Assembly (NCBI RefSeq): GCF_000377645.1
Contig: NZ_KB898471.1
Span: forward strand, 310,001 to 374,000
Length of the DNA stretch: 64,000 bases
Reading direction: 5' to 3'
Source of the DNA: Thiomonas sp. FB-6
GTDB taxonomy: Bacteria > Pseudomonadota > Gammaproteobacteria > Burkholderiales > Burkholderiaceae_C
Below the pieces are notes generated by a model. It saw only the letters and a list, made by a program, of their open reading frames with translations, was not told the origin of the DNA and searched no databases. The position numbers were made by a program, and so were the translations under genes. Below are positions 1 through 64,000 of this stretch, piece by piece; the stretch's first letter is position 1; each line of letters begins with the position of its first letter.

Positions 1-432
1 TCCTACACCACGCCTCCGGGCGGCGGCACCACGGACTACGCCGTGGACATCTTCCACGCCGCGCTCAAGGGCGAGGCCTACACCTGCTTCCTCGAGCCCG
101 ACGAAGCCTTGCCGATGATGTACATGCCCGACGCCATCCGCGCCACCCTGGAGTTGATGCAGGCGCCTGCCGGGTCCATCGGCGAGCGCGGCAGCTACAA
201 CGTCGCCGCGATGAGCTTCACGCCGCGCCAGATCGCCGAGGCGATCCGCCGCCACCTGCCCGGATTCGAAGTGCGCTACGCCCCCGACTACCGGCAGGCC
301 ATCGCCCACGCCTGGCCCGACTCCATCGACGACTCGGTCGCCCGCGCCGACTGGGGCTGGCGCCCCGAGTACGGCCTGGAGGACATGGTGGCCGACATGA
401 TCCGCCACCTGCGCGTACCCGCGGCGGCGTAA
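1..432 (+). CDS. tdh: L-threonine 3-dehydrogenase, SDR/epimerase type (5'-truncated by window edge)
   Basis: C-terminal 143 residues of an extended short-chain dehydrogenase; the reading frame is open from base 1, so the start lies outside the window. The stretch TTPPGGGTTDYAVDIFH, followed by LPMMYMPDAIRATLELM and YNVAAMSFTP, matches the epimerase-like L-threonine dehydrogenase family (vertebrate and bacterial TDH) rather than generic UDP-glucose epimerases. The enzyme oxidises threonine with NAD to 2-amino-3-ketobutyrate in the cytoplasm. The Rossmann NAD-binding half and the catalytic Tyr-Lys pair are not in view. It ends with a TAA stop, and nothing on the same strand follows within 190 bp. 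The family call is confident; activity cannot be judged from the fragment. Confidence 0.85.
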   Translation, partial: SYTTPPGGGTTDYAVDIFHAALKGEAYTCFLEPDEALPMMYMPDAIRATLELMQAPAGSIGERGSYNVAAMSFTPRQIAEAIRRHLPGFEVRYAPDYRQAIAHAWPDSIDDSVARADWGWRPEYGLEDMVADMIRHLRVPAAA

Positions 433-624
433 AAGTACCCCCAGGACCGGGCCTTGCCCGGCCCGCCCCCCGAGGGGGTCAGACCTCAAGCGGCGCCCAC
501 TTGCGTCGTTGTTGTGCCTGCAGGGCGTGCAAGCCCCGTTGCATCGCGCTTGGTCGCGCGGAGCCGCATGATGAGCGGCTCTCCGAAGGCATCGGCGCAC
601 AATGCATGGCCACGAGGTGCAACG

Positions 625-1842
625 ATGGAAAGCGCGATCCGCTCCGGCCTGGAACAGGCCTTTCTCAGCATGGAAACCCTGGAGCTGCTGGCCGAGCCGG
701 CCGGCGGCTTCGCCGTGTTCCACGCCAACCCCGCCGCGCGCAATACCGTGGCCCGCTTCGGCCCCATGTTCCGGCAGGCCGTGGGCGAGGGCTTCGACCC
801 CCAGGCGCTGGAGGGCCTGCAGCTGGCACGCCTGCTGGGCCCGGGCACGCAGGAGCGGCTGGCTGCCGTGGCCGCCGGCCAGGCCGAGCAGTTTCACGCG
901 CAGCTCGAGGTGGGCAGCTTCCTGTTCTCGGCCACGATCGCGCCGATCCGCGACCCGCAGGGCATGCCCATGTGCCTGCATGCCAGCCTGCGCAACATCT
1001 CGGCACGCCGCGAGGCGGTGGAGGTCAACGACCGGCTCAAGGACATCCTCGGCTCGCTGGTCAAGGCCGAGACCGAGGTGAGCCAGTCCATGGAGGCGGT
1101 GGACGGCGCCGTCGGGGTGGTCAAGGACGCCATCGCCGACAACTCCCAGGCGGTGAAGACCCTGCTGGGCCAGGTGGGCACGATCTCCACCCTGGTGCAG
1201 AGCATCCGCGAGATCTCCTACCAGACCAACCTGCTGGCGCTCAACGCCGCCATCGAGGCCGCGCGCGCCGGCGAGGCCGGGCGCGGTTTCGCGGTGGTCG
1301 CCGACGAGGTGCGCAACCTGGCCCGGCGCGTGCACGACGCCACCCTGAGCATCGAAGGCCACACCGAGCAGATCGACGAACAGACCCTGCGCATCGCCAC
1401 CACCAGCGAGAGCACCGGGCGTCAATTGGGCGCCGTCGACACCGTGGTGGCCCGCCTGCAAGGCCAGGTGCGGGACATGCAGCGCCTGGCCACCCGCGCC
1501 TTGCTGCGCTCCGCCGAGGAGGACCACCGCAATTTCGTGATCCAGATCCTCGCCGAGGCCGACGGCCAGCCGCCGCAGCTGCAGGCCGCCCAGGTGCCGG
1601 ACCATCACCAATGCAGCTTCGGCCAGTGGTACGACGGCCGTGGCCGCGAAGCCCACGCCGCGCTGCCGGCCTTCCAGGCCATCGAGGCGCCGCACGCCCG
1701 GGTGCACGCGCTGGCCCGGGATCTGCTGGCCGCCGCCCACGAGGGACGGCGCGCACAGGCCTCCGAACTCACCGCGCGCCTGCTCGAAGCCCAGGGCGAG
1801 ATCGGCGCCGCGTTGCGCGCGCTCAACCAGGGCCTGCGCTGA
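625..1842 (+). CDS. soluble chemoreceptor with PAS-like N-terminus, MCP signalling tip and C-terminal CZB zinc-binding domain
   Basis: 405-residue protein without transmembrane segments, so a cytoplasmic receptor. A PAS-like sensory region occupies about residues 20-130. The methyl-accepting signalling helix follows, with the hairpin core [20 protein letters not shown] and [15 protein letters not shown] near residues 200-235. The C-terminal third is a chemoreceptor zinc-binding (CZB) domain: HHQCSFGQW (Cys330) and a later PHARVHALA supply the expected His/Cys ligands. CZB receptors sense zinc or chlorine-type oxidants that act on the ligand cysteine. The open frame extends upstream to 454, but ATG 625 is preferred because the PAS-like homology begins just after it and a weak GAGGTG lies 5 nt upstream. 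No che genes are nearby, so it must act on a distant array. Confidence 0.82.
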
Positions 1843-1909
1843 GAAACTGAGGCCGAGCGGCCGCGGCGCGTGAGCTGGCACTCGAATGCGCCAGCAATAG
1901 CGCGTCAAC

Positions 1910-1927
1910 TGCGGGTTATTGCCCGCA
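1910..1927 (+). terminator. possible weak hairpin after the chemoreceptor gene
   Basis: Inverted repeat TGCGGG - TTATTG - CCCGCA followed by an A-rich rather than T-rich stretch. It lies 68 bp downstream of the chemoreceptor stop and upstream of the small ORF at 2003. The six-pair stem may terminate the upstream transcript, or be a leader structure of the next gene. Confidence 0.25.
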
Positions 1928-2002
1928 AAACCACGCAAATCGCGGGCATTTGGTGGAACCATTGGGGGCATCCGTCCCCCATGCCCACCAGGAGCTCCCG
2001 CC

Positions 2003-2389
2003 ATGGCAGCCATCGGCACCCTCGGCCCCATCGGGGCCTTTGCCGGCCCGGCCGGCCTGGCCGCTGCCCCGCTCGCGGCCCCGAGCACCGCGCCGGCGGC
2101 CTCCAGCTCCGGCGCCGGCCAGGCTCCGGCAGCGGCCCCGGCAGCGGGGCCGAGCCCCTCCTTCCACGGCCCGCGGATGTCCGGCGCCATGCGCGACGGG
2201 CTGGACGCGCTGGAAGCCCTGGCCATCCTGGCGCTGCTGTCCGGCAACCACCGGAACCACGGCGCCGACGCGCTCGGCGCGATGGTGGTCACGCTGGCGC
2301 TCAACGCCTACACCGGCGTACAGGCACTGGGCGCGAACCCGGCCGTGGGCGCCCCGGCGCCGGGCGCGGGGCTGAACCTGCGCGCCTGA
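2003..2389 (+). CDS. small Ala/Gly/Pro-rich protein of unknown function
   Basis: 128-residue protein that I do not recognise. ATG 2003 is chosen because AGGAG sits 8 nt upstream (1990-1994); the frame is open further upstream but without a comparable ribosome site. The first 70 residues are a low-complexity Ala/Pro/Gly/Ser region. The C-terminal half contains a hydrophobic helical segment (LDALEALAILALLSG) and a second one (ALGAMVVTLALNAYTG) separated by GNHRNHGAD, so it could be a small membrane-associated or secreted protein. It converges on the sigma-factor gene at 2426. Codon use is strongly GC3-biased, which supports coding, but high GC also generates spurious open frames, so existence is probable rather than certain. 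Confidence 0.5.
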   Translation: MAAIGTLGPIGAFAGPAGLAAAPLAAPSTAPAASSSGAGQAPAAAPAAGPSPSFHGPRMSGAMRDGLDALEALAILALLSGNHRNHGADALGAMVVTLALNAYTGVQALGANPAVGAPAPGAGLNLRA

Positions 2390-2410
2390 GGCGCCAGGGG
2401 GCCGGCTCGC

Positions 2411-2424
2411 CGCCGCCGGCGGCG
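2411..2424. terminator. perfect 14-bp palindrome between convergent genes
   Basis: CGCCGCCGGCGGCG is a perfect inverted repeat immediately after the stop of the small ORF (2389) and just before the stop of the sigma-factor gene (2426). Its position suits a bidirectional, factor-assisted terminator. There is no T-run on either side. Confidence 0.3.
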
Positions 2425-2425
2425 C

Positions 2426-3808
2426 TCAGCCCGCTTCGGGCGCCGGCGGATCGCCGCACTCGGCGGCGCGGGCCAGCAGCAGGGCACGTTCGCGGTCGTT
2501 GCCGGCCAGCGCGGCGGCGCGCAGGAATTCCGCGCGGGCGGCGGCGGGCTCGCCGAGGCGCCGCAGCAGGTCGCCGCGCACGCTGGGCAGCAGGTGGTAG
2601 CGCGCCAGTTCGGGCAGCTCGCGCAGGCCGTCGACCAGCGCCAGTCCTTCGGCCGGCCCGTAGGCCATGGCCACGACCACCGCGCGGTTGAGCGCCACCA
2701 CCGGCGAGGGCGCGGCCTGCAGCAGGGCGTCGTACAGGGCCGCCATGCGCTGCCAGTCGGTGTCGCCGAAGCTCGGCGCGCGGGCATGGCAGGCGGCGAT
2801 GGCTGCCTGCAGCGTGTAGGGGCCCAGCGGCCCGCCCAGAGCCTGCGCGTGTTCCAGCGCGGCCAGGCCGCGGCGGATCAGCAGCCGGTCCCAGCGGCCG
2901 CGGTCCTGCTCGGCCAGCAGGATCGGTGCGCCCTGCGCATTCACCCGCGCCGCCAGCCGCGAGGCCTGCAGCTCCATCAGCGCCAGCAGGCCGTGCACCT
3001 CGGGCTGCGCGGGCATGAGCCCGGCGAGCACGCGCCCCAGGCGAAGCGCCTCCTCGCACAGCGCGGGACGCGTCCAGTGCGGGCCCTCGGTGGCGGCGTA
3101 GCCTTCGTTGAACATCAGGTACAGCACTTCCAGCACCGCCGGCAAGCGCGCCGCCAGTTCGGCGCCGCGGGGGATCTCGTAAGGCACGCGTGCCTCGGCC
3201 AGCGTGCGCTTGGCGCGCACGATGCGCTGGGCGATGGTGGGTTGCGGGCGCAGGTAGGCGCGGGCGATCTCGGCCACCGACAGGCCGCCGACCACCTTCA
3301 GGGTCAGCGCCGCGCGCGCGTCGGGCGCGAGCAGCGGGTGCGCGGCGGTGAACACCAGGGCGAGCATGTCGTCGCCGATCTCGTCGTCCAGCGCCGCATC
3401 GACCGCCTCGGCGAACTCGGCCTGCCCGATGGCATGGTGCAGGTCGCGCTCCTCGCCGATGCGCTGGTGCAGCGGCGCCACCGTGGCCTGGTGGCGCAGG
3501 CGGTCCAGCGCCTGGCGGCGCGCCGCGGTGAGCAGCCAGGCCCCGGGGCGCTCGGGCAGGCCGTCGCGGGCCCAGCTCTGCATGGCGGAGACCAGCGCGT
3601 CCTGCGCGCAGTCCTCGGCCAGGCCGACGTCGCGGGTGACGCGCGCCACCTGGGCGATGATCTTCGCCGCCTCGATGCGCCACAGCGCGTCCAGCGCCTG
3701 CCGGACCTCGGCGGGCTGGGCGCGGCGCGCGGGCTCCGCGGCCGTCGTCCCGCCCTTCGCGGCCGGCTCCTCGGCCGCGCCCTGTCGGATTCGCGGCGCC
3801 TGCGGCAT
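2426..3808 (-). CDS. ECF sigma factor of the ECF42 (DGPF/YCII-associated) type with TPR-like C-terminal extension
   Basis: 460 residues, about twice the length of an ordinary ECF sigma factor. Region 2 is recognisable (IAQVARVTRDVGLAEDCAQD and GAWLLTAARRQALDRLRH), as is region 4 (LTLKVVGGLSVAEIARAYL, then AQRIVRAKRTL). The remaining 250 residues form a helical, TPR-like extension (LPAVLEVLYLMFNEGY, then repeated Ala/Leu helices) typical of group ECF42. These sigma factors sit beside YCII/DGPF proteins, as here: the YCII gene ends 24 bp upstream. No anti-sigma gene is present, which is normal for this group because the C-terminal extension is thought to control activity. It probably directs transcription of its own operon. 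Confidence 0.85.
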   Translation of the reverse strand: MPQAPRIRQGAAEEPAAKGGTTAAEPARRAQPAEVRQALDALWRIEAAKIIAQVARVTRDVGLAEDCAQDALVSAMQSWARDGLPERPGAWLLTAARRQALDRLRHQATVAPLHQRIGEERDLHHAIGQAEFAEAVDAALDDEIGDDMLALVFTAAHPLLAPDARAALTLKVVGGLSVAEIARAYLRPQPTIAQRIVRAKRTLAEARVPYEIPRGAELAARLPAVLEVLYLMFNEGYAATEGPHWTRPALCEEALRLGRVLAGLMPAQPEVHGLLALMELQASRLAARVNAQGAPILLAEQDRGRWDRLLIRRGLAALEHAQALGGPLGPYTLQAAIAACHARAPSFGDTDWQRMAALYDALLQAAPSPVVALNRAVVVAMAYGPAEGLALVDGLRELPELARYHLLPSVRGDLLRRLGEPAAARAEFLRAAALAGNDRERALLLARAAECGDPPAPEAG

Positions 3809-3832
3809 GCTGCTCGGGCTCCCGGGGCGCGC

Positions 3833-4162
3833 TCAGGTGCGGTAGCAGGGCGCGCACTCGCGCAGCTCGACGCTGGCGAAACGCACTGCCGGGCATTCCT
3901 GCGCCAGCGCCAGAGCCTCGGCGCGGTCAGCGCACTCGAGCAGGAAAAAGCCGCCCACCATCTCCCGCGTCTCGGCGAAGGGGCCGTCGCGAAGCTGCGG
4001 GCGGCCCTGCTCCAGCTGCACGCGAACGGCGTGCCGGTCGGGCAGCAACGATTCCACCGCGAGCAGCCTGCCGCTGGCGCGCAGGCGTTCGCCGAAGGCG
4101 GTCATTTCCGCGTACAAGGCCCGCCCCTGCTCCCAGTGTCCTGTCCCGCTAATAACTGTCAT
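3833..4162 (-). CDS. YCII/DGPF-family protein with shortened N-terminus
   Basis: 109 residues carrying the family hallmark DGPFAETREMVGGFFLLEC near the middle. These small ferredoxin-like-fold proteins accompany ECF42 sigma factors; their biochemical role is unknown. ATG 4162 overlaps the stop of the upstream VOC gene in ATGA, so translation is probably coupled. The usual first beta strand (a start like MRYM-L-I/V) is missing: the protein begins MTVISGTGHWEQG and joins the family pattern only at the first helix. Together with the missing end of the neighbouring VOC protein this suggests a deletion at the junction. It may still fold, but may also be a damaged copy. Confidence 0.75.
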   Translation of the reverse strand: MTVISGTGHWEQGRALYAEMTAFGERLRASGRLLAVESLLPDRHAVRVQLEQGRPQLRDGPFAETREMVGGFFLLECADRAEALALAQECPAVRFASVELRECAPCYRT

Positions 4163-4530
4163 TTCGCTGGGCCGTAGCGGTCGCCCCAGAACATGTCGGC
4201 CGGCGGCACCTTCGGGGTGGCGCCGGCCGCGACGGCCCGCTGGAAGCTGGCGTCGACGTCGTCGACGTACAGATGCAGGGTCACCGGCGTGCCCCCGAGG
4301 GCGAGCGGGCCCAGCGCGCCCCATTCGGGCATCTCGTCGACCAGCATCAGGTTCGCGTCGCCGACGCGCAGGGTGGCATGCATGAGCCTGCCGTCGGGCC
4401 CGGGCAGGCGTACGAGCTCGACGGCGCCGAAGGCCCGGACATAGAAGTCGAGGGCCTCGGCCGCGCCGCGGCAGATCAGATGGGGGGTGAGGCTGTGCAT
4501 GCCTTCGGGGATGGCTCGGACTCGGCTCAC
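4159..4530 (-). CDS. VOC/PhnB-like (glyoxalase-fold) protein, C-terminally truncated
   Basis: 123 residues from a GTG start preceded by AGGA. MHSLTPHLICRGAAEALDFY, VRLPGPDGRLMHATL and the VDDVDASFQRAVAAGA repeat show a vicinal-oxygen-chelate fold of the PhnB-like class. The family normally continues after MFWGDRYG with a DPFGHxW strand and a VSPEEM-like tail that complete the second half-barrel; here it stops at GDRYGPAK. The missing strand and the ATGA overlap with an N-terminally short YCII protein point to a deletion that fused the two genes. A run of six TGG triplets (4541-4558) lies just upstream of the ribosome site. Function unknown; often stress- or sigma-associated. Confidence 0.7.
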   Translation of the reverse strand: MSRVRAIPEGMHSLTPHLICRGAAEALDFYVRAFGAVELVRLPGPDGRLMHATLRVGDANLMLVDEMPEWGALGPLALGGTPVTLHLYVDDVDASFQRAVAAGATPKVPPADMFWGDRYGPAK

Positions 4531-4593
4531 GATGGATTCCTGGTGGTGGTGGTGGTGGACAGGGCTTTCGGCGGGTGCTTGCCGCCGGCCCCA

Positions 4594-5094
4594 TCACGAC
4601 GACGCGCCAGACCCCGCGAAATCGACACGCTCCGCCAAGCCTGGCGCCACCAGGCCGCGGCGCTCGATGGGCGTGGAGAACACGATGGAGGTGCGGGTCT
4701 CTCCGTAGCCGTTGACGGAGCCGAGAAAGCGTTCCAGGTGTTCCAGATCGCGGGCCACCACGGTCATCAGGTAGGAGTCGGCCCCCGCCACGTGGTGGCA
4801 CTCCAGCACCTCGGGGGCGGCGCGCAGCTTGTCCAGGAAGGCCTTCTTGCCCGGCTGCTGCACCGTGATGCCGACGATCGCGCGCACCGGGTACCCGGCC
4901 CGCGCGGCATCGAGCTCCGCGCCCATCGAGCGCAGCACCCCGGAGTCCTTCAGGCGCTTCAGGCGGTCCACCGTGGCGGGCACGGATAGCCCTGCGGCGC
5001 CGGCCAGGGCTTTCAGCGGGGCGCGGCTGTCCTGCTGCAAGGCGCTGAGCAGCGCCCAGGCCTTCGCGTCCAGCTGCAGGGAGTTTTCGGCCAT
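4594..5094 (-). CDS. Lrp/AsnC-family transcriptional regulator
   Basis: 166 residues. An N-terminal winged helix-turn-helix covers about residues 8-60 (LSALQQDSRAPLKALAGAAG, LSVPATVDRLKRL), followed by the RAM/AsnC ligand-binding domain (VGITVQQPGKKAFLDKL, VAGADSYLMTVVARD, then the strand TRTSIVFSTPIE). The standard feast/famine length and layout are complete. It is divergent from the LysE-type exporter at 5188, the classical arrangement in which an amino-acid-responsive Lrp protein controls an exporter. The 93-bp shared intergenic region contains an inverted AAAATC/GATTTT repeat. Regulation of the exporter is inferred from position. Confidence 0.9.
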   Translation of the reverse strand: MAENSLQLDAKAWALLSALQQDSRAPLKALAGAAGLSVPATVDRLKRLKDSGVLRSMGAELDAARAGYPVRAIVGITVQQPGKKAFLDKLRAAPEVLECHHVAGADSYLMTVVARDLEHLERFLGSVNGYGETRTSIVFSTPIERRGLVAPGLAERVDFAGSGASS

Positions 5095-5111
5095 GGCTTC
5101 ATTTCTCCTGA

Positions 5112-5137
5112 AAAATCGACTGTGATGCTTGGATTTT
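5112..5137. promoter_or_regulatory. candidate Lrp-type operator between divergent lrp and lysE genes
   Basis: Inverted repeat AAAATC - N14 - GATTTT in the only AT-rich stretch between the divergent regulator (start 5094) and exporter (start 5188). Lrp-family sites are often loose AT-rich palindromes. No footprint or second copy is available. Confidence 0.3.
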
Positions 5138-5187
5138 CCTCGGAATTCCTATTCATGCCCAGGCCACCCCCTTCGAAAATAGAGCCC

Positions 5188-5820
5188 ATGAATTCCGATT
5201 CCTGGTCCGCGTGGTGGGTGCTGTTCGCGCAGTCGCTGCTGATCGGCCTGTCGATCGCCGCGCCGGTGGGGCAGATCGGCCTGCTCGCCATCCAGCGCAC
5301 CCTGGACCACGGCCGCGCGGCCGGGCTGGCCACCGGCCTGGGCGCCGCCTGCGCGGACGCGCTGTATGGCGCCATCGGCGCCTTCGGCGTGACGGGGCTG
5401 ATCCATTGGCTGCTGCGCCTGAAGCCCTGGCTGAGCCTGTTCGGCGCCGGCTTCCTGCTGTGGCTGGCGTGGCGCATCGCCACGCGTCCCGCCACCCGGG
5501 CCGTGGCCGCCGCGCCCCCCGGCGGATCGCTGCTGCGCTACCTGTCGGGCACCTTCGTACTGACCCTGTCGAATCCGTCCACGATCCTGTCCTTCATGGC
5601 GGTGTTCGGCGCGCTGGCGGGTCATGCGCGCCTGGTATCGCCCTGGCCGATGGTTGCCGGGGTGCTGACGGGTTCGGCGCTGTGGTGGCTGATCCTGTCC
5701 ACCGCCGTGGGCTGGTTGCGTCGGCGCTTCGACCCGGGCTGGCGGCGGCTCATCAACCTGGGCTCCGCGGCCATGCTGGCCGGACTGGCCGCGTGGCAGC
5801 TGGGCCAGCTCATCCCCTGA
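5188..5820 (+). CDS. LysE/RhtB-family amino-acid exporter
   Basis: 210 residues with about six transmembrane helices. The N-terminal signature LLIGLSIAAPVGQIGLLAI (the conserved AAPVGP-like turn) and the mid-protein FVLTLSNPSTILSFMAVFG are characteristic of the LysE superfamily, which exports basic or other amino acids from the cytoplasm. ATG 5188 is chosen because the first transmembrane helix begins a normal distance after it; starts at 5122 or 5155 would add an unrelated Pro-rich leader. Its divergent Lrp-family neighbour probably activates it when the substrate accumulates. Substrate unknown. Confidence 0.88.
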   Translation: MNSDSWSAWWVLFAQSLLIGLSIAAPVGQIGLLAIQRTLDHGRAAGLATGLGAACADALYGAIGAFGVTGLIHWLLRLKPWLSLFGAGFLLWLAWRIATRPATRAVAAAPPGGSLLRYLSGTFVLTLSNPSTILSFMAVFGALAGHARLVSPWPMVAGVLTGSALWWLILSTAVGWLRRRFDPGWRRLINLGSAAMLAGLAAWQLGQLIP

Positions 5821-5853
5821 ACCTGTCCCGAGAGCCCCTTGCAGGGAGCTTGC

Positions 5854-6297
5854 ATGCCACGCCACGTCTCGAACGCCCATCACATCGTCGTCGATGCTCC
5901 GGTCGACCAGGCCTTCCACTTCTTCACCCCCGCTGGCGAGGAGCTGTGGGTCGCGGGCTGGCGGCCCCGCTACCTCCATCCCGCCGACGGACGTACCGAG
6001 ACGGGCATGGTGTTCACCACCGGCGAGGGCGACGAGCTGACCATCTGGACGCTCGCCGACTTCGATCCCGTGCGCCACCGCTCGCGCTATCTGCGCTGCA
6101 CGCCGGCGTCCCGCACCGGCATGGTCGAGGTGCAATGCGCGGCCCTCGACGCCGGGCGCACGGGGGTCAGCGTGCGCTACACGCTGACCGCGCTGAACCC
6201 CGCCGGCGAACGCGAGCTCGAAGCCTTCGAGGGCCAGCGCTTCGCGGCCATGATCGACGGCTGGGCGGATCAGATCCGCGCGCGGCGCGCGCTCTAG
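5854..6297 (+). CDS. SRPBCC (START/Bet v1-like) domain protein
   Basis: 147 residues. The beginning NAHHIVVDAPVDQAFHFFTP and the strand-rich middle (TETGMVFTTGEGDELTIWTL, VQCAALDAGRTGVSVRYTLT) with a long C-terminal helix fit the polyketide-cyclase/SRPBCC fold, a hydrophobic-ligand-binding cup. AGGGAG lies 5 nt before ATG 5854, which is preferred over the in-frame TTG at 5839. The gene starts 33 bp after the exporter and may be co-transcribed with it. Its TAG stop lies inside a CTAG palindrome shared with the stop of the opposing response-regulator gene. Ligand and role unknown. Confidence 0.75.
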   Translation: MPRHVSNAHHIVVDAPVDQAFHFFTPAGEELWVAGWRPRYLHPADGRTETGMVFTTGEGDELTIWTLADFDPVRHRSRYLRCTPASRTGMVEVQCAALDAGRTGVSVRYTLTALNPAGERELEAFEGQRFAAMIDGWADQIRARRAL

Positions 6298-7187
6298 CAG
6301 GCCCAGTCGCGGCTGGCCAGGGCCGCCGCCGCGGCGCGCGTCTCGACACCCAGCTTGGTGAATATGTGCTCCAGGTGCTTGTTCACGGTGCGCGGGCTCA
6401 GGCCGAGGATCTGCCCGATGTCGCGGTTGGTCTTGCCCTTGGCCACCCAGGACAGGACCTCGGTCTCGCGGGCGGTCAGCGCGGCCCGTGCCAGGCGCGA
6501 CGGCGCCACCGGCCCGGCCGCGGGCTCGATCAGCAACATGGTCTCGCCCAAGCCGGAGCTGCCCATGTTGCGCACCGTGTAGGAGTCGGCGGGGCGCACG
6601 CTGGCGCCTACCGCCAGGCGCAACAGTTGTTCGGGCACGCGCGCACCGCCCTGCAGGAGCCCCTCCAGCCAGGCCGCGGCCTTGGGCGAGCACCAGGCCA
6701 CACGCCCCTGGCGGTCGACCAGCAGCACGCCCAGGTTGGCCAGGTCCACGGCCTGGCGAGCCAGGCGCGCCGCGCGGGCGTTGCGTGCATGGGTGCGCAG
6801 GCGTGCCAGCACCTCGGGCTCGCGCACCGGCTTGACCACGTAGTCCACTCCGCCGGCCGCGAAGCCCTCGACCAGTGAATCGGTATCGGCCAGCCCGGTC
6901 ATGAACACCACCGGTACGTGCGCCAGCTCGGCGCGCGCCTTGATGCGCCGGCACAGCTCGAAGCCGGACATGCCGGGCATCACCGCGTCGAGCAGGATGG
7001 CGTCGGGCACGGCCAGGTCCAGGCGCTCCAGGGCTGCGTCGGCGTCGCCGGCGACCAGCACGGTGTAGCCCGCCGGCTCCAGCATGCGGCACAGCAAGGC
7101 CACGCTGTCGGGGTCGTCGTCCACCACCAGGACGACGGGATGATCGTCGGCTTCGGGCCGGGCGAAGGTGTCAAGCATCGCATTCAT
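6294..7187 (-). CDS. response regulator: receiver - PAS-like - LuxR helix-turn-helix
   Basis: 297 residues. The receiver domain (about 15-135) has VLVVDDDP and the phosphoacceptor in ILLDAVMPG (Asp67), with the conserved Lys in YVVKPVREP. A PAS-like middle region (LANLGVLLVDRQGRVAWCSP) leads to a C-terminal LuxR/GerE helix-turn-helix (LTARETEVLSWVAKGKTN, LGLSPRTVNKHLEHI). ATG 7187 overlaps the end of the upstream kinase gene by 17 bp, so the two are translationally coupled and are a cognate pair. It is the likely binder of the TACGTCAAAYGACGCA motifs found upstream of the kinase gene and of the amide ABC transporter. A longer open frame to 7349 lies inside the kinase gene and is rejected. Confidence 0.88.
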   Translation of the reverse strand: MNAMLDTFARPEADDHPVVLVVDDDPDSVALLCRMLEPAGYTVLVAGDADAALERLDLAVPDAILLDAVMPGMSGFELCRRIKARAELAHVPVVFMTGLADTDSLVEGFAAGGVDYVVKPVREPEVLARLRTHARNARAARLARQAVDLANLGVLLVDRQGRVAWCSPKAAAWLEGLLQGGARVPEQLLRLAVGASVRPADSYTVRNMGSSGLGETMLLIEPAAGPVAPSRLARAALTARETEVLSWVAKGKTNRDIGQILGLSPRTVNKHLEHIFTKLGVETRAAAAALASRDWAC

Positions 7188-10100
7188 CGTGGAGGCTCCG
7201 GCGCAGGCCGTGGAGGTCATATCGTTGCAGCAGTCCGCGCAATTCCTGCATGCGCGGGGCGAGATCCGGGTGTTCGGCCCCCACGCGATCGAGCAGCTCG
7301 CGCAGACCGGCCACGTGGCCCAGGCGCAGCAGCTGCAGCGCCCGCGCATGGGCCTCTCCGGGCAGGCGCAGCGCGGGAGCCTCGGCGGCAGCCTCGGCCC
7401 CGTGCAGCAGCGACGGCGAAGCGTCCACCCACTCGAGTTCGAGCAGGCGCTGCAGCACCGAGAGCAGCTCGGACTCGATCACCGGCTTGCCGACGAAGGC
7501 CTGGCAGCCGGCCTCGCTCAGCCTGTCCGGCTGGTTCTCGAACATATTGGCCGACACCATCACCACGGGCAATCCATGCCCGGCCCGGCGCAGCCGCCGC
7601 ACGGTCTCCCAGCCGTCGAGGTCGTCCATGCTGATGTCCAGCAGCACCGCGTCCGTGGGCGTGGCCTGCAGCAGTTGCAGGCATTCGGTGCCGCTGGCCG
7701 CCTCGACGATCCCGAAACCCAGCGGCGCGAGCATGCCGACCAGCAACTGGCGCTGCACCGGCTGGTCGTCGACCACCAGCAGGGTGCGCCGGCGCCCGAG
7801 GTAGCCGCCGACCGGGTGCGCCAGCGGCGGCGCCGCGCCCGGACGCGCCCCGCCCGGAACCTCGGGCAGGTACAGGCGAACGCTGAACACGCTGCCCTGC
7901 GCCGAGGTGCGCGCCAGGCTGAGCTCGCCGCCCATCAAGGAGGCCAGCAGGCCGGTGATGGTCAGCCCCAGCCCGGTGCCGTGGCTGCTGTGCTGGCGGC
8001 CCCCGGCACCGCGCTCGAAGGGCAGGAAAATCCGCTGCAGGTCCTGGGGCGCAACGCCGATTCCGGTGTCCTCGACGTCGAAGCGCAGCACCTCGTGGCG
8101 GCAGTCCACCTGCAGGCTCACGCGGCCGCGGCGGGTGAAGCGCACGGCGTTGCTCAGCAGGTTGATCAGGATCTGCCGCAGGCACTTGGCATCGGCCTGC
8201 ACCCATTGCGGCATGCGCCCGACGTGGCCGACGACGAACTCCAGGCCCTTGGCCTGCGCCTGCGGGCGCACCATGCGTTCGAGCTCGTCCAGGAAGGCCG
8301 GCAGCTCCAGGGGCGCCTGTTCCAGGCGCAGGCGTCCGGCCTCGATGCGGGCCAGGTCGAGCAGGCCGTCGACCAGCGCCAGCATGTGCTCGGCGCTGCG
8401 GTGGATGGTGCGCACGGCTTCGTGCGCGTCGGAGTCCTGCGCGCGCGACTTAAGCAGGATCTGCGAGTAGCCGAGGATGCTGTTGAGCGGCGTGCGCAAC
8501 TCGTGGGTCATGCCGGCGACGTAGCGCGTCTTCGCCTGGTTGGCCGAGTCGGCGGCTTCCTTCGCGGCCTGCAGCGCCGCATCGGTGCGCTTGTGAGCTT
8601 CCACCTCGCGCATCAGCAACTGGTTGTGGCGGTTGGACTCGTCGCGCGCCATGCGCCGGCTCTCCCCGGCCAGTACGATCCACCAGCTGAACACCGCGGC
8701 CACCAGCAGCAGCACGGCGAAAGCCAACCCGAAGGCCTGCGCCATCGCGGCACGATCCTCGGCCACGCGCAGCTCGCCCGCATGCTGCAGGTAGGCCACG
8801 CCCAGGATCGCGCTCAGCATCACCGCCAGGCAGGCGAACAGAGCCAGGAACGCCAAGGCCCGCAAGCCGAGCCAGCGCGTCGCCGCCGGCGGCAGCAGCG
8901 CGTGCAGCAGGGCCTGCGCCTGCTCGTCGACGCGCGAGCCGCTTTTGCAGGCGTCGTGGCAGCGCGATTCCAGCGTGCAGCACAGCGAGCAGATCGGCGT
9001 GCCGCCGTAGGCCGGGCACGACGCCATGTCATCGGCCTCGAACTCGTTCTCGCACACCGTGCAGCGCACCAGCGTGCCCGCCGGGGCCACCGGCACGGGC
9101 TCGCGCGCCAGATAGAAGCGCCCGCGCGTGGCCCAGGCGATCAGGGGCGCCGCCGCCAGCGACACGGCCAGCGCGATGAAGGGCGCGAAGGCGCGCGCGT
9201 CCGGTCCGAAGCTGCCGGCGTGCGCGCCGACCGCGAGCGCCGCGGCCAGCAGCATCGCCCCCAGCCCCACGGGATTCACGTCGTACAGGTAGGCGCGCTT
9301 GAATTCGATTCCCGGCGGGCTCAGGCCCAGCGGCTTGTTGATCACCAGGTCGGCCACCAGCGCGCCCACCCAGGCGATGGCCAGGTTGCCGTACAGGCTG
9401 AGCACGCCTTCGATCGCATGGAACACCCCCATGGTCATGAGCAGCGTGGCGATCAGCACGTTGAACACCAGCCACACCACCCGCCCCGGATGGCTGTGGG
9501 TCAGGCGCGCGAAAAAGTTCGACCACGCCAGCGAGCCGGCATAGGCGTTGGTCACGTTGATCTTGATCTGCGACACCAGCACCAGCAGCGCCACGGCGGC
9601 CAGGCCCCAGGCCGGCGAGGAGAACACGTGGGCATAGCCGGCCAGGTACATCTGCGTCGGCTCGACGGCGTGGTTCCAGGCCACGCCGTTGCGCATGGCC
9701 AGGTAGGTGAGAAAGGCTCCTCCGAGCATCTTCAGCATGCCGGGCAGGATCCAGCCCGGGCCGGCCAGGACCACGGCGGCCCACCAGCGCTTGCGGTTGG
9801 AGGGGCCCGGCTCGGGCAGGAAACGCAGGTAGTCGACCTGCTCGCCGATCTGCACGATGAGCGAGAAGGCCACCGCCGAGGCGGCGCCGAACATCTTCAG
9901 GTCGAAGCCGCTGCCGCCGGAAATGCGCCCGGCCATGGAGGTGAAGGCCGAGAAGGCGTGCGGATCGCGCCAGGCCACGGCCAGGTAGGGGCACAGCAGC
10001 AGCAGCGCCCACACCGGCTGCGTGAACAGTTGCAGGCGCGAGATCAGCGTGATGCCGCGCACCACCAGCGGAATCACCACCAGCGAGCTCAGCAGGTAGG

Positions 10101-10557
10101 CCCACAGCATGGGCAGCCCGAAATACAGCTGCAGCGCCAGCGCGAGAATCGCCGCCTCCAGCGCGAAGAAGATGAAGGTGAAGCTGGCGTAGATCAGCGA
10201 GGTCAGCGTGGAGCCGAGGTAGCCGAAGCCGGCGCCGCGGGTCAGCAGGTCCATGTCGACCCCGAAGCGTGCCGCGTAATAGCTGATCGGCAGGCCGGTG
10301 AGGAAGATGATCAGCCCCACCACCAGGATCGCCGTGACCGCGTTGGCGAAACCATAGTTCAGCGCGATGGTGCCGCCGATGGCCTCCATCGCCAGGAAGG
10401 ACACGGCCCCGAAGGCGGTGTTGGCCACGCTCAGCTCGCTCCACTTGCGAAAGCGGCGCGCGGTGAATCGCAGGGCGTAGTCCTCCATGGACTCGTCCGC
10501 GACCCAGGCGTTGTAGTCCCGGCGTATACGAAGAATTCTCTGCGTGGCTCCAGACAC
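7171..10557 (-). CDS. NCS1-type nucleobase/cation symporter fused to Cys-rich linker, histidine kinase and receiver (sensor-transporter hybrid kinase)
   Basis: About 1128 residues. Residues 15-490 are a complete NCS1-like permease (RDYNAWVADESMEDYALRF, ANTAFGAVSFLAMEAIGG, about 12 membrane segments). A Cys-rich linker follows at about 499-540 (pattern CxxC...C...CxxCC...C...C), which could bind zinc. Then come two more membrane helices, a HisKA domain (MTHELRTPLNS, His685), an HATPase domain (NLLSNAVRF, DTGIGV, GTGLGL), a receiver (LLVVDD, LLDIS with Asp974) and an Hpt-like helical tail. It probably senses a small amide or nucleobase-like solute while binding or moving it and phosphorylates the downstream LuxR-type regulator. 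The start is uncertain: GTG 10557 is preferred over GTG 10599 because a putative -10 element lies at 10606-10611. Confidence 0.85.
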   Translation of the reverse strand: MSGATQRILRIRRDYNAWVADESMEDYALRFTARRFRKWSELSVANTAFGAVSFLAMEAIGGTIALNYGFANAVTAILVVGLIIFLTGLPISYYAARFGVDMDLLTRGAGFGYLGSTLTSLIYASFTFIFFALEAAILALALQLYFGLPMLWAYLLSSLVVIPLVVRGITLISRLQLFTQPVWALLLLCPYLAVAWRDPHAFSAFTSMAGRISGGSGFDLKMFGAASAVAFSLIVQIGEQVDYLRFLPEPGPSNRKRWWAAVVLAGPGWILPGMLKMLGGAFLTYLAMRNGVAWNHAVEPTQMYLAGYAHVFSSPAWGLAAVALLVLVSQIKINVTNAYAGSLAWSNFFARLTHSHPGRVVWLVFNVLIATLLMTMGVFHAIEGVLSLYGNLAIAWVGALVADLVINKPLGLSPPGIEFKRAYLYDVNPVGLGAMLLAAALAVGAHAGSFGPDARAFAPFIALAVSLAAAPLIAWATRGRFYLAREPVPVAPAGTLVRCTVCENEFEADDMASCPAYGGTPICSLCCTLESRCHDACKSGSRVDEQAQALLHALLPPAATRWLGLRALAFLALFACLAVMLSAILGVAYLQHAGELRVAEDRAAMAQAFGLAFAVLLLVAAVFSWWIVLAGESRRMARDESNRHNQLLMREVEAHKRTDAALQAAKEAADSANQAKTRYVAGMTHELRTPLNSILGYSQILLKSRAQDSDAHEAVRTIHRSAEHMLALVDGLLDLARIEAGRLRLEQAPLELPAFLDELERMVRPQAQAKGLEFVVGHVGRMPQWVQADAKCLRQILINLLSNAVRFTRRGRVSLQVDCRHEVLRFDVEDTGIGVAPQDLQRIFLPFERGAGGRQHSSHGTGLGLTITGLLASLMGGELSLARTSAQGSVFSVRLYLPEVPGGARPGAAPPLAHPVGGYLGRRRTLLVVDDQPVQRQLLVGMLAPLGFGIVEAASGTECLQLLQATPTDAVLLDISMDDLDGWETVRRLRRAGHGLPVVMVSANMFENQPDRLSEAGCQAFVGKPVIESELLSVLQRLLELEWVDASPSLLHGAEAAAEAPALRLPGEAHARALQLLRLGHVAGLRELLDRVGAEHPDLAPRMQELRGLLQRYDLHGLRRSLHDECDA

Positions 10558-10635
10558 CTCGAGGCCCCGGACTATGCATCCAGCCCCGCGCCGGATCACA
10601 TTCCGATACTACCCGATACTCCGGGAAACTACCTA

Positions 10636-10651
10636 TGCGTCATTTGACGTA
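10636..10651 (-). promoter_or_regulatory. 16-bp near-palindromic operator, copy 1 (upstream of the transporter-kinase gene)
   Basis: On the minus strand TACGTCAAATGACGCA, with arms TRCGTCA/TGACGYA around a 2-bp centre. The same word with one change (TACGTCAAACGACGCA) lies upstream of the amide transporter operon at 20774-20789. Reading towards the kinase gene, a TANNNT hexamer (TAGTAT, 10611-10606) begins 25 nt past the motif, the same spacing as at the second site. It overlaps the last codon of the VWA gene. It is probably the binding site of the co-encoded response regulator. Confidence 0.6.
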
Positions 10652-12172
10652 GCTTGGCCAGTACCAGTCCAGCGCGATACCGGCGGCCGCCAGCTCGCGC
10701 CCGGCGCGCCGCAGGTCGGCGCGCAGGTAGCGGGGGTCGTGCACGTCGACGTCGCGCGCCTGGGCATCGCTGATCAGCAGCAGGCGCCGCGCCGATGCCG
10801 ACGGCGCCTCGCGCAGGCGCAAGGCACCGTAGCGAAGGGCGGCACCGAGGCGCGTGGACCCCTGTGCCCGCAGCCCCTCGAGGCGCGCGGCCAGCTCCGG
10901 CGGGTCCGAACGTTCGCCGAAGTCCTGCACCCGCCACACGCCGACATGGTGCCGCGTGTCGGAGCTGAACCCCGCCAGCGCGCAGCTCCAGCCGTGCGCG
11001 CGGGCCTGGAGCAGCAGGGCGAGCGCGGTGGCCCGCGCCCGCGCGAAACGCTCCGTGCCGCCGGGGCCGGAACCCGACGAGGCCGAGCAGTCCAGCAGCA
11101 CCAGCAGGTAGCCGCGTGCGCGCCCCCGCTCGCTCGCGCGGAACAGCCTCGGCTCGGCCGGCGCGGCGCCGGCACGCGCGAGCAGCCAGTCCAGCATGGC
11201 GCGCGGCTCGGGGCGGTCTCCCTCGGTCCGCGCGCGCCAGCGCCATGGCCGCGCCTGAGCCTCCCAGCGCCGCAGCAGCATGGCGGCTGGCGCGCGAGCG
11301 TGCGCGGTGGATGGCGCGGCGCCGGCGCGCGCAAGGCCGGGCGCCGCCGCGGCGCGCTGCTCGCGCACCGCGCACCACTGCGGCCGGTGGCAGCGGATGC
11401 GCCAATCCCACTCGGGCAGGGTACAGGCCACCGGGGCCCGCGCATCGGCAGGGCCCGCGCCCCGCTCGCCGGGCTCCCGCGGCGCCGCATCGGCGCCGGG
11501 CACGGCCGGCTCCGGCGGCGGCGAGGCCTGCGCCGCCGCCGCCGGCAGGCACAGCTCGCGCGCCTGCTCCGCGGGGCTGTCCCACAGGCAGGCGTGGTCG
11601 TCGCGGTAGGACGGCCGCACCCGAAACTCGCGGGCATCGAAGCCCAGGCGCATCTGGCCCAGCTCGTGCCCCATGCGCGAGGCCAGGGCTCGCATGGCCC
11701 GTGCGTCGCCCCAGGCCTCCTTCACGCGCCCGCGGGCCGCGTGCACCCAGGGGTGGCGCTCGTCGAACTCCGGGTCGGCCAGTGCGCGCGCGAGGCGTTG
11801 CAGCAGGACTTCGACGCCGGGAGCCGCATCGGAGCTCACGCGGTGCTGGGCAGCCCATACAGCCCGCAGCCCGGGAAAGTCGCGCGCCAGGAGTTGCTCG
11901 ACCCGCGCGTCCTCGATCAGGCCGAACAAGGCACGCTGCAACGCATGCAAGCCGCTCCTGGCCTGGGGCGCCAGGCCAAAGCGCCGGTGCGCCACCGCGT
12001 GGGCCAGGCGCGCCAGCTGCGCGGACGCCTCGGCATCGCGCGGAAACAGCCAGGCCTGCGGGTCCAGATGACTGAGCGTGCGCGCGCCGTCGGCGTCCAG
12101 CCAGGCCAGGTGCGGCGCCTGCGCTCCCAGCAGCCGCGCCAGCAGACCGAGGCGCCGCAGTCCCGCATCCAT
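10640..12172 (-). CDS. VWA-domain protein, NorD/CbbO-like partner of the MoxR ATPase
   Basis: 510 residues. The C-terminal von Willebrand A domain shows the MIDAS metal site in order: DCSAS (about residue 360), the threonine in GSTRLGAALRYG and the aspartate in LISDAQARD. The long N-terminal half is helical and Arg/Ala-rich (GLHALQRALFGLIEDARVEQ), as in NorD and CbbO proteins that work with a MoxR-family AAA ATPase to insert metals or remodel target enzymes. Its ATPase partner lies 14 bp upstream in the same direction. ATG 12172 is chosen because everything upstream in this frame overlaps the ATPase gene. The target is inferred to be one of the neighbouring amidases. Confidence 0.8.
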   Translation of the reverse strand: MDAGLRRLGLLARLLGAQAPHLAWLDADGARTLSHLDPQAWLFPRDAEASAQLARLAHAVAHRRFGLAPQARSGLHALQRALFGLIEDARVEQLLARDFPGLRAVWAAQHRVSSDAAPGVEVLLQRLARALADPEFDERHPWVHAARGRVKEAWGDARAMRALASRMGHELGQMRLGFDAREFRVRPSYRDDHACLWDSPAEQARELCLPAAAAQASPPPEPAVPGADAAPREPGERGAGPADARAPVACTLPEWDWRIRCHRPQWCAVREQRAAAAPGLARAGAAPSTAHARAPAAMLLRRWEAQARPWRWRARTEGDRPEPRAMLDWLLARAGAAPAEPRLFRASERGRARGYLLVLLDCSASSGSGPGGTERFARARATALALLLQARAHGWSCALAGFSSDTRHHVGVWRVQDFGERSDPPELAARLEGLRAQGSTRLGAALRYGALRLREAPSASARRLLLISDAQARDVDVHDPRYLRADLRRAGRELAAAGIALDWYWPSYVK

Positions 12173-12186
12173 GCCGGGCCCGGGGA

Positions 12187-13023
12187 TCAGAAGGCCAGTT
12201 CCGCCGCTGTGCGCAGCGCGCCCAGCACTTCGCTGTCGTCCCCCAGGGGCTCGACCAGGGCGTGCAGGCAGGCACGGCGCGGCGGCAGGCCCTCGCGCAC
12301 GAGTTGCGCGGCGCGCACCAGCATGCGGGTCGACGCCCCCTCCTCCAGCGCCGTGTCCGCGGCAAGGCCCAGCGCGCGGGTACGCCGCGCCAGTTCGACC
12401 ATGCGCGCCGCGAGGGCGCGGTCGACTCCGCCCTCGCGGCTGACGATGTCGGTCTCCAGCTCGGGCGGCGGATACTCGCAGGCGATGGCGCAAAAGCGCT
12501 GCCGGGTCGAGGCCTTCAAGGCCTGCGTGCCGCCGGCGTGCTGCGGGTTGTAGGAGGCCACGAGCAGGAAGTCCGCATGGGCCGCCAGGAGTTCATTGCG
12601 TGCACCCAGCACCAGCGCGCGGCGCGTGTCGGCCAGCGGGTGCATCACCACCAGGGCGTCGGCGCGGGCTTCGGCGATCTCGTCCAGGTAGCAGATGGCG
12701 CCGAAGCGCGCGGCCAGCGCGAGCGGCCCGTCACGCCAGCGCATGCCTTGCCCATCGATCATCCAGCGGCCGACCAGGTCGGAGGCGGTGAGGTCCTCGT
12801 TGCAGGCCACGGTGACCAGCGGGCGCCCCAGGCGCCACGCCATGGACTCGACCAGGCGGGTCTTGCCGCAACCCGTGGGCCCCTTGAGCAGCACCGGCGA
12901 GCCGGCCGCGCAGGCGGCCTCGAAGGCCTCGACCTGACCGCCCGGGTCCACGTAGTAGGGCTCGCGAAGCACCCGCCACGAACGCAGCGGGTCCTCCTGC
13001 TCGCCCGCGCGCGGATCAGCCAT
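12187..13023 (-). CDS. MoxR-family AAA+ ATPase (CbbQ/NirQ/NorQ type)
   Basis: 278 residues. The Walker A GPTGCGKT (about residue 48), Walker [11 protein letters not shown], sensor 1 ASYNPQ and the CbbQ/NorQ-like C-terminal lid are present. Members form hexameric rings that, with a VWA protein, activate or load cofactors into a target enzyme. The ATG overlaps the amidase stop by 8 bp and the VWA gene follows after 14 bp, so ATPase and VWA protein form a translational unit with amiE. In other bacteria this pair accompanies Rubisco or nitric oxide reductase; next to formamidase and amidase genes it suggests maturation of an amide-hydrolysing enzyme. The target is an inference. Confidence 0.88.
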
Positions 13024-14056
13024 GCTTCACGCTTTCGGGGTTGGGGATGCCCGGCACCGGGCATTCCTCGGTGCCGACCATCGGCCGGGTCAGCGCCTCG
13101 ACCATCTCGCGCGTGCCCTCGGGATCCTGCACCCAGCGCGCGTAGAAGCCGTAGGGGCAGGCCGCCAGCCCCTTGTCGCCTTCGCCGGAGTTGATCATGC
13201 CGGTGTAGCCGCGGTGCAGAAGTTTGAACAGGTGGTTCTCGGACTGCCCGTTGCGCCGTGCGTCGCGGATCAGGCTCTTGCTCAGCTGCGCGTACTGGAT
13301 GCCGAATTCCTCCTCGCCGCATTCCCCCAGCGTGCGCCCGTCGAAGCCGACGATCGCCGAATGCCCGAAGTAGGAGTACACGCCGTCGAAGCCGGCGGCG
13401 TTGGCCACCGCCACGTAGACGTTGTTGGCCCAGGCCATCGCCTTGGCCATCAGCACCTGCTGCTCCTTGGCGGGGTACATGTAGCCCTGGCAGCGCACGA
13501 TCAGCTCGGCCCCCTTCATCGCGCAGTCGCGCCAGATCTCGGGGTAGTTGCCGTCGTCGCAGATGATCAGGCTGATCTTCAGGCCCTTCGGCCCCTCGGA
13601 CACGTAGGTGCAGTCGCCCGGGTACCAGCCCTCGATGGGCACCCAGGGCATGATCTTGCGGTACTTCTGCACGATCTCGCCCTGGTCGTTGATCAGCACC
13701 AGGGTGTTGTAGGGCGCCTTGTGCGGGTGTTCCTCGTGGCGCTCTCCGGTGAGCGAGAACACGCCCCAGACGCGCGCCTTGCGGCAGGCGGCGGAGAAGA
13801 TCTCGGTCTCGGCGCCGGGCACCGTCGATGCGGTCTCGTACATCTCCGCGGCGTCGTACATGATGCCGTGGGTGCTGTACTCGGGGAACACCACCAGGTC
13901 CAGGCCCGGCAGGCCCAGTTTCATGCCCTCGACCATCGCCGCGATGCGCCGCGCGTTCTCGAGCACCTCGGCACGCGAGTGCAGGCGCGGCATCTTGTAG
14001 TTCACCACCGCGACGCCGACGGTATCGGCGCTGCTGGAAATATCTCCGTGAAGCAT
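13016..14056 (-). CDS. amiE: aliphatic amidase
   Basis: 346 residues, the normal length for AmiE of the nitrilase superfamily. The catalytic triad is intact at the canonical positions: Glu59 ([10 protein letters not shown]), Lys134 (YRKIMPWVP) and Cys166 ([14 protein letters not shown]). The enzyme hydrolyses short aliphatic amides such as acetamide and propionamide to acid and ammonia in the cytoplasm. The start ATGCTTCACGG has GGAGGA a few bases upstream. It follows fmdA and fmdB in the same direction and overlaps the AAA ATPase start, placing it in an amide-nitrogen operon. AmiF (formamidase of the same superfamily) is an alternative, but the sequence reads as AmiE. Confidence 0.95.
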
Positions 14057-14084
14057 GGTTTCCTCCTGGGTCCGGAATTGGCTG

Positions 14085-14426
14085 TCAGTGACTGATCATC
14101 CACGGGCGCTTGCTCGGGAAGGCCTTCGCCCCCGAAGGGGCTCGCTGCGTCGCCGAGGGCCTGGACGAGCCGCAGCAGGAGCAGCCCGCCGGATGGCGCA
14201 AGGCGCGGTATTCGCCGGCGCTCATCGGCGCATGCGCCGAGCGCTCGTTGCGCTCGTGGGCCTGGCGCTGCCCCGCGGCGACCGCGGCCAGGCGCGGCGC
14301 GCTGGCGATGACCCTCGGTGCCGCGGCGCCGCAGGCGGGGCAGGCGCAGGTCTCGTTGCGCAGCGCCATCGGCCGCTGCGCATCGAACAGGCCGCATTGC
14401 GGGCATTCGTATTCGTAGGCCGGCAT
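14085..14426 (-). CDS. fmdB: FmdB-family zinc-ribbon protein
   Basis: 113 residues starting [15 protein letters not shown]; with CACPACG about 20 residues on, this makes the FmdB/CxxC_CxxC_SSSS zinc ribbon. In Methylophilus methylotrophus FmdB is encoded after formamidase and is thought to regulate amide and urea use. The tail is longer than usual and includes CSCCGSS. It lies between fmdA (17 bp upstream) and amiE. ATG 14426 is fixed by the conserved N-terminus. Confidence 0.85.
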
Positions 14427-14443
14427 CGCGCTGTCTCCGCGTC

Positions 14444-15676
14444 TCAGGGCTTGTCGTAGGCGATCGGCAGGTCGACCCCGCCGGCGATCTCCAGCTTCGG
14501 CCCGGCGGCGCCGGGGTTGATGTCGAAGTCGAAGATCTCGGTCGGCAGCCACAGCGTGGCGCAGGCGTTGGGAATGTCCACCACCCCGCTGATGTGCCCC
14601 TGCACCGGCGCGGTTCCCAGCAGCGAATAGGCCTGGGCCCCGCTGTAGCCGAATTTCTTCAGGTACTCGATCGCGTTCAGGCAGGCCTGCCGATAGGCCA
14701 CGTGCACGTCCAGGTAATGCTGCCGGCCCTGCTCGTCCACCGAAATGCCCTCGAAGATCAGGTAATCCTTGTAGTTCGGGGTGATGGGGCTGGGCTTGAA
14801 AATGGGGTTGCGGATGCCGTACTTCGCGACGCCGTCCTTGATCAGCTTGACCCGCATGTGCACCCAGCCGGCCATCTCGATGGCCCCGCAGAAGGTGATT
14901 TCGCCGTCACCCTGGCTGAAGTGCAGGTCGCCGACGCTCAGCCCCGCGCCCTCGACGTACACCGGGAAATACACCTTGGCGCCGCGCGACAGGTCCTTGA
15001 TGTCGCAGTTGCCGCCATGTTCGCGCGGCGGCACGGTGCGCGCGCCCTCGGCCGCCGCCTTGTCGCGCGCCGCGCCGGCCAGGCGCCCCATGTGCGCGGT
15101 GGGCGCGCAGGGCGGGTTGGCCAGCGGCGGCACGCGATCCGGCTGGGTGGCGATGAAGTCCACCTCGCGCCGGTTCCACTCCTGCAGCAGCTTGGGGTCG
15201 GGCAGGCAGCCGATCAGCCCGGGGTGGATGAGGCCGGCGAAGTTCACGCCGGGGATATGGCGCGAACTCGTGAACATGCCCTGGAAGTCCCAGATGGACT
15301 TCTGCGCGTGCGGAAAATGCTCGGTGAGAAAGCCCCCGCCGTTGTTCCTGGAGAAAAAGCCGTTGAAGCCCCACTGGCTGTCCGGCTTGGCGCCGATGTC
15401 GAGCAGTTCGACCTCCAGCAGGTCTCCGGGTTGCGCGCCCCGCACGCCCACCGGACCGCTGAGGAAGTGCACCGTGCTGAGGTCGACGTCGCGCACGTCG
15501 GCGGCGTTGTCGTCGTTCTGGATGGCGCCGCCGGTCCAGTCGTAGGTCTCGAGGACGAACTCGTCACCGGGCTGCACCCACACCGCCATCGGGATGTCGG
15601 GGTGCCAGCGGTTGTGGATGTTCTCGTTCTCGTAGGGCGATTGCGCGAGGTCGACGCTGATCAGGGTATCGGCCAT
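14444..15676 (-). CDS. fmdA: formamidase
   Basis: 410 residues, full length for the FmdA/acetamidase family. The start MADTLISVDLAQSP, the block ETYDWTGGAIQNDDNAADV and the C-terminal FDFDINPGAAGPKLEIAGG are all characteristic. FmdA hydrolyses formamide to formate and ammonia and is a metal-dependent enzyme unrelated to nitrilases. GGAG lies just upstream of ATG 15676. It is the first catabolic gene after the UrtABCDE-type transporter, so imported amides are hydrolysed directly. Its metal dependence makes it a plausible client of the downstream AAA/VWA pair. Confidence 0.95.
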   Translation of the reverse strand: MADTLISVDLAQSPYENENIHNRWHPDIPMAVWVQPGDEFVLETYDWTGGAIQNDDNAADVRDVDLSTVHFLSGPVGVRGAQPGDLLEVELLDIGAKPDSQWGFNGFFSRNNGGGFLTEHFPHAQKSIWDFQGMFTSSRHIPGVNFAGLIHPGLIGCLPDPKLLQEWNRREVDFIATQPDRVPPLANPPCAPTAHMGRLAGAARDKAAAEGARTVPPREHGGNCDIKDLSRGAKVYFPVYVEGAGLSVGDLHFSQGDGEITFCGAIEMAGWVHMRVKLIKDGVAKYGIRNPIFKPSPITPNYKDYLIFEGISVDEQGRQHYLDVHVAYRQACLNAIEYLKKFGYSGAQAYSLLGTAPVQGHISGVVDIPNACATLWLPTEIFDFDINPGAAGPKLEIAGGVDLPIAYDKP

Positions 15677-15723
15677 GATGGGCTCCTTGCGTGAGGGTGT
15701 GGGCGTGGAAGATGGAAAGGTGC

Positions 15724-15740
15724 GAAGCGCTCGGCGCTTC
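15724..15740 (-). terminator. hairpin directly after the urtE-like stop codon
   Basis: GAAGCGC - 3-nt loop - GCGCTTC, starting at the base after the minus-strand TGA of the urtE-like gene. A short T-rich tract (ACCTTTCC) follows. It may act as an attenuator or mRNA-stabilising structure between transporter and formamidase genes. Confidence 0.35.
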
Positions 15741-16442
15741 TCAGATCGACAGGTAGCGGCTGATCGTCGCCTCGTCGACGTTGGCGCGCAGGTCCTCGTA
15801 AACGAAGCGCCCCTTGTCGATGACGAAAAAGCGGTCGGCGATGTCCAGCGTGAAACTCAGCACCTGCTCGGACACCACGATGGCCAGGTTGCGCAACTGG
15901 CGGATCTCGCGCAGGGACTTGGCGATGTCCTTGATGATCGAGGGCTGGATGCCCTCGGTGGGCTCGTCGAGCAGCAGCACCTTCGGGTTGGTGGCCAGCG
16001 CGCGCGCGATGGCCAGCTGCTGCTGCTGCCCGCCCGACAGATTGCCGCCCTTGCGCTGGCGCATGTCGAACAGGACCGGGAACAGCGCGTACAACTCCTC
16101 GGGCACGACGCCGCCGGCGGAGGGGTGCAAGCCGGTCTGGATGTTCTCCTGCACCGTCATGTGGGAGAAGATCATGCGGCCCTGGGGTACGTAGGCCAGG
16201 CCCTGCGCCACGCGCTGATGGGTCTGCATGCGCGCCATGCCGGTGCCGGCCAGCGAGACCTCGCCGCCGAAGGCGGGCAGGATTCCCATCAGGGTGCGGA
16301 ACAGCGTGCTCTTGCCCATGCCGTTGCGCCCCATGATGGCGACGATCTCGCCCGCGCCGACCTGGAAGTCGAGGTCGTGGATGATCTGGCTCTGCCCGTA
16401 GCCCGAGCAAAGCCCCTGGATGCTGAACATGGCATTCGACAT
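15741..16442 (-). CDS. urtE: ABC transporter ATP-binding protein, UrtE type
   Basis: 233 residues. Walker A GRNGMGKST, signature NLSGGQQQQLAIARAL, Walker B VLLLDEPTEGIQPSII; the TEGIQPSI sequence is diagnostic for the UrtE/LivF branch. It energises uptake of urea- or amide-like solutes with UrtD and the two permeases. It follows the urtD-like gene by 10 bp. The catabolic genes beside it are amidases rather than urease, so short amides are the likelier substrate. Confidence 0.9.
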   Translation of the reverse strand: MSNAMFSIQGLCSGYGQSQIIHDLDFQVGAGEIVAIMGRNGMGKSTLFRTLMGILPAFGGEVSLAGTGMARMQTHQRVAQGLAYVPQGRMIFSHMTVQENIQTGLHPSAGGVVPEELYALFPVLFDMRQRKGGNLSGGQQQQLAIARALATNPKVLLLDEPTEGIQPSIIKDIAKSLREIRQLRNLAIVVSEQVLSFTLDIADRFFVIDKGRFVYEDLRANVDEATISRYLSI

Positions 16443-16452
16443 CTGCTGCTCC

Positions 16453-17199
16453 TCAATGTCCCAGATAGACCTCGACCACCTTCGGGTCGTTCTGTACGGT
16501 ATCCATGTTGCCCTCGGCCAGCAGCTTGCCCTGGTGCAACACGGTCACGCGGTGCGCGATGCGCTTGACGAACTCCATGTCGTGCTCGATGACGATCACC
16601 GAGCGCCCCTGGCAGATGCGCCGCAGCAACTCGGCCGTCTTCTCGCGCTCGGACACGCTCATCCCCGCCACCGGTTCGTCGAGCATCAGAAGCTGCGGGT
16701 CCTGGATCAGCAGCATGCCGATCTCCAGCCACTGCTTCTGCCCGTGGCTGAGCAGGCCGGCCTGGGTGTCGGCGTGGCCGGCGAGGAAGATCGCCTCCAG
16801 CACCTGGTGGATACGCTCGACCACGTCCGCGCTGCGCTCGAAGGCCAGCGCGCCCAACACCCCGCGTCCGCGCGGGAACGAAAGCTCCAGGTTCTCCAGC
16901 ACGCTCAGGTTCTCGTAGATCGAGGGGTTCTGGAACTTGCGCCCCACCCCGGCCTGCACGATCTTGTGCTCGGGCATGCGCGTGAGTTCGATGCCCTGGA
17001 AGCGGATCGATCCGGCGGTGGCGCGGGTCTTGCCGCAGATCAGATCGAGCACCGTGGTCTTGCCGGCGCCGTTGGGTCCGATGACCGCCCGCAGTTCGTC
17101 CTTCTCGACGTACAGGTTCAGGCCGTCGACCGCCTTGAAGCCGTCGAAGGACACCGTCAGGTCCTCGACCGCCAGCGCGAATTCCTTGTCCATGCTCAT
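16453..17199 (-). CDS. urtD: ABC transporter ATP-binding protein, UrtD type
   Basis: 248 residues. Walker A GPNGAGKTT, the UrtD/LivG hallmark VGRKFQNPSIYENLSV, signature LLSHGQKQWLEIGMLL (UrtD has SHGQ where most ABC proteins have SGGQ) and Walker B LLMLDEPVAGM. It pairs with UrtE as the second ATPase. The gene lies 30 bp after the permease, with a GGAGCCCC site before its ATG. The complete D-loop and H-motif (VIEHDMEFV) indicate a functional protein. Confidence 0.9.
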   Translation of the reverse strand: MSMDKEFALAVEDLTVSFDGFKAVDGLNLYVEKDELRAVIGPNGAGKTTVLDLICGKTRATAGSIRFQGIELTRMPEHKIVQAGVGRKFQNPSIYENLSVLENLELSFPRGRGVLGALAFERSADVVERIHQVLEAIFLAGHADTQAGLLSHGQKQWLEIGMLLIQDPQLLMLDEPVAGMSVSEREKTAELLRRICQGRSVIVIEHDMEFVKRIAHRVTVLHQGKLLAEGNMDTVQNDPKVVEVYLGH

Positions 17200-17229
17200 G
17201 GGGGGCTCCAGGTTGCGGGGTTGGGGGAC

Positions 17230-18351
17230 TCAGGCCTGCTGGCGCAGCATGCGGCGCAGGCGCGGCGGGGTCAGGCGGCGCAGCCAGGGCTGCAGGTGGC
17301 TGGTGTACAGCCCCGCGAGCCCCTGCGGGAACAGCATCACCACGCCGATGAACATCGCCCCCATGAACAGCAGCCACAGCGACGGGAAGCTTTCGGAGAA
17401 GGCGCTCTTGCCGTAGTTCACCAGCAGGGTTCCGTACACCGCGCCGATCAGCGAGGAGCGGCCGCCGATGGCGGTGAAGATCACCATCTCGATGGACGGC
17501 ACGATGCCGATCAGCGACGGCGACATGAAGCCGACCTGCAGCGTGAACATGGCACCGCCCACCGCCGAGATCGCGGCACCCAGGCAGAAGATGAAGATCT
17601 TGAAGCTGGCCACGTCGTAGCCGGAGAAGCGCACGCGGTCCTCGCGGTCGCGCATGGCCAGCAGCAGGCGCCCGAGCTTGGAGCCCAGCACGTAGCGGCA
17701 CAGCACGATGGCCGCCAGCAGCAGACCGGCATTGACGTAGTACAGGACGTACTTGGCCGAGGTGGTGTTGATGTTCCAGCCGTGCAGGGTCTTCAGGTCG
17801 GTGATGCCGTTGATGCCGCCGGTCAAGCCCTGCTGGCCGACCACCAGAATGGTCAGGATCGCCGCCACCGCCTGCGTGATGATGGAGAAGTACACCCCGC
17901 CCACGCGGCGCTTGAACATGGTGGCACCGATCACGTAGGCGAACAGCGTGGGCACGACCAGCACCGCCAGCAGCGTGAAGGCCAGGCTGTGGAAGGGAAC
18001 CCAGAGGGCCGGCAGATGCGTGATCTGGTTCCAGTCCATGAAGTCGGGGATTCCCGGCGTGGTCTGGTGCGCGGTGCTCACCGGGTCGGAGGCCTCGAGC
18101 TTGAGGAACATGGCCATGCAGTAGCCACCCAGGCCGAAGAACACGCCCTGGCCGAGGCTGAGCACGCCGCCGTAGCCCCACACCAGCACCAGGCTGACCG
18201 CGGCGAAGGCGTAGGTCAGGTACTTGCCGGCCAGGCTCAGGCGGAAGGCGTCCAGGCCCAGGGGCATGAGGACCAGGATCAGGGCGGCGAGCAGCCCCAG
18301 CTCGATGGCGCCCGAGCGACCGCCCAGGCCTTGCAGGTACAAGCGTTTCAT
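17230..18351 (-). CDS. urtC: ABC transporter permease, UrtC/LivM type
   Basis: 373 residues with about ten predicted membrane helices. The blocks VWGYGGVLSLGQGVFFGLGG and AVGGAMFTLQVGFMSPSLIG, with FTAIGGRSSLIGAVYG, are typical of the branched-chain amino acid/urea permease LivM-UrtC. It forms the second half of the channel with UrtB. It starts 19 bp after the urtB-like stop. The length (longer than LivM) is normal for UrtC. Confidence 0.88.
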   Translation of the reverse strand: MKRLYLQGLGGRSGAIELGLLAALILVLMPLGLDAFRLSLAGKYLTYAFAAVSLVLVWGYGGVLSLGQGVFFGLGGYCMAMFLKLEASDPVSTAHQTTPGIPDFMDWNQITHLPALWVPFHSLAFTLLAVLVVPTLFAYVIGATMFKRRVGGVYFSIITQAVAAILTILVVGQQGLTGGINGITDLKTLHGWNINTTSAKYVLYYVNAGLLLAAIVLCRYVLGSKLGRLLLAMRDREDRVRFSGYDVASFKIFIFCLGAAISAVGGAMFTLQVGFMSPSLIGIVPSIEMVIFTAIGGRSSLIGAVYGTLLVNYGKSAFSESFPSLWLLFMGAMFIGVVMLFPQGLAGLYTSHLQPWLRRLTPPRLRRMLRQQA

Positions 18352-18370
18352 CGCGGTCTCTCCCGGGGGC

Positions 18371-19294
18371 TCAGCGGCGGACCTTGGCCGTGAACAGGCC
18401 TTCGGGGCGCAGCATGAGAATCACAATGATGGTCAGCAGGGTCGTGACCTTGCCCATCGCGTTGGTCATGAAGAAGGTGAGGATGGACTGCGCCTGGGCG
18501 ATGGAGAAGGCCGAGGCCAGCGTGCCCAGCAGGCTCGCGCTGCCGCCGAACACCACCACCAGGAAGGTGTCGACGATGTACAGCGAGCCGCTGGTCGGTC
18601 CGGTCGAGGCGATGGTCGTGAACGCGGCGCCGGCGACGCCGGCGATGCCGCAGCCCACCGCGAAGGTGATGCGGTCGGTGCGCGAGGTGTTGATGCCCAC
18701 GGCGCGCGCCATGACCCGGTTCTGCGTGGTGGCGCGCACCCGCAGGCCCCAGTTGGAGCGGTACAGGAACAGCACCACCGCCAGCGTCACCAGCACCGAG
18801 ATCAGCATCACGAACAGGCCGTTGAGGGGGATGTCGATGGTGGGCGTGGGCTTCCAGGCGCCCATCAGCCAGTTGGGCAGTGTCGCGCTGACCTCGCGCG
18901 CGCCGAACATGCTGCGGAACACCTGCTGCATGATCAGGCTCAGGCCCCAGGTGGCCAGCAGGGTGTCGAGCGGGCGGCGGTACAGGTGGCGTATCAACAG
19001 GTACTCGACCGCGTAGCCGACGCCGAAGGCCACCGCGAAGGCGATCACGATGGCGAACACGAAGTAGTAGGGGAGCAGCGCCGGCAGGTAGCTGGTGGCC
19101 ACCTTGGAGCACACGTAGATGGCGTAGGCGCCGATGGTCATGAACTCGCCATGGGCCATGTTGATCACGCCCATCTGCCCGAAGATGATGGCCAGCCCGA
19201 GGGCCATCAACAACAACACGCTGAACAGGCTCAGCCCGGAGAAACCCTGCATCACCAGGATCGCCCAGAGGTCCGCCATCGAATAGCCGCCCAT
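18371..19294 (-). CDS. urtB: ABC transporter permease, UrtB/LivH type
   Basis: 307 residues with about eight membrane helices. LALGLAIIFGQMGVINMAHGEF near the N-terminus and the VVVFGGSASLLGTLASAFS block identify a LivH/UrtB permease. Many UrtB proteins carry a long periplasmic N-terminal extension; this one is the short form. It is separated from the substrate-binding gene by 96 bp holding a T-tailed hairpin, so permease expression is probably lower than that of the binding protein. Confidence 0.88.
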   Translation of the reverse strand: MGGYSMADLWAILVMQGFSGLSLFSVLLLMALGLAIIFGQMGVINMAHGEFMTIGAYAIYVCSKVATSYLPALLPYYFVFAIVIAFAVAFGVGYAVEYLLIRHLYRRPLDTLLATWGLSLIMQQVFRSMFGAREVSATLPNWLMGAWKPTPTIDIPLNGLFVMLISVLVTLAVVLFLYRSNWGLRVRATTQNRVMARAVGINTSRTDRITFAVGCGIAGVAGAAFTTIASTGPTSGSLYIVDTFLVVVFGGSASLLGTLASAFSIAQAQSILTFFMTNAMGKVTTLLTIIVILMLRPEGLFTAKVRR

Positions 19295-19341
19295 GACTGT
19301 TCTCCAACGCCCGCCAGCGCGGGCGCAAGGCCTCGAAAAGA

Positions 19342-19365
19342 CGCACCCCGCCCCCGCGGGGTGCG
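19342..19365 (-). terminator. intrinsic terminator/attenuator between binding-protein and permease genes
   Basis: Ten-pair GC stem CGCACCCCGC / GCGGGGTGCG with a 4-nt loop. On the minus strand it is followed by TCTTTT. It lies 26 nt after the urtA-like stop codon and should terminate part of the transcription, giving excess periplasmic binding protein relative to the membrane components. Confidence 0.65.
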
Positions 19366-19390
19366 AAACCGCCTGTGACTGCTCTGCTTC

Positions 19391-20674
19391 TCAGTACCCC
19401 TTCGGGAAGGGGTTGGGCATGATGTACGGCGAGGTGTAGACGATGTCGGCCTGGCCGTCGTTGCGCCACTTGCCGATGCGCAAGCGGGTCTTCAGGTGGT
19501 GGTTGGGCTCGAGGTAGACCATGCCTTCCGGCGCGTCGAAGCTGATCTTGCCGCTCTGCTCGGCCGCCACCACCTTGTCGGTGTCGAAACTGCCGGCCAT
19601 CTCCACCGCGGCCTTCCACAGCCACGGGCCCTCGTAGGCGGCCTGGGTGACGTCGCCGATGGGCGCGCCCTGGCCCCACATGGCCTTGAACTGCTTGACG
19701 AATTGCTGGTTGCGCGGCGTGTTCAGCGACTCGAAGTACTTCATCGCCGAATAGAAGCCCGCCAGGTTCTCGCCGCCGATGCCCTTGGCCTCGTCCTCGG
19801 TCACCGACAGGGTCAGCAGGGTCTGGTTGGAGCCGTTGATGCCCGCGGCCTTGAGCTGCTTGAACCACGACACGTTGGAGCCGCCGACCACCGCGGCGTA
19901 GATCACGTCGGGGCGCTTGAGGCGGATCTTGTTGATGGTGGAGCCGAAGTCGGTACTGCCCAGCGCCGCGTACTCCTCGCCGACCACGGTGCCGTGCAGC
20001 ACGGTCTGGATGTACTTGCGCGCCAGCTTCATGGTGGTGCGCGGCCAGATGTAGTCCGAGCCGATCAGGTAGTAGGTCTTGGCCTTCTTCTCCTTGGCCA
20101 CCCAGTCGAGCCCGGCGAACACCTGCTGCGTGGCCTCCTGGCCGGTGTAGATGACGTTCTTCGACTCCTCCAGTCCTTCGTAGAAGGTCGGGTAGTACAG
20201 CAGCCCGTTGTCGCGCTCGAGCACCGGCAACACGGCCTTGCGCGAGGCCGAGGTCCAGCAGCCGAAGATCGCCGCGACGTGGTTGTCCTCCAGCAGCTTC
20301 TTCGCCTTCTCGGCGAAGGTCGGCCAGTCGGAGGCCCCGTCCTCCTGGATGAACTTGACCTTGCGTCCGAGCACGCCGCCCATCGCGTTGATCTGGCTGA
20401 TGGCCAGCTTCTCGGCCTCGATCGCGCCGGTCTCGGAAATCGCCATCGTGCCGGTGGACGAATGCAGGATGCCGACCGTGACCTCGGTGTCGGTCACGGC
20501 GAGATGGGTGGTGTTGACCTTCGCGGTCGGCGGGGCGGCGGCGAAGGCCGACGCGCCCATGCCGATCAGCGGCAGGCTGGCGAGGCCAGCCAGCACGCGG
20601 CGGCGGGTGGATGACCCCGGGCCCTTCGGCTCGGCGGCGGGTTGGACGGCAGGCGACGACTTCTGATCCGACAT
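19391..20674 (-). CDS. urtA: urea/amide ABC transporter substrate-binding protein, UrtA/FmdD type
   Basis: 427 residues. The N-terminal STRRRVLAGLASLPLIGM followed by Ala-rich cleavage sequence looks like a twin-arginine or Sec signal, giving a periplasmic protein. The mature start VTVGILHSSTGTMAISETG, FGCWTSASRKAVLPVLE and the LTLSVTEDE block match UrtA and the amide-binding FmdD. It captures amides for the downstream permeases. ATG 20674 has AAGGGG 8 nt upstream; the ATG at 20692 would overlap that site. The promoter region contains copy 2 of the 16-bp near-palindromic operator about 100 bp upstream. Confidence 0.93.
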   Translation of the reverse strand: MSDQKSSPAVQPAAEPKGPGSSTRRRVLAGLASLPLIGMGASAFAAAPPTAKVNTTHLAVTDTEVTVGILHSSTGTMAISETGAIEAEKLAISQINAMGGVLGRKVKFIQEDGASDWPTFAEKAKKLLEDNHVAAIFGCWTSASRKAVLPVLERDNGLLYYPTFYEGLEESKNVIYTGQEATQQVFAGLDWVAKEKKAKTYYLIGSDYIWPRTTMKLARKYIQTVLHGTVVGEEYAALGSTDFGSTINKIRLKRPDVIYAAVVGGSNVSWFKQLKAAGINGSNQTLLTLSVTEDEAKGIGGENLAGFYSAMKYFESLNTPRNQQFVKQFKAMWGQGAPIGDVTQAAYEGPWLWKAAVEMAGSFDTDKVVAAEQSGKISFDAPEGMVYLEPNHHLKTRLRIGKWRNDGQADIVYTSPYIMPNPFPKGY

Positions 20675-20773
20675 GGCTGGGCCCCTTGACATGGAATGGA
20701 ACGGCGGGTGCTTTGGACGCGAGCGGTTTTGCACCACGTCTGCAGGATAGAAATCCGTGGTGCGTCGCAGCAA

Positions 20774-20789
20774 TACGTCAAACGACGCA
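20774..20789 (-). promoter_or_regulatory. 16-bp near-palindromic operator, copy 2 (upstream of the amide transporter operon)
   Basis: On the plus strand TACGTCAAACGACGCA, identical to copy 1 (10636-10651, minus strand) at 15 of 16 positions. An extra half-site TGCGTCG lies at 20761-20767. In the direction of the urtA-like gene, TATCCT (20749-20744) begins 25 nt past the motif. The rest of the 242-bp gap (20675-20916) holds a weak hairpin AGAGCC/GGCTCT at 20900-20918 over the end of the upstream gene, and no other gene that I can support. Confidence 0.6.
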
Positions 20790-20916
20790 CAGACGCGCCG
20801 CCAGGGGCCTTGAGCCCGGCAAGCTGGAAGGGGAACGGCGGGGGCTCGACCTCGCGGGCGCGGCACGCGTCAGCGTGCGGCCCGGGCCGGGCTGGCAGAA
20901 GAGCCTGGGTACGGCT

Positions 20917-22344
20917 CTACGAGCGGCGTCGCGCGCCGCGGCCGCCGGCGTCGAAGCCCACGAAGCACAGGTAGAGGATCACCGGCGCGAAGAACCACAG
21001 CGAACTGAGATGCTTCTCGATCTCGTAGTAGCCGTCGCCCAGCACGCAGAAAATCGGCGCCCCGACGAAGAAGTAGCCCGCGAGCAGCGCAGCGGGCAGG
21101 CTCCGGCGACGGGCCGCCATCAGCAGCGCGGCGGCGAATGCGCCCAGCAGCCCATAGCCCAGGCGCGCGAGGACGATTTCGTCCACGGCGCGGAACCAGG
21201 ACCACCCATCGGAGGGCCTGGAGGCATCGGTCCGGATGTAGGAGAGGTCGTAATCGAAGCGCGTGGCCACCACCAGCGGCGACCACAGGTAGCCCGGCAG
21301 TGCGGCGGGATGGCTCGCGAAATGGCCCAGGACCTGAGCGAAGCGGCCGCGCTGCACGATCTCGCGGAATCGCGCCTTGTCGGCCGGAGTGCCCGCGGCG
21401 GCGATCACCGAGAGCTCGTAGCCGGTCATCCAGTAGGTCGTCCCCATCAGATCCGCGTCCCGCGCCGGAAGGGACTCGGGCTTGCCCAGCGATTTCGGCA
21501 TTTGCGCGTAGAAGTAGCTGCGCATGGCATCGAAGCTTCGGGGCGGTGCCTCGGCAACCCCCATCGAAGACCAGCCTATGCCGCTGTAGTAGCGGTTGTA
21601 GTCGTTCGGCGTACGGTAGTTGGAGCCGTCCTGGACCTGGAAGGACAGGCCCGCCGTCACCGCGATGCCGAGCAGCGAGGCAGCCACCCAGAGGCCTTTT
21701 CGCGGGTACGCATGCAGGCACAGCACGGCCAGCGCGACCGGGACGATGAACACGTTCTCCACCTTGGAGCTCAGCAGCAGGCAGGTGGCCACGACGAACA
21801 GCCCCGGCCGGCCCTCGCGAAGCGCGAGCAGGCCGCCGAAGAACCAGGGCAGCAAGGCCAGGGTGGTGGCTTCCTGGTAGAAGGACTTGAAGTAAAAGCC
21901 GTACAGCGCCCCCATCAGGATCACCAGGGCCAGGGTCAGCTCGTCGGCCCGCGTCCTGCAGGCCTTCGCGGCCGTGAAACAGCCCCCGAGGAAGATGCCA
22001 CACAGGGCGATGAAGATCAACGGAGTCCAATAGACATGGGATCCCCAGGCCAGCTGCAGGAGCAGCCCCAGGTGGACCAGCAGGGCCAGCAACGAGCTCG
22101 GAGCGGCGCCCTTGGCGCTCAGCGGGTAGCTCGGCTGCAGCGGCTGCCAGCCCATGGCGACGAAATGCCCGCTGGGGCAGATGCGCCACCAGTCGCCGGT
22201 GTTGATCATGGGCCCGTAGCCCAGGGTCACGGCGGCCACGGTGAGCAGCGCCAGGCCCAGCAGCGCCGCGATGCGCGCGGGGCGGCCGGCGCCGCCGGCG
22301 CGAGGGCCCTCCAGGGACACGAAGGGAGGCGGCGTCCTGTTCAT
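20917..22344 (-). CDS. polytopic membrane protein, probable GT-C type glycosyltransferase (second of pair)
   Basis: 475 residues. A membrane helix (LLGLALLTVAAVTLGYGPMI) is followed by a large extracytoplasmic-style loop containing NTGDWWRICP, about eight more hydrophobic segments and a soluble-looking loop (residues about 250-370) rich in Tyr/Asn/Asp. This resembles polyprenyl-phosphate-sugar-dependent GT-C enzymes, though the acidic motif in the first loop (TGDWW) is only suggestive. The ATG overlaps the stop of the preceding membrane gene in ATGA. As the last gene of the arabinose-donor cluster it probably transfers the sugar to an envelope acceptor. Exact family not recognised. Confidence 0.6.
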   Translation of the reverse strand: MNRTPPPFVSLEGPRAGGAGRPARIAALLGLALLTVAAVTLGYGPMINTGDWWRICPSGHFVAMGWQPLQPSYPLSAKGAAPSSLLALLVHLGLLLQLAWGSHVYWTPLIFIALCGIFLGGCFTAAKACRTRADELTLALVILMGALYGFYFKSFYQEATTLALLPWFFGGLLALREGRPGLFVVATCLLLSSKVENVFIVPVALAVLCLHAYPRKGLWVAASLLGIAVTAGLSFQVQDGSNYRTPNDYNRYYSGIGWSSMGVAEAPPRSFDAMRSYFYAQMPKSLGKPESLPARDADLMGTTYWMTGYELSVIAAAGTPADKARFREIVQRGRFAQVLGHFASHPAALPGYLWSPLVVATRFDYDLSYIRTDASRPSDGWSWFRAVDEIVLARLGYGLLGAFAAALLMAARRRSLPAALLAGYFFVGAPIFCVLGDGYYEIEKHLSSLWFFAPVILYLCFVGFDAGGRGARRRS

Positions 22345-23525
22345 CCGTGCAAGCCCAGCAGCACGCGGGAAATCGTGTATCCGAGGAAAAAGTTCAGCCC
22401 GACGTGGGGAATATGCCAGAGGGTGTTGAATACGAGCATGCCTGCCAGGCGCAAGCGCCTCGCTACGCCTCGCATCGTCCCCGGCCCGGCTTTCCGTGCA
22501 GGCCGCACCGGTACCGCGACGCCCGGCAGGAAGGACAACAGGAACAGCGAGATCAGCTCCAGGTCGAGGAAGCGGCCCCAGTCCACCGCCACCGCGCACA
22601 AGGTGAGGGAGCCCAGCAGGCTTGCCGAGACCAGCAGGCGCGGCCATCCGTCGCGCAGCAGCGCGCCGATCGATGCGCGGACCGGCCAGAAGGTGAGCAG
22701 GGACAGCAAGGTGACGACCGGATAGACGACCAGATAGCGTTGCGCGCCGATCGCGTGCAGGACCTGGCCGAAGCCGAGCCGCGCGTCGCTGCCGAGGAAG
22801 GCGATGGCACCGTCGTGGCAGTCGGGCACCGCGTAGGGCCCCCATGCATGGCAGATGGTCAGCAGCTGCCGCGGATCGACCCGGCTCCAATGCAGCGCGG
22901 CGAGCGTGGCGAGCGCCGAAGGGAGCGAGAGCAGGACCGCGCGCCCGAGGCGCGAGCGCCGATCCGGCGCATCCCACAGCAGCACGAGCAGGATCAGGGG
23001 CCAGACCACCACCAGCATCTCGTGGCTCAGGACCACGGCCGGGAACAGCAGCCCGGAGACCAGGGCCGTGATCGCGGGCGGGATGCGGCCCTGGCGGCGG
23101 CGCAGCCAGACCAGCCAGGCCAGCAGGGGATAGACCAGGATCTCCTTGCGGAATCCGCCGTGCGGGTCGTAGATGTGGAACAGAAAGATCGCCGGGGAGA
23201 AGACCAGCAGCGCGTAGCGCCCGGGTTCGGGCGCCTCGGCCAGCAGGCGGTAGGCGAACAAAAAGAAGATGCCGTAGCAGGCCAGCTGGAACACCGTCAT
23301 CGCCAGCGTGGGAGGAAGCTGCGTGGTGTGCCAGAGCCACAGGAAGCCCTGCCCCAGCAAGCCCCTGCGGATGAAGCCGCCGGAGTAGTTGATCATCCAG
23401 TCGCCGCTGCGCCAGGGATAGGCCCGCTGCCAGGAGTCCAGGCCTTCGTAGGCGGTCAGCGCGAAGACCAGCAGCAGGAACAGCCGCAGGATGGCGATGA
23501 ATGCGCCTCTTCGCTCAGGGAACAC
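22341..23525 (-). CDS. polytopic membrane protein, probable GT-C/EpsG-like glycosyltransferase (first of pair)
   Basis: 394 residues with about ten hydrophobic segments. After helix 1 comes a loop with RSGDWMINYSGGFIRRGLLG, a conserved-looking block with the Asp and Arg residues expected near a polyprenyl-phosphate-sugar binding site. GTG 23525 is chosen because it overlaps the phosphatase stop by 11 bp and places the first membrane helix about ten residues in; no ATG exists nearby. Its stop overlaps the next gene in ATGA. Context makes it a candidate arabinosyltransferase or polymerase. I do not recognise a named family. Confidence 0.6.
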   Translation of the reverse strand: MFPERRGAFIAILRLFLLLVFALTAYEGLDSWQRAYPWRSGDWMINYSGGFIRRGLLGQGFLWLWHTTQLPPTLAMTVFQLACYGIFFLFAYRLLAEAPEPGRYALLVFSPAIFLFHIYDPHGGFRKEILVYPLLAWLVWLRRRQGRIPPAITALVSGLLFPAVVLSHEMLVVVWPLILLVLLWDAPDRRSRLGRAVLLSLPSALATLAALHWSRVDPRQLLTICHAWGPYAVPDCHDGAIAFLGSDARLGFGQVLHAIGAQRYLVVYPVVTLLSLLTFWPVRASIGALLRDGWPRLLVSASLLGSLTLCAVAVDWGRFLDLELISLFLLSFLPGVAVPVRPARKAGPGTMRGVARRLRLAGMLVFNTLWHIPHVGLNFFLGYTISRVLLGLHG

Positions 23526-24150
23526 GCACCAGCTCCCGCCGGGTCTGGAAAAAGCCCAGTCGCGCCATGGCCAGCATTTCCCGGTCGCCGCGGCTGTCTC
23601 CGTAGCCCACCGCCAGGGCCTCGCCGCCGAGCAGGCGCTCCAGGCGCAGCGCCTTTTGCGGCCCGTAGCAGTTGCCGCCGACCAGGGTGCCGTCGGCCAG
23701 GCCGGCGGGGTCGAAGCCCAGCTCACTGCCCAGCACCTCGTGAAAGCCCTGCGCCAGGGCCCACGGCCGGGTGTACAGGCTCAGGGACGCGGTGACCAGC
23801 ACGCAACGGTGACCGGCCCGCAGGTGCTCGCGCAGCCGCTCCATCATCGCGGGGCGCAGCAGCGGCCGCACGCCCTCGGCGGCGAAGCGCTCGCCCTGCG
23901 CCAGCAGCTGCTCGCGGGAGCGCCCGCCCAGGGTCCTGCGCAACACCCTCAGCTTCGCGGCCTCGTTCGAGAGCAGGCGCGCCGCGTAGGCGGCCAGCCA
24001 GGGCGACTCCAGGGCGAGCGCGGCCGCCAGGGCGGGTGCGCCCAGCACCTGGTGCAGGAAGGGCAGCAGGCTGTCCCTGCGGGTGAGGGTACCGTCGAAA
24101 TCGAAGGCCACCCAGCTGCCCGGGGCCAGCTCGGGAATGGCCGCGCTCAC
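23515..24150 (-). CDS. HAD-family phosphatase (HAD-IB/SerB-like)
   Basis: 211 residues. HAD motif I is AFDFDGTLTRRDS (about residue 15), motif II LVTASLSLYTRP, motif III/IV YGDSRGDREMLAMA. The helical cap type and motif spacing fit subclass IB. Its GTG start overlaps the DprE2-like stop in GTGA. In mycobacteria the product of DPPR synthase must lose its 5-phosphate before DprE1/DprE2 act, a step given to a PAP2-type protein there. A HAD phosphatase in this position is a plausible analogue, though it would have to act on a lipid-linked phosphate. Alternative: general phosphoserine-phosphatase-like enzyme. Confidence 0.8.
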   Translation of the reverse strand: MSAAIPELAPGSWVAFDFDGTLTRRDSLLPFLHQVLGAPALAAALALESPWLAAYAARLLSNEAAKLRVLRRTLGGRSREQLLAQGERFAAEGVRPLLRPAMMERLREHLRAGHRCVLVTASLSLYTRPWALAQGFHEVLGSELGFDPAGLADGTLVGGNCYGPQKALRLERLLGGEALAVGYGDSRGDREMLAMARLGFFQTRRELVRVP

Positions 24151-24902
24151 AGTTTCATGCGCTTGAACACCCGCTCGGGCACATGCTGGATGATGAGCAG
24201 GATCCAGCGCCAGAACCAGGGGGTGTAGAGCACGTCCCGGCGCCGCCGCATGGCGCGCACGATGTCCGCGGCCACGCGGTCCGGGCTGGCCCACAGCAGG
24301 CCCTTGCGGGTGAAGGACGCCGTCATGGGGGTGTCCACGAAACCCGGCTTGACCGTCAGCACGTGCACGCCGCGGGCAGCCAGGCGGTTGCGCAGGCCCT
24401 GCAGGAACAAGGCCAGCATGCCCTTGGCCGCGCCGTAGACGTAGTTGCTCTGGCGCCCGCGGTCGCCGGCCACCGAGCCGATGGCCACGATCTGCCCATG
24501 GCCCTGGGCCTGCAGGCGTTGCGCCGCCAGCGCCGCCAGCGCGACGGCGCTGATGCCGTTGGTGTGGATCTGCGCCAGCATGGCCGGGACCGAGGCCTCG
24601 CACTCGGCCTGGTCGGGCAGCGAGCCGTGCGCGATGATCACCGTGTCGATGCCGCCCAGGGCGGCCTGCGCGGCGTCGAACAGGGCCGCGTGGTCCTCGA
24701 CGCGGTCCAGGTCGGCCTGCATGCCGGCCGCGGCCTGGCCCGGGCCTGCGCGCACGCGCAGGTCGTCGAGCAGGGCCTGCAGCTTGTCGGGGTTGCGCCC
24801 GACCAGGTACAGCTGGCAGCCCTGCTGCTGCAGCCTGCGCGCCACGGCCTGGGCGATCGCCGACGTGGCCCCGAAGATCAGTACGTTCTGCGCGAAACTC
24901 AC
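24147..24902 (-). CDS. SDR reductase, DprE2-like (decaprenylphosphoryl-2-keto-ribose reductase)
   Basis: 251 residues from a GTG that overlaps the stop of the preceding oxidase gene (GTGA). The NAD(P) site is LIFGATSAIAQAVAR; the catalytic Ser-Tyr-Lys is seen in AIGSVAGDRG and SNYVYGAAKGMLALF. The atypical GATSAIA nucleotide motif and the C-terminal extension LYTPWFWRWILLIIQHVPE, a membrane-associating segment, are features of DprE2. It should reduce the 2-keto intermediate made by DprE1 to give polyprenyl-phosphoryl-arabinose. It is flanked exactly as in the mycobacterial pathway by the DprE1-like gene. Confidence 0.82.
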   Translation of the reverse strand: MSFAQNVLIFGATSAIAQAVARRLQQQGCQLYLVGRNPDKLQALLDDLRVRAGPGQAAAGMQADLDRVEDHAALFDAAQAALGGIDTVIIAHGSLPDQAECEASVPAMLAQIHTNGISAVALAALAAQRLQAQGHGQIVAIGSVAGDRGRQSNYVYGAAKGMLALFLQGLRNRLAARGVHVLTVKPGFVDTPMTASFTRKGLLWASPDRVAADIVRAMRRRRDVLYTPWFWRWILLIIQHVPERVFKRMKL

Positions 24903-26206
24903 TTGGCGACCCGCCTCCAGAAATCGGATGAGAAACCCGGGTCGACGAACCCGGCGAACTGCTCCCAGCGCGCGAAGGAGCCGCGGAACATGCGCGGCGG
25001 CATGCGCGCGTCCTTGGCAGGGTACAAGGCTCCGCCCGCCTCGGCCACCACCGCGTCGAGTTCCTCGAACAGGCGCAGGGTGCTGGCGCCGCGGTTGGGA
25101 AAGTCCAGCGCCAGGGTCGCGCCGGGGCGCGCGAAGGACAGCATGCCCAGGCTCGGCCTGTCGCCGAAGGTCTTGAGCACGGCGAGGAAGGAGCCCTCGC
25201 CGCTGCGGGAGATGCGCTGCAGCAGCGCGTCGATGCCCTCGCGCATGCTCGACGGCGGCAGCACGCACTGGTACTGGTAGAAGCCCCGGCGCCCGTAGAT
25301 GCGGTTCCAGTTCGCGATCGCGTCCAGCGGGTAGAAATACGGCAGGTAGTGCGACAGCGCCGTGCCCTCGCGCGCACGGTGCCAGTACAGGGTGTTGAAG
25401 GCGCGCAGGCTCAGTCCGTTGACCAGCGAGACCGGCGGATCCACGGGCATCGAGCGCCGCCGCTCCTTCCAGCCCGGAAGCTGCGCCTGCGCCGCCGCGT
25501 GGCGCGCCGCCATGAACACCCCGCGCCCGCGGCGCGCGCCCTGGGCCAGGCAGTCGATCCAGGCCACCGTGTAGGGCCAGGCAGCCTCCGCCGCGGCGTT
25601 GAGCTCCCAGAAGGCGCCGAGATCCTGGAAGCGCGTGGTGCGTACCGTCATGAAGGCATTGGCCACCGGCTGCAGCTCGATCTCGGCCCAGGTGATCAGC
25701 CCGGTCAGGCCCAGGCCGCCCACCGTGGCGGCGAACAGCTCGGGGTGCTCCCCGGGGCCGCAGACCACGCGCTCGCCCGTGCTGCGCAGCAGTTCCAGGC
25801 GCCGGAGGTGGTGCGCGAAGCTTCCCGCCGCGTGGTGGTTCTTGCCGTGCACGTCGTTGGCGATCGCGCCGCCCACCGTGACCTCGCGGGTGCCCGGGGT
25901 CACGGCGAGGAACCAGCCCATGGGCAGGCACAGCTCGAGGATCTGGCGCAAGGTCACGCCGGCCTCGCAGCGCAGCAGGCCGGCGGCGCGGTCCAGCGCG
26001 ATGAATCGGTCCAGGCCGGTGGTGCGCAGCAGCACGCCGCCGGAGTTCAGGCAGACGTCGCCGTAACTGCGCCCCATGCCGTGCGCCAGCACCGGAACTC
26101 CCGGCGTGCCCATGAGCAGGGCGCGCGCGTCGGCGCGGTCGCACAGGCTGCGAAGCTCCCGCGGCGCCGAGGGGCAGACCCTGCCCCAGGACGACGGCGC
26201 GCTCAC
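24899..26206 (-). CDS. FAD-dependent oxidase, DprE1-like (decaprenylphosphoryl-ribose 2'-oxidase)
   Basis: 435 residues, close to DprE1 (about 460). The PP-loop FAD site is GVPVLAHGMGRSYGDVCLN, followed by VTPGTREVTVGGAIANDVHG and GSFAHHLRRLELL, all typical of the DprE1 branch of the vanillyl-alcohol-oxidase superfamily. The C-terminal half has FYPLDAIANWNRIYGRRGFY and YQCVLPP. DprE1 oxidises the 2'-hydroxyl of decaprenyl-phosphoryl-ribose. In the position of the benzothiazinone-reactive Cys387 of M. tuberculosis the local sequence should be checked by alignment. GTG 26206 overlaps the upstream stop (GTGA). Confidence 0.82.
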   Translation of the reverse strand: MSAPSSWGRVCPSAPRELRSLCDRADARALLMGTPGVPVLAHGMGRSYGDVCLNSGGVLLRTTGLDRFIALDRAAGLLRCEAGVTLRQILELCLPMGWFLAVTPGTREVTVGGAIANDVHGKNHHAAGSFAHHLRRLELLRSTGERVVCGPGEHPELFAATVGGLGLTGLITWAEIELQPVANAFMTVRTTRFQDLGAFWELNAAAEAAWPYTVAWIDCLAQGARRGRGVFMAARHAAAQAQLPGWKERRRSMPVDPPVSLVNGLSLRAFNTLYWHRAREGTALSHYLPYFYPLDAIANWNRIYGRRGFYQYQCVLPPSSMREGIDALLQRISRSGEGSFLAVLKTFGDRPSLGMLSFARPGATLALDFPNRGASTLRLFEELDAVVAEAGGALYPAKDARMPPRMFRGSFARWEQFAGFVDPGFSSDFWRRVAK

Positions 26207-27156
26207 GCCTCGAGCCCCCGGCGCTGCTGCGCGGACAAGGCGACCAGCCCGAGCCCCACCGCGAACCACAGGGTCGCCATGCGGATCAGCACGGTGGCGG
26301 CTGCCGAATCGGCGAAGGAGGCCTTCTGGAACATCAGCAGCGCCACCATGGCCGCCTCGGCGCCGCCCAGGCCGCCGGGCAGCACGCTGAGCGCGCCGGC
26401 GAGCATGGACACCGCGTAGACGAAGACCGCGTAGCGCAGGCTCACGTCGATGCCCAGCCAATGGGTGATCCAGGAGAAGGCCACCGCCTCCGCGGCCCAG
26501 GCCAGGACCCCGAGCGCCGTGGCGGTCAGCACGAGCCGCGGGCCGTGGCAACGCCGCGCCTGGAGCAGCAGGCGCGCGACGTGCGACAGCAGGGCGCCGA
26601 GCCGGCCGCCCAGGCGCTCGCCGCGGCGCTCCAGCCAGGCCAGCCCGACGCCGCGGGCCAGCAGCACCAGCCCGAGGGCGATGAGGGCGAAGCCCAGCAG
26701 CACGGCCCCGCGCAGTCGCGGGTACAGGCTCAGCCCGGCGAGCGCCAGCAGCAGCACCGCGATCAGGTCGGACAGGCGCTCGCTGAACAGCGCCGCCAGG
26801 CTGTCGTGGTAATCCACGCCCAGGGGCTTGAGAAACACCGAGCGCAGCGCCTCGCCGGCCTTGCCGGGGGTGGTGGTCAGCGCGAATCCCGACAGGTAGA
26901 TGCGCAGGTGCGCGCGCCAGGGCAGCCGATGGCCCAGCACCCGCAGATAGGCCTGCCAGCGCGTGAAGCGCAACCCATAGTTCAGGCAGGACATCATCAG
27001 CACCGCGGCGATGCCCGGCGCGCCGATGCGCACGACCGCGTGGACGAAGGCACCCCAGCCGCTGGCCAGCGAAACCAGCAGGTAGCCCGCCGCCGCGACC
27101 AGCACCGAGGCGAGCAGCGCCTTGAACCGCCAGCCGGAGATCAGCGCGGAGCTCAA
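26203..27156 (-). CDS. UPF0104/lysylphosphatidylglycerol-synthase-TM family membrane protein (flippase-like)
   Basis: 317 residues with seven to eight membrane helices. CLNYGLRFTRWQAYLRVLG, then YLSGFALTTTPGKAGEALRS and ERLSDLIAVLLLA, are the conserved core of the DUF6044/UPF0104 family; the late VLPGGLGGAEAAMVALL block is also typical. Family members include lipid flippase-like proteins. Next to polyprenyl-phosphate-sugar genes it could move the lipid-linked pentose across the inner membrane. A TTG start (27156) overlaps the UbiA-like stop (TTGA); a GTG 17 codons downstream is possible. Flippase activity is an inference from context. Confidence 0.75.
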   Translation of the reverse strand: MSSALISGWRFKALLASVLVAAAGYLLVSLASGWGAFVHAVVRIGAPGIAAVLMMSCLNYGLRFTRWQAYLRVLGHRLPWRAHLRIYLSGFALTTTPGKAGEALRSVFLKPLGVDYHDSLAALFSERLSDLIAVLLLALAGLSLYPRLRGAVLLGFALIALGLVLLARGVGLAWLERRGERLGGRLGALLSHVARLLLQARRCHGPRLVLTATALGVLAWAAEAVAFSWITHWLGIDVSLRYAVFVYAVSMLAGALSVLPGGLGGAEAAMVALLMFQKASFADSAAATVLIRMATLWFAVGLGLVALSAQQRRGLEA

Positions 27157-28025
27157 CGCAGCACCACCGCCGTGACGGCCAGCCAACCCAGCCCGGTGGC
27201 GATCAGGTGCGGGTCGCGCAGCAGGTCCCTGGCCGTGTCGTTGCCTGCCGCGCGGTGGTGCAGCAGGAACAGGTAGCGGAACATGCCGTAGACCACGAAG
27301 GGCAGGGTGTAGATCAGGGCGTCGGTGCCATGCGCGCGAACGGTGTCGGCGCTGACGCTGTAGATGCCGTAGCTGAGGATGGAACAGGCGGCGCTGATGC
27401 CGGTGAGCTGGTCCAGCACCACCGGGCTGTAGTCGTCCAGCACCCGGCGCACGCTGGCCTTGTCCGTCTTCCCGGCAGTCTCCAGCGCCAGCAGTTCGGC
27501 CCGGCGCTTGGCGAAGCCCAGGAACAGCGTGAGCATCAGCCCGGTGAGCAGCAGCCAGTTCGACGGCGCGATCCCGACCCCGGTGGTGCCGGCCAGGATG
27601 CGAAGCATGAACCCCGCCGAGATGATGAACACGTCCAGGATCACGACGTGCTTGAGTCCCCTGGAATAGGCCAGGTTGATCGCCAGGTACAGCGCGATGA
27701 GCGCCGGCGCCTTCCATCCGACCACGGAAGACAGCGCGAAAGCCACGGCGGCCAGCACCGCCGCGATGCCCCAGCCCTGGGGCAGGGAAATGGCGCCGCT
27801 GGCGATCGGGCGCCGGCACTTGGTCGGATGCTGGCGGTCGGTCTCGCGGTCGAAGATGTCGTTGACCGTGTACACGCAACTGGCCGCCGCGCAGAACGCG
27901 AGGAACACCCACAGGGTGGCGAGCGCGGTGCGCAGGTCGTGCACCGGAGAAAACAGGAAGCCTACCCAGACGAATCCATTCTTGAGGTACTGGTGCGGCC
28001 GCAGCAGGCGCAGGATCGTCTTCAT
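27153..28025 (-). CDS. UbiA-family prenyltransferase, 5-phosphoribosyl-1-monophosphodecaprenol (DPPR) synthase-like
   Basis: 290 residues with about eight membrane helices. LLRPHQYLKNGFVWVGFLFS at the start, the first Asp-rich motif NDIFDRETDRQHPTK and the second LGFAKRRAEL with a nearby acidic cluster are those of the Rv3806c/NoeC branch of UbiA, not of the quinone branch. These enzymes transfer phosphoribose from PRPP to polyprenyl phosphate, the first step of arabinose-donor synthesis. It heads a seven-gene chain in which each stop overlaps or abuts the next start. The gene begins 48 bp after the monooxygenase stop. Confident of the subfamily by motif and context. Confidence 0.85.
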   Translation of the reverse strand: MKTILRLLRPHQYLKNGFVWVGFLFSPVHDLRTALATLWVFLAFCAAASCVYTVNDIFDRETDRQHPTKCRRPIASGAISLPQGWGIAAVLAAVAFALSSVVGWKAPALIALYLAINLAYSRGLKHVVILDVFIISAGFMLRILAGTTGVGIAPSNWLLLTGLMLTLFLGFAKRRAELLALETAGKTDKASVRRVLDDYSPVVLDQLTGISAACSILSYGIYSVSADTVRAHGTDALIYTLPFVVYGMFRYLFLLHHRAAGNDTARDLLRDPHLIATGLGWLAVTAVVLR

Positions 28026-28073
28026 GGTCAGGATGGGACTGCAGGCATGTGGCGCCGGAACATGGCGGCCATC

Positions 28074-30050
28074 CTAACCGGAGCAGGGTGTCGCGGGGCC
28101 GGGCCCGGCCTCCGAGCGGAGCATGAACCCGGCGAAGAACTCCGCCAGCTCCTCGTGCCCGTCCAGCGGCAGCACCAGCGCCACGTATTGGTCCGGACGA
28201 ACGACCACCAGCGCGCCGCGCTCGCGGTCGATGCCGCGCAGGGCGTAGATGTCCTCGCCCTCGCGCAGTCCGGAGCTGAACACCTTCTCGTAGTCGCGCA
28301 GGCCGTGGCGCCCCTTGCACGGAAGCAGCAACGGCGGCAGCGAGCCCAGGTCCACGTCGCGGTGGCTGCCCGGGAAGACCGCCCGCAGGTCGAACACCGC
28401 GTCGAGGTCGGCCCCGCGCGGCGTGTAGCGGCGCAGCGGCGAGGCCTGCGCCCCGTCCAGGAATTCGCACAGGCCGCGCAGCCCGCCGCGCGCCTGCGCG
28501 CGGTCCCGCTCGCCGGCGAAGGCATACAGGCGCCAGCGCCCGTCCGCGGCCGCGACATGCCCGAGCTGCAGCGGCCGGGCATCGGCCACGCGCACCACCG
28601 GGGCCGAATGAAAGCGCCTGCCGGGCTCGAAGCCCCGGGCCAGGCCCTGGTGGCGCGCGTCGCCGCAGATGAGCGAGGGCGCGTAGCGCGTGCCGAAGCC
28701 CGCGGTGAAACGCCCGTGCTGCTGGAAATAGGCCTTGAAGGCCTCCGGGTCGACGCCTTCGGCGGCGGCCTCGCCGGCGACAGTGTCCAGGCGGGCGCGG
28801 TCGCTGAACATGCGCGCCCAGGCGCGGTCGAAGTCGATGAGCTGCTGCGCCACCACCTGGCGCTCGGCCGAGTAGCTGTGCAGCAGCGCGGGGTCGCACT
28901 GGCCGCGCAGCACGGCGGCGAGTTTCCAGCCCAGGTTGAAACTATCCTGCATGGAGAAATTCATGCCCTGGCCGGCCTTGGGGCTGTGGGTGTGGCAGGC
29001 GTCGCCGGCGATGAACACCCGCGGCGCGGGCGTGTCCGGGGCCGCGGGATCCCCGGCCACGTCGTCGTAGCGTGCGCAGATGCGCTGGCCGATTTCGTAC
29101 ACCGACCACCACGGCACTTCCTTCACCTCCAGGGTGTACGGATGCAGGATGCGCCGCGCCGCCTCGATCAGGCGCTGCGGCGTGATGTTGCGCCCGGTAA
29201 CGCGTTCGCCCTCGCCGAGCTTGTCCATCTCCACGTACAGGCGCACCAGGTAGCCGCCCTCGCGCGGGATCACCAGCAGGTTGCCGGCCTCGGCCGACTG
29301 CACCGCCACCTTGTGGCGGATGTCGGGGAAGTCGGTCACGGCCAGCAGGTCCATCACGCCCCAGGCCTGGTTGGCGGAATCCCCCACCAGTTCGCGGCCG
29401 ATGGCCCGGCGCACCGCGCTGCGCGCACCGTCGCAGCCCACCACGTAGCGCGCGCGCAGGGTCTCGATCTGCCCGGCGTGCTCCGGGTCGGTGCGCTCCA
29501 CGCGCACGCTCACCGGGTAGTCGCCGGCCTCGCGGTCCACCACCAGGTCCACCACCCGGCGCGCATAGTGCGGCTGCAGGCGCGCCGGCGCGCGCGCCAT
29601 GGCTTCGAGGTAGAAGTCGTGCACCCGCGCCTGGTTGAGCACCACGTGCGGGAACTCCGACAAACCGTCCTCGGTGTCCTGCACCCGGCCGTGGCGCACG
29701 ATGCGCCGGGGGTCGGCTGCGTCGGGCTTCCAGAAGGTGACCTCCTGGATCCAGCAGGCTTCCTCGAGCACGCGCTCGGCGAACCCGAAGGCCTGGAACA
29801 TCTCCAGGGTGCGGCAGGCGATGCCGTCGGCCTGGCCGAGCTGCAAGGGCCCGTCCCGGGACTCGACCAGGCAGGTGCGGATGTCGCCGAAGGCGGCCAG
29901 CTGCGCGGCCAGGGTCAGCCCGGCCGGCCCGGCGCCGACGATGAGCACGTCGGTCCGCGGGGGCAGCGCGTCGCCATGGGCGAGGGCCAGCGGCGAGGCC
30001 GGCGCCACGCGCGGGTCGCCCGGCACGAATCCTTGAACATGGAACTGCAT
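28074..30050 (-). CDS. mobA: FAD-dependent aromatic monooxygenase, 3-hydroxybenzoate 4-monooxygenase (MobA) type
   Basis: 658 residues, the length of MobA and phenol 2-monooxygenase rather than of the shorter PobA group. FAD Rossmann motif VLIVGAGPAGLTLAAQLA (about residue 36), the YVVGCDGARSAVRRAIG (DG motif), and FIAGDACHTHSPKAGQGMN (GD motif) are intact. A C-terminal thioredoxin-like domain (LDAVFDLRAVFPGSHRDVD onwards) is present as in MobA. The likely reaction is NADPH- and O2-dependent hydroxylation of 3-hydroxybenzoate to protocatechuate. A GGAG lies 6-9 nt before ATG 30050. It is divergent from an IclR regulator, which probably controls it. The precise aromatic substrate is an inference. 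Confidence 0.82.
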   Translation of the reverse strand: MQFHVQGFVPGDPRVAPASPLALAHGDALPPRTDVLIVGAGPAGLTLAAQLAAFGDIRTCLVESRDGPLQLGQADGIACRTLEMFQAFGFAERVLEEACWIQEVTFWKPDAADPRRIVRHGRVQDTEDGLSEFPHVVLNQARVHDFYLEAMARAPARLQPHYARRVVDLVVDREAGDYPVSVRVERTDPEHAGQIETLRARYVVGCDGARSAVRRAIGRELVGDSANQAWGVMDLLAVTDFPDIRHKVAVQSAEAGNLLVIPREGGYLVRLYVEMDKLGEGERVTGRNITPQRLIEAARRILHPYTLEVKEVPWWSVYEIGQRICARYDDVAGDPAAPDTPAPRVFIAGDACHTHSPKAGQGMNFSMQDSFNLGWKLAAVLRGQCDPALLHSYSAERQVVAQQLIDFDRAWARMFSDRARLDTVAGEAAAEGVDPEAFKAYFQQHGRFTAGFGTRYAPSLICGDARHQGLARGFEPGRRFHSAPVVRVADARPLQLGHVAAADGRWRLYAFAGERDRAQARGGLRGLCEFLDGAQASPLRRYTPRGADLDAVFDLRAVFPGSHRDVDLGSLPPLLLPCKGRHGLRDYEKVFSSGLREGEDIYALRGIDRERGALVVVRPDQYVALVLPLDGHEELAEFFAGFMLRSEAGPGPATPCSG

Positions 30051-30164
30051 TCGTCTTCTCCGCGAGTGGGGGATGGGCCGGGGCTCGCCGCCCGCTCGCG
30101 CGGCGGGGGCGCTCCGCGGCCGCCACGCATGTTCCCCGCCTCCCCCGCCCGCTGGGCGCCTGAT

Positions 30165-30181
30165 TCGCGGATTCTGCGAAA
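30165..30181. promoter_or_regulatory. candidate IclR operator between mobA and the regulator gene
   Basis: Inverted repeat TTCGC - N7 - GCGAA in the 176-bp divergent intergenic region (30051-30226), 46 bp before the regulator start. IclR-family proteins bind short palindromes in such divergent promoters. Only one copy is seen. Confidence 0.3.
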
Positions 30182-30226
30182 ATCTTCACACACTCGCGTC
30201 CTGGCGCCACGGCGCCGCAACCGGCC

Positions 30227-30973
30227 ATGTCCCGCACCCTGAAGGTCCTGCAGGTGCTGCGCCTGTACGACGAGCAGCACCCGGTGCTGCGCGCCGGCGA
30301 CATCGCGGGCGGGCTGGGCGTGTCCCTGGCCACCGCCTACCGCTGCATCGAGGACCTGGAATCCGCCGGCCTGCTGGAATGCATCGCCAGCGGCCTGTAC
30401 GGCCTGGGACCGGCGATCGTCGAGATGGACCGCCAGATCCGCATCGCCGACCCCCTGATCGCCGCAGCCTCCGACATCGCGCGCACCCTGTGCGAGCGCA
30501 CGCGCGGCACCATCCTGCTGTGCCGCCTGCACGGCCTGAAGGTGATCTGCGTGCACAGCGTCGCGGGCAGTTCGGCGCCGCCGGTGGTGGGCTACGAGCG
30601 CGGGCGGGCCATGCCCCTGCATCGCGGCGCACCCTCCCGCGCCATCCTGGCGCATGTTCCCGCCCCCACGCTGCAGCGCCTGGTCGACGAGAACGCCGCG
30701 GAGCTGCGCCGCGCCGGGTGGCCCACCCGCCTGCCCGAGCTGCACCAGCAGCTGCAGGCCATGCGCGGCCAGGGCGTGCTGGTCTCGGTGGCCGAGGTGG
30801 ACGAAGGGGCGCACGGCTGGGCCGTGCCCCTGTTCGCCGGCCGCCAGCTCATCGGCAGTCTCAGCGTGGTGCGCGCCGGCGCGGGCATCGCGCCCGGCGA
30901 GCACGGCCGCATCGGCGAGCTCCTGCGCCGCGCGGCCCTGCGCATCGAGGCGCGGCTGGAGGATGTGAAGTGA
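30227..30973 (+). CDS. IclR-family transcriptional regulator
   Basis: 248 residues. An N-terminal winged helix (residues 3-60, VLRAGDIAGGLGVSLATAYRCI) is followed by an IclR effector-binding domain (GRAMPLHRGAPSRAILA, QGVLVSVAEVDEGAHGWAVP, LIGSLSVV). It is divergent from the mobA-like gene, the common arrangement for IclR control of aromatic catabolism; effector probably the monooxygenase substrate. It converges with the first hipA gene (stops 13 bp apart). The helix-turn-helix and effector domains look complete. Confidence 0.9.
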   Translation: MSRTLKVLQVLRLYDEQHPVLRAGDIAGGLGVSLATAYRCIEDLESAGLLECIASGLYGLGPAIVEMDRQIRIADPLIAAASDIARTLCERTRGTILLCRLHGLKVICVHSVAGSSAPPVVGYERGRAMPLHRGAPSRAILAHVPAPTLQRLVDENAAELRRAGWPTRLPELHQQLQAMRGQGVLVSVAEVDEGAHGWAVPLFAGRQLIGSLSVVRAGAGIAPGEHGRIGELLRRAALRIEARLEDVK

Positions 30974-30986
30974 AGGGAAGGCGCGC

Positions 30987-32315
30987 TCAGGGTTCGAAGC
31001 GGCCGCGCCTCGAAAATGCTCCGCCACGCCTGGGCCGTACCGCGAGCGCCTCGTAGCTCGACGGTTCGAAGTTCTCTCGCTGCGAGCGCAACGGGTCCGC
31101 GTCGATCCGCTCAGCCAGGCACTCGATGTCGCGGCCGCTGACGCCAGCCGCCACGAAGTGCTCGCGCCAGCCGTTGACCGCGCGGACGACCTGCGCGAGC
31201 TCTTGAGCGGCTTGTCCGGCCGTCAGGCCGAACGCGTCGCACTGCGACATCGCGTTCGCGAGGGTCGACTCCTGCCCCGCCGAACCACAGACGAATTCCT
31301 GGAAGCCCTGGCCGGAGTTCGTCGGCAGGACGTCAAAGGCCGGCGCCAGCTTCAGGCGCCCGTGTTCGCGAGGACTGAGCACCAGCAGGGCATGGTTCTT
31401 CTCGTGGTCGTCCGTGTTGTCGATGAGGATGTTGAACACCATCCGCCGGAAAAGCTCGCGTGCATCTCGCAGGTGGGTGTCGTTGCTCGAAACGCCCGTG
31501 CGGCGAAGAATGCGAGCCAGGGCCGGGTAGCCCATCTCGGGCTCGGCGCCACTGGCCGTGGCGGCGCGGATCGCCGTGCCCGCGGAGATGCAGTGGATCC
31601 GGATTCCGGGGCTTCGGTCAAAGCGGCGCACCGCCACGGCATGGCCGTCCCGCAAGCGGATGAGCTGGGTGTCGGCCGTGGTGATGCCCGCTTTCCGGGC
31701 CAGGGTCATCGACGCATGCTCGATCAAGGGGGTGTCGACGGGCTCGTTGTTGAAGAACTTGATGACCCACTCGTGGCCGCCCATCTCGATCAGCGCCTTG
31801 GGCTTGGCGCCACCGAGGGGGCTGCCACCCCCCGAAATCATCCGCGCCTCGAGTTCGGACAGGGGTTGCGCGGCCTCGATCTTCGCCACGACTTCGCTGA
31901 GCCGCTGGACGTCGGCCAGGCGCGGCAGCGGACCTCCGGCGCGCGGGCTGTAGGCGGCCTCGGAAGTCGAGACCCCGAGCGCGCCGAAGCGCTCGTCACC
32001 GGCGTAGTACAGGTACTCCATCAGGGAAACGCGCTTCGGCTTGTCCACGAAGCGGATCACCTTTTCGCCCCAGCGATCAGGACGTGCATCGTCGACGGCG
32101 CCGACGGCCCGCGCCTCACCCTCCTGGCGGCCGGGAGGCATGTGCTCGGTATCGACCAGCGGCAGGTCCTCGCTGAGAGGGAAGCCCGCCTTCAGCCATT
32201 CCTGACCGTAGCGCAGGGAAACACCCTTTCCGGCGGCCACCAGCTTCAGGACGCCCACGTATCGCGGCGCGGCCGGATCCGCGAGGTACCAGAGGTGGAG
32301 CGTGTCGTGTCGCAT
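30987..32315 (-). CDS. hipA: HipA-like serine/threonine kinase toxin, module 1
   Basis: 442 residues. The HipA N-terminal lobe has VGVLKLVAAGKGVSLRYGQEWL and FPLSEDLPL. The nucleotide loop is ISGGGSPLGGAKPKALI, and the catalytic segment NILIDNTDDHEKNHALL gives the Asp and Asn of the HipA kinase; APAFDVLPT corresponds to the metal-binding DxD region. HipA kinases inactivate targets such as glutamyl-tRNA synthetase and cause dormancy. ATG 32315 overlaps the antitoxin stop by one base (TGATG). The putative antitoxin gene lies immediately upstream, giving a standard hipBA operon. Confidence 0.85.
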   Translation of the reverse strand: MRHDTLHLWYLADPAAPRYVGVLKLVAAGKGVSLRYGQEWLKAGFPLSEDLPLVDTEHMPPGRQEGEARAVGAVDDARPDRWGEKVIRFVDKPKRVSLMEYLYYAGDERFGALGVSTSEAAYSPRAGGPLPRLADVQRLSEVVAKIEAAQPLSELEARMISGGGSPLGGAKPKALIEMGGHEWVIKFFNNEPVDTPLIEHASMTLARKAGITTADTQLIRLRDGHAVAVRRFDRSPGIRIHCISAGTAIRAATASGAEPEMGYPALARILRRTGVSSNDTHLRDARELFRRMVFNILIDNTDDHEKNHALLVLSPREHGRLKLAPAFDVLPTNSGQGFQEFVCGSAGQESTLANAMSQCDAFGLTAGQAAQELAQVVRAVNGWREHFVAAGVSGRDIECLAERIDADPLRSQRENFEPSSYEALAVRPRRGGAFSRRGRFEP

Positions 32316-32683
32316 CAGCCTGGCGGGCTCTGCCTGCGCAGGCGAGCTTCGGCGGATGCCAGGGCGCGGGCCCTTCCCAGGTCGAGCGCCGCGCGCACAT
32401 CCATCTCGATCGCGCCCCGATCGAATTCCGGAGCCGCGAGATTCCCGAGCTCCGCGTCGCGCTGGAGCAACCACAGGGCCGAGGCGACGATGCCGAGGCT
32501 GACGGTCGGGTCGCCGGACTCCAGGCGCAGCAGCGTCGGCACGGTCACGCCCATGCGCTTGGCCCAGGTCTTCAGCGACTCCTTGCGCCGCAGCCGGGCC
32601 ACGGCCAGGTCTGCACCGAGCTTTTCGAGCACCGCGATCGTGGATGGCGGCAGCTGTTGAATGGCACGAGCTGGTTTCGGCAT
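32315..32683 (-). CDS. hipB: HipB-like helix-turn-helix antitoxin, module 1
   Basis: 122 residues. A Cro/C1-type helix-turn-helix spans about residues 28-75 (LGADLAVARLRRKESLKTWA, RMGVTVPTLLRLESGDPTVS). It would neutralise the adjacent HipA kinase and repress the operon. ATG 32683 follows a strong sigma-70-like promoter so closely that the transcript should carry only a few leader bases, with no ribosome site visible. The C-terminal tail is longer than in E. coli HipB. Partnership with HipA is inferred from the one-base overlap. Confidence 0.8.
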   Translation of the reverse strand: MPKPARAIQQLPPSTIAVLEKLGADLAVARLRRKESLKTWAKRMGVTVPTLLRLESGDPTVSLGIVASALWLLQRDAELGNLAAPEFDRGAIEMDVRAALDLGRARALASAEARLRRQSPPG

Positions 32684-32691
32684 ACAAATAC

Positions 32692-32720
32692 AGTATAGCT
32701 TTCTTGGCTACTTCGAACAA
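32692..32720 (-). promoter_or_regulatory. sigma-70-like promoter of hipBA module 1
   Basis: Minus strand: TTGTTC (32720-32715), 17-nt spacer, TATACT (32697-32692). The expected start is near 32685, only about two bases before the ATG at 32683, so the mRNA is nearly leaderless. An ATAC-N7-GTAT repeat (32682-32696) over the -10 and start is a candidate HipB operator. The remaining gap 32721-32914 shows no gene. Confidence 0.65.
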
Positions 32721-32914
32721 TTCTATTTGCCTATCCGCGCCAAAAGCGCGCCCGACGAGCGCGTGCTCGGGAGTTCAGCAGGCGAGAGGAATCCCCGGCT
32801 GGGCTGCATCCCAGTCGCTGGAGTCACTCGCGCCGGCACGCCGACCACGATGGCGAAGGGGGCCGAGTTGGGCTGAGCAGGCCTGGAAGCCGCCCTCGCG
32901 AACGCCACCGAAAC

Positions 32915-33832
32915 TCAGCGGCTTTCCGGGCTGACGTTGACCGCGACGTGCAGCGCGTGGCGGCCGCCGCCGCGGATGACTCCGCGCAGCGGCGACACGT
33001 CGGCGAAGTCGCGGCCCACGGCGACGCGCACGTAATCGGCCGCGGGGCGGCGGTCGTTGGTGGGGTCGAACTCGACCCAGCCGTTGGCCGGGCACCACAC
33101 CGAAACCCAGGCGTGCGAGGCGTCGGCTCCCACCAGGGCCTGCTCGCCGGGGCGCGGCCGCGAGCGCAGATAGCCACTGACGTAGCGTGCCGCCAGGCCC
33201 AGGCTGCGCAGCGCCGAAAGCATGACGTGGGCGTAGTCCTGGCACACGCCGTGGCGCAGTTCCAGCGCCTGCGGCGCGCGGGTGTGGGCCTCGGTGCTGT
33301 CGGGGTCGTAGGTGAATTCGGCGTGGATGCGGCGCATCAGGTCGTGCGCCGCATCGAGCAGCGGGCGCCCAGGTGGGAAGCTGGGCGCGGCGAATGCGGC
33401 GGCCGCGTCGAACACGGGCGAGAAATCGCTGCCGAAGCTGAACTCCTCGGCCGGCTCGCTGGGGCGACCGGCGTGGTAGCGAAGCCGTCCGCGCACCTGC
33501 TCCCAGGCCGGGCTGGCCGTCCAGTCGGGCTGCGCGGGAGCCTGTACGCGCACGAGACTGACGGCGCGCACGGTCAGGGTGTCGTGGGGCGCGTAGTACG
33601 CGAAGAACAGGCGCTCGTTGCCGTAGGCATCGAGGTCACGGGCGAGGTGCTCGGGGCGCGGCTCGATGTCGCATTGGTAGGCCTCGCAATGCTGCACCCC
33701 TTCCAGGCTCAGCGGGCGCAGCTGTGCCAGGTGGTGCGCGAGCTCCACCGCGGACTCGTAGTCGTAGCGCGTCTCGTGCTGCACGCGGTACAGCACGCTG
33801 GCATCGCTTCCGGTGGAGTCGGCGGAGGACAT
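32915..33832 (-). CDS. transglutaminase-like cysteine protease-fold protein
   Basis: 305 residues. The transglutaminase N-terminal domain starts at YRVQHETRYDYESAVELAHH. The papain-like core follows, with the triad Cys197 (RHGVCQDYAHVM), His240 (DASHAWVSVW) and Asp256 (VEFDPTND). Such proteins are bacterial peptidases or amide-bond processing enzymes. It ends a five-gene cluster and is 12 bp from the preceding ATP-grasp/alpha-E gene. In these clusters the transglutaminases are thought to cleave or crosslink a peptide product made by the ATP-grasp enzymes. No signal peptide is visible, so it is cytoplasmic. Confidence 0.85.
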   Translation of the reverse strand: MSSADSTGSDASVLYRVQHETRYDYESAVELAHHLAQLRPLSLEGVQHCEAYQCDIEPRPEHLARDLDAYGNERLFFAYYAPHDTLTVRAVSLVRVQAPAQPDWTASPAWEQVRGRLRYHAGRPSEPAEEFSFGSDFSPVFDAAAAFAAPSFPPGRPLLDAAHDLMRRIHAEFTYDPDSTEAHTRAPQALELRHGVCQDYAHVMLSALRSLGLAARYVSGYLRSRPRPGEQALVGADASHAWVSVWCPANGWVEFDPTNDRRPAADYVRVAVGRDFADVSPLRGVIRGGGRHALHVAVNVSPESR

Positions 33833-33844
33833 GGGTGCCGGCTC

Positions 33845-36391
33845 TCAGTACACGCCCAGCGAGCGGTCGGCCGCCAGCGCGTGCGCGAAGTAGCGCCGGC
33901 TGATCTCGTCGGCGAGGCGACAGCCGCCCTCGACCGCCTGGGCCAGGCTTCGCTCCAGCCAGGCGTGGCGCTGGTCCGCGCCGCAGCTGCACAGCTCGGG
34001 CAGTTGCCACAGCTCGGGGTCGGGGGCCAGGGCCAGCAGCTCGTCGATGTCGGAGCGCTTGCCCGGCAGCTTGGCCAGGCGCGCGCGCAGGGTCTGCGTG
34101 ACCCAGCCCAGGCTGCGCGGGTTCTCGCGGTCCAGCATCAGCAGGTCGAGCAGCGGCGGGATCTCCAGGCGCCTCTGGTACAGCGCGCGGTAGGTGATGG
34201 TGCTGTCGAACAGCTCGAGCAACTGGTTGAAGGCGTCCTCGGCGTACACCGCACCGGTCTCGAAGGCCGTGCCCAGCGCTTGCCCGAGCAGGCCCAGGCG
34301 CTCGATGTGGCGGCCGATGCTCAGCAGGCGCCAGCCGTCGTCGCGGGTCATGCGGTCGGTCTGCGCGCCGGTGATCGCGCCGAGCAGCTGGGCCAGCTGC
34401 TCCAGCCCGCGCAAGGCGTCGGCCGCCGTCGCTTCGCCCCGGCGCGGGGTCAGGCGCAGCGCGGTGGCCGCGGCGATCCACTGGCGGTGGTCGCTGCCCA
34501 GGCGTTCGCGCACCTGGGAGGCGGAGCGCCCCAGGGACTGCAGGTTGAAGGGCAGGCCCAGGCAGGGCTCGCCGCTGCCGAGGCCGGCGACGATGGCGCG
34601 CCCGAATCCCGCGGGGTCTCGCGCCAGCGGCTCGGCGGCCACGGGCACGAGGCCGCCGGCGCGGCACCAGCGGTCGAGCATGTCGCCGCGACCGCCCTCC
34701 AGGTCGTCGTCGTCGATGATGGCGCGCAGCGCCAGTCGCGCCAGCTGCGTGGCATGCTCGGCGCGCTCGCAGTAGCGCCCCAGCCAGAACAGGTTCTCGG
34801 CGGCGCGGCTGGTGACCACGCGGTGGCGTTCGACCAGGTCCTGCGGACGGATCGGGGCCGGCAGCAGGGTGGAGCGGTCGACCGCGTCGCGGGTGATCAC
34901 CCAGGCGTCCTGGCTGCCGCCGCCGGCCTGCATGGACACCGTGTTGCCGCCCGGCGAGGCCGTGCGCACCAGTCCGCCGGGAATCACGCGCCAGCCGCCG
35001 GCTCCGTCGGACAGCGCATACACCCGCAGCATGGCCGCGCGCGCGTGCATGCGCCCTTCGCTCCAAACCGGCACCTGCGGCAGCGGCAGGTACTGCTGCA
35101 AGGTGGTCTGCTCGGGCTTGCGCAGCACGCGCGCGCGCCAGGCCTCGAGCTCGGCGGGGCCGAGCCCGGCCATCACGGTGGCCTCGAAATCGCATTGCGC
35201 GTGCACCGGCTTGACCACCCATTCCGTCAGGCGCTGCAGCGGCGCCTCGCACACGCCCTGCTCACCGCACCACCAGGTCGGCAGCGAGGGCAGTCGCAGG
35301 GGCTGGCCGAGCAGGGCCTCGCACAGCTTGGGCATGAAGCCCTGCAGCGCCGGAGACTCCAGGAAGCCGGCGCCCAGCGCATTTGCCAGCAGCACCTTGC
35401 CCGCACGCACGGCCTGCAGCAGGCCGGGCACGCCGAGCATCGAGTCCGGGCGCAGCTCCAGCGGGTCGCAGAAACTGTCGTCGAGGCGGCGCAGCATGGC
35501 ATGCACCGGCTCCAGGCCGCGCACGGTCTTCAGGAACAGCCGGTCCTCGCGTACGGTCAGGTCGCTGCCCTCGGCCAGGGTGATGCCCAGGTAGCGCGCG
35601 AGGTAGACCTGTTCGAAATAGGTTTGGCTGTAGGGTCCGGGGGTGAGCAGCACGATGCGCGCGTCACCGTCGCCCGGTGCCAGGCGCTGCACCGTGTCCA
35701 TCAGCAGGCGGTAGCTGGCCGCCAGGCGCTGCACCCGCAGCGCCGCGAAGGCCTGCGGAAACAGCCTGGAGATGAGCAGGCGGTTCTGCAGCAGGTAGCC
35801 CAGGCCCGACGGGGCCTGCACCCGCTGGTTGACCACCCGCCACTCCCCGTCGGGCCCGCGGGCGAGGTCGAAGGCGGCGATGTGCAGCCACACCGAGCCC
35901 GCCGGACGGTGACCCTGCACGGCACGCAGGTAGCCGGGGTGGCCCTGCACCAGCGCGGCCGGCAGCAGGCCCTGGCGCAGCACGCGCTGTTCGCCGCTGT
36001 ACACGTCGTCGAGCACCGCGTTGAGCAGCGCGGCGCGCTGCCCGACGCCGGCCGCGATGCGCGCCCAGGCCGGGGGGTCGATGATCAGCGGGAACAGATC
36101 CAGCGACCAGCTTCGGCTGGCCTGATCGGAGTCCGCGTGCACGTTGTAGCTGACGCCGTCTTCCAGGATCTGCTGCTGCAGGCTGCGCTGGCGGCGCTCC
36201 AGTCCGTCGAAGCCTTCGCTGCCCAGCAGCTCGAAAAAGCGCTGCCAGCTGGGGGCCAGGTCGCCGCCGCGCTGGCCGTCGGAGACACGGCCGCGCAGTT
36301 CGTCCCAATGGCCGGCGCGCGCCGCCGCGGCGAGCTCACGCGCCAGCGCGCCGGGTGCTTCACCCGCCAACGAGGAGAACAGACCGCCCAT
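33845..36391 (-). CDS. circularly permuted ATP-grasp protein fused to an alpha-E domain
   Basis: 848 residues. The N-terminal two-thirds (about 1-500) is a circularly permuted ATP-grasp: SYNVHADSDQASRSWSLDLF, RVQAPSGLGYLLQNRLLIS, LTPGPYSQTYFEQVYLARYLG and the EWVVKPVHAQCDFEATVMA segment. From about residue 540 an alpha-E helical domain begins (AENLFWLGRYCERAEHATQLARL) and runs to the end. In the neighbouring genes the same two domains are encoded separately, so this is a fused paralogue. ATP-grasp enzymes form amide or peptide bonds through acyl-phosphate intermediates. Substrate unknown. The ATG at 36391 lies 22 bp after the DUF2126 stop. Confidence 0.85.
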   Translation of the reverse strand: MGGLFSSLAGEAPGALARELAAAARAGHWDELRGRVSDGQRGGDLAPSWQRFFELLGSEGFDGLERRQRSLQQQILEDGVSYNVHADSDQASRSWSLDLFPLIIDPPAWARIAAGVGQRAALLNAVLDDVYSGEQRVLRQGLLPAALVQGHPGYLRAVQGHRPAGSVWLHIAAFDLARGPDGEWRVVNQRVQAPSGLGYLLQNRLLISRLFPQAFAALRVQRLAASYRLLMDTVQRLAPGDGDARIVLLTPGPYSQTYFEQVYLARYLGITLAEGSDLTVREDRLFLKTVRGLEPVHAMLRRLDDSFCDPLELRPDSMLGVPGLLQAVRAGKVLLANALGAGFLESPALQGFMPKLCEALLGQPLRLPSLPTWWCGEQGVCEAPLQRLTEWVVKPVHAQCDFEATVMAGLGPAELEAWRARVLRKPEQTTLQQYLPLPQVPVWSEGRMHARAAMLRVYALSDGAGGWRVIPGGLVRTASPGGNTVSMQAGGGSQDAWVITRDAVDRSTLLPAPIRPQDLVERHRVVTSRAAENLFWLGRYCERAEHATQLARLALRAIIDDDDLEGGRGDMLDRWCRAGGLVPVAAEPLARDPAGFGRAIVAGLGSGEPCLGLPFNLQSLGRSASQVRERLGSDHRQWIAAATALRLTPRRGEATAADALRGLEQLAQLLGAITGAQTDRMTRDDGWRLLSIGRHIERLGLLGQALGTAFETGAVYAEDAFNQLLELFDSTITYRALYQRRLEIPPLLDLLMLDRENPRSLGWVTQTLRARLAKLPGKRSDIDELLALAPDPELWQLPELCSCGADQRHAWLERSLAQAVEGGCRLADEISRRYFAHALAADRSLGVY

Positions 36392-36413
36392 GCTGTGATT
36401 GTGACACGCCGTG

Positions 36414-39785
<3,372 letters not shown>

Positions 39786-39859
39786 GCGGCACCTGCGCGC
39801 GGAAGGGTCGGAGGAAGGCGGAGATCACGACGGCATCGACCGCGGGCGGCGGTGCGGCC

Positions 39860-40810
39860 TCAGGCGGCGAGGAAGTCCTGGCTGATGGCGCTGCCCAGCT
39901 CGTTGACGCGCCACAGGAAGTCGGTCAGGTAGGCATGCAGCCCGGTGGACATGATGTCCTCGATGCGTCCGAACTGCAGTTGTGCGTTGAGCAGCCCGGC
40001 TCGGCGCAGCGTCTCGGCCGACTGCGGGTTGGCCACCTTCGACAGGTTGCTGACGATCTCCGACATGCACGCGGCCAGCGAACGCGGCATGTTCGCGCGC
40101 AGGATCAGCAGCTCGGCGACCCGCTCGGGGGTGATGGCCTCGCGGTAGCTCTTGCGGTACACCTCGAAGCCCGACACCGAGCGCAGCACGCCGGCCCAGT
40201 GGTAGAAATCCAGCTCCTGCCCGCGGTTGCCGGCCGAGCCGTGGAACTCCGAAGCGTGCGTGTGGAACTTCACGTCCAGCAACCGCGCCGTGTTGTCGGC
40301 GCGCTCGAGCAGGGTGCCGATGCGCAGGAAGTGGAAGGCCTCGTCGCGCAGCATGGTGCCCGAGGTGACGCCTCGAAGCAGGTGCGAGCGATACTTGACC
40401 CACTCGAACAGCACGCTGGGATCGCGCCGCATCCGGGGCTCGGCGGCCAGGCGCTGCAGTTCCAGCCAGGTCTGGTTCACCGTCTCCCAGGCCTCGGTGG
40501 TGATGGCGCCGCGCACCGCGCGGGCATTCTCGCGCGCGGCGCGCAGGCAACTGCAGATCGACGAGGGGTTCGCGCTGTCGCGCACCATGAAGGCCAGCAC
40601 GTTGTCGGCGTTGATGGCGCCGTGACGTGCCTTGAAATCCGCGGTGAGCTCGGAAATGCCCAGCACGCTGGCCCAGCCTTCGCTGCTGGCCTCGGCCGAG
40701 GGCTGCAGCAGCGCGGACTGCACGTGCACGTCGAGCATGCGCGCGGTGTTCTCGGCGCGCTCGGTGTAGCGGGCCATCCAGAACAGGTGATCGGCGGTTC
40801 GGCTGAGCAT
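39860..40810 (-). CDS. alpha-E domain protein
   Basis: 316 residues, almost entirely helical. It begins MLSRTADHLFWMARYTERAE, the standard start of the alpha-E (DUF403) family, with a second signature FHFLRIGTLLERADNTARLL at mid-length. Alpha-E proteins accompany type 2 circularly permuted ATP-grasp proteins and transglutaminases; their role (scaffold or nucleotide-binding helper) is not known. It follows the ATP-grasp gene by 68 bp and precedes the DUF2126 gene by 74 bp. The matching domain in the fused 848-residue protein is a paralogue. Confidence 0.88.
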   Translation of the reverse strand: MLSRTADHLFWMARYTERAENTARMLDVHVQSALLQPSAEASSEGWASVLGISELTADFKARHGAINADNVLAFMVRDSANPSSICSCLRAARENARAVRGAITTEAWETVNQTWLELQRLAAEPRMRRDPSVLFEWVKYRSHLLRGVTSGTMLRDEAFHFLRIGTLLERADNTARLLDVKFHTHASEFHGSAGNRGQELDFYHWAGVLRSVSGFEVYRKSYREAITPERVAELLILRANMPRSLAACMSEIVSNLSKVANPQSAETLRRAGLLNAQLQFGRIEDIMSTGLHAYLTDFLWRVNELGSAISQDFLAA

Positions 40811-40878
40811 GTCGAAGCTTCCGCAAAAAGGGGTTCGGGGTCGCGGTGGCGCAGGCAGTGGCGAATGCGCAGGCGCGC

Positions 40879-42315
40879 TCAGCGCTCGAGCACCCAGGTG
40901 TCCTTGGTGCCGCCGCCCTGCGAGGAATTGACGACCAGCGAGCCCTCGGCCAGCGCGACCCGCGTCAGCCCGCCCGGGGCGATGCTCACCGTCTTGCCCG
41001 ACAGCACGAAGGGGCGCAGGTCGATGTGGCGCGGTGCGATTCCCGCCTCGACGTAGGTCGGACAGGTGGACAGCGCCAGCGTGGGCTGCGCGATGTACTG
41101 CTCGGGATGCGCGCGCAGCTTCTCGGCGAAACTGGCGATCTGCGCGCGCGTGGCTGCCGGCCCGACCAGCATGCCGTAGCCTCCGGCGCCGTGCACCTCC
41201 TTGACCACGAGCTCCGGCAGGTGGGCCAGCACGTAGTCCAGGCTTTGCGGGTCGCGGCACAGATGGGTGTGCACGTTGCGCAACAGGGGCCTCTCGCCCA
41301 GGTAGAACTCCACCATCGCCGGCACGTAGGGGTAGATCGACTTGTCGTCGGCCACCCCGGTTCCCACCGCGTTGGCCAGAGTCACGTTGCCGGCGCGGTA
41401 GGCGGCCATGAGGCCGGCGCAACCCAGCGCCGAGTCGGCGCGGAACACGCGCGGATCGATGAAGTCGTCGTCGATGCGCCGGTAGATCACGTCCACCCGC
41501 TGCGGGCCCTGGGTGGTGCGCATGTACACGAAGTCGTCGCGCACGAACAGGTCCTGCCCCTCGACCAGTTCCACCCCCATCTGCTGCGCCAGGAAGGCGT
41601 GCTCGAAATACGCCGAGTTGTACATGCCGGGGGTGAGCACGACCACGGTCGGATCGCTCACCCCCTGGGGTGCCACGTCGCGCAACTTCTCCAGCAGCAT
41701 GTCGGGGTAGCGCGCCACCGGCGCGATGGGGTAGCGGGAGAACAGGTCCGGAAACAGGCGCATCATCATGCGCCGGTTCTCCAGCATGTAGCTCACGCCC
41801 GAGGGCACCCGCAGGTTGTCCTCCAGCACGTAGTAGCGCCCCTGGCCGTCGGCGTCGGGCGCGCGCACGATGTCGACCCCGGCGATGTGCGCGTAGACCT
41901 GGTGGGGAATGGTCACGCCCATCATCTCGGGGCGGAACTGGCGGTTGCCGAGCACCAGCTCGCGCGGCACGATGCCCGCACGCAGGATGTCCTGCTCGTG
42001 GTAGATGTCGTGGATGAAGCGGTTCAACGCAGTCACGCGCTGCACCAGCCCGGCCTCCAGCTCGGCCCATTCGGCTGCCGGGATGATGCGCGGGATCAGG
42101 TCGAAGGGGATCAGGCGCTCGGTGCCCGCCTCGTCGCCGTACACGGCGAAGGTGATGCCCACGCGGCGGAAGATCAGCTCGGCCTCCTCCCGCTTGGCCT
42201 GCATGGTCTCGACCGGCTGCTGGCGCAGCCAGGCTTCGTACGGCGCGTAGTGGGCGCGCACGCCGCCGCCGCCCTCGCTCATCTCGTCGAATTGGTGCAT
42301 CGTCGCCTCGTCCAT
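40879..42315 (-). CDS. circularly permuted type 2 ATP-grasp protein
   Basis: 478 residues, first gene of the ATP-grasp/alpha-E/transglutaminase cluster. Characteristic blocks are FDLIPRIIPAAEWAELEAGL, EDNLRVPSGVSYMLENRRMM, LTPGMYNSAYFEHAFLAQQMG, VVKEVHGAGGYGML and the C-terminal VNSSQGGGTKDTWVL. It should activate a carboxylate with ATP for amide-bond formation. ATG 42315 is the first Met before the conserved N-terminal region; ATG 42300, preceded by GAGG, is a close alternative. The 270-bp region before it holds a GATAAT hexamer overlapping a TATCC-GCA-GGATA palindrome. Confidence 0.87.
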   Translation of the reverse strand: MDEATMHQFDEMSEGGGGVRAHYAPYEAWLRQQPVETMQAKREEAELIFRRVGITFAVYGDEAGTERLIPFDLIPRIIPAAEWAELEAGLVQRVTALNRFIHDIYHEQDILRAGIVPRELVLGNRQFRPEMMGVTIPHQVYAHIAGVDIVRAPDADGQGRYYVLEDNLRVPSGVSYMLENRRMMMRLFPDLFSRYPIAPVARYPDMLLEKLRDVAPQGVSDPTVVVLTPGMYNSAYFEHAFLAQQMGVELVEGQDLFVRDDFVYMRTTQGPQRVDVIYRRIDDDFIDPRVFRADSALGCAGLMAAYRAGNVTLANAVGTGVADDKSIYPYVPAMVEFYLGERPLLRNVHTHLCRDPQSLDYVLAHLPELVVKEVHGAGGYGMLVGPAATRAQIASFAEKLRAHPEQYIAQPTLALSTCPTYVEAGIAPRHIDLRPFVLSGKTVSIAPGGLTRVALAEGSLVVNSSQGGGTKDTWVLER

Positions 42316-42526
42316 TCCCGCTGCCGGGAGCCGTGCGCCGCTGCGCGGCCCCGCGCAAGACCTAGCAATATCCAGGCCACGCCAGCCCCGCGCCGCGAAG
42401 CGCGGGACGCTCAGGGGGCCGGATCCGGTGGCTGCCTGCCGGCTTCGCGGACGATCACGGCTCCCCCTGGAGCGACGGCGCCGGCCTGCCGCTCGCCGCC
42501 GCATTTCCTGTCGCCGGCGAAGCCAT

Positions 42527-42539
42527 TATCCGCAGGATA
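42527..42539. promoter_or_regulatory. TATCC-N3-GGATA palindrome overlapping a possible -10 box
   Basis: Perfect 5-bp arms around GCA, inside the otherwise gene-free 42316-42585. The overlapping minus-strand hexamer GATAAT (42530-42525) would drive the ATP-grasp operon. The half-site TATCC/GGATA resembles the E. coli HipB half-site but with a much shorter spacer. Confidence 0.3.
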
Positions 42540-42585
42540 CTTGCGCGAGACCAGTGTTCCGTGGCGCGAATTGCTGACGCCCGGC

Positions 42586-43917
42586 TCAGGACGTGTACAG
42601 CTTTTCGCACTGCGCCAGGGCTCCTGCGTGCAGGGCGTCGAACACCGACATGGCGAAGTCGCTCGGCAAATCCTCTCGTACTTGCTCGAAGGCCCGCGGC
42701 AACTCGCGCACCAGATTGCACAAGGGATCCTCGAAGTCCGCTCCGAGTTCCAGCCTGCGCGCAGCTTCGTTGAAGTGCCTGCGCTGCAGGCCGCGCATCA
42801 GGTAGTGGTTCGACTGGGCGTGCACCGCCATGGCCAGCTTGAGCTTGTTCCAGCTGAAGTGGTGCGCCCCTTTGCCCACGACCGGCCAGGCCGAGAGCAC
42901 GTCGTACAGCGGCGTGAGCCTGAAGGCGCCGTCAGGCAGCAGGAAGATGCTGAAGTTCTTGCCGTGTCCATCGGGAGCCGCCAGCACCCAGAACAGCACC
43001 TGGGCCAGAAAGACCCGGTTGCGGTCCTCCACGGCATGCACGCTTCCGCGCAAGGTCTGGACGATGCGCTGAAGGCTTGGTCCGCCGTTGGTCTCGTACT
43101 TGTGGTCGGAGGCGATGCCGTAGACCTGGCAGAAATCCTCCTGCGGCAGCCGGGCCCACCACCCCTCGGCCTGCCAGCGCCGGTCGAAGCGTTCGACGAC
43201 CAACACTCGATGTCGGCCAAAGCGCTGGATGCTCACGGCCGGCACCGGCAAACCGAGCGCGTTCAGGACCCGATTGCACAACCACTCGTTGTCCACCGAG
43301 GTGGTGAAGTCCGCCTGCACGCGGCCGACTTTGCCCACAGGCAGCTTCAGGATGTGCGTCGTGGGCGTGGCCCCCAGGGGCCGGCACCAGCGCTGTTCGT
43401 GCCACAACAGCGCCGTCTTGTCCTGCGCTCCCGCCAGGGAGATGCGCAGCTCGTCTTCCTCGTCGTCCGCGACCCAGGACGCGGAGGTCTGGGCCCGGCT
43501 GAGCAAGGCCTCCACCTCGCCCTCCCGGAGCGCTTCGCACTGCACGCCGCGCACACCGGAGGGCTCCTGACCTTCGGGCAGCAGTTGCACGGCGCCCACG
43601 CAGTCGCGTCCGATGGCCTCCAGCAGCGAGAACTCATCCGCCGTGGCGTGGTGCCTCCGAGCCAGGGCCTTGCGCACGGCCAGGGTGTCGGGCAGAAGGT
43701 TGCCGAAATAGTTGGCCACGACTTCGCCGCGATGGGGCCGCTCCTGCAGCGGCAAGGACAGCGACAGGGCGCGCCGTCGCGGGTTTTGCAGCCAGGCCGC
43801 GTCATAGAGCAGCTCATGGTCGCGGCGCGCCGTGAGCGTCCAGCGAGCCACGGGCTCGCCGTTCATCCACAGGCGCTGGCTCCGGGAGAGGGAGGGGCGG
43901 CCTGCCATGGCACTCAC
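42586..43917 (-). CDS. hipA: HipA-like kinase toxin, module 2
   Basis: 443 residues, unlike module 1 and closer to the classical E. coli HipA layout. The N-terminal lobe has LSLSLPLQERPHRGEVVANY and FGNLLPD; the Gly-rich loop is SLAGAQDKTALLW; the catalytic loop is APDGHGKNFSIFLLPDG and the metal site TPLYDVLSAWP. The GTG at 43917 overlaps the antitoxin stop in GTGA; ATG 43908 is the alternative start. The kinase motifs are intact, so the toxin should be active unless bound by its antitoxin. Confidence 0.88.
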   Translation of the reverse strand: MSAMAGRPSLSRSQRLWMNGEPVARWTLTARRDHELLYDAAWLQNPRRRALSLSLPLQERPHRGEVVANYFGNLLPDTLAVRKALARRHHATADEFSLLEAIGRDCVGAVQLLPEGQEPSGVRGVQCEALREGEVEALLSRAQTSASWVADDEEDELRISLAGAQDKTALLWHEQRWCRPLGATPTTHILKLPVGKVGRVQADFTTSVDNEWLCNRVLNALGLPVPAVSIQRFGRHRVLVVERFDRRWQAEGWWARLPQEDFCQVYGIASDHKYETNGGPSLQRIVQTLRGSVHAVEDRNRVFLAQVLFWVLAAPDGHGKNFSIFLLPDGAFRLTPLYDVLSAWPVVGKGAHHFSWNKLKLAMAVHAQSNHYLMRGLQRRHFNEAARRLELGADFEDPLCNLVRELPRAFEQVREDLPSDFAMSVFDALHAGALAQCEKLYTS

Positions 43918-44192
43918 CAGTCCTGCGCGCTGGGGGGGGTGCGCGAGCGCAGGACGAGTTCGACGTCCAGCACCATGAACACGCTGAGCAACTGGTTCAG
44001 GGGCACGCGCTGCGGATGATTCTCGATGACGGAGATGCGCTCTTGCGACAGCCCCAGCCGCGTTCCCATCTCGGACTGGGACCAGCCTTGCTGCTTGCGC
44101 AGGGCTTTCAGCGTGCTGCTCAGGTGCTCGGCTGTGCGCAGCACGGTCTCGAAACGTTCAGAGGAGGAAGGGGCAGGCACGGCATTCTCCAT
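43914..44192 (-). CDS. hipB: HipB-like antitoxin/repressor, module 2
   Basis: 92 residues with a Cro/C1 helix-turn-helix at about 30-75 (LKALRKQQGWSQSEMGTRLG, LSQERISVIENHPQRVPLNQ). ATG 44192 (MENAVPAP) is chosen because the open frame's earlier start at 44234 lies inside the -35 box of the promoter. Three ATATTC/GAATAT half-sites between promoter and ATG are probable binding sites for this protein. As in module 1, there is no ribosome site and the leader is only a few bases. It pairs with HipA through a GTGA overlap. Confidence 0.85.
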   Translation of the reverse strand: MENAVPAPSSSERFETVLRTAEHLSSTLKALRKQQGWSQSEMGTRLGLSQERISVIENHPQRVPLNQLLSVFMVLDVELVLRSRTPPSAQDW

Positions 44193-44195
44193 CGC

Positions 44196-44234
44196 GAATA
44201 TTTTCACGATATTCTTTATGGCGAATATGGTCAA
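44196..44234 (-). promoter_or_regulatory. hipBA module 2 promoter with three alternating ATATTC/GAATAT operator half-sites
   Basis: Minus strand: TTGACC (44234-44229), 17-nt spacer, TATCGT (44211-44206). Half-sites ATATTC (44228-44223), GAATAT (44214-44209) and ATATTC (44201-44196) form two perfect 6-bp inverted repeats with 8- and 7-bp spacers, covering the spacer, -10 and start region. This is an autorepressed toxin-antitoxin promoter layout. Confidence 0.65.
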
Positions 44235-44307
44235 GATATGCGCATGACGAATAACTGAAAAGTATTCGCGCTGCTCCTTGTGACGCGGGTTGCGCGGCGC
44301 CGATCGC

Positions 44308-45945
44308 TCAACTTCCTGGCGTTCGAGAAGCTCGCGTGCCGCGCGCGGCGCCTCGTCCGGCGATGCGGAACTGCTCGACGCTGCGCTGCAGCTCCGCGGC
44401 CTGACTGTTCATCTGCTCCGCGGTGGCCGCCAGTTCCTCGGACGCCGACGCGCTTTGCTGGGTGGTCGCGTTGAGTTGCGACACCGCTTGATTGATCTGC
44501 TCGATGCCCGTCGATTGCTCGGTGCCCGCGGCCTGGATCTCCTCGACCAATTCACTGGTCTTGCTGATGTCCGGCACCATCTGCCGCAGCAGTTCGCCGG
44601 CCGCCTGCGCTTGCCGGACCGATCCCGACGCCAGTTCCCCGATCTCCCTGGCCGCGGCCTGGCTCTTCTCGGCCAGCTTGCGCACCTCGGCGGCGACCAC
44701 CGCGAAACCCTTTCCGTGCGCGCCGGCACGCGCTGCCTCGATGGCCGCGTTCAGCGCCAGCATGTTGGTCTGGTAGGCGATGTCGTCGATGACCCCGATG
44801 CGCTCGGCGATGGCCTGCATGTCCTCGACGGTCTTGCGCACCGCCGCGCCGCCGTCCCGCGCCTGCTGCGCCGCCTGCCGTGCGATCGTCGCAGTGGTCC
44901 TGGCGTTGTCGGCGCTCTGGCTGACCGAGGCGGCGGACTGCTCCAGGGTCGCGGAGGTCTGCTCGATCGAAGCAGCCTGTTCCGAGGCGCCTTGCGACAA
45001 GGTCTGCGAGGTGCTGGATACTTGCTCGGAGGCCGCGGCAAGGTCCTCCGCCGCCGCGTGGATATCGCCGATCACCTCGGCCAGGCGCTGCACCATCCCG
45101 GCGAGGGCGGCGAGCAGGCGCCCGGGCTCATCGCGACCGGTGGGCACGACCCGCACCGTCAGATCGCCCTCGGCGACCCGCTGGGCCACCAGGAGTGCCT
45201 CGCCGAGGGGCCTTGTGATGCTCCGGCTCAGGCACACGCCGAGCACCGCCGCGAGCGCCGTGACGAAAGCCACGAACAGGCTGCCCCGCAGCCTGCGGTG
45301 CTCGTACATGCTGTTCGACGCCTCGACCGAGTTCGCGAATACCTGCTGGATATGCGCCTTGAATCGTCCAAGGTCCGTGCTCAGCGCCTGCCTGCTGCGC
45401 GCCAGGGCCAGCGCGGAGCCGGCATCGGCCGGCAAGGGCCCGCCGGCGGTGGCGGAGAGGTAGCTCGCCGCGGCCCTTTCGTAGTCGGCGAACTCGCCCT
45501 GCACCCTGCCGGCAAAGGCCTTGCCCTCCGGGGTGGATGCCAGCGCGCGCACCTGGGCCAGGCGCGCCTGGTTGGCGTGGGCCATCGCTTCCAGCCGGGC
45601 CTGCAGCGCGCCCCTGGCGGAGGCGGCCCCGCCGGGCGCGGCTTGATGGTCGAAGGCGAGGCTCATGGCGTCGACCGACTGCATGAGCTCGACCATGTCC
45701 ACATACTGAGGCCATTGCACCTCGACGATCGCGTCGGCCGAGTCCTTGATGCTCCGCATCGCGTTCAGCGCGGCGAAACCGACCATCATCATTAACAGCA
45801 CCAGCAGGCCGAATCCCAGCCCCAGCCGCACGCCGTATGCGTGGCCCGCGATGAACCCGAACGGCTCGGGAATTTCGCTCGGACACCCGATCGGGGCCAC
45901 CGGGGCACTGATCAGCGTCAAGGCGATCCACGAACTGATCCGCAT
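44308..45945 (-). CDS. methyl-accepting chemotaxis protein with altered N-terminus
   Basis: Native sequence begins at [19 protein letters not shown] (GTG 45831, transmembrane 1). A four-helix-bundle periplasmic domain follows (about 150 residues), then transmembrane 2 ([25 protein letters not shown]), HAMP, and the signalling domain with tip [20 protein letters not shown] and [17 protein letters not shown]. No CheR-docking pentapeptide is visible at the end (TRASRTPGS). The open frame continues to ATG 45945, but those 38 codons are antisense to a thiolase remnant, so the normal short cytoplasmic leader has been lost. Whether translation starts at GTG 45831 or ATG 45945 is unresolved; neither has a ribosome site. 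Possibly a silenced receptor. Confidence 0.75.
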
Positions 45946-46021
45946 CCAGGGGCGCTACGCCCTGGTGACCATGTGGATCGGTGGCGGCCAGGGGATCGCC
46001 GCGATTTTCGAGAGGTGTTGA
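45851..46021 (+). pseudogene. 3'-end remnant of a thiolase (acetyl-CoA acetyltransferase) gene
   Basis: 56 codons and a TGA encode [18 protein letters not shown], then a helix, then [20 protein letters not shown], the conserved C-terminus of thiolases with the catalytic His (GHP) but with the usual CxG Cys replaced by Trp (MWIGGG). The upstream 330-plus residues are absent; the preceding sequence is the chemoreceptor gene on the other strand. It is therefore a truncated remnant joined by rearrangement, not a gene. Confidence 0.8.
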
Positions 46022-46107
46022 ACGGCGCGCTGCGGGGCCTGGCCGGCCGCCTCCAGCGCCTCGAATCTCCTGAATGACCGCCATCGAAGCCTCGGCGGTG
46101 TGGCGCA

Positions 46108-46236
46108 CTCGTGCTCGACCGCATCGATCACGTACTGCCTCAATTCGGAGATCAGGCCGGTGTCCTCCGCCACCGGGATGAACAGGTCGGGGCGGACCGC
46201 GCGACCGTCGGCGCGGGGCCAGCGAAGCAGCGAGTC
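46108..46236 (-). pseudogene. fragment of an EAL (c-di-GMP phosphodiesterase) domain
   Basis: The minus-strand translation DSLLRWPRADGRAVRPDLFI followed by PVAEDTGLISELRQYVI matches the first conserved part of EAL domains (EALLRW...G.V.P..FIP.AE..GLI), with the EAL triplet itself reading DSL. Neither the start nor the rest of the domain is present. With the thiolase remnant it shows that 45834-46270 is built from broken genes. The rest of the 45946-46381 gap holds the regulatory site at 46279. Confidence 0.6.
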
Positions 46237-46278
46237 CCCAGTGTAGAAGGGCGATCGCGCGGGCAGGCCGGCGCCCGC

Positions 46279-46325
46279 CCCCCTCCACAGGAGGGGGGAC
46301 GCGCCGGGACCCCGCGCCTACTCTG
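46279..46325 (+). promoter_or_regulatory. palindromic activator site plus -10 element, copy A (tauD operon)
   Basis: CCCCCTCC-ACA-GGAGGGGG (46279-46297; arms extend to 9 bp), then 19 nt, then CCTACTCTG (46317-46325). The predicted transcript would start near 46331, 51 nt before the dioxygenase ATG, and the palindrome would be centred near -43, a class II activator position. Copies B (52572-52618) and C (54331-54377) have the identical arrangement. Confidence 0.7.
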
Positions 46326-46381
46326 CGTCCCACGGGTGCCCACGAGTGCATCGACGCCCGCAGAACGAGAGAGACAAGACC

Positions 46382-47299
46382 ATGACCAGCATGACCGCCG
46401 CCGCGCCCGCGGTGCTGTCCGCCGCGCGCAGCGCGAGCGCCCCCCGCGTCGAGCCCCTGACCTGTTCCATCGGCGCCGAACTCAGCGGCATCGACCTGGG
46501 CGACGCCGCGGAGGACGACCAGCTGTTCCGGGTCGTCTACGAAGCGCTGCTGCGCCACAAGGTGCTGTTCCTGCGCGAGCAGAGCTTCGAGCGCATGTCC
46601 CGCCAGCAGCACGTGGCCTTCGCCAGGCGCCTGGGCGAACTCGAAGACCATCCGATGGTGCCGAGCCACCCGGACGCTCCCGGACTGGTGCAGATCTACA
46701 AATCCCCCGACAACCCGCCCGAGCGCTACGAGAACGCCTGGCATTGCGACGGCACCTGGCGCGAGACGCCGCCGCTGGGTTGCGTGTTGCGCTGCATCGA
46801 GTGCCCGCCGGTGGGCGGCGACACCATGTGGGCCAACATGGCCCTGGCCTACGAGAAGCTGCCGCAATCCGTCCAGCAGGAAATCGAGGGCCTGATCGCC
46901 AGCCACAGCTTCAGTGCCTCCTTCGGGGCGGCCATGCCCCAGGAGCGGCGTCTGGACATGAAGGCGCGCTACCCGGACGCCGAGCATCCGGTGGTTCGCA
47001 CCCATCCGGAGACCGGCGAGAAGGTGCTGTTCGTGAACGCCTTCACCACCCACTTCGTCAACTATCACCAGCCGCGCAACGTGCGTTTCGGCCAGGACTA
47101 CAACCAGCGCGGACAGGACCTGCTGCAGTACCTGATCAGCCAGGCCTACGTGCCCGAGTACCAGGTGCGCTGGCGCTGGAAGCCCTTCAGCGTCGCGATC
47201 TGGGACAACCGCAGCACCCAGCACTACGCGGTGATGGACTACCCCCCTTGCCACCGCAAGATGGAACGAGCCGCCATCGTCGGCGGCAAGCCTTTCTGA
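46382..47299 (+). CDS. TauD/TfdA-family Fe(II)/2-oxoglutarate-dependent dioxygenase
   Basis: 305 residues. The iron-binding facial triad is His121 and Asp123 (AWHCDGTW) with distal His281 (RSTQHYAVMD), and the 2-oxoglutarate Arg follows in CHRKMERAAIVGG. NAFTTHFVNYH is a typical TauD-family segment. Members hydroxylate sulfonates, phenoxyacids, betaines and similar acids, releasing succinate and CO2. It is the first gene of a four-gene operon driven from copy A of the palindromic promoter. The specific substrate is unknown; association with a BKACE enzyme argues for a small carbon skeleton rather than taurine alone. Confidence 0.88.
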   Translation: MTSMTAAAPAVLSAARSASAPRVEPLTCSIGAELSGIDLGDAAEDDQLFRVVYEALLRHKVLFLREQSFERMSRQQHVAFARRLGELEDHPMVPSHPDAPGLVQIYKSPDNPPERYENAWHCDGTWRETPPLGCVLRCIECPPVGGDTMWANMALAYEKLPQSVQQEIEGLIASHSFSASFGAAMPQERRLDMKARYPDAEHPVVRTHPETGEKVLFVNAFTTHFVNYHQPRNVRFGQDYNQRGQDLLQYLISQAYVPEYQVRWRWKPFSVAIWDNRSTQHYAVMDYPPCHRKMERAAIVGGKPF

Positions 47300-47334
47300 G
47301 CCTGCCCCAGGCCACTGACACGAGGAGCCCCAAC

Positions 47335-48393
47335 ATGAACTTCATCGATGGATCGCTGTTTCCCGAGAATCAGGAGAAGCTGGTCATCACCTGCGCCCCC
47401 TACGGCCCCGAGTGGATGCCCGAGGACTTCCCCGAAGACATCCCGATCAGCATCGCCGAACACGTGCAAAAGGCCGTGGATTGCTACAACGCCGGAGCGA
47501 GCGTGCTGCACCTGCACGTGCGCGAGCTCGACGGCAAGGGCTCCAAGCGCCTGTCCAGGTTCAACGAACTGCTCGCCGGACTGCGCGAGGCGGTGCCTGA
47601 CATGATCCTGCAGGTGGGCGGCTCCATCTCCTTCGCCCCCGAGGGCGAGGGCGAGGCCGCCAAGTGGCTGTCGGACGACACCCGGCACATGCTGGCCGAG
47701 CTCAGCCCGGCGCCGGACCAGGTGACCATCGCCATCAACAGCAACCAGATGAACGTGGTCGAGCAGATGTGCGAGCGCGATCTCGCCGGCACCTCGCTGG
47801 CGCGGCCCGACCTGTACCGCGCCTACCGCGAAATGACCATTCCGGCGGGCCCCGAGTGGGTGGAAGAACACATCCGCCGGCTGTCGGCCAAGGGCATCCA
47901 GACCCACTTCCAGCTGGCCAACATCACCCAACTGGAAACGGTCGAGCGGATGATGCGCCGCGGAGTCTGCAACGTCCCGCTGATCCTGACCTGGGTGGCG
48001 ATCGGCGGCGGGTTCGACGCTCCGAACATTTACAACCTGGCGAACTTCGTCCGCGCGGTGCCCGATGGCGCCGTGCTCACGCTGGAGTCCTCCATGCTCA
48101 ACGTGCTGCCGGTCAATATGATGGCCATCGCCATGGGCCTGCACGTGCGCTGCGGAATCGAGGACAACATCTGGACCCAGGACCGCAAGGAAAAGATGAG
48201 TTCGGTGCGCCAGATCGAGCAGCTGGTGCGCATTTCGCGGGAGTTCGGACGCGACATCGCCGATGGCAGCGAAGCGCGCCGCATCTATCGCATCGGCGAG
48301 TTCTACAGCCACGCCGACGAGGCCCTGGCCCGCAACGGCTTCGCCCCCAACCGTGCGCAGGCGGGAAAGGCTGCGTTGCAGCGAGCGGCGTGA
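47335..48393 (+). CDS. BKACE-family beta-keto acid cleavage enzyme (DUF849)
   Basis: 352 residues. The family metal site His59/His61 (ASVLHLHVRELDGKGSKR), QVGGSISFAP, the TIAINSNQMNVVEQM segment and VRCGIEDNIWTQDRKEKMSS are BKACE hallmarks. These zinc enzymes condense a beta-keto acid with acetyl-CoA to give acetoacetate plus a new acyl-CoA (Kce in lysine fermentation, dehydrocarnitine cleavage in carnitine use). GAGGAG precedes ATG 47335. A thiolase remnant nearby and an acyl-CoA ligase in the same regulon fit a CoA-dependent catabolic pathway. It is longer than Kce (about 275-310), so a distinct subfamily. Confidence 0.85.
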   Translation: MNFIDGSLFPENQEKLVITCAPYGPEWMPEDFPEDIPISIAEHVQKAVDCYNAGASVLHLHVRELDGKGSKRLSRFNELLAGLREAVPDMILQVGGSISFAPEGEGEAAKWLSDDTRHMLAELSPAPDQVTIAINSNQMNVVEQMCERDLAGTSLARPDLYRAYREMTIPAGPEWVEEHIRRLSAKGIQTHFQLANITQLETVERMMRRGVCNVPLILTWVAIGGGFDAPNIYNLANFVRAVPDGAVLTLESSMLNVLPVNMMAIAMGLHVRCGIEDNIWTQDRKEKMSSVRQIEQLVRISREFGRDIADGSEARRIYRIGEFYSHADEALARNGFAPNRAQAGKAALQRAA

Positions 48394-48409
48394 GCCGGTG
48401 GGGTCGTCC

Positions 48410-48988
48410 ATGACCGCCACGGTGGTGATCGTGCCGGGGCTGCGCGACGCGGCCCCGCGGCACTGGCAAAGCCTGCTGGAGGCCGGTCTGCGTGAGCGGG
48501 GCCGCGAGGTGCTCGCGGTGGCCCCGATGGGGCGCGACGCGCTGGACCGTGCACAGCGGGTGGCGGCGCTGGACGAGGCCATCGGCCGGGTCCACGGTCC
48601 GGCCTTGCTCGTGGCCCACAGCGCGGGCTGTCTCACCGTCGCGCATTGGGCCTCGGTCCGTGCCGGCGCCTCCGAGCTGGTCCGCGGGGCGCTGCTAGCG
48701 GTACCGCCGGATTTCGAGACCCCGATGCCCGCCCCCTACCCGGGCCTCGAGGCCCTGCGCGCCAACGGCTGGCTGCCGGTTCCGCGCAAGCGCCTGGGCT
48801 TCAGGGCCATCGTCGCGGCGAGTCTCGACGATCCCCTGGCGAGCATCGGCCGGGTTCGGCGGATGGCCCTCGACTGGGCTGCCGAGTGCGTCGAGCTGGG
48901 AGCGGTCGGGCATCTGAACCCGGGCTCCGGCTACGGTCCCTGGCCCCGCGCCGAGGAATTCCTTCAGCAGCTCGACGTGTCGAGCTGA
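48410..48988 (+). CDS. small alpha/beta hydrolase of the RBBP9/YdeN type
   Basis: 192 residues. VVIVPGLRDAAPRHWQSLLE starts the fold, the nucleophile is Ser71 in LLVAHSAGCLTVAHW, and the C-terminal GAVGHLNPGSGYGPWP contains the catalytic His in the RBBP9-specific context. These serine hydrolases act on small esters or amides; physiological substrates are poorly known. It lies 16 bp after the BKACE gene, ahead of the quinone oxidoreductase gene, and so is part of the copy A operon. Confidence 0.85.
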   Translation: MTATVVIVPGLRDAAPRHWQSLLEAGLRERGREVLAVAPMGRDALDRAQRVAALDEAIGRVHGPALLVAHSAGCLTVAHWASVRAGASELVRGALLAVPPDFETPMPAPYPGLEALRANGWLPVPRKRLGFRAIVAASLDDPLASIGRVRRMALDWAAECVELGAVGHLNPGSGYGPWPRAEEFLQQLDVSS

Positions 48989-49012
48989 TTCCAGAACCAA
49001 CAGGAGAACGAC

Positions 49013-49984
49013 ATGGCCAAGGCGATCCGCCTTTCGCGAACCGGCGGGCCGGAGGTGCTCGAGCTGCAGGACGTCGAGGTCGGCGACCCCGGCCCCGGCG
49101 AGGTCCGGCTGCGCCACAGCTACATCGCGGTGAATTTCATCGACGTGTACTTCCGCACCGGGGTCTACCCGCTGCCACTTCCATCCGGCCTGGGCTCGGA
49201 TGCCGTCGGCGTGGTCGAGGCGGTGGGCCCCGGGGTCACCGAGGTCCGGCCCGGTGACCGGGTCGGCTATCTGATCGGGCCGCAGGGCGCCTACGCCGAG
49301 CGCCGGATCCTTCCGGCCGCGGTGCTGATTCCCCTTCCCGCCGGCATCGATGACCGCACGGCCGCCTCCTTGATGATGAAGGGCATGACCGTGCAGTACC
49401 TGTTCCGGCAGGTGTTTGCGCTGCAAGGCGGGGAAACCATTCTCTATCACGCCGCCGCCGGCGGCGTGGGCCTGCTGGCCTGCCAGTGGGCGCGTGCGCT
49501 CGGGGTGACCATGATCGGCACCGTCAGCAGCGACGAGAAGGCCGAGATCGCCCGGCAGCACGGCTGCGCGCACACCATCGTCACCTCGCGCGAGGACATC
49601 GCCGCGCGCGTGCGCGAGCTGACCGGCGGCCGGGGCGTGCCCGTGGTGTTCGACTCGGTCGGCAAGGACACGCTGATGGCCTCGCTGGACAGCCTGAGCC
49701 CGCGCGGCTCGCTGGTCAGCAACGGCACCAGCTCCGGCCCCGTGATCGTGGACAGCCAGCTGCTGGCCGTCAAGGGCTCGCTGTGGATGACCCGCCCGGC
49801 CATGATGCACTACATCCAGCCGCGGGAGCACATGCTGGCGATGGCCGACGAACTCTTCGGACATGTGCTGGCCGGACGCATCCACAGCGAACCCCGGCAG
49901 GAATTCGCGCTGGCCGAGGCGGCGCGGGCGCACCAGGCGCTGCAGTCGCGCAGCACCGTCGGCTCGACCGTGCTGGTTCCCTGA
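49013..49984 (+). CDS. qorA: NADPH:quinone oxidoreductase (zeta-crystallin type)
   Basis: 323 residues, normal for QorA of the medium-chain dehydrogenase/reductase superfamily. N-terminal catalytic fold (GPEVLELQDVEVGDPGPGEV, NFIDVYFRTGVYPL), nucleotide fold with HAAAGGVGLLACQWARALG, and VVFDSVGKDT. No zinc ligands, as expected for this subfamily. AGGAG lies 9-10 nt upstream of ATG 49013. Last gene of the tauD operon; it ends at a strong hairpin. It may reduce an enone or quinone pathway intermediate or simply protect against reactive carbonyls. Confidence 0.9.
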   Translation: MAKAIRLSRTGGPEVLELQDVEVGDPGPGEVRLRHSYIAVNFIDVYFRTGVYPLPLPSGLGSDAVGVVEAVGPGVTEVRPGDRVGYLIGPQGAYAERRILPAAVLIPLPAGIDDRTAASLMMKGMTVQYLFRQVFALQGGETILYHAAAGGVGLLACQWARALGVTMIGTVSSDEKAEIARQHGCAHTIVTSREDIAARVRELTGGRGVPVVFDSVGKDTLMASLDSLSPRGSLVSNGTSSGPVIVDSQLLAVKGSLWMTRPAMMHYIQPREHMLAMADELFGHVLAGRIHSEPRQEFALAEAARAHQALQSRSTVGSTVLVP

Positions 49985-49990
49985 AAATGC

Positions 49991-50023
49991 CCGCGGGCAG
50001 GCAGCCAGGCTGCCTGCCCGCGG
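49991..50023. terminator. bidirectional hairpin terminator between qorA and the MFS gene
   Basis: Perfect 16-bp inverted repeat CCGCGGGCAGGCAGCC / GGCTGCCTGCCCGCGG with a single central base (effective loop about 5 nt). It occupies the 52-bp gap between two convergent operons, preceded by GAAAAT on the plus side. A T-run is missing, so termination may need Rho. Confidence 0.75.
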
Positions 50024-50036
50024 CTACGCCAGAAGC

Positions 50037-51347
50037 TCAATCCCCCACGCTTTCGCGCCAGGCCCTGATGCGCTGCAGGTCCTGCGCGTAGAAGCGGCGC
50101 CCGATCCAGAACGCACAGGTGGCCGCCAGCGAGGCCAGCGGCATCCATTGCAGCGCCCCCTGCAGGCCGATGCGGTCGGCGAGAAAGCCCATCACGAAGG
50201 GCCCGGGAGCCAGGCCCAGCAGGTTGTTGGCGATGGTCAGGGTGGCGAAGGCCGTCGCATGCACGGCCACCGGCGTGAGGTTGGCCACCATGGCGCCGGC
50301 GGGCCCCGCGGTGCCCGCGGCGAAGAACATGCCCAGCGCCAGCACCAGCGTGGCCGCCGGCCCGGGGGGCAGGCGGAAGGCGGCTCCCAGCAGCAGGGCC
50401 GTGAGCAGGCAGTAGGCCATGGCCATGATCCACTTGCGCGAGGGGTCGTCCCGGCACAGCCGATCCGTGGCGATTCCGCAGACGATCATGCCGGCGGCCC
50501 CCACCAGCACGAACATGCCCGCGCTCAAGGCCGCGCGGTCGGGCGCCATCCCCGCATAGCGGTTGAAAAAGCTGGGCAGCCAGGCGATCAGGGCAGCCAT
50601 GATGAACAGCTGCAGACCGCTGCCGGCGTAGGCGCAGAGCACGGACACGCTGCCGAACAGGCGGCCCAGCAGCGTGCGCAGCGGCACCCCGGACCCCCGG
50701 GCTTCGCGCGAGGGGGGGCGGCCGCCGACGCGCCGTTCGGTGACCACGACCAGGTACAGGCCGGTCAGCACGATGCCGAACAAGGCCATGCCGCCGAAGG
50801 CCCAGCGCCAGCCGAAATGCACCGCCAGCGCGCCTCCGAAGGCCATTCCCAGCACCGAGCCCACGGCGCCGCCGGCCATGAAGGAGCCGGTCAGGGTGGA
50901 GCGCAGGCTGGGCGGAAACATGCTCAGCACCAGGGCGACGCCGACACTGCCGTAGGCCGCCTCGCCGACCCCGACCAGGAAGCGCGCGAACAGCATCTCG
51001 CGGTAGCCCGAGGACCATGCGCAAAACAGCGTGGCCGCGCTCCACAGCAGGGCCATCAGCGCGATGCTGCGCACGCGCCCGAAGCGATCGGCGGCCAGCG
51101 ACAGGGGGAAGGTCAGAAGCCCGGTCAGCAAGGCGACGACCCCCGCGAGCGAGCCCAGCTGGGTGTCGGACAGGCCCCATTCGGCCTTGAGCAGCGGAAA
51201 CACCGCGTTGAGGACCTGGCGCGACATGTAGTCGGACAGCAGCAGCCCGAAGATCAGGCCGAACACGACCCACGCGTAGATGCGGGGACGGGTCGCCCCG
51301 GCCGATGCCGTGTCCGCCTGCGCGGGTTGTGTGGCGTAGATGGCCAT
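50037..51347 (-). CDS. MFS transporter, ACS/aromatic acid-type
   Basis: 436 residues with twelve membrane helices. LSDYMSRQVLNAVFPLLKAEW, then GVVALLTGLLTFPLSLAADRFGRVRS (the MFS loop 2-3 motif), FLVGVGEAAYGSVGVALVLS and FMAGGAVGSVLGMAFGG. The sequence resembles the anion:cation symporter and Spinster-like branches that import organic acids. It follows the porin gene by 11 bp and both should be expressed from copy B of the palindromic promoter: porin for the outer membrane, MFS for the inner membrane. The substrate is presumably that of the TauD/BKACE/ligase pathway. Confidence 0.85.
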   Translation of the reverse strand: MAIYATQPAQADTASAGATRPRIYAWVVFGLIFGLLLSDYMSRQVLNAVFPLLKAEWGLSDTQLGSLAGVVALLTGLLTFPLSLAADRFGRVRSIALMALLWSAATLFCAWSSGYREMLFARFLVGVGEAAYGSVGVALVLSMFPPSLRSTLTGSFMAGGAVGSVLGMAFGGALAVHFGWRWAFGGMALFGIVLTGLYLVVVTERRVGGRPPSREARGSGVPLRTLLGRLFGSVSVLCAYAGSGLQLFIMAALIAWLPSFFNRYAGMAPDRAALSAGMFVLVGAAGMIVCGIATDRLCRDDPSRKWIMAMAYCLLTALLLGAAFRLPPGPAATLVLALGMFFAAGTAGPAGAMVANLTPVAVHATAFATLTIANNLLGLAPGPFVMGFLADRIGLQGALQWMPLASLAATCAFWIGRRFYAQDLQRIRAWRESVGD

Positions 51348-51358
51348 GAGCTTGCTCC

Positions 51359-52507
51359 TCAGAAGGAATGGCGCAGACCGACGGTCATGCCGGCCGAACC
51401 CTGCCCCATGGCCCCGACGAAGGCGTCGGTGGCCGAGCCGATCGCGAAATTCGTATCAGGCCCGTTGCTGATGCGCGCGTAGCTGGCATACAGGTTGGTC
51501 TGCCTGGACAGCGAATAGCTGTAGCCGATCGCGTATTGCTTCGCGGTGCCGTACATCGCCGTTCCCAGCAGGTTGATGCTGCGCATGCCGTAGTCCGTGC
51601 GCGCCTCGGCTACCGAGGCCATCACGGTGCCCGCCCCCACCGGCACGCGCACCCCCACGACCATCGACCGCGCACTGCCAGCGTTGTAATCCGCCTTGGC
51701 TTGTTCGTACAGCGCGGAAAGCGTGGCCACCGGGAAACGGTAGGAAGCGCCGATCTGCCACCCCGACAGGGTTCCGTCGTTGACCCCGTTGGCGGGATCG
51801 AGCATGGCCGGCAGCCGCAGGTTGGTGACCGCCGCGTAGGCCACCGCCAGCGCCAGGGGGCCGTCGACGTAGCTGGCGCTGGCCCCCATGGAACGGCTGA
51901 CCCGGGAACTGCTGGGGGTCGTACCGGGAACCGCGGTGGCACTCGGCGCGAAGGAATACGACACGCTGCCCACCAGGCCGTGCGCCTCGGGGCTGATGTA
52001 GACCACGCCCTGGCTCAGGCGCGAGAGTCCGTACTGGTTGATGATCGACAGGTTGGTGTAGGCGCCGGTCGTGCCCCCGCCGAAGGGGTCGAAGCGGACC
52101 TCGTTCTTGTACATGCGGGTCATGTCGCGCCCGCCCGCGATGGTGCCCCACGGGCCCTTGAGCGCGGCCCAGGTACGGCTTTGCATGAACCCGCCGCCCA
52201 CGCAGTAGCCGCCCGCGGGGGCCTTGGTGTTCTGGTTGGTTCCAGAGGCGCAGAAGCCCGATTCGATGTCGAAAATGGTTGCGAGGCCGCCGCCCAGGGG
52301 CTCGACGCCCTTGACTCCGATCACCGACGGGGATTGAACGCCCGAGCTCAGCTGGCTGACCGAGTGCGTCGGTCCGGAGCCGTTGCCGATTCCGTCGATG
52401 TGGGTGACGCCGAGATCGATCACGCCGTAGAGCTGGACGTCTCCGGCCGCCAGCGCGGAGCCGGTACATGCGCCGAGCGTGGCGAGCGCGAGCAGGGTCT
52501 TTTTCAT
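51359..52507 (-). CDS. Gram-negative trimeric porin (Burkholderiales type)
   Basis: 382 residues. The signal peptide KKTLLALATLGACTGSALA is followed by GDVQLYGVIDLGVTH, the standard mature start of betaproteobacterial OmpC-like porins. Repeated aromatic beta strands and the C-terminal GSAGMTVGLRHSF, ending in Phe, complete the barrel. ATG 52507 is preferred over 52516 because the GAGGAG ribosome site abuts 52516 but lies 9 nt from 52507. The 151-nt upstream region carries copy B of the palindromic activator site, so expression is probably substrate-induced. Confidence 0.93.
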   Translation of the reverse strand: MKKTLLALATLGACTGSALAAGDVQLYGVIDLGVTHIDGIGNGSGPTHSVSQLSSGVQSPSVIGVKGVEPLGGGLATIFDIESGFCASGTNQNTKAPAGGYCVGGGFMQSRTWAALKGPWGTIAGGRDMTRMYKNEVRFDPFGGGTTGAYTNLSIINQYGLSRLSQGVVYISPEAHGLVGSVSYSFAPSATAVPGTTPSSSRVSRSMGASASYVDGPLALAVAYAAVTNLRLPAMLDPANGVNDGTLSGWQIGASYRFPVATLSALYEQAKADYNAGSARSMVVGVRVPVGAGTVMASVAEARTDYGMRSINLLGTAMYGTAKQYAIGYSYSLSRQTNLYASYARISNGPDTNFAIGSATDAFVGAMGQGSAGMTVGLRHSF

Positions 52508-52571
52508 CGGGTTCATCTCCTCGTGAGCCTTCCTGGGTTGCGGTGGCCGGCATCGTGCGTGCCGGTGAGGC

Positions 52572-52618
52572 CAGAATAGGTGGGGGTCCGGGCGCACACC
52601 CCCCTCTCGCGGAGGGGG
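52572..52618 (-). promoter_or_regulatory. palindromic activator site plus -10 element, copy B (porin-MFS operon)
   Basis: Minus strand: CCCCCTCC-GCG-AGAGGGGG (52618-52600; one arm mismatch), 19 nt, CCTATTCTG (52580-52572). TATTCT would place the transcript start near 52566, giving a leader of about 59 nt before the porin ATG. Same geometry as copies A and C. Confidence 0.7.
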
Positions 52619-52653
52619 ATAGGGTCTTCACCAAGAAGGCGCCGGATGCGGCT

Positions 52654-54300
52654 TCAGGCGATCGCGGCCGCCCACTCGCGCAGCTGTTTCTTGTTGAGCT
52701 TGCCGACACTGGTCTTCGGGATCTGCTCCACGAACAGGATGTGGCTGCGCTCCGGCACCGCATACTTGGCGACGCGATTGGAGGCCACGTGGGCCAGCAG
52801 GCGCTCGCGCACGTCGTCGACCGTGACCTGCGTGTCCGGCCTGTGAACCACGTAGGCCACGGGTCGCTCACCCCACTTGGGATCCGGCACCCCGATGACC
52901 GCCACCTCCTGCACCCCGGGGATCTCGGCGATCATGTGCTCGATCTCGATGGACGAGACCCATTCGCCTCCGGTCTTGATCACGTCCTTGAGCCGATCGA
53001 CGATCTGCACGTAGCCGTCCGGACGCACCACCGCGATGTCCTGCGTATGCAGGTAGCCGCCTCGCCAGAGCTCCTCGGATTCGGCCGGCTTGTGCAGGTA
53101 CCCCTGGGTCAGGAAGGGCGCGCGCAGCACGATCTCGCCCTGCGTGCGCCCGTCGTGCACCACGTCGCGCATGTGCTCGTCCACCACGCGCAGGTCGACC
53201 ATCGGCAGCGCTCTGCCGGTGGACACGCGAGCCCGCAGCTGCTCCTGCGGCGCCAGCTCGGGAACGAGCTGCGCCAGCGCGACGATGGGACCGGTCTCGG
53301 ACATGCCGTAGCCGCCGAACACGTCGATGCCGCGCTCCAGCGCGGCCTTGCACAGCGGAGCCGGCAACGCGGACCCGCCGATCACCACCTTCCAGCCCGG
53401 GAACCGGATGTCGCGCGCCTCGGCCAGGTCCACGATCATCTGCAGGATGGTCGGAACGCAATGCGAGAAACTCACCTGCTCGCGCTGGAGCAGTTCGAGC
53501 AGGGTCTCGGGCAGATAGCGCCCGGGGAGCACGATGCGCAGCCCGAGCAGGATCGCCACATAGGGGATCCCCCAGGCCAGCACGTGGAACATCGGCGTGA
53601 TCGGCATGTACACGTCCTGGGCGTGCAGGCGCTGTCCGTCGCGGGGCGAGCACAGCGCGGTCGCCGCCGTCAAGGCGTGCAGGACGATCTGGCGATGGCT
53701 GTAGCACACCCCCTTGGGGGCGCCCGTGGTCCCCGTCGTGTAGAACACCGCCGCGGTGGTGTTCTCATCGAAGTCCGGGAATTCGAAGTCCGCGCCGGCC
53801 GCCGCCAGCAGCTCCTCGTACTCGCCGCAGGCATCGAGTTCCCGCAGTGGCTGGCGCGCGTCGTCGCGCAGTACGACGATGCGCGGCCGCGCACGCAGGC
53901 GCGGCAGGACGGAGCCGAGCATCTCGGCGAAGTCGACGTGCACCAGCAGCACCGAGGGCTTCGCGTCGTCCAGGGTGTAGGCGATCTGTTCAGGCGACAG
54001 CCGGATGTTCACCGTGAACATGGTCGCGCCCATCATCGGAACCGCGAAATAGGTCTCCAGGTAGCGCGGGCTGTCCCAGTCCATGATGCCCACGGTACTT
54101 CCGCGGCGCACGCCCATCGCCTGCAAGGCGCTGGCCAGTCGCCCGACGCGTTCGCGCCAGGCGGCGTAGCTCATGCGCCTTCCGTGGCGGTCGCAGATGG
54201 TCTGCGCGCCGTGAAGCGCCAGGCTGCGATGCAGCAGCTGCTTGATCAGCAGCGGATAGGCATAGGCGGAAGCCGCCGAGGGGGGCAGGTCGTCGTGCAT
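52654..54300 (-). CDS. AMP-forming acyl-CoA ligase/synthetase
   Basis: 548 residues. The P-loop-like adenylation motif is AVFYTTGTTGAPKGVCYSH (about residue 180), then FGGYGMSETGPIVAL (A5), RPDGYVQIVDRLKDVIKTGG (A7/A8) and the catalytic Lys in KTSVGKLNKKQLRE near the C-terminus. The sequence is of the medium/long-chain or AlkK-like group. It activates a carboxylic acid as its CoA thioester in the cytoplasm, supplying the pathway that includes the BKACE enzyme. ATG 54300 is chosen because the open frame's earlier start at 54336 lies inside the -10 element of copy C. Confidence 0.9.
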   Translation of the reverse strand: MHDDLPPSAASAYAYPLLIKQLLHRSLALHGAQTICDRHGRRMSYAAWRERVGRLASALQAMGVRRGSTVGIMDWDSPRYLETYFAVPMMGATMFTVNIRLSPEQIAYTLDDAKPSVLLVHVDFAEMLGSVLPRLRARPRIVVLRDDARQPLRELDACGEYEELLAAAGADFEFPDFDENTTAAVFYTTGTTGAPKGVCYSHRQIVLHALTAATALCSPRDGQRLHAQDVYMPITPMFHVLAWGIPYVAILLGLRIVLPGRYLPETLLELLQREQVSFSHCVPTILQMIVDLAEARDIRFPGWKVVIGGSALPAPLCKAALERGIDVFGGYGMSETGPIVALAQLVPELAPQEQLRARVSTGRALPMVDLRVVDEHMRDVVHDGRTQGEIVLRAPFLTQGYLHKPAESEELWRGGYLHTQDIAVVRPDGYVQIVDRLKDVIKTGGEWVSSIEIEHMIAEIPGVQEVAVIGVPDPKWGERPVAYVVHRPDTQVTVDDVRERLLAHVASNRVAKYAVPERSHILFVEQIPKTSVGKLNKKQLREWAAAIA

Positions 54301-54330
54301 GGCGTCGGTACGGTCGGAATGGGGTCGACC

Positions 54331-54377
54331 CAGCATAGGCAGACGCCAGACGCCGCGCCCCCCTCCGGAGGAGGGGG
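54331..54377 (-). promoter_or_regulatory. palindromic activator site plus -10 element, copy C (acyl-CoA ligase gene)
   Basis: Minus strand: CCCCCTCC-TCC-GGAGGGGG (54377-54359, perfect 8-bp arms), 19 nt, CCTATGCTG (54339-54331). TATGCT implies a start near 54325 and a 25-nt leader. The site begins 7 bp after the stop of the MalT-type regulator gene. Confidence 0.7.
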
Positions 54378-54384
54378 CGCCCCT

Positions 54385-57060
54385 TCAATCGTCCGCGCCG
54401 AGGAAGCCCAGCACGCGGGCCCGCACGACCACCTGCCTGCGCGAGCCGGCATCGAGCTTGGCGAACAGGTTCTTCAAGTGCCACTTGATCGTCGCCTCGC
54501 CCACGCCCAATGCCCGCGCCACCTCCTTGTTGGAGAGATTGCGCGCGAGAAGCTCCAGGATGGCGCGCTCCTTCGGGGTCAGCACCGAGGCCGTGCCGGC
54601 CGCGCGCATGGGCGCGTCGGCCGGCGGCCCGGGGGACGCAACCGCTTGCGGCGCGGGGTACGGGTCGTCGCGAAGACCGGCCATGGCCGAGGCCACGCCC
54701 GGATGGCTGTCCTGCAGACTGCGCCGCAGGCCGCTGGCCCTGGCCAGGCCGACGGCCTCGCCGAGCAGCGCCGAGCCGTCGCGCCCGGAGCGCTCGGCGA
54801 CGTATGCACGCAAGGCCATGGCCACCACCTGCAGGCGTCCGGCGCCTTGCGCGACGGCTGCCTGCTGGGCCGCGGCGAGCAGTTCCTCCGCCTCGCCCCA
54901 CCGATGTTCCGCGATGGCGGTATGGGCCCGCGCCGCGTTGACCAGCACCGTCGCCGCGCCTTGCCACAGCGGCCCGGTGGGGTGATCGCCCCGGACGAGC
55001 ACCTGGTCGATGCGCGCGAGCAACGTTCGGCAGGTCTGGACACGCCCTAGCGCCGCGTGCAGTCGCACCTGCTCACCGAGCCCGGCCAGGCTCAGCCTGG
55101 GCAGGCCCCGGGCATCGCCGGCCGCCTCCAGCGCCTGCGCGATGTCCAGCGCGTGATGTTCGCGGCCCTGGGCCGCCGCCACGCGCACGGCCGTACGCAT
55201 GCCCAGCAGCAGCGTGTCGGGAAGCCCGGAGTGTTCGAGCACATCCAGCCGGTCGGCCTGCACGGCAAGCGCCTCGTCCAGGCGATCGGCCTCGTACAAC
55301 ACCAGCGCGAGCAAGGCAGCGAGCATGCAGGCCAGGGGATGGCGGCGCCCGAGCTCGGCCTCGCTGGTCTGCAGCGCGCGCTGCAACAGGGGTTCGGCCA
55401 GCCGCAGCTGCCCCGCCCATACGTGGCTCAAGGCATGGATCAGCTCGCTCCAGCGCAGCGCGTAGACCTGGCCGGGTCCGAAGCGCCCGATCGGCGCATG
55501 CTCCTGGTGGCGCCTGGCCCGCGCGGGCTGCCCCTGCAGAATGTCGAACATGGCCAGACGATTCGCATGCATCTGCAACAGCCGCGCCTCCCGCGTGGGG
55601 GGCGGCGCCTGCGTCCACGGCTGCATGATGCGCACGTACGCGTCCGGGTCGTCGGCGAACAGCGCCGCGCCGCTTTGGATCAGGGCGCATTCATAACGGA
55701 TCCCCTCGTCCTGCCGCGCATCCTCCAGGATGTCGCGGACCAGGGCCTGCGCCTGGCGATGGCGCTCCCCCAATGCCAGGGCCCAGGCCGCCGCCATGCG
55801 CAGGCGCGGACGCCGCGCGAGTTCGCCCGCCGGCAACTGGTCGAGCCAATCCAGCATGGAGGCCAGCCGGCCCTGCATGACGGCCTCGTAGAAACACTGT
55901 TCGGCCAGGTCGTTGGCGCGCTGGTCGAGTCCCGCGCTGCGCGCGTGACGCGCCGCCTGCTCGAACATGCCCTCCCGCACGAACCACTCCATGGCGCGCC
56001 GGTGAATCTCCGAGCGCTGCTCCACGGGCAGTCGGGCGAAGCGAGCCTGAAGCGCCCCGCGCGCCAGGGCATTGCAGCGAAACCATCCGGCGTCATCGAC
56101 GGAGAAGAACAGCGGCGTGGTCTGGGCCAGCCGTGCCAACGTATCGCCCGCCTCGGGCCGTCCGCTCAGAGCCTCGCACAGCCTCGGGTGCAGCAGGTCA
56201 CAAGCCGAGGTGATGGTCAGGAACGAGACATCCTCCTCGGACAGACCGCTGCACAGGGGTTCGAACAGCGCATGCTCGGGATGCCGCGGATCCACGGCAC
56301 CGACCAGCTCCTGCAGATTCACCCCTCGCTGCAGCGCTCCGAGCGCCAGGTGAATGCCCTGGGGCCAGCCATCGGCGCAGTCGTGGATTCTTGCCGCGGC
56401 ATCGGCATCCACGCTGGATCCGAGGCGCGTGCGCAACAAGGCGAGGGTCTCGTCGAGCTGAAAGCGCAGCGTGTCCGCGCCGAGAATCGCGCATCCGCCG
56501 TAGCCCACGAGATCCGCGACGGCCTGTTCCAGCGGATCCCTCGACGCGACGACCATGCGCAGATTCGGCGGCAGGTTGTGCAACAGGTAACTCAGGGCGG
56601 CCTGAGCTTCCTCGCAGAGATTCGCGGCCTCGTCGATCATCAGGACGATTCGCAAGGGCGTCATCGCCACTTCGGCGAGCCACGAGGTCATGACTTCCCG
56701 CAGTCCGTGAAACACGGTGGTCCCGGACAATTGGGCCGCGCCGAAGCCAGCGCGCGCGCAGCCAATGCGAACCGCCAGGGCCAGGGCCGCGGCGAAACGC
56801 CGTGGGGACATCTGGGAGTCCGGGCCGAGCCAGGCCACGGCGTCCCCCTGCTCCAGGGTCTGCTGGCGCCACTGCGCGAGCAGCGAACTCTTGCCGAAAC
56901 CCGGCGGCGCTTGCAGCAGCACCACCGGCACGTCGGCCAGGGGGCCCTGCGTGAGGCTCAGGCGCGGACGGTGCAACAGCTGCCGCGTGGGTCGCGGCGG
57001 GGTGCAGCGCAGAACGAGTTCGCTCAGTGAGGGGTCGACGCCACTCAGCGCGTGGGACAT
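54385..57060 (-). CDS. MalT-type LuxR-family ATP-dependent transcriptional activator
   Basis: 891 residues, the length of MalT. The N-terminal STAND NTPase has Walker A at residues 50-59 (QAPPGFGKSS) and a Walker B region IVLMIDEAANL, followed by a winged helix and a long TPR-like superhelix (about 350-800). The C-terminal LuxR helix-turn-helix is LTPKERAILELLARNLSNKE followed by GVGEATIKWHLKNLFAKL. Such proteins multimerise on inducer and ATP binding and activate promoters with repeated or palindromic sites. Its gene directly precedes copy C, and three palindromic promoters surround it, so it is the best candidate regulator for this catabolic regulon. The inducer is unknown. Confidence 0.88.
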   Translation of the reverse strand: MSHALSGVDPSLSELVLRCTPPRPTRQLLHRPRLSLTQGPLADVPVVLLQAPPGFGKSSLLAQWRQQTLEQGDAVAWLGPDSQMSPRRFAAALALAVRIGCARAGFGAAQLSGTTVFHGLREVMTSWLAEVAMTPLRIVLMIDEAANLCEEAQAALSYLLHNLPPNLRMVVASRDPLEQAVADLVGYGGCAILGADTLRFQLDETLALLRTRLGSSVDADAAARIHDCADGWPQGIHLALGALQRGVNLQELVGAVDPRHPEHALFEPLCSGLSEEDVSFLTITSACDLLHPRLCEALSGRPEAGDTLARLAQTTPLFFSVDDAGWFRCNALARGALQARFARLPVEQRSEIHRRAMEWFVREGMFEQAARHARSAGLDQRANDLAEQCFYEAVMQGRLASMLDWLDQLPAGELARRPRLRMAAAWALALGERHRQAQALVRDILEDARQDEGIRYECALIQSGAALFADDPDAYVRIMQPWTQAPPPTREARLLQMHANRLAMFDILQGQPARARRHQEHAPIGRFGPGQVYALRWSELIHALSHVWAGQLRLAEPLLQRALQTSEAELGRRHPLACMLAALLALVLYEADRLDEALAVQADRLDVLEHSGLPDTLLLGMRTAVRVAAAQGREHHALDIAQALEAAGDARGLPRLSLAGLGEQVRLHAALGRVQTCRTLLARIDQVLVRGDHPTGPLWQGAATVLVNAARAHTAIAEHRWGEAEELLAAAQQAAVAQGAGRLQVVAMALRAYVAERSGRDGSALLGEAVGLARASGLRRSLQDSHPGVASAMAGLRDDPYPAPQAVASPGPPADAPMRAAGTASVLTPKERAILELLARNLSNKEVARALGVGEATIKWHLKNLFAKLDAGSRRQVVVRARVLGFLGADD

Positions 57061-57167
57061 GACGCCTTGCCTCTTCGACGATGTCGGGCCAGGAATGATT
57101 CCGTATCAGCGTATCAGCATCCGTCCCGGCCAATGCCTCGGGGTCGAACCCCTCGGTCCCGGCCCTG

Positions 57168-57551
57168 CTACACGGAGCAGCCCGACGCCGAGGCGCTCCA
57201 GGTTGCCGGGGCGGTCGTCCTGGCCGGGCTGGTCCAGCCGCTGCATGACCGAAGCCTGGTCAGTGTCCAGTAGCGATGGATGGTCTGGCGCTCGACCTCC
57301 TGCTTGCAGCCCGCATGGTTGATGGCCGCGACCCGTGAGGGCGATACCGCCGAGGTGCCCGAGCGCAGCTGGCTCTGGTCGAAGTAGTCGGTTCGCAGGC
57401 TGATGCGCCAGCCGGTGCCGGTGCCGTGGCCCATGGCGGCGCCCGACGACAGTGAGCATCCGCAGGTGGCACACGCGAAGGCTCAGGCCGGGGCGAGGGC
57501 GGCGCAGCACAGTGCCAGCGCGCGCGCCGAGGCTCGTGTTCCGCAACCCAT
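57168..57551 (-). pseudogene. broken gene for a secreted/outer-membrane protein with a CATCGC motif
   Basis: ATG 57551 has GGGAGG 7 nt upstream and encodes a plausible signal peptide (RASARALALCCAALAPA). An in-frame TGA (57485-57483) falls exactly at the expected cleavage site. Past it the same frame continues AFACATCGCSLSS, then WRISLRTDYFDQSQLRSGT and EVERQTIHRYWTLT, which resembles the N-terminus of a family of Cys-motif outer-membrane beta-barrel proteins, before it ends at 57168 without the barrel. Signal, ribosome site and mature start have survived, while a nonsense change and loss of the 3' part have destroyed the gene. It fills the 57061-57586 gap; nothing else is seen there. Confidence 0.6.
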
Positions 57552-57586
57552 GGAAGGGCCTCCCGTGGCGCGGCCGCGCCTTGGGA

Positions 57587-58456
57587 TCAGGCGCGCTGCC
57601 AACGCAACAGGGGGTAGCGGATCAGGTAGATCAGCCGGGTCGACAGGGTGCTCAGCACGCCGATCGTGATCATTCCGACCACGATGTTCGAGTACTGGAT
57701 CAGCTGATAGGCGTTCCAGGTGTAGTAGCCGATGCCGGCGCGTCCCCCGATCATCTCCCCCGCGACCAGCGAGAACCAGGAAACCCCCATTCCGATCGCC
57801 GCGCCCGAGGTGATGGACGGCAAGGCTGAAGGAATGATCACGCTGAACAGCACGTTCCGTTCCTTCGCGCCAAGCGTCTTCGCCGCGTTGATGAGGGCGC
57901 CGGGCGTTGCCTCGACCCCCTGGATGGTGTTCAGCACGATGGGGAAGAAGGCTCCGAGAAAGGTGATGAACAGGATGCTTTCCTCGGTGGTCGGCCAGAT
58001 CAGGATGGCCAGGGGGATCCAGGTGATGGCCGGAATGGGGCGAACGATTTCGACGTAGGGCATGAAGGCCCACCGGAACCATTTGTATCGCCCGATCGCC
58101 ACGCCCATCGCCACTCCGAGAATGGCCGCCAAGCCAAACGATCCGGCAATGCGCAGAACGCTGACCCCGACGTCGACATAGAAAGCCGGCGTCTGCAACG
58201 CGCCCAGCAGTGCCGATCCCACGTCCCGGGGAGTCGGCACGTTCTCGAAATCGAGGTAGAGGTGCGCGCCATGGCTCGCCAGGAATTGCCAGAGCAGGAG
58301 TCCGAGCGCGATCGCGGTTCCTCCGATCAGGATCGGAAAAAGAAATCCGAGCCTGCCTCGCACGGCACGGCGAACGGCCCGGCGCCGCGTCGAACCTGCA
58401 CGCCCGTCCACCCGTCGTCGGGCGCCGGGGTTCATCGAGATGGCCGCCTCGTTCAT
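57587..58456 (-). CDS. ABC transporter permease, SsuC/TauC/NrtB type
   Basis: 289 residues with about six membrane helices. The cytoplasmic EAA loop is VEATPGALINAAKTLGAKER followed by SVIIPSALPSITSGAAIGMG, typical of the nitrate/sulfonate/taurine (NitT/TauT) permeases. AGGAGG lies 8 nt before ATG 58456. It follows the binding-protein gene by 50 bp; the ATPase of the set is encoded 5 kb upstream at 63029 in the same direction, separated by the etf and reductase genes. The substrate is an anionic or zwitterionic small molecule, not determined. Confidence 0.87.
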   Translation of the reverse strand: MNEAAISMNPGARRRVDGRAGSTRRRAVRRAVRGRLGFLFPILIGGTAIALGLLLWQFLASHGAHLYLDFENVPTPRDVGSALLGALQTPAFYVDVGVSVLRIAGSFGLAAILGVAMGVAIGRYKWFRWAFMPYVEIVRPIPAITWIPLAILIWPTTEESILFITFLGAFFPIVLNTIQGVEATPGALINAAKTLGAKERNVLFSVIIPSALPSITSGAAIGMGVSWFSLVAGEMIGGRAGIGYYTWNAYQLIQYSNIVVGMITIGVLSTLSTRLIYLIRYPLLRWQRA

Positions 58457-58506
58457 GGCATGTTCCTCCTTGGAGTTCCTGGGATCCACTACGACAGCGT
58501 CAGGCG

Positions 58507-59865
58507 CTACGCGGCAGCGCGCAACTGCGTGAAGCTGAGAATGTTGCCTCCCTTTTCCTTTTGCTCCCTGAGGGCCTCGCCCTTGGTGAGGTAGGCGTCG
58601 ATGGAACTTCCATCCTTCACGTACCAGGCGGTTTTGCCGAACATTTTCAGGCCGGATCGGGCGTCATAGACATAGACCGCGTCGATGCCTTTGCCCTTCC
58701 CGGTCAGCTGGCCCAGCGCCTTGAACATGTCGGCGTTGGTTCCGTATTGCTTGATTCCCTCGCCCGCGACCCAGATCTCCGGCGGCATATGGGCATCGCC
58801 TTGCGGATTATTCAGGGTGCCCGCCTGCTTCGCATAATTCAGGCCCATCTCGCCATACGCGGTCTTGAGATAGCTGGCATCGACCCATTGGCGCATGTTC
58901 AGCGGCGGTACATCGGCATACTTCGCCAGCAGGCCGTGATCGTAGGCCAGGGTATCGAGCCATTTGGCCTTGATGGTCGGGTCGAGGGTCAGGTAGCCAC
59001 CGCGGCTGAAATACAGGTAGAGAACCTCCTTGGGAATCATGGTCCAGGCTGCCATTTTCTTGCTGGCCATGTAGGGGTTTTCGGCGATCCACTGATCGGC
59101 CGCGATCACGGCTTTCGCATAGGCGACGACGATTTCCGGATATTTCTGCGCGAAGGCCCGGGTCACCACCACGCCGTGCAGGTAGGGAGTCTTCGTCTCG
59201 GCGCCGGAGTAGATCATGCGCCCGGTGCCCTTGTACTCCATGTATTCGGTCATCGGACAGAAGTCGGCATGCGCATCGATCTTCCTGGCGGCGATGGCCG
59301 TGATCCCGACCATGGGGGTCTGGTTGGAGACCTTCAGGTCGGAGTACTTCAGTCCGGCTTGCTGCGCCATTTCGTACAGCATCCCCCAGGCGGAGCTTCC
59401 GATCGGCACCGAAATGTCCTTTCCAACCAGCTGCTTGACGCTGGTGATCGGCGACGACGTCGGCACCGCGATGCTGTTGCCAGCCCCGTCGAGGTTGTAG
59501 GCCGTCATGCTGAACAGGATCGACCGGTTATCGCGGGTCTGCTGGAATTTCGCGCCGTTGACGACCAGGGGATAATCACCCATCACGCCGAAGTCGAGCT
59601 TGTTCGCCAGCATCATGTTCGTGATCGGCGCGCCCGAGCTGTAATTCCGCCAGACGATGTCGTAGCTGACCCCCTTGTACTTTCCCGTGTGCGGGAGGTA
59701 CTTCTCCAGCAAATGAAGCCCCTTGATGGCGACCCCCGCCGGGTAGGTATCGGTGCACATGCTCTGATGCCCGATGCGGATCGTGATGGTCTGCGCATCG
59801 GCATTCGAGGCAAGAATGCCCGGAAGCGACAGGGCGGCTGCAATGGCTAGGCATTTGGCGGGCAT
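58507..59865 (-). CDS. ABC transporter substrate-binding protein, NrtA/SsuA/TauA-like, with C-terminal extension
   Basis: 452 residues. Signal peptide KCLAIAAALSLPGILASNADA; periplasmic domain with IRIGHQSMCTDTYPAGVAIK, then MLANKLDFGVMGDYPLVVNG and LVGKDISVPIGSSAWGML. The family usually ends near residue 320-340; here about 110 extra residues follow (QAGTLNNPQGDAHMPPEIWV, DAVYVYDARSGLKMFGKTAW), of no family I can name. AGGAG precedes the ATG. It feeds the adjacent permease. The leader region has three GCGAGA hexamer repeats. Confidence 0.85.
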   Translation of the reverse strand: MPAKCLAIAAALSLPGILASNADAQTITIRIGHQSMCTDTYPAGVAIKGLHLLEKYLPHTGKYKGVSYDIVWRNYSSGAPITNMMLANKLDFGVMGDYPLVVNGAKFQQTRDNRSILFSMTAYNLDGAGNSIAVPTSSPITSVKQLVGKDISVPIGSSAWGMLYEMAQQAGLKYSDLKVSNQTPMVGITAIAARKIDAHADFCPMTEYMEYKGTGRMIYSGAETKTPYLHGVVVTRAFAQKYPEIVVAYAKAVIAADQWIAENPYMASKKMAAWTMIPKEVLYLYFSRGGYLTLDPTIKAKWLDTLAYDHGLLAKYADVPPLNMRQWVDASYLKTAYGEMGLNYAKQAGTLNNPQGDAHMPPEIWVAGEGIKQYGTNADMFKALGQLTGKGKGIDAVYVYDARSGLKMFGKTAWYVKDGSSIDAYLTKGEALREQKEKGGNILSFTQLRAAA

Positions 59866-59930
59866 TTCTGACTCCTGCTAACGAGTGCACGGGAACGGAA
59901 GGCGGCGTCACGGTGCCTGGGGAGCATGCA

Positions 59931-59948
59931 GCGAGAGCGAGAGCGAGA
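59931..59948. repeat. three tandem GCGAGA hexamers in the leader of the binding-protein gene
   Basis: GCGAGA occurs three times head to tail 66 bp upstream of the binding-protein ATG. The remaining gap 59866-60113 is unusually AT-rich for this window around 59970-60030 and includes TTGT-TATG-ACAA, possibly the promoter/operator. Confidence 0.6.
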
Positions 59949-60113
59949 GCGGGCGCTCGGCTCGACAGGACTTGTTATGACAACGTATCGTTAGCAAATG
60001 ATGTGCCAGCGAAATTCCGTGAAAATCTCCCTGTTCTGGTTCATTCGGGGGGGAATCGCCGCGAGGCCCGGTCCAACAAGGGGCAGCCCGCACAAAATGA
60101 AGGCGCGGACCGG

Positions 60114-61058
60114 CTACGCGGGGCTCGCGAACGCGCCCGAGAGGGCGGGCACGACGTCGAACAAATCGGCCACGAGGCCGAAATCGGCCACCCCGAAAAT
60201 GGGGGCCTCGGCGTCCTGGTTGATGGCGACGATGAGCTTGCTGTCCTTCATGCCGGCCAGGTGCTGGATCGCACCCGAGATGCCTACGGCCAGGTACACC
60301 TGCGGCGCGACGATCCGGCCCGTCTGCCCGACCTGCCATTCATTCGGCGCGTACCCCGCGTCGACCGCTGCGCGGCTGGCTCCCAGCGCCGCGCCCAGGC
60401 TTTGCGCCAGCGGACCCAGCAGGGACTCGAAGTGCTCCCGGCTTCCCAGGCCGCGTCCGCCGGACACCACCACCCGCGCGGACCCGAGTTCGGGGCCTTC
60501 GCCACCGTCCATGTCGCGCTCGACGAGCTGAAGCAGCCCGGAGTCGCCCGTAACGGCGACGGTCTCGATCTCGGCCTGCGCGCCACCCGCGGCGGCCGGC
60601 TCGAAGGCGCTGCTTCGCACCGTGATCACCTGCACGGCATCCAGGCCGCGCACGGTAGCCACCGCGCCGCCGGCGTAGATGGGACGGCGGAAGGTGTCGG
60701 GTGCCAGCACCTCGATGATGTCGGAAATCTGCACGACGTCCAGCACAGCCGCCACGCGGGGAAGCACGTTCCTGCCGAAGGCGCTCGCCGGCGCCAGGAT
60801 GTGGCTGTAGCGTCCCGCGACGGCCACGATCTGCGGCGCCAGATTTTCCGCCAGGCCGTCGCCCAGGTGCCCGGCATCCGCGTGCAGCACCCTGGAGACA
60901 CCGGCCACTTGCGCCGCCTCGGCGGCCACGGCGGCGCAGTCGTGCCCGGCGACCAGCATGTGAACGCCGCAGGCACAGGCGCTGGCGGCACCCACGGTGT
61001 GCAAGGTCGCGGGCTTGAGCGTGCGGCCGTCGTGTTCGGCGATGACGAGTGCGGGCAT
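60114..61058 (-). CDS. etfA: electron transfer flavoprotein alpha subunit
   Basis: 314 residues. N-terminal domain starts [20 protein letters not shown]; the C-terminal FAD-binding domain has [60 protein letters not shown] and [20 protein letters not shown], the diagnostic ETF-alpha signature. It carries electrons from dehydrogenases (or demethylating oxidases) to ETF:quinone oxidoreductase or another acceptor. It follows etfB by 13 bp. As a second, pathway-dedicated ETF next to a ferredoxin reductase it probably serves a specific catabolic oxidase. Confidence 0.95.
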
Positions 61059-61071
61059 GGTGCGAGGCTCC

Positions 61072-61824
61072 TCAACGGGAAAGTTCGGCCTTCAGGACGT
61101 CGATCAGCGCCGCCGCGTCGGCGACCCGGACGCCTTCGGCACGCGGCGCGGGCTCGGCCACCCGCAGGGTCTGTACGTGCTGCCTCAGCTCGACCCCGAG
61201 TTCGGCGGGCCGCAGCGTGGCCAGGGCCTTCTTCCTGGCCTTCATGATGTTGGGCAGCGTGACGTAGCGCGGCTCGTTCAGGCGCAGGTCGGCCGTGATC
61301 ACGGCCGGCAGGGGCATGCTCAGGATTTCCGAGCCGCCGTCGATTTCGCGCCGGACCCGCACACGGCCCTCGGCCATCTCGACGCCGGAGGCGAAGGTGG
61401 CCTGGGGCCAGCCGAGCAGCGCCGCGAGCATCTGCCCGGTCTGGTTGCAGTCGTCGTCCACCGCCTGCTTGCCCAGCAGCACGAGCTGCGCCTGCTCCCG
61501 GCGGATCACGGCCAGCAGCAGCTTGGCCACGTGCAGCGGCAGCAACTCGAATTCGGGGTCGGTCTCGACCAGCACCGCGCGATCGGCCCCCATGGCCATG
61601 GCGGTGCGCAATGCCTCGGCGCACGCCGCGACCCCGCAACTCACGCAGACGACCTCCGTGGCCACGCCCTGCTCCTTCCAGCGCACCGCCTGCTCGACCG
61701 CGACTTCATCGAAGGGGTTGATGCCCATCCGGACCCCCGCGAGTTCCACACCGCTTTCATCGTCGCGGACCCGCACCTTGACGTTCGAGTCCACGACACG
61801 CTTGACCGCGACGAGTACCTTCAT
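61072..61824 (-). CDS. etfB: electron transfer flavoprotein beta subunit
   Basis: 250 residues. MKVLVAVKRVVDSNVKVRVR start, NPFDEVAVEQAVRWKE, then VLLGKQAVDDDCNQTGQMLA and the AMP-site region are standard for EtfB; the C-terminal LPNIMKARKKAL is the ETF-beta recognition-loop signature. It dimerises with EtfA. Upstream is the ferredoxin-NADP reductase gene (24 bp), so the three are co-transcribed. Confidence 0.95.
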   Translation of the reverse strand: MKVLVAVKRVVDSNVKVRVRDDESGVELAGVRMGINPFDEVAVEQAVRWKEQGVATEVVCVSCGVAACAEALRTAMAMGADRAVLVETDPEFELLPLHVAKLLLAVIRREQAQLVLLGKQAVDDDCNQTGQMLAALLGWPQATFASGVEMAEGRVRVRREIDGGSEILSMPLPAVITADLRLNEPRYVTLPNIMKARKKALATLRPAELGVELRQHVQTLRVAEPAPRAEGVRVADAAALIDVLKAELSR

Positions 61825-61848
61825 GCTCGACTCCCGATTCGACCTGGT

Positions 61849-62625
61849 CTACTTCTCGACGAAGGCACGTTCGATCACGTAATCGCCCGCCACCCCCTGG
61901 CTGGGGCTGATCTCGAAGCGCCGGGCGTCCAGCAACTCGCAGCAGGCATTGAGCATGGCGCTGCTGCCACAGATCATCACCCTGTCCGCGAGCGGATCCA
62001 GGGCGGGCAATCCAAGATCGCGCGTGAGGCGATCGCTTTGCAGAAGGTCGGTGATTCGCCCCTGGTATTTGTAGGGCTCACGCGTGACGGTGGGGTAGTA
62101 GACGAGACGCTCGCGCACCAGCTCGCCCAGGTATTCGTGTCGCGGCAGTTCATGCTGGATGAACTCCGCGTACGCCAGGTCGCTGACCTTGCGCGTGCCA
62201 TGCACCAGAATGACCTTCTCGAAGCGCTCGTAGGTCTCGGGGTCCTGGATGATGCTCATGAAGGGCGCGAGACCGGTGCCCGTCGACAGCAGGTACAGGC
62301 GCTTGCCCGGGCGCAGGTCGTCCATGACCAGGGTCCCCACGGGCTTGCGGCCGACGATGATCTCGTCGTCCGGCTTGAGATGCTGCAGGCGCGAGGTCAG
62401 GGGACCATCCGGCACCTTGATGCTGAAGAATTCGAGATGCTCGGCGTGATTCGGACTCGCGATGCTGTAGGCGCGCAACAGCGCCTTGCCGCCCACCGAC
62501 AGCCCCAGCATCAGGAAATGTCCGTTGTGGAATCGCAGCGCGGGATCGCGCGTGGTGCGGAAGGTGAACAGGGACTCGTTCCAGTGTTGCACACTCGTGA
62601 CGCGTTCAATGGTGAAGTTCGACAT
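61849..62625 (-). CDS. fpr: ferredoxin--NADP(+) reductase
   Basis: 258 residues, the length of bacterial subclass I Fpr. FAD-binding motif RAYSIASPNHAEHLEFFSIK (RxYS), then GPLTSRLQHLKPDDEI, the NADP-site TGTGLAPFMSII, and the C-terminal VIERAFVEK. It transfers electrons between NADPH and ferredoxin. Burkholderiales chromosomes usually carry a housekeeping copy; this one sits in an operon with etfBA and an ABC transporter, suggesting a supply of reducing power to a Rieske or other ferredoxin-dependent oxygenase just outside the window. Confidence 0.92.
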   Translation of the reverse strand: MSNFTIERVTSVQHWNESLFTFRTTRDPALRFHNGHFLMLGLSVGGKALLRAYSIASPNHAEHLEFFSIKVPDGPLTSRLQHLKPDDEIIVGRKPVGTLVMDDLRPGKRLYLLSTGTGLAPFMSIIQDPETYERFEKVILVHGTRKVSDLAYAEFIQHELPRHEYLGELVRERLVYYPTVTREPYKYQGRITDLLQSDRLTRDLGLPALDPLADRVMICGSSAMLNACCELLDARRFEISPSQGVAGDYVIERAFVEK

Positions 62626-62669
62626 GACGTGACGGTGGTCGTGACGGTGGTTGAGGTTGCTTCGGGGGC

Positions 62670-63032
62670 TCAGGACTGCTCGGCGCCGAGTTCGCGCAGG
62701 TAGGCCCAGGGAAAGATGCCGCGTCCGTGCCCGTCGGAGAACACCAGGTTCAGGCCCTGCTCGCCGACGGGCTCGGCATGGTGCAGGCGGATCGTCGCCG
62801 CGGATTCGGCGACGGGCTTGTGCGCGCGGCGCAGCGCCACGCAGGCGGCGCAGCGGCAGCTCGCACGCAGCAGGCCGTGCGCCAGCAGGCTGCGGCCGCC
62901 GTCCGTCCAGCAGATCTCGAGCACGGCCGAAGCACCATGGTTGGTGATGGCCACCGGGAATGCACCGCGGGCCGGCGCCGCGCCCGGGCCGAATTCGCCG
63001 GGATGCCCGGAAGGGGAGGTCCGGGTGCTCAT
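62670..63032 (-). CDS. DUF971-domain protein
   Basis: 120 residues. The motif sequence EICWTDGGRSLLAHGLLRAS, SCRCAACV (Cys-rich, likely metal-binding), then LVFSDGHGRGIFPWAYLREL is the DUF971 fold, also found as the N-terminal domain of gamma-butyrobetaine dioxygenase and related TauD-like enzymes. ATG 63032 overlaps the ATPase stop in ATGA. Stand-alone versions occur beside Mrp/ApbC or betaine genes; here the link with transport, ETF and Fpr genes hints at betaine-type catabolism. No catalytic activity can be assigned. Confidence 0.85.
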   Translation of the reverse strand: MSTRTSPSGHPGEFGPGAAPARGAFPVAITNHGASAVLEICWTDGGRSLLAHGLLRASCRCAACVALRRAHKPVAESAATIRLHHAEPVGEQGLNLVFSDGHGRGIFPWAYLRELGAEQS

Positions 63033-63892
63033 ACGAGGTCCTTCACGCCCGACGGCCCGACGTCGACGCCGAAGCCCTCCAGCCCGTGATCCGCGAGTTC
63101 GCCCTGCATGGCGGCCAGACTCTCGTCCTGGATGTGCGCGCGCAGGGTGCGCAGCAGGTCCAGGAAGCCCTCCGACATCATGTCCGCGCTGCTGCGCGGC
63201 CTGGGCAGGTGGACGTCCACGACGGCCTTGATGCGCCCGGGGCGCGCCGTCATCACGTAGACCCTGTCCGACAGGAAGGCGGCCTCCTCGATGTCGTGGG
63301 TGACGAACAGCACGGAAAGGCGGAACTTCTGCCACATGTTGGTGAGGATCTGCTGCATCACCCTGCGGGTCTGCGAGTCGAGCGCGCCGAAGGGTTCGTC
63401 CATGAGCAGGACCTTCGGGCTCGCGGCTAGCGCCCGCACGATTCCCACGCGCTGCTTCATGCCGCCGGAGAGCTGCTCGGGGTAATGGTTCTCGAAGGCC
63501 AGGAGCCCGGCCAGCCCCAGCAGGGTGCGCGCCGCGGCCTCGCGGGTCGAGGCGCCGTGCCCCTGCATCTTGAGGCCGAACTCGACGTTGCTGCGCACGC
63601 TCATCCAGGGGAACAGCGAATACTGCTGAAACACCACTCCCCGCTCCGGCCCCGGCCCGTCGATGGGAACGCCGTCCAGGCTCACGCTGCCCTCGGTGGC
63701 CTCCACGAGCCCCGCGACGGCATTGAGCAACGTGGATTTTCCGCAGCCCGAAGGCCCGATCAGGGACACGAACTCGCCGGGCCGGACGTCCAGGGACACA
63801 CCGTCCACCGCGAGCACCTGCCGGCGTCGGCTTCCGAAGCGCAGGCGAAGATCGCGTACCTCGACGTGGCCCTGTTCATTGCGCTCGTTCAT
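63029..63892 (-). CDS. ABC transporter ATP-binding protein, SsuB/TauB/NrtD type
   Basis: 287 residues. Walker A GPSGCGKST, Q-loop FQQYSLFPWMSV, signature QLSGGMKQRVGIVRAL, Walker B VLLMDEPFGALDSQT, H-loop FVTHDIEEAAFLS, all intact and of the nitrate/sulfonate/taurine group. AAGGAG lies 7 nt before ATG 63892. It should energise the permease (57587) and binding protein (58507) genes downstream in the same direction; splitting the transporter around etfBA-fpr implies that the whole stretch is one transcription unit or was assembled by insertion. Confidence 0.9.
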   Translation of the reverse strand: MNERNEQGHVEVRDLRLRFGSRRRQVLAVDGVSLDVRPGEFVSLIGPSGCGKSTLLNAVAGLVEATEGSVSLDGVPIDGPGPERGVVFQQYSLFPWMSVRSNVEFGLKMQGHGASTREAAARTLLGLAGLLAFENHYPEQLSGGMKQRVGIVRALAASPKVLLMDEPFGALDSQTRRVMQQILTNMWQKFRLSVLFVTHDIEEAAFLSDRVYVMTARPGRIKAVVDVHLPRPRSSADMMSEGFLDLLRTLRAHIQDESLAAMQGELADHGLEGFGVDVGPSGVKDLV

Positions 63893-63964
63893 GATGATTC
63901 TCCTTGGTTCAGCGGATGCGCGGCCGTCCATCGACGGGGTCGCACCCCGCCGTGCCGCCCGTGT

Positions 63965-64000
63965 TCAGCAGGGCATCTGAAGATGCTCGGTCTTGTGCTC
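63965..64000 (-). CDS. C-terminal end of an unidentified upstream gene (cut by window edge)
   Basis: Minus-strand frame from base 64000 reads EHKTEHLQMPC then TGA, 72 bp before the ATPase start and with a plausible spacing for an upstream operon gene. Eleven residues are too few to identify a family. It may equally be non-coding. Confidence 0.35.
   Translation of the reverse strand, partial: EHKTEHLQMPC

Follow-up and report, generated by a model that had tools for sequence, protein, structure and literature searches.

A shared putative operator-promoter module at three catabolic promoters of Thiomonas sp. FB-6 and its probable link to a LAL (MalT-type) regulator

Introduction

Three neighbouring transcription units of Thiomonas sp. 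FB-6 begin with what looks like the same promoter arrangement, and beside them lies the gene of a large MalT-type (LAL) regulator. The question raised by this locus is whether that arrangement is the operator through which the regulator controls the three units. An earlier note, made on the 64,000-nt stretch of DNA that was analysed (the window), had described three identical palindrome-promoter modules and had named the MalT-type protein as their candidate binder. LAL proteins form a large, poorly studied family and in the literature that was found few members have a known target; searches of open-licence PMC papers turned up no account of this operator or of the regulon.

Results

Three modules at the promoters of the locus

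The three dyads are present on the strands given in Table 1, and at all three sites a count along the DNA puts exactly 19 nt between the dyad and a CCTAYKCTG-type element containing a -10-like hexamer. Each module faces a gene start, the likely ATG being at 46382 (tauD), 52516 (porin) and 54300 (ligase), approx. 56, 55 and 30 nt beyond the -10 element, respectively. The longer listed ORF of the ligase opens at 54336, a start which would fall inside the -10, and 54300 is therefore the likelier one. Operator 3 lies 7 nt past the stop codon of the LAL gene. The architecture is shared by all three modules, although they are not identical as first described, since operator 2, read in module orientation (CCCCCTCCGCGAGAGGGGG), has one mismatch from the pattern CCCCCTCY-N3-GGAGGGGG, and the literal full pattern therefore occurs twice in the genome and not three times.

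Table 1. Position of the putative operators, -10 elements and genes of the locus in the window
Feature	Position	Strand	Sequence or basis of assignment
Operator 1 (putative), GC-rich inverted repeat	46279..46297	+	CCCCCTCCACAGGAGGGGG
-10 element 1, CCTACTCTG	46317..46325	+	-10 hexamer TACTCT at 46319-46324; position from offset rule
TauD/TfdA-family dioxygenase, operon 1 gene 1	46382..47299	+	PF02668; NCBIfam taurine dioxygenase below cut-off
BKACE (3-keto-5-aminohexanoate cleavage family)	47335..48393	+	NF052387, below cut-off
Alpha/beta serine hydrolase, operon 1	48410..48988	+	PF06821
Quinone oxidoreductase (qor-like), operon 1	49013..49984	+	PF00107/PF08240; NF008024 just below cut-off
MFS transporter, operon 2 gene 2	50037..51347	-	PF07690
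Gram-negative porin, operon 2 gene 1	51359..52516	-	PF13609
-10 element 2, CCTATTCTG	52572..52580	-	-10 hexamer TATTCT
Operator 2 (putative)	52600..52618	-	Minus-strand reading CCCCCTCCGCGAGAGGGGG
Acyl-CoA ligase	52654..54300	-	PF00501/PF13193; NF004837 above cut-off
-10 element 3, CCTATGCTG	54331..54339	-	-10 hexamer TATGCT
Operator 3 (putative)	54359..54377	-	CCCCCTCCTCCGGAGGGGG
LAL (MalT-type STAND) activator, proposed binder	54385..57060	-	GerE and AAA_22 above cut-off

A scan of the whole genome (4,204,671 bases) gave no sign of a scattered motif. Even when one mismatch was allowed, the symmetric dyad was limited to these three places, each close upstream of a gene start, which puts the arrangement beyond chance as the earlier note had maintained, and a relaxed module pattern returned the same three matches only. 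With a looser definition of the C-rich dyad six were found in the window, and TANNNT at 29-33 nt was observed only for the three modules.

The LAL regulator

The proposed binder carries a C-terminal LuxR/GerE helix-turn-helix (PF00196, 55.8 bits against a cut-off of 23.5, residues 825-881) and an N-terminal AAA/STAND NTPase domain with a P-loop (PF13401, 29.3 bits against a cut-off of 27; AAA_16 below cut-off), while the central region matched TPR_MalT at 30.2 bits, which is below the cut-off of 45. MalT structure 8bob matches residues 33-424. P-loop residues G54, G56 and K57 are invariant across 19 aligned LAL proteins, as is the helix-turn-helix stretch TIKWHLKN. This stretch is found exactly in 60 of 75 LAL ORFs, a conservation which is partly selected as TIKWHLKN was one of the six patterns used to find LAL loci. 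The protein is not an E. coli-type MalT, the maltose regulator, by its NF003420 score (200 bits, cut-off 537), and no maltose genes were found among the neighbours of the LAL gene.

Modules across LAL loci

For comparison between loci the module was defined as a C-rich dyad with TANNNT 29-33 nt from the dyad centre, the TANNNT criterion having been picked after inspection of the first relatives. By this definition 64 modules, of which 63 were distinct in sequence, were found in 83 LAL loci of alpha-, beta- and gammaproteobacteria (1.64 Mb), compared to 0-2 in ten dinucleotide shuffles. Fifty of the 83 loci contained at least one module and 33 contained none. There are close-relative pairs within the 83 loci (e.g., L009/L015, L010/L012, L036/L042), and L021 and L147, neither of which is among the loci listed with a module, are the same stretch. 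Four loci (L119, L130, L133, L135) had been fetched through a match to a module pattern, and when these were removed 60 modules remained in 79 loci, 47 of them with a module. The first pattern-found LAL set alone, which was 63 loci minus three with no long LAL ORF (L053, L055, L067), gave 40 modules in 32 of 60 loci; the excluded L055 does have a module. Eight plasmid LAL loci, taken as the best 8 among 349 matching records, were inspected after the criterion was set and each contained at least one module.

No module was found in 284 kb of LAL-less relatives or in 133 kb surrounding BKACE genes without a LAL gene. Of 20 stretches chosen for the LAL-less control three did not exist; the remaining 17, three of them short, have a lower GC content (0.55 versus 0.65), so that the shuffles and the BKACE control, which is GC-matched, serve better as nulls.

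Position and spacing of the dyads were also informative. In 75 LAL loci, 105 C-first dyads lay beyond the LAL core, and 52 of these were located near the LAL ORF ends, a zone which accounts for 11.5% of the bases (binomial p 9e-22). The 52 near dyads had TANNNT 29-33 nt away from the centre in 23 instances, where 2.1 were expected from other offsets, and the 53 far dyads in 25 instances, where 0.8 were expected, with the peak of the offset at 30-32 nt. None of 28 G-first dyads had TANNNT at the module offset. The near/far split of C-first versus G-first dyads alone was not significant (p 0.14), and when palindromes of the same composition were counted over whole loci the TC-type dyad was not in excess of other C-rich dyads; only position and -10 offset discriminate. 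The tightness of this offset supports, at the level of sequence, a dyad centre near -42/-43; the earlier note had suggested a centre near -43.

As to the module-less LAL loci, other sites may serve some of the LAL proteins, or the definition was drawn too narrowly. Three loci from gammaproteobacteria (L044, L047, L048) do have dyads, and the likely -10 is, by eye, about 10 nt further out.

BKACE loci with and without a LAL gene

The BKACE test took in 30 of 41 reported places, the window's own being one of the 30. Where a LAL gene was near, the module was found in 7 of 8 BKACE loci, each oriented toward the BKACE gene, while BKACE loci without LAL in their flanks had the module in 0 of 21 cases (Fisher p 5e-6). 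L164 was counted as LAL-linked, its LAL gene belonging to the same cluster at a distance of about 3 kb from the 4-kb locus, and L187 was counted as LAL-less, though a LAL gene is found about 11 kb away on the same contig. In the LAL-linked locus L159 the dyad is present and the -10 offset absent. The tauD gene was seen in 5 of the 8 LAL-linked loci and in 12 of the 21 others. Upstream extensions (five of 10 kb, one of 9 kb) for operons which ran past the locus contained no module; one of them, L191 (genome G131), omitted from the 26-locus BKACE control, contained a dyad that is not part of a module, together with a LAL-like ORF which is partial (51.9 bits).

Co-occurrence at genome level

A LAL match at E<=1e-40 was obtained in 49 of 150 genomes, indicating that such proteins are common in this bacterial family. 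The strict module was present in 11 of these 49 genomes and in 5 of the 101 without a match (Fisher p 0.002), and the loose pattern in 11 and 9 of them, respectively (p 0.023); in reverse, this pattern matched 3 of 150. Co-occurrence of module and LAL gene at genome level is only moderate; the link to the regulator held for the LAL loci, and the five genomes with a strict module and no LAL match speak against it. The exact dyad was found in 5 of 149 other genomes, where it lies within repeats in two, and seven loci from those five contained no module; of the 12 genomes whose LAL match reached E<=1e-60 only that of Thiomonas had it. Because relatives carry variant dyads, co-occurrence of the literal dyad is uninformative.

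Discussion

We propose, with a probability of about 0.85 on the sequence evidence, that the LAL activator binds the three dyads at approx. -42/-43 and switches on the three units by class II activation. The protein encoded at 54385-57060 would be a ligand-controlled STAND-type activator which acts when its inducer is present. We infer that its C-terminal LuxR/GerE helix-turn-helix binds CCCCCTC-N5-GAGGGGG directly, and that the dyad so occupied stands in place of a -35 at promoters which have a -10 hexamer and no recognisable -35. Contact of the bound protein with RNA polymerase would then turn on the acyl-CoA ligase gene and the two operons, tauD-BKACE-hydrolase-qor and porin-MFS. An organic acid or an ester is the probable substrate, which would enter through the porin and the MFS carrier and then be activated to the CoA ester.

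The tracking of LAL loci by the modules, including the BKACE comparison, argues for the MalT-type gene as the candidate binder. It could be argued that a different regulator encoded elsewhere binds the dyads and that LAL genes are mere passengers of the clusters, and both the 33 module-less LAL loci and the strict module in genomes with no LAL match at E<=1e-40 fit such a case. However, the neighbours of module-bearing LAL genes vary widely (acyl-CoA ligases, porins and tauD/BKACE sets, among others), the locus set has the LAL gene as its selection basis and common element, and BKACE loci with no LAL gene nearby have no module, and we consider a separate regulator improbable.

The layout at these promoters is of class II type by sequence, with a site near -42 over the -35 region, a -10 and no good -35. 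A site at -42 overlaps the -35 region, where LAL could act mainly as a repressor, or in both ways, by blocking RNA polymerase, and AlkS of P. putida is reported to repress PalkS1 and to activate PalkS2 (PMC3664771). No sigma-70 -35/-10 pair was found within 46000-54700, however, which leaves no -35 at these promoters to compete for, and in the papers cited here the characterised relatives MalT and AlkS are activators at their main promoters, so that a repressor role seems improbable. Intergenic GC-rich inverted repeats can be terminators, and exact dyad copies are found inside repeats in two genomes without LAL match (G129, G045), but the readings of the dyads as RNA hairpins (intrinsic terminators or attenuators) or as dispersed repeats were rejected as highly improbable because no T-run follows any of the three dyads, none of the four terminator-like sites in the region coincides with a dyad, and the dyads lie at a fixed distance upstream of the -10 with no further copies elsewhere in their own genome.

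The proposed activation by LAL from a single dyad can be set beside known systems. The MalT box is GGA[T/G]GA, a G-rich recognition sequence as here, and MalT sites are directly repeated. E. coli MalT shares with LAL the STAND ATPase, the C-terminal GerE domain and, probably, the MalT-like repeats, and at the MalT-dependent promoter malPp800 four MalT sites are bound cooperatively with oligomerisation (PMC10427625), whereas each promoter here has a single symmetric dyad, always at the same position. AlkS (P. putida GPo1, PalkB; Alcanivorax) belongs to the LuxR/MalT family and, as proposed here for LAL, is a large MalT-like protein which activates a catabolic operon, with its gene near its targets (PMC8784404, PMC12740625, PMC3664771). 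Its site is described there as an inverted repeat of about 20 bp that borders the -35 region or lies immediately upstream of it, a likeness by description. AlkS targets alkane oxidation, whereas the genes here encode ligase, TauD, BKACE, porin and MFS proteins, and AlkS of P. putida controls its own promoter, whereas no dyad of the same type was found upstream of the window's own LAL gene. For another LuxR-family activator, CrbR, the site is the ACTU motif, an inverted repeat of imperfect symmetry that spans -52 to -36 of a target promoter and was found by many-species promoter comparison and then reporter-tested; CrbR is part of a two-component system, however, and its motif, e.g., TACTACCATCGTCGAAT, is unrelated in sequence to the dyad (PMC5715377).

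We regard these results as a well-supported new regulon and as an operator rule that would hold for a large part of a regulator clade. The fixed operator and spacing point to the genes of a catabolic route, namely tauD, BKACE, hydrolase, qor, ligase, porin and MFS. We lean towards the broader view that the whole LAL clade is served by a single operator rule, namely a C-rich/G-rich repeat around -42 with TANNNT and no -35. If true, LAL proteins would keep their DNA-reading part constant and exchange their sensor parts and target pathways, and the regulons of many uncharacterised LAL proteins would be predictable from sequence; the promoter-regulator pairs would be ready sensors once inducers are found. 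The clade, taken in this broader sense, spans alpha-, beta- and gammaproteobacteria and has the nearly invariant recognition helix TIKWHLKN.

Modules in the window

An earlier note had described three identical modules in the window, each a GC-rich inverted repeat (dyad) followed by a promoter element and facing a gene start. All three dyads and their downstream elements were confirmed in the window sequence (Table), and the 19 nt spacing from dyad to CCTAYKCTG was exact in 3/3 modules. The symmetric dyad form was present at all three, but identity did not hold throughout: the 52600 dyad reads CCCCCTCCGCGAGAGGGGG in module orientation, so the literal pattern with its -10 element fits two modules and occurred twice genome-wide. 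The symmetric dyad with at most one mismatch was found at exactly the three window places in the 4.20 Mb genome, and a relaxed module pattern returned the same three places and no others. A ligase start at 54336 (longer ORF) was considered and rejected, as it would fall inside the -10 hexamer.

Positions of dyads, modules and associated genes
Feature	Locus	Position (strand)	Detail
Dyad, operon 1	Window	46279-46297 (+)	TauD/TfdA dioxygenase (likely start codon 46382), BKACE-type cleavage enzyme, serine hydrolase, quinone oxidoreductase
Dyad, operon 2	Window	52600-52618 (-)	Porin (likely start codon 52516), MFS carrier
Dyad, unit 3	Window	54359-54377 (-)	Acyl-CoA ligase (likely start codon 54300)
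LAL gene	Window	54385-57060 (-)	
Genes directly upstream of LAL gene	Window	57587-61058 (-)	Permease-like, SsuA-like, electron transfer flavoprotein alpha-like
Dyad before tauD	L019		CCCCCTCCACGCTGGGGGG, 19 nt, CCTAAGCT
Dyad before tauD	L073/L141		CCCCCTCCTGCAAGGAGGGGG, 18 nt, CCTATTCT
Burkholderia variant module	L026	5667	
Burkholderia variant module	L027	7086	
Burkholderia variant module	L037	7913	
Burkholderia variant module	L041	7805	
Burkholderia variant module	L064	5866	
First module	L133	12160	
Second module	L133	12761	Precedes tauD
CCCCCTC..GAGGGGG-type dyad	L047	9870-9888	Alcanivoracaceae MAG
CCCCCTC..GAGGGGG-type dyad	L047	12679-12697	
CCCCCTC..GAGGGGG-type dyad	L044	3774	Another gammaproteobacterial MAG
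CCCCCTC..GAGGGGG-type dyad	L044	6747	
CCCCCTC..GAGGGGG-type dyad	L048	12613	Marinobacter

Dyads and modules at LAL loci

One scan found 63 loci encoding relatives of the window's large MalT-type STAND activator (LAL). Dyads were defined by 7-nt arms at least 6/7 complementary, with at least 5 C per arm (C strand reading) and a spacer of 3-7, and modules as C-rich dyads with TANNNT 29-33 nt from the dyad centre. In 75 LAL loci, 52/105 dyads outside the LAL core lay near LAL ORF ends, on 11.5% of the sequence. The offset of TANNNT from the centre of these near dyads peaked sharply at 30-32 nt (13, 6 and 4 hits vs a mean of 0.68 per position). At 29-33 nt there were 23 hits for near dyads vs 2.1 per five positions elsewhere and 25 for far dyads vs 0.8, while G-first dyads gave 0/28. 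With 8 plasmid loci examined afterwards, 1.64 Mb from 83 loci contained 64 modules vs 0-2 in ten dinucleotide shuffles; at least one was present in 50/83 loci and, by this definition, none in 33/83. Four of the 83 had been fetched owing to a module hit, and without these the figures are 60 modules and 47/79 loci. No modules were found in 284 kb from LAL-less relatives or in 133 kb around BKACE (3-keto-5-aminohexanoate cleavage family) genes without LAL.

The proposed operator follows the regulator

Whether the operator tracks the regulator or the enzymes was addressed with 30 BKACE loci from 150 family genomes, one being the window's own. Eight of the 29 others were LAL-linked (LAL gene in the flanks or same cluster); these carried the dyad in 8/8 and the module, oriented toward the BKACE gene, in 7/8, vs 0/21 modules at loci with no LAL in the flanks (Fisher p 5e-6). 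On this sequence comparison the operator follows the regulator, not the enzymes, which supports the link to the MalT-type gene proposed in the earlier note. One of these 21 loci had a dyad, sited inside the BKACE match.

The whole-genome association was weaker than at BKACE loci. The strict module occurred in 11/49 genomes with a LAL-family gene vs 5/101 without (p 0.002) and a loose pattern in 11/49 vs 9/101 (p 0.023); the loose pattern read backwards occurred in 3/150. The sole same-genus genome in the set (G032) had no LAL gene, exact dyad, module or BKACE match at the limits used. Contig C43 of G084, a genome of the window's family, matched the Roseateles MAG contig of L021 with 100% identity over 19,901 bases. 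Exact dyads were also seen in LAL-unrelated repeats: G129 (L082/L087) has three copies spaced by about 174 bp, and G045 (L085) has arrays of units resembling CTCCCTCCCCCTTGACGGGGGAG.

Promoter geometry and proposed mechanism

With the hexamer taken as -12 to -7, the dyad is centred at about -42/-43 and covers the place of the -35 element; a search of the region gave no -35/-10 pair. The sequence supports the class II position near -43 put forward earlier, and the layout is that of a class II activator. By analogy with MalT and AlkS, the LAL protein would bind the dyad directly, activate the target promoters and be under ligand control.

According to PMC8784404, PMC12740625 and PMC3664771, AlkS is a LuxR/MalT activator whose binding site, an inverted repeat of 20 bp, lies upstream of its promoters. 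The proposed mode of action is therefore already known; the comparison covers how AlkS binds and acts. AlkS of P. putida is autoregulated, whereas the window LAL gave no sign of autoregulation, because no such dyad was found upstream of its own gene. Among open-licence PMC papers, a literature search turned up nothing describing either the operator or the regulon.

A domain profile search gave the window LAL protein an AAA/STAND NTPase part, a GerE helix-turn-helix and a weak MalT-type TPR match, and its first half matched the MalT structure; it fell short of the NCBIfam cut-off for the maltose regulator. The helix-turn-helix stretch TIKWHLKN was invariant in 19 aligned LAL proteins and exact in 60/75 LAL ORFs, a conservation to be read with caution as TIKWHLKN was one of six search patterns used to find the loci. 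Most simply, these proteins would recognise one kind of operator with one kind of helix, whereas their pathways differ.

Related loci and target genes

The tauD-BKACE-hydrolase-qor-MFS set was frequent at LAL relatives of about 47-50% identity (three Dechloromonas, two Dyella, MAG loci L006 and L019). Azoarcus sp. KH32C likewise has the set, with additional fatty acid-CoA ligase, DUF1302, DUF1329, YCF48 and MMPL genes; Paraburkholderia L010 and L012 have its MFS gene only. The LAL genes here have dyads of the same type on their flanks.

At Burkholderia LAL loci a recurrent variant module, a CCCCCTGACAGGGGGGG-like dyad with GGTATCGTGG, precedes an acyl-CoA ligase gene with 51-53% identity to the window ligase. 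L133 (G143) has a pair of modules separated by about 600 bp, and the LAL gene is 2.5-3 kb away.

Among the exceptions, L159 has a dyad with no -10 at the expected offset. In gammaproteobacterial L044, L047 and L048 the spacing, read by eye, is longer by about 10 nt or one helical turn, with the likely -10 about 40 nt from the centre of the dyad. All three (3/3) have a gene of about 916 aa after the LAL gene, which in L044 and L047 is preceded by a lipoprotein-like gene (about 772 aa).

In the window, the acyl-CoA ligase, porin, MFS carrier and BKACE genes together suggest that the substrate is an organic acid or ester. Of the same-strand genes directly upstream of the LAL gene, the permease-like gene was recognised by eye, and those for the SsuA-like sulfonate-binding protein and the electron transfer flavoprotein alpha-like protein were both below NCBIfam cut-offs. 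No module was found in front of them; they may provide a transport link to the TauD operon.
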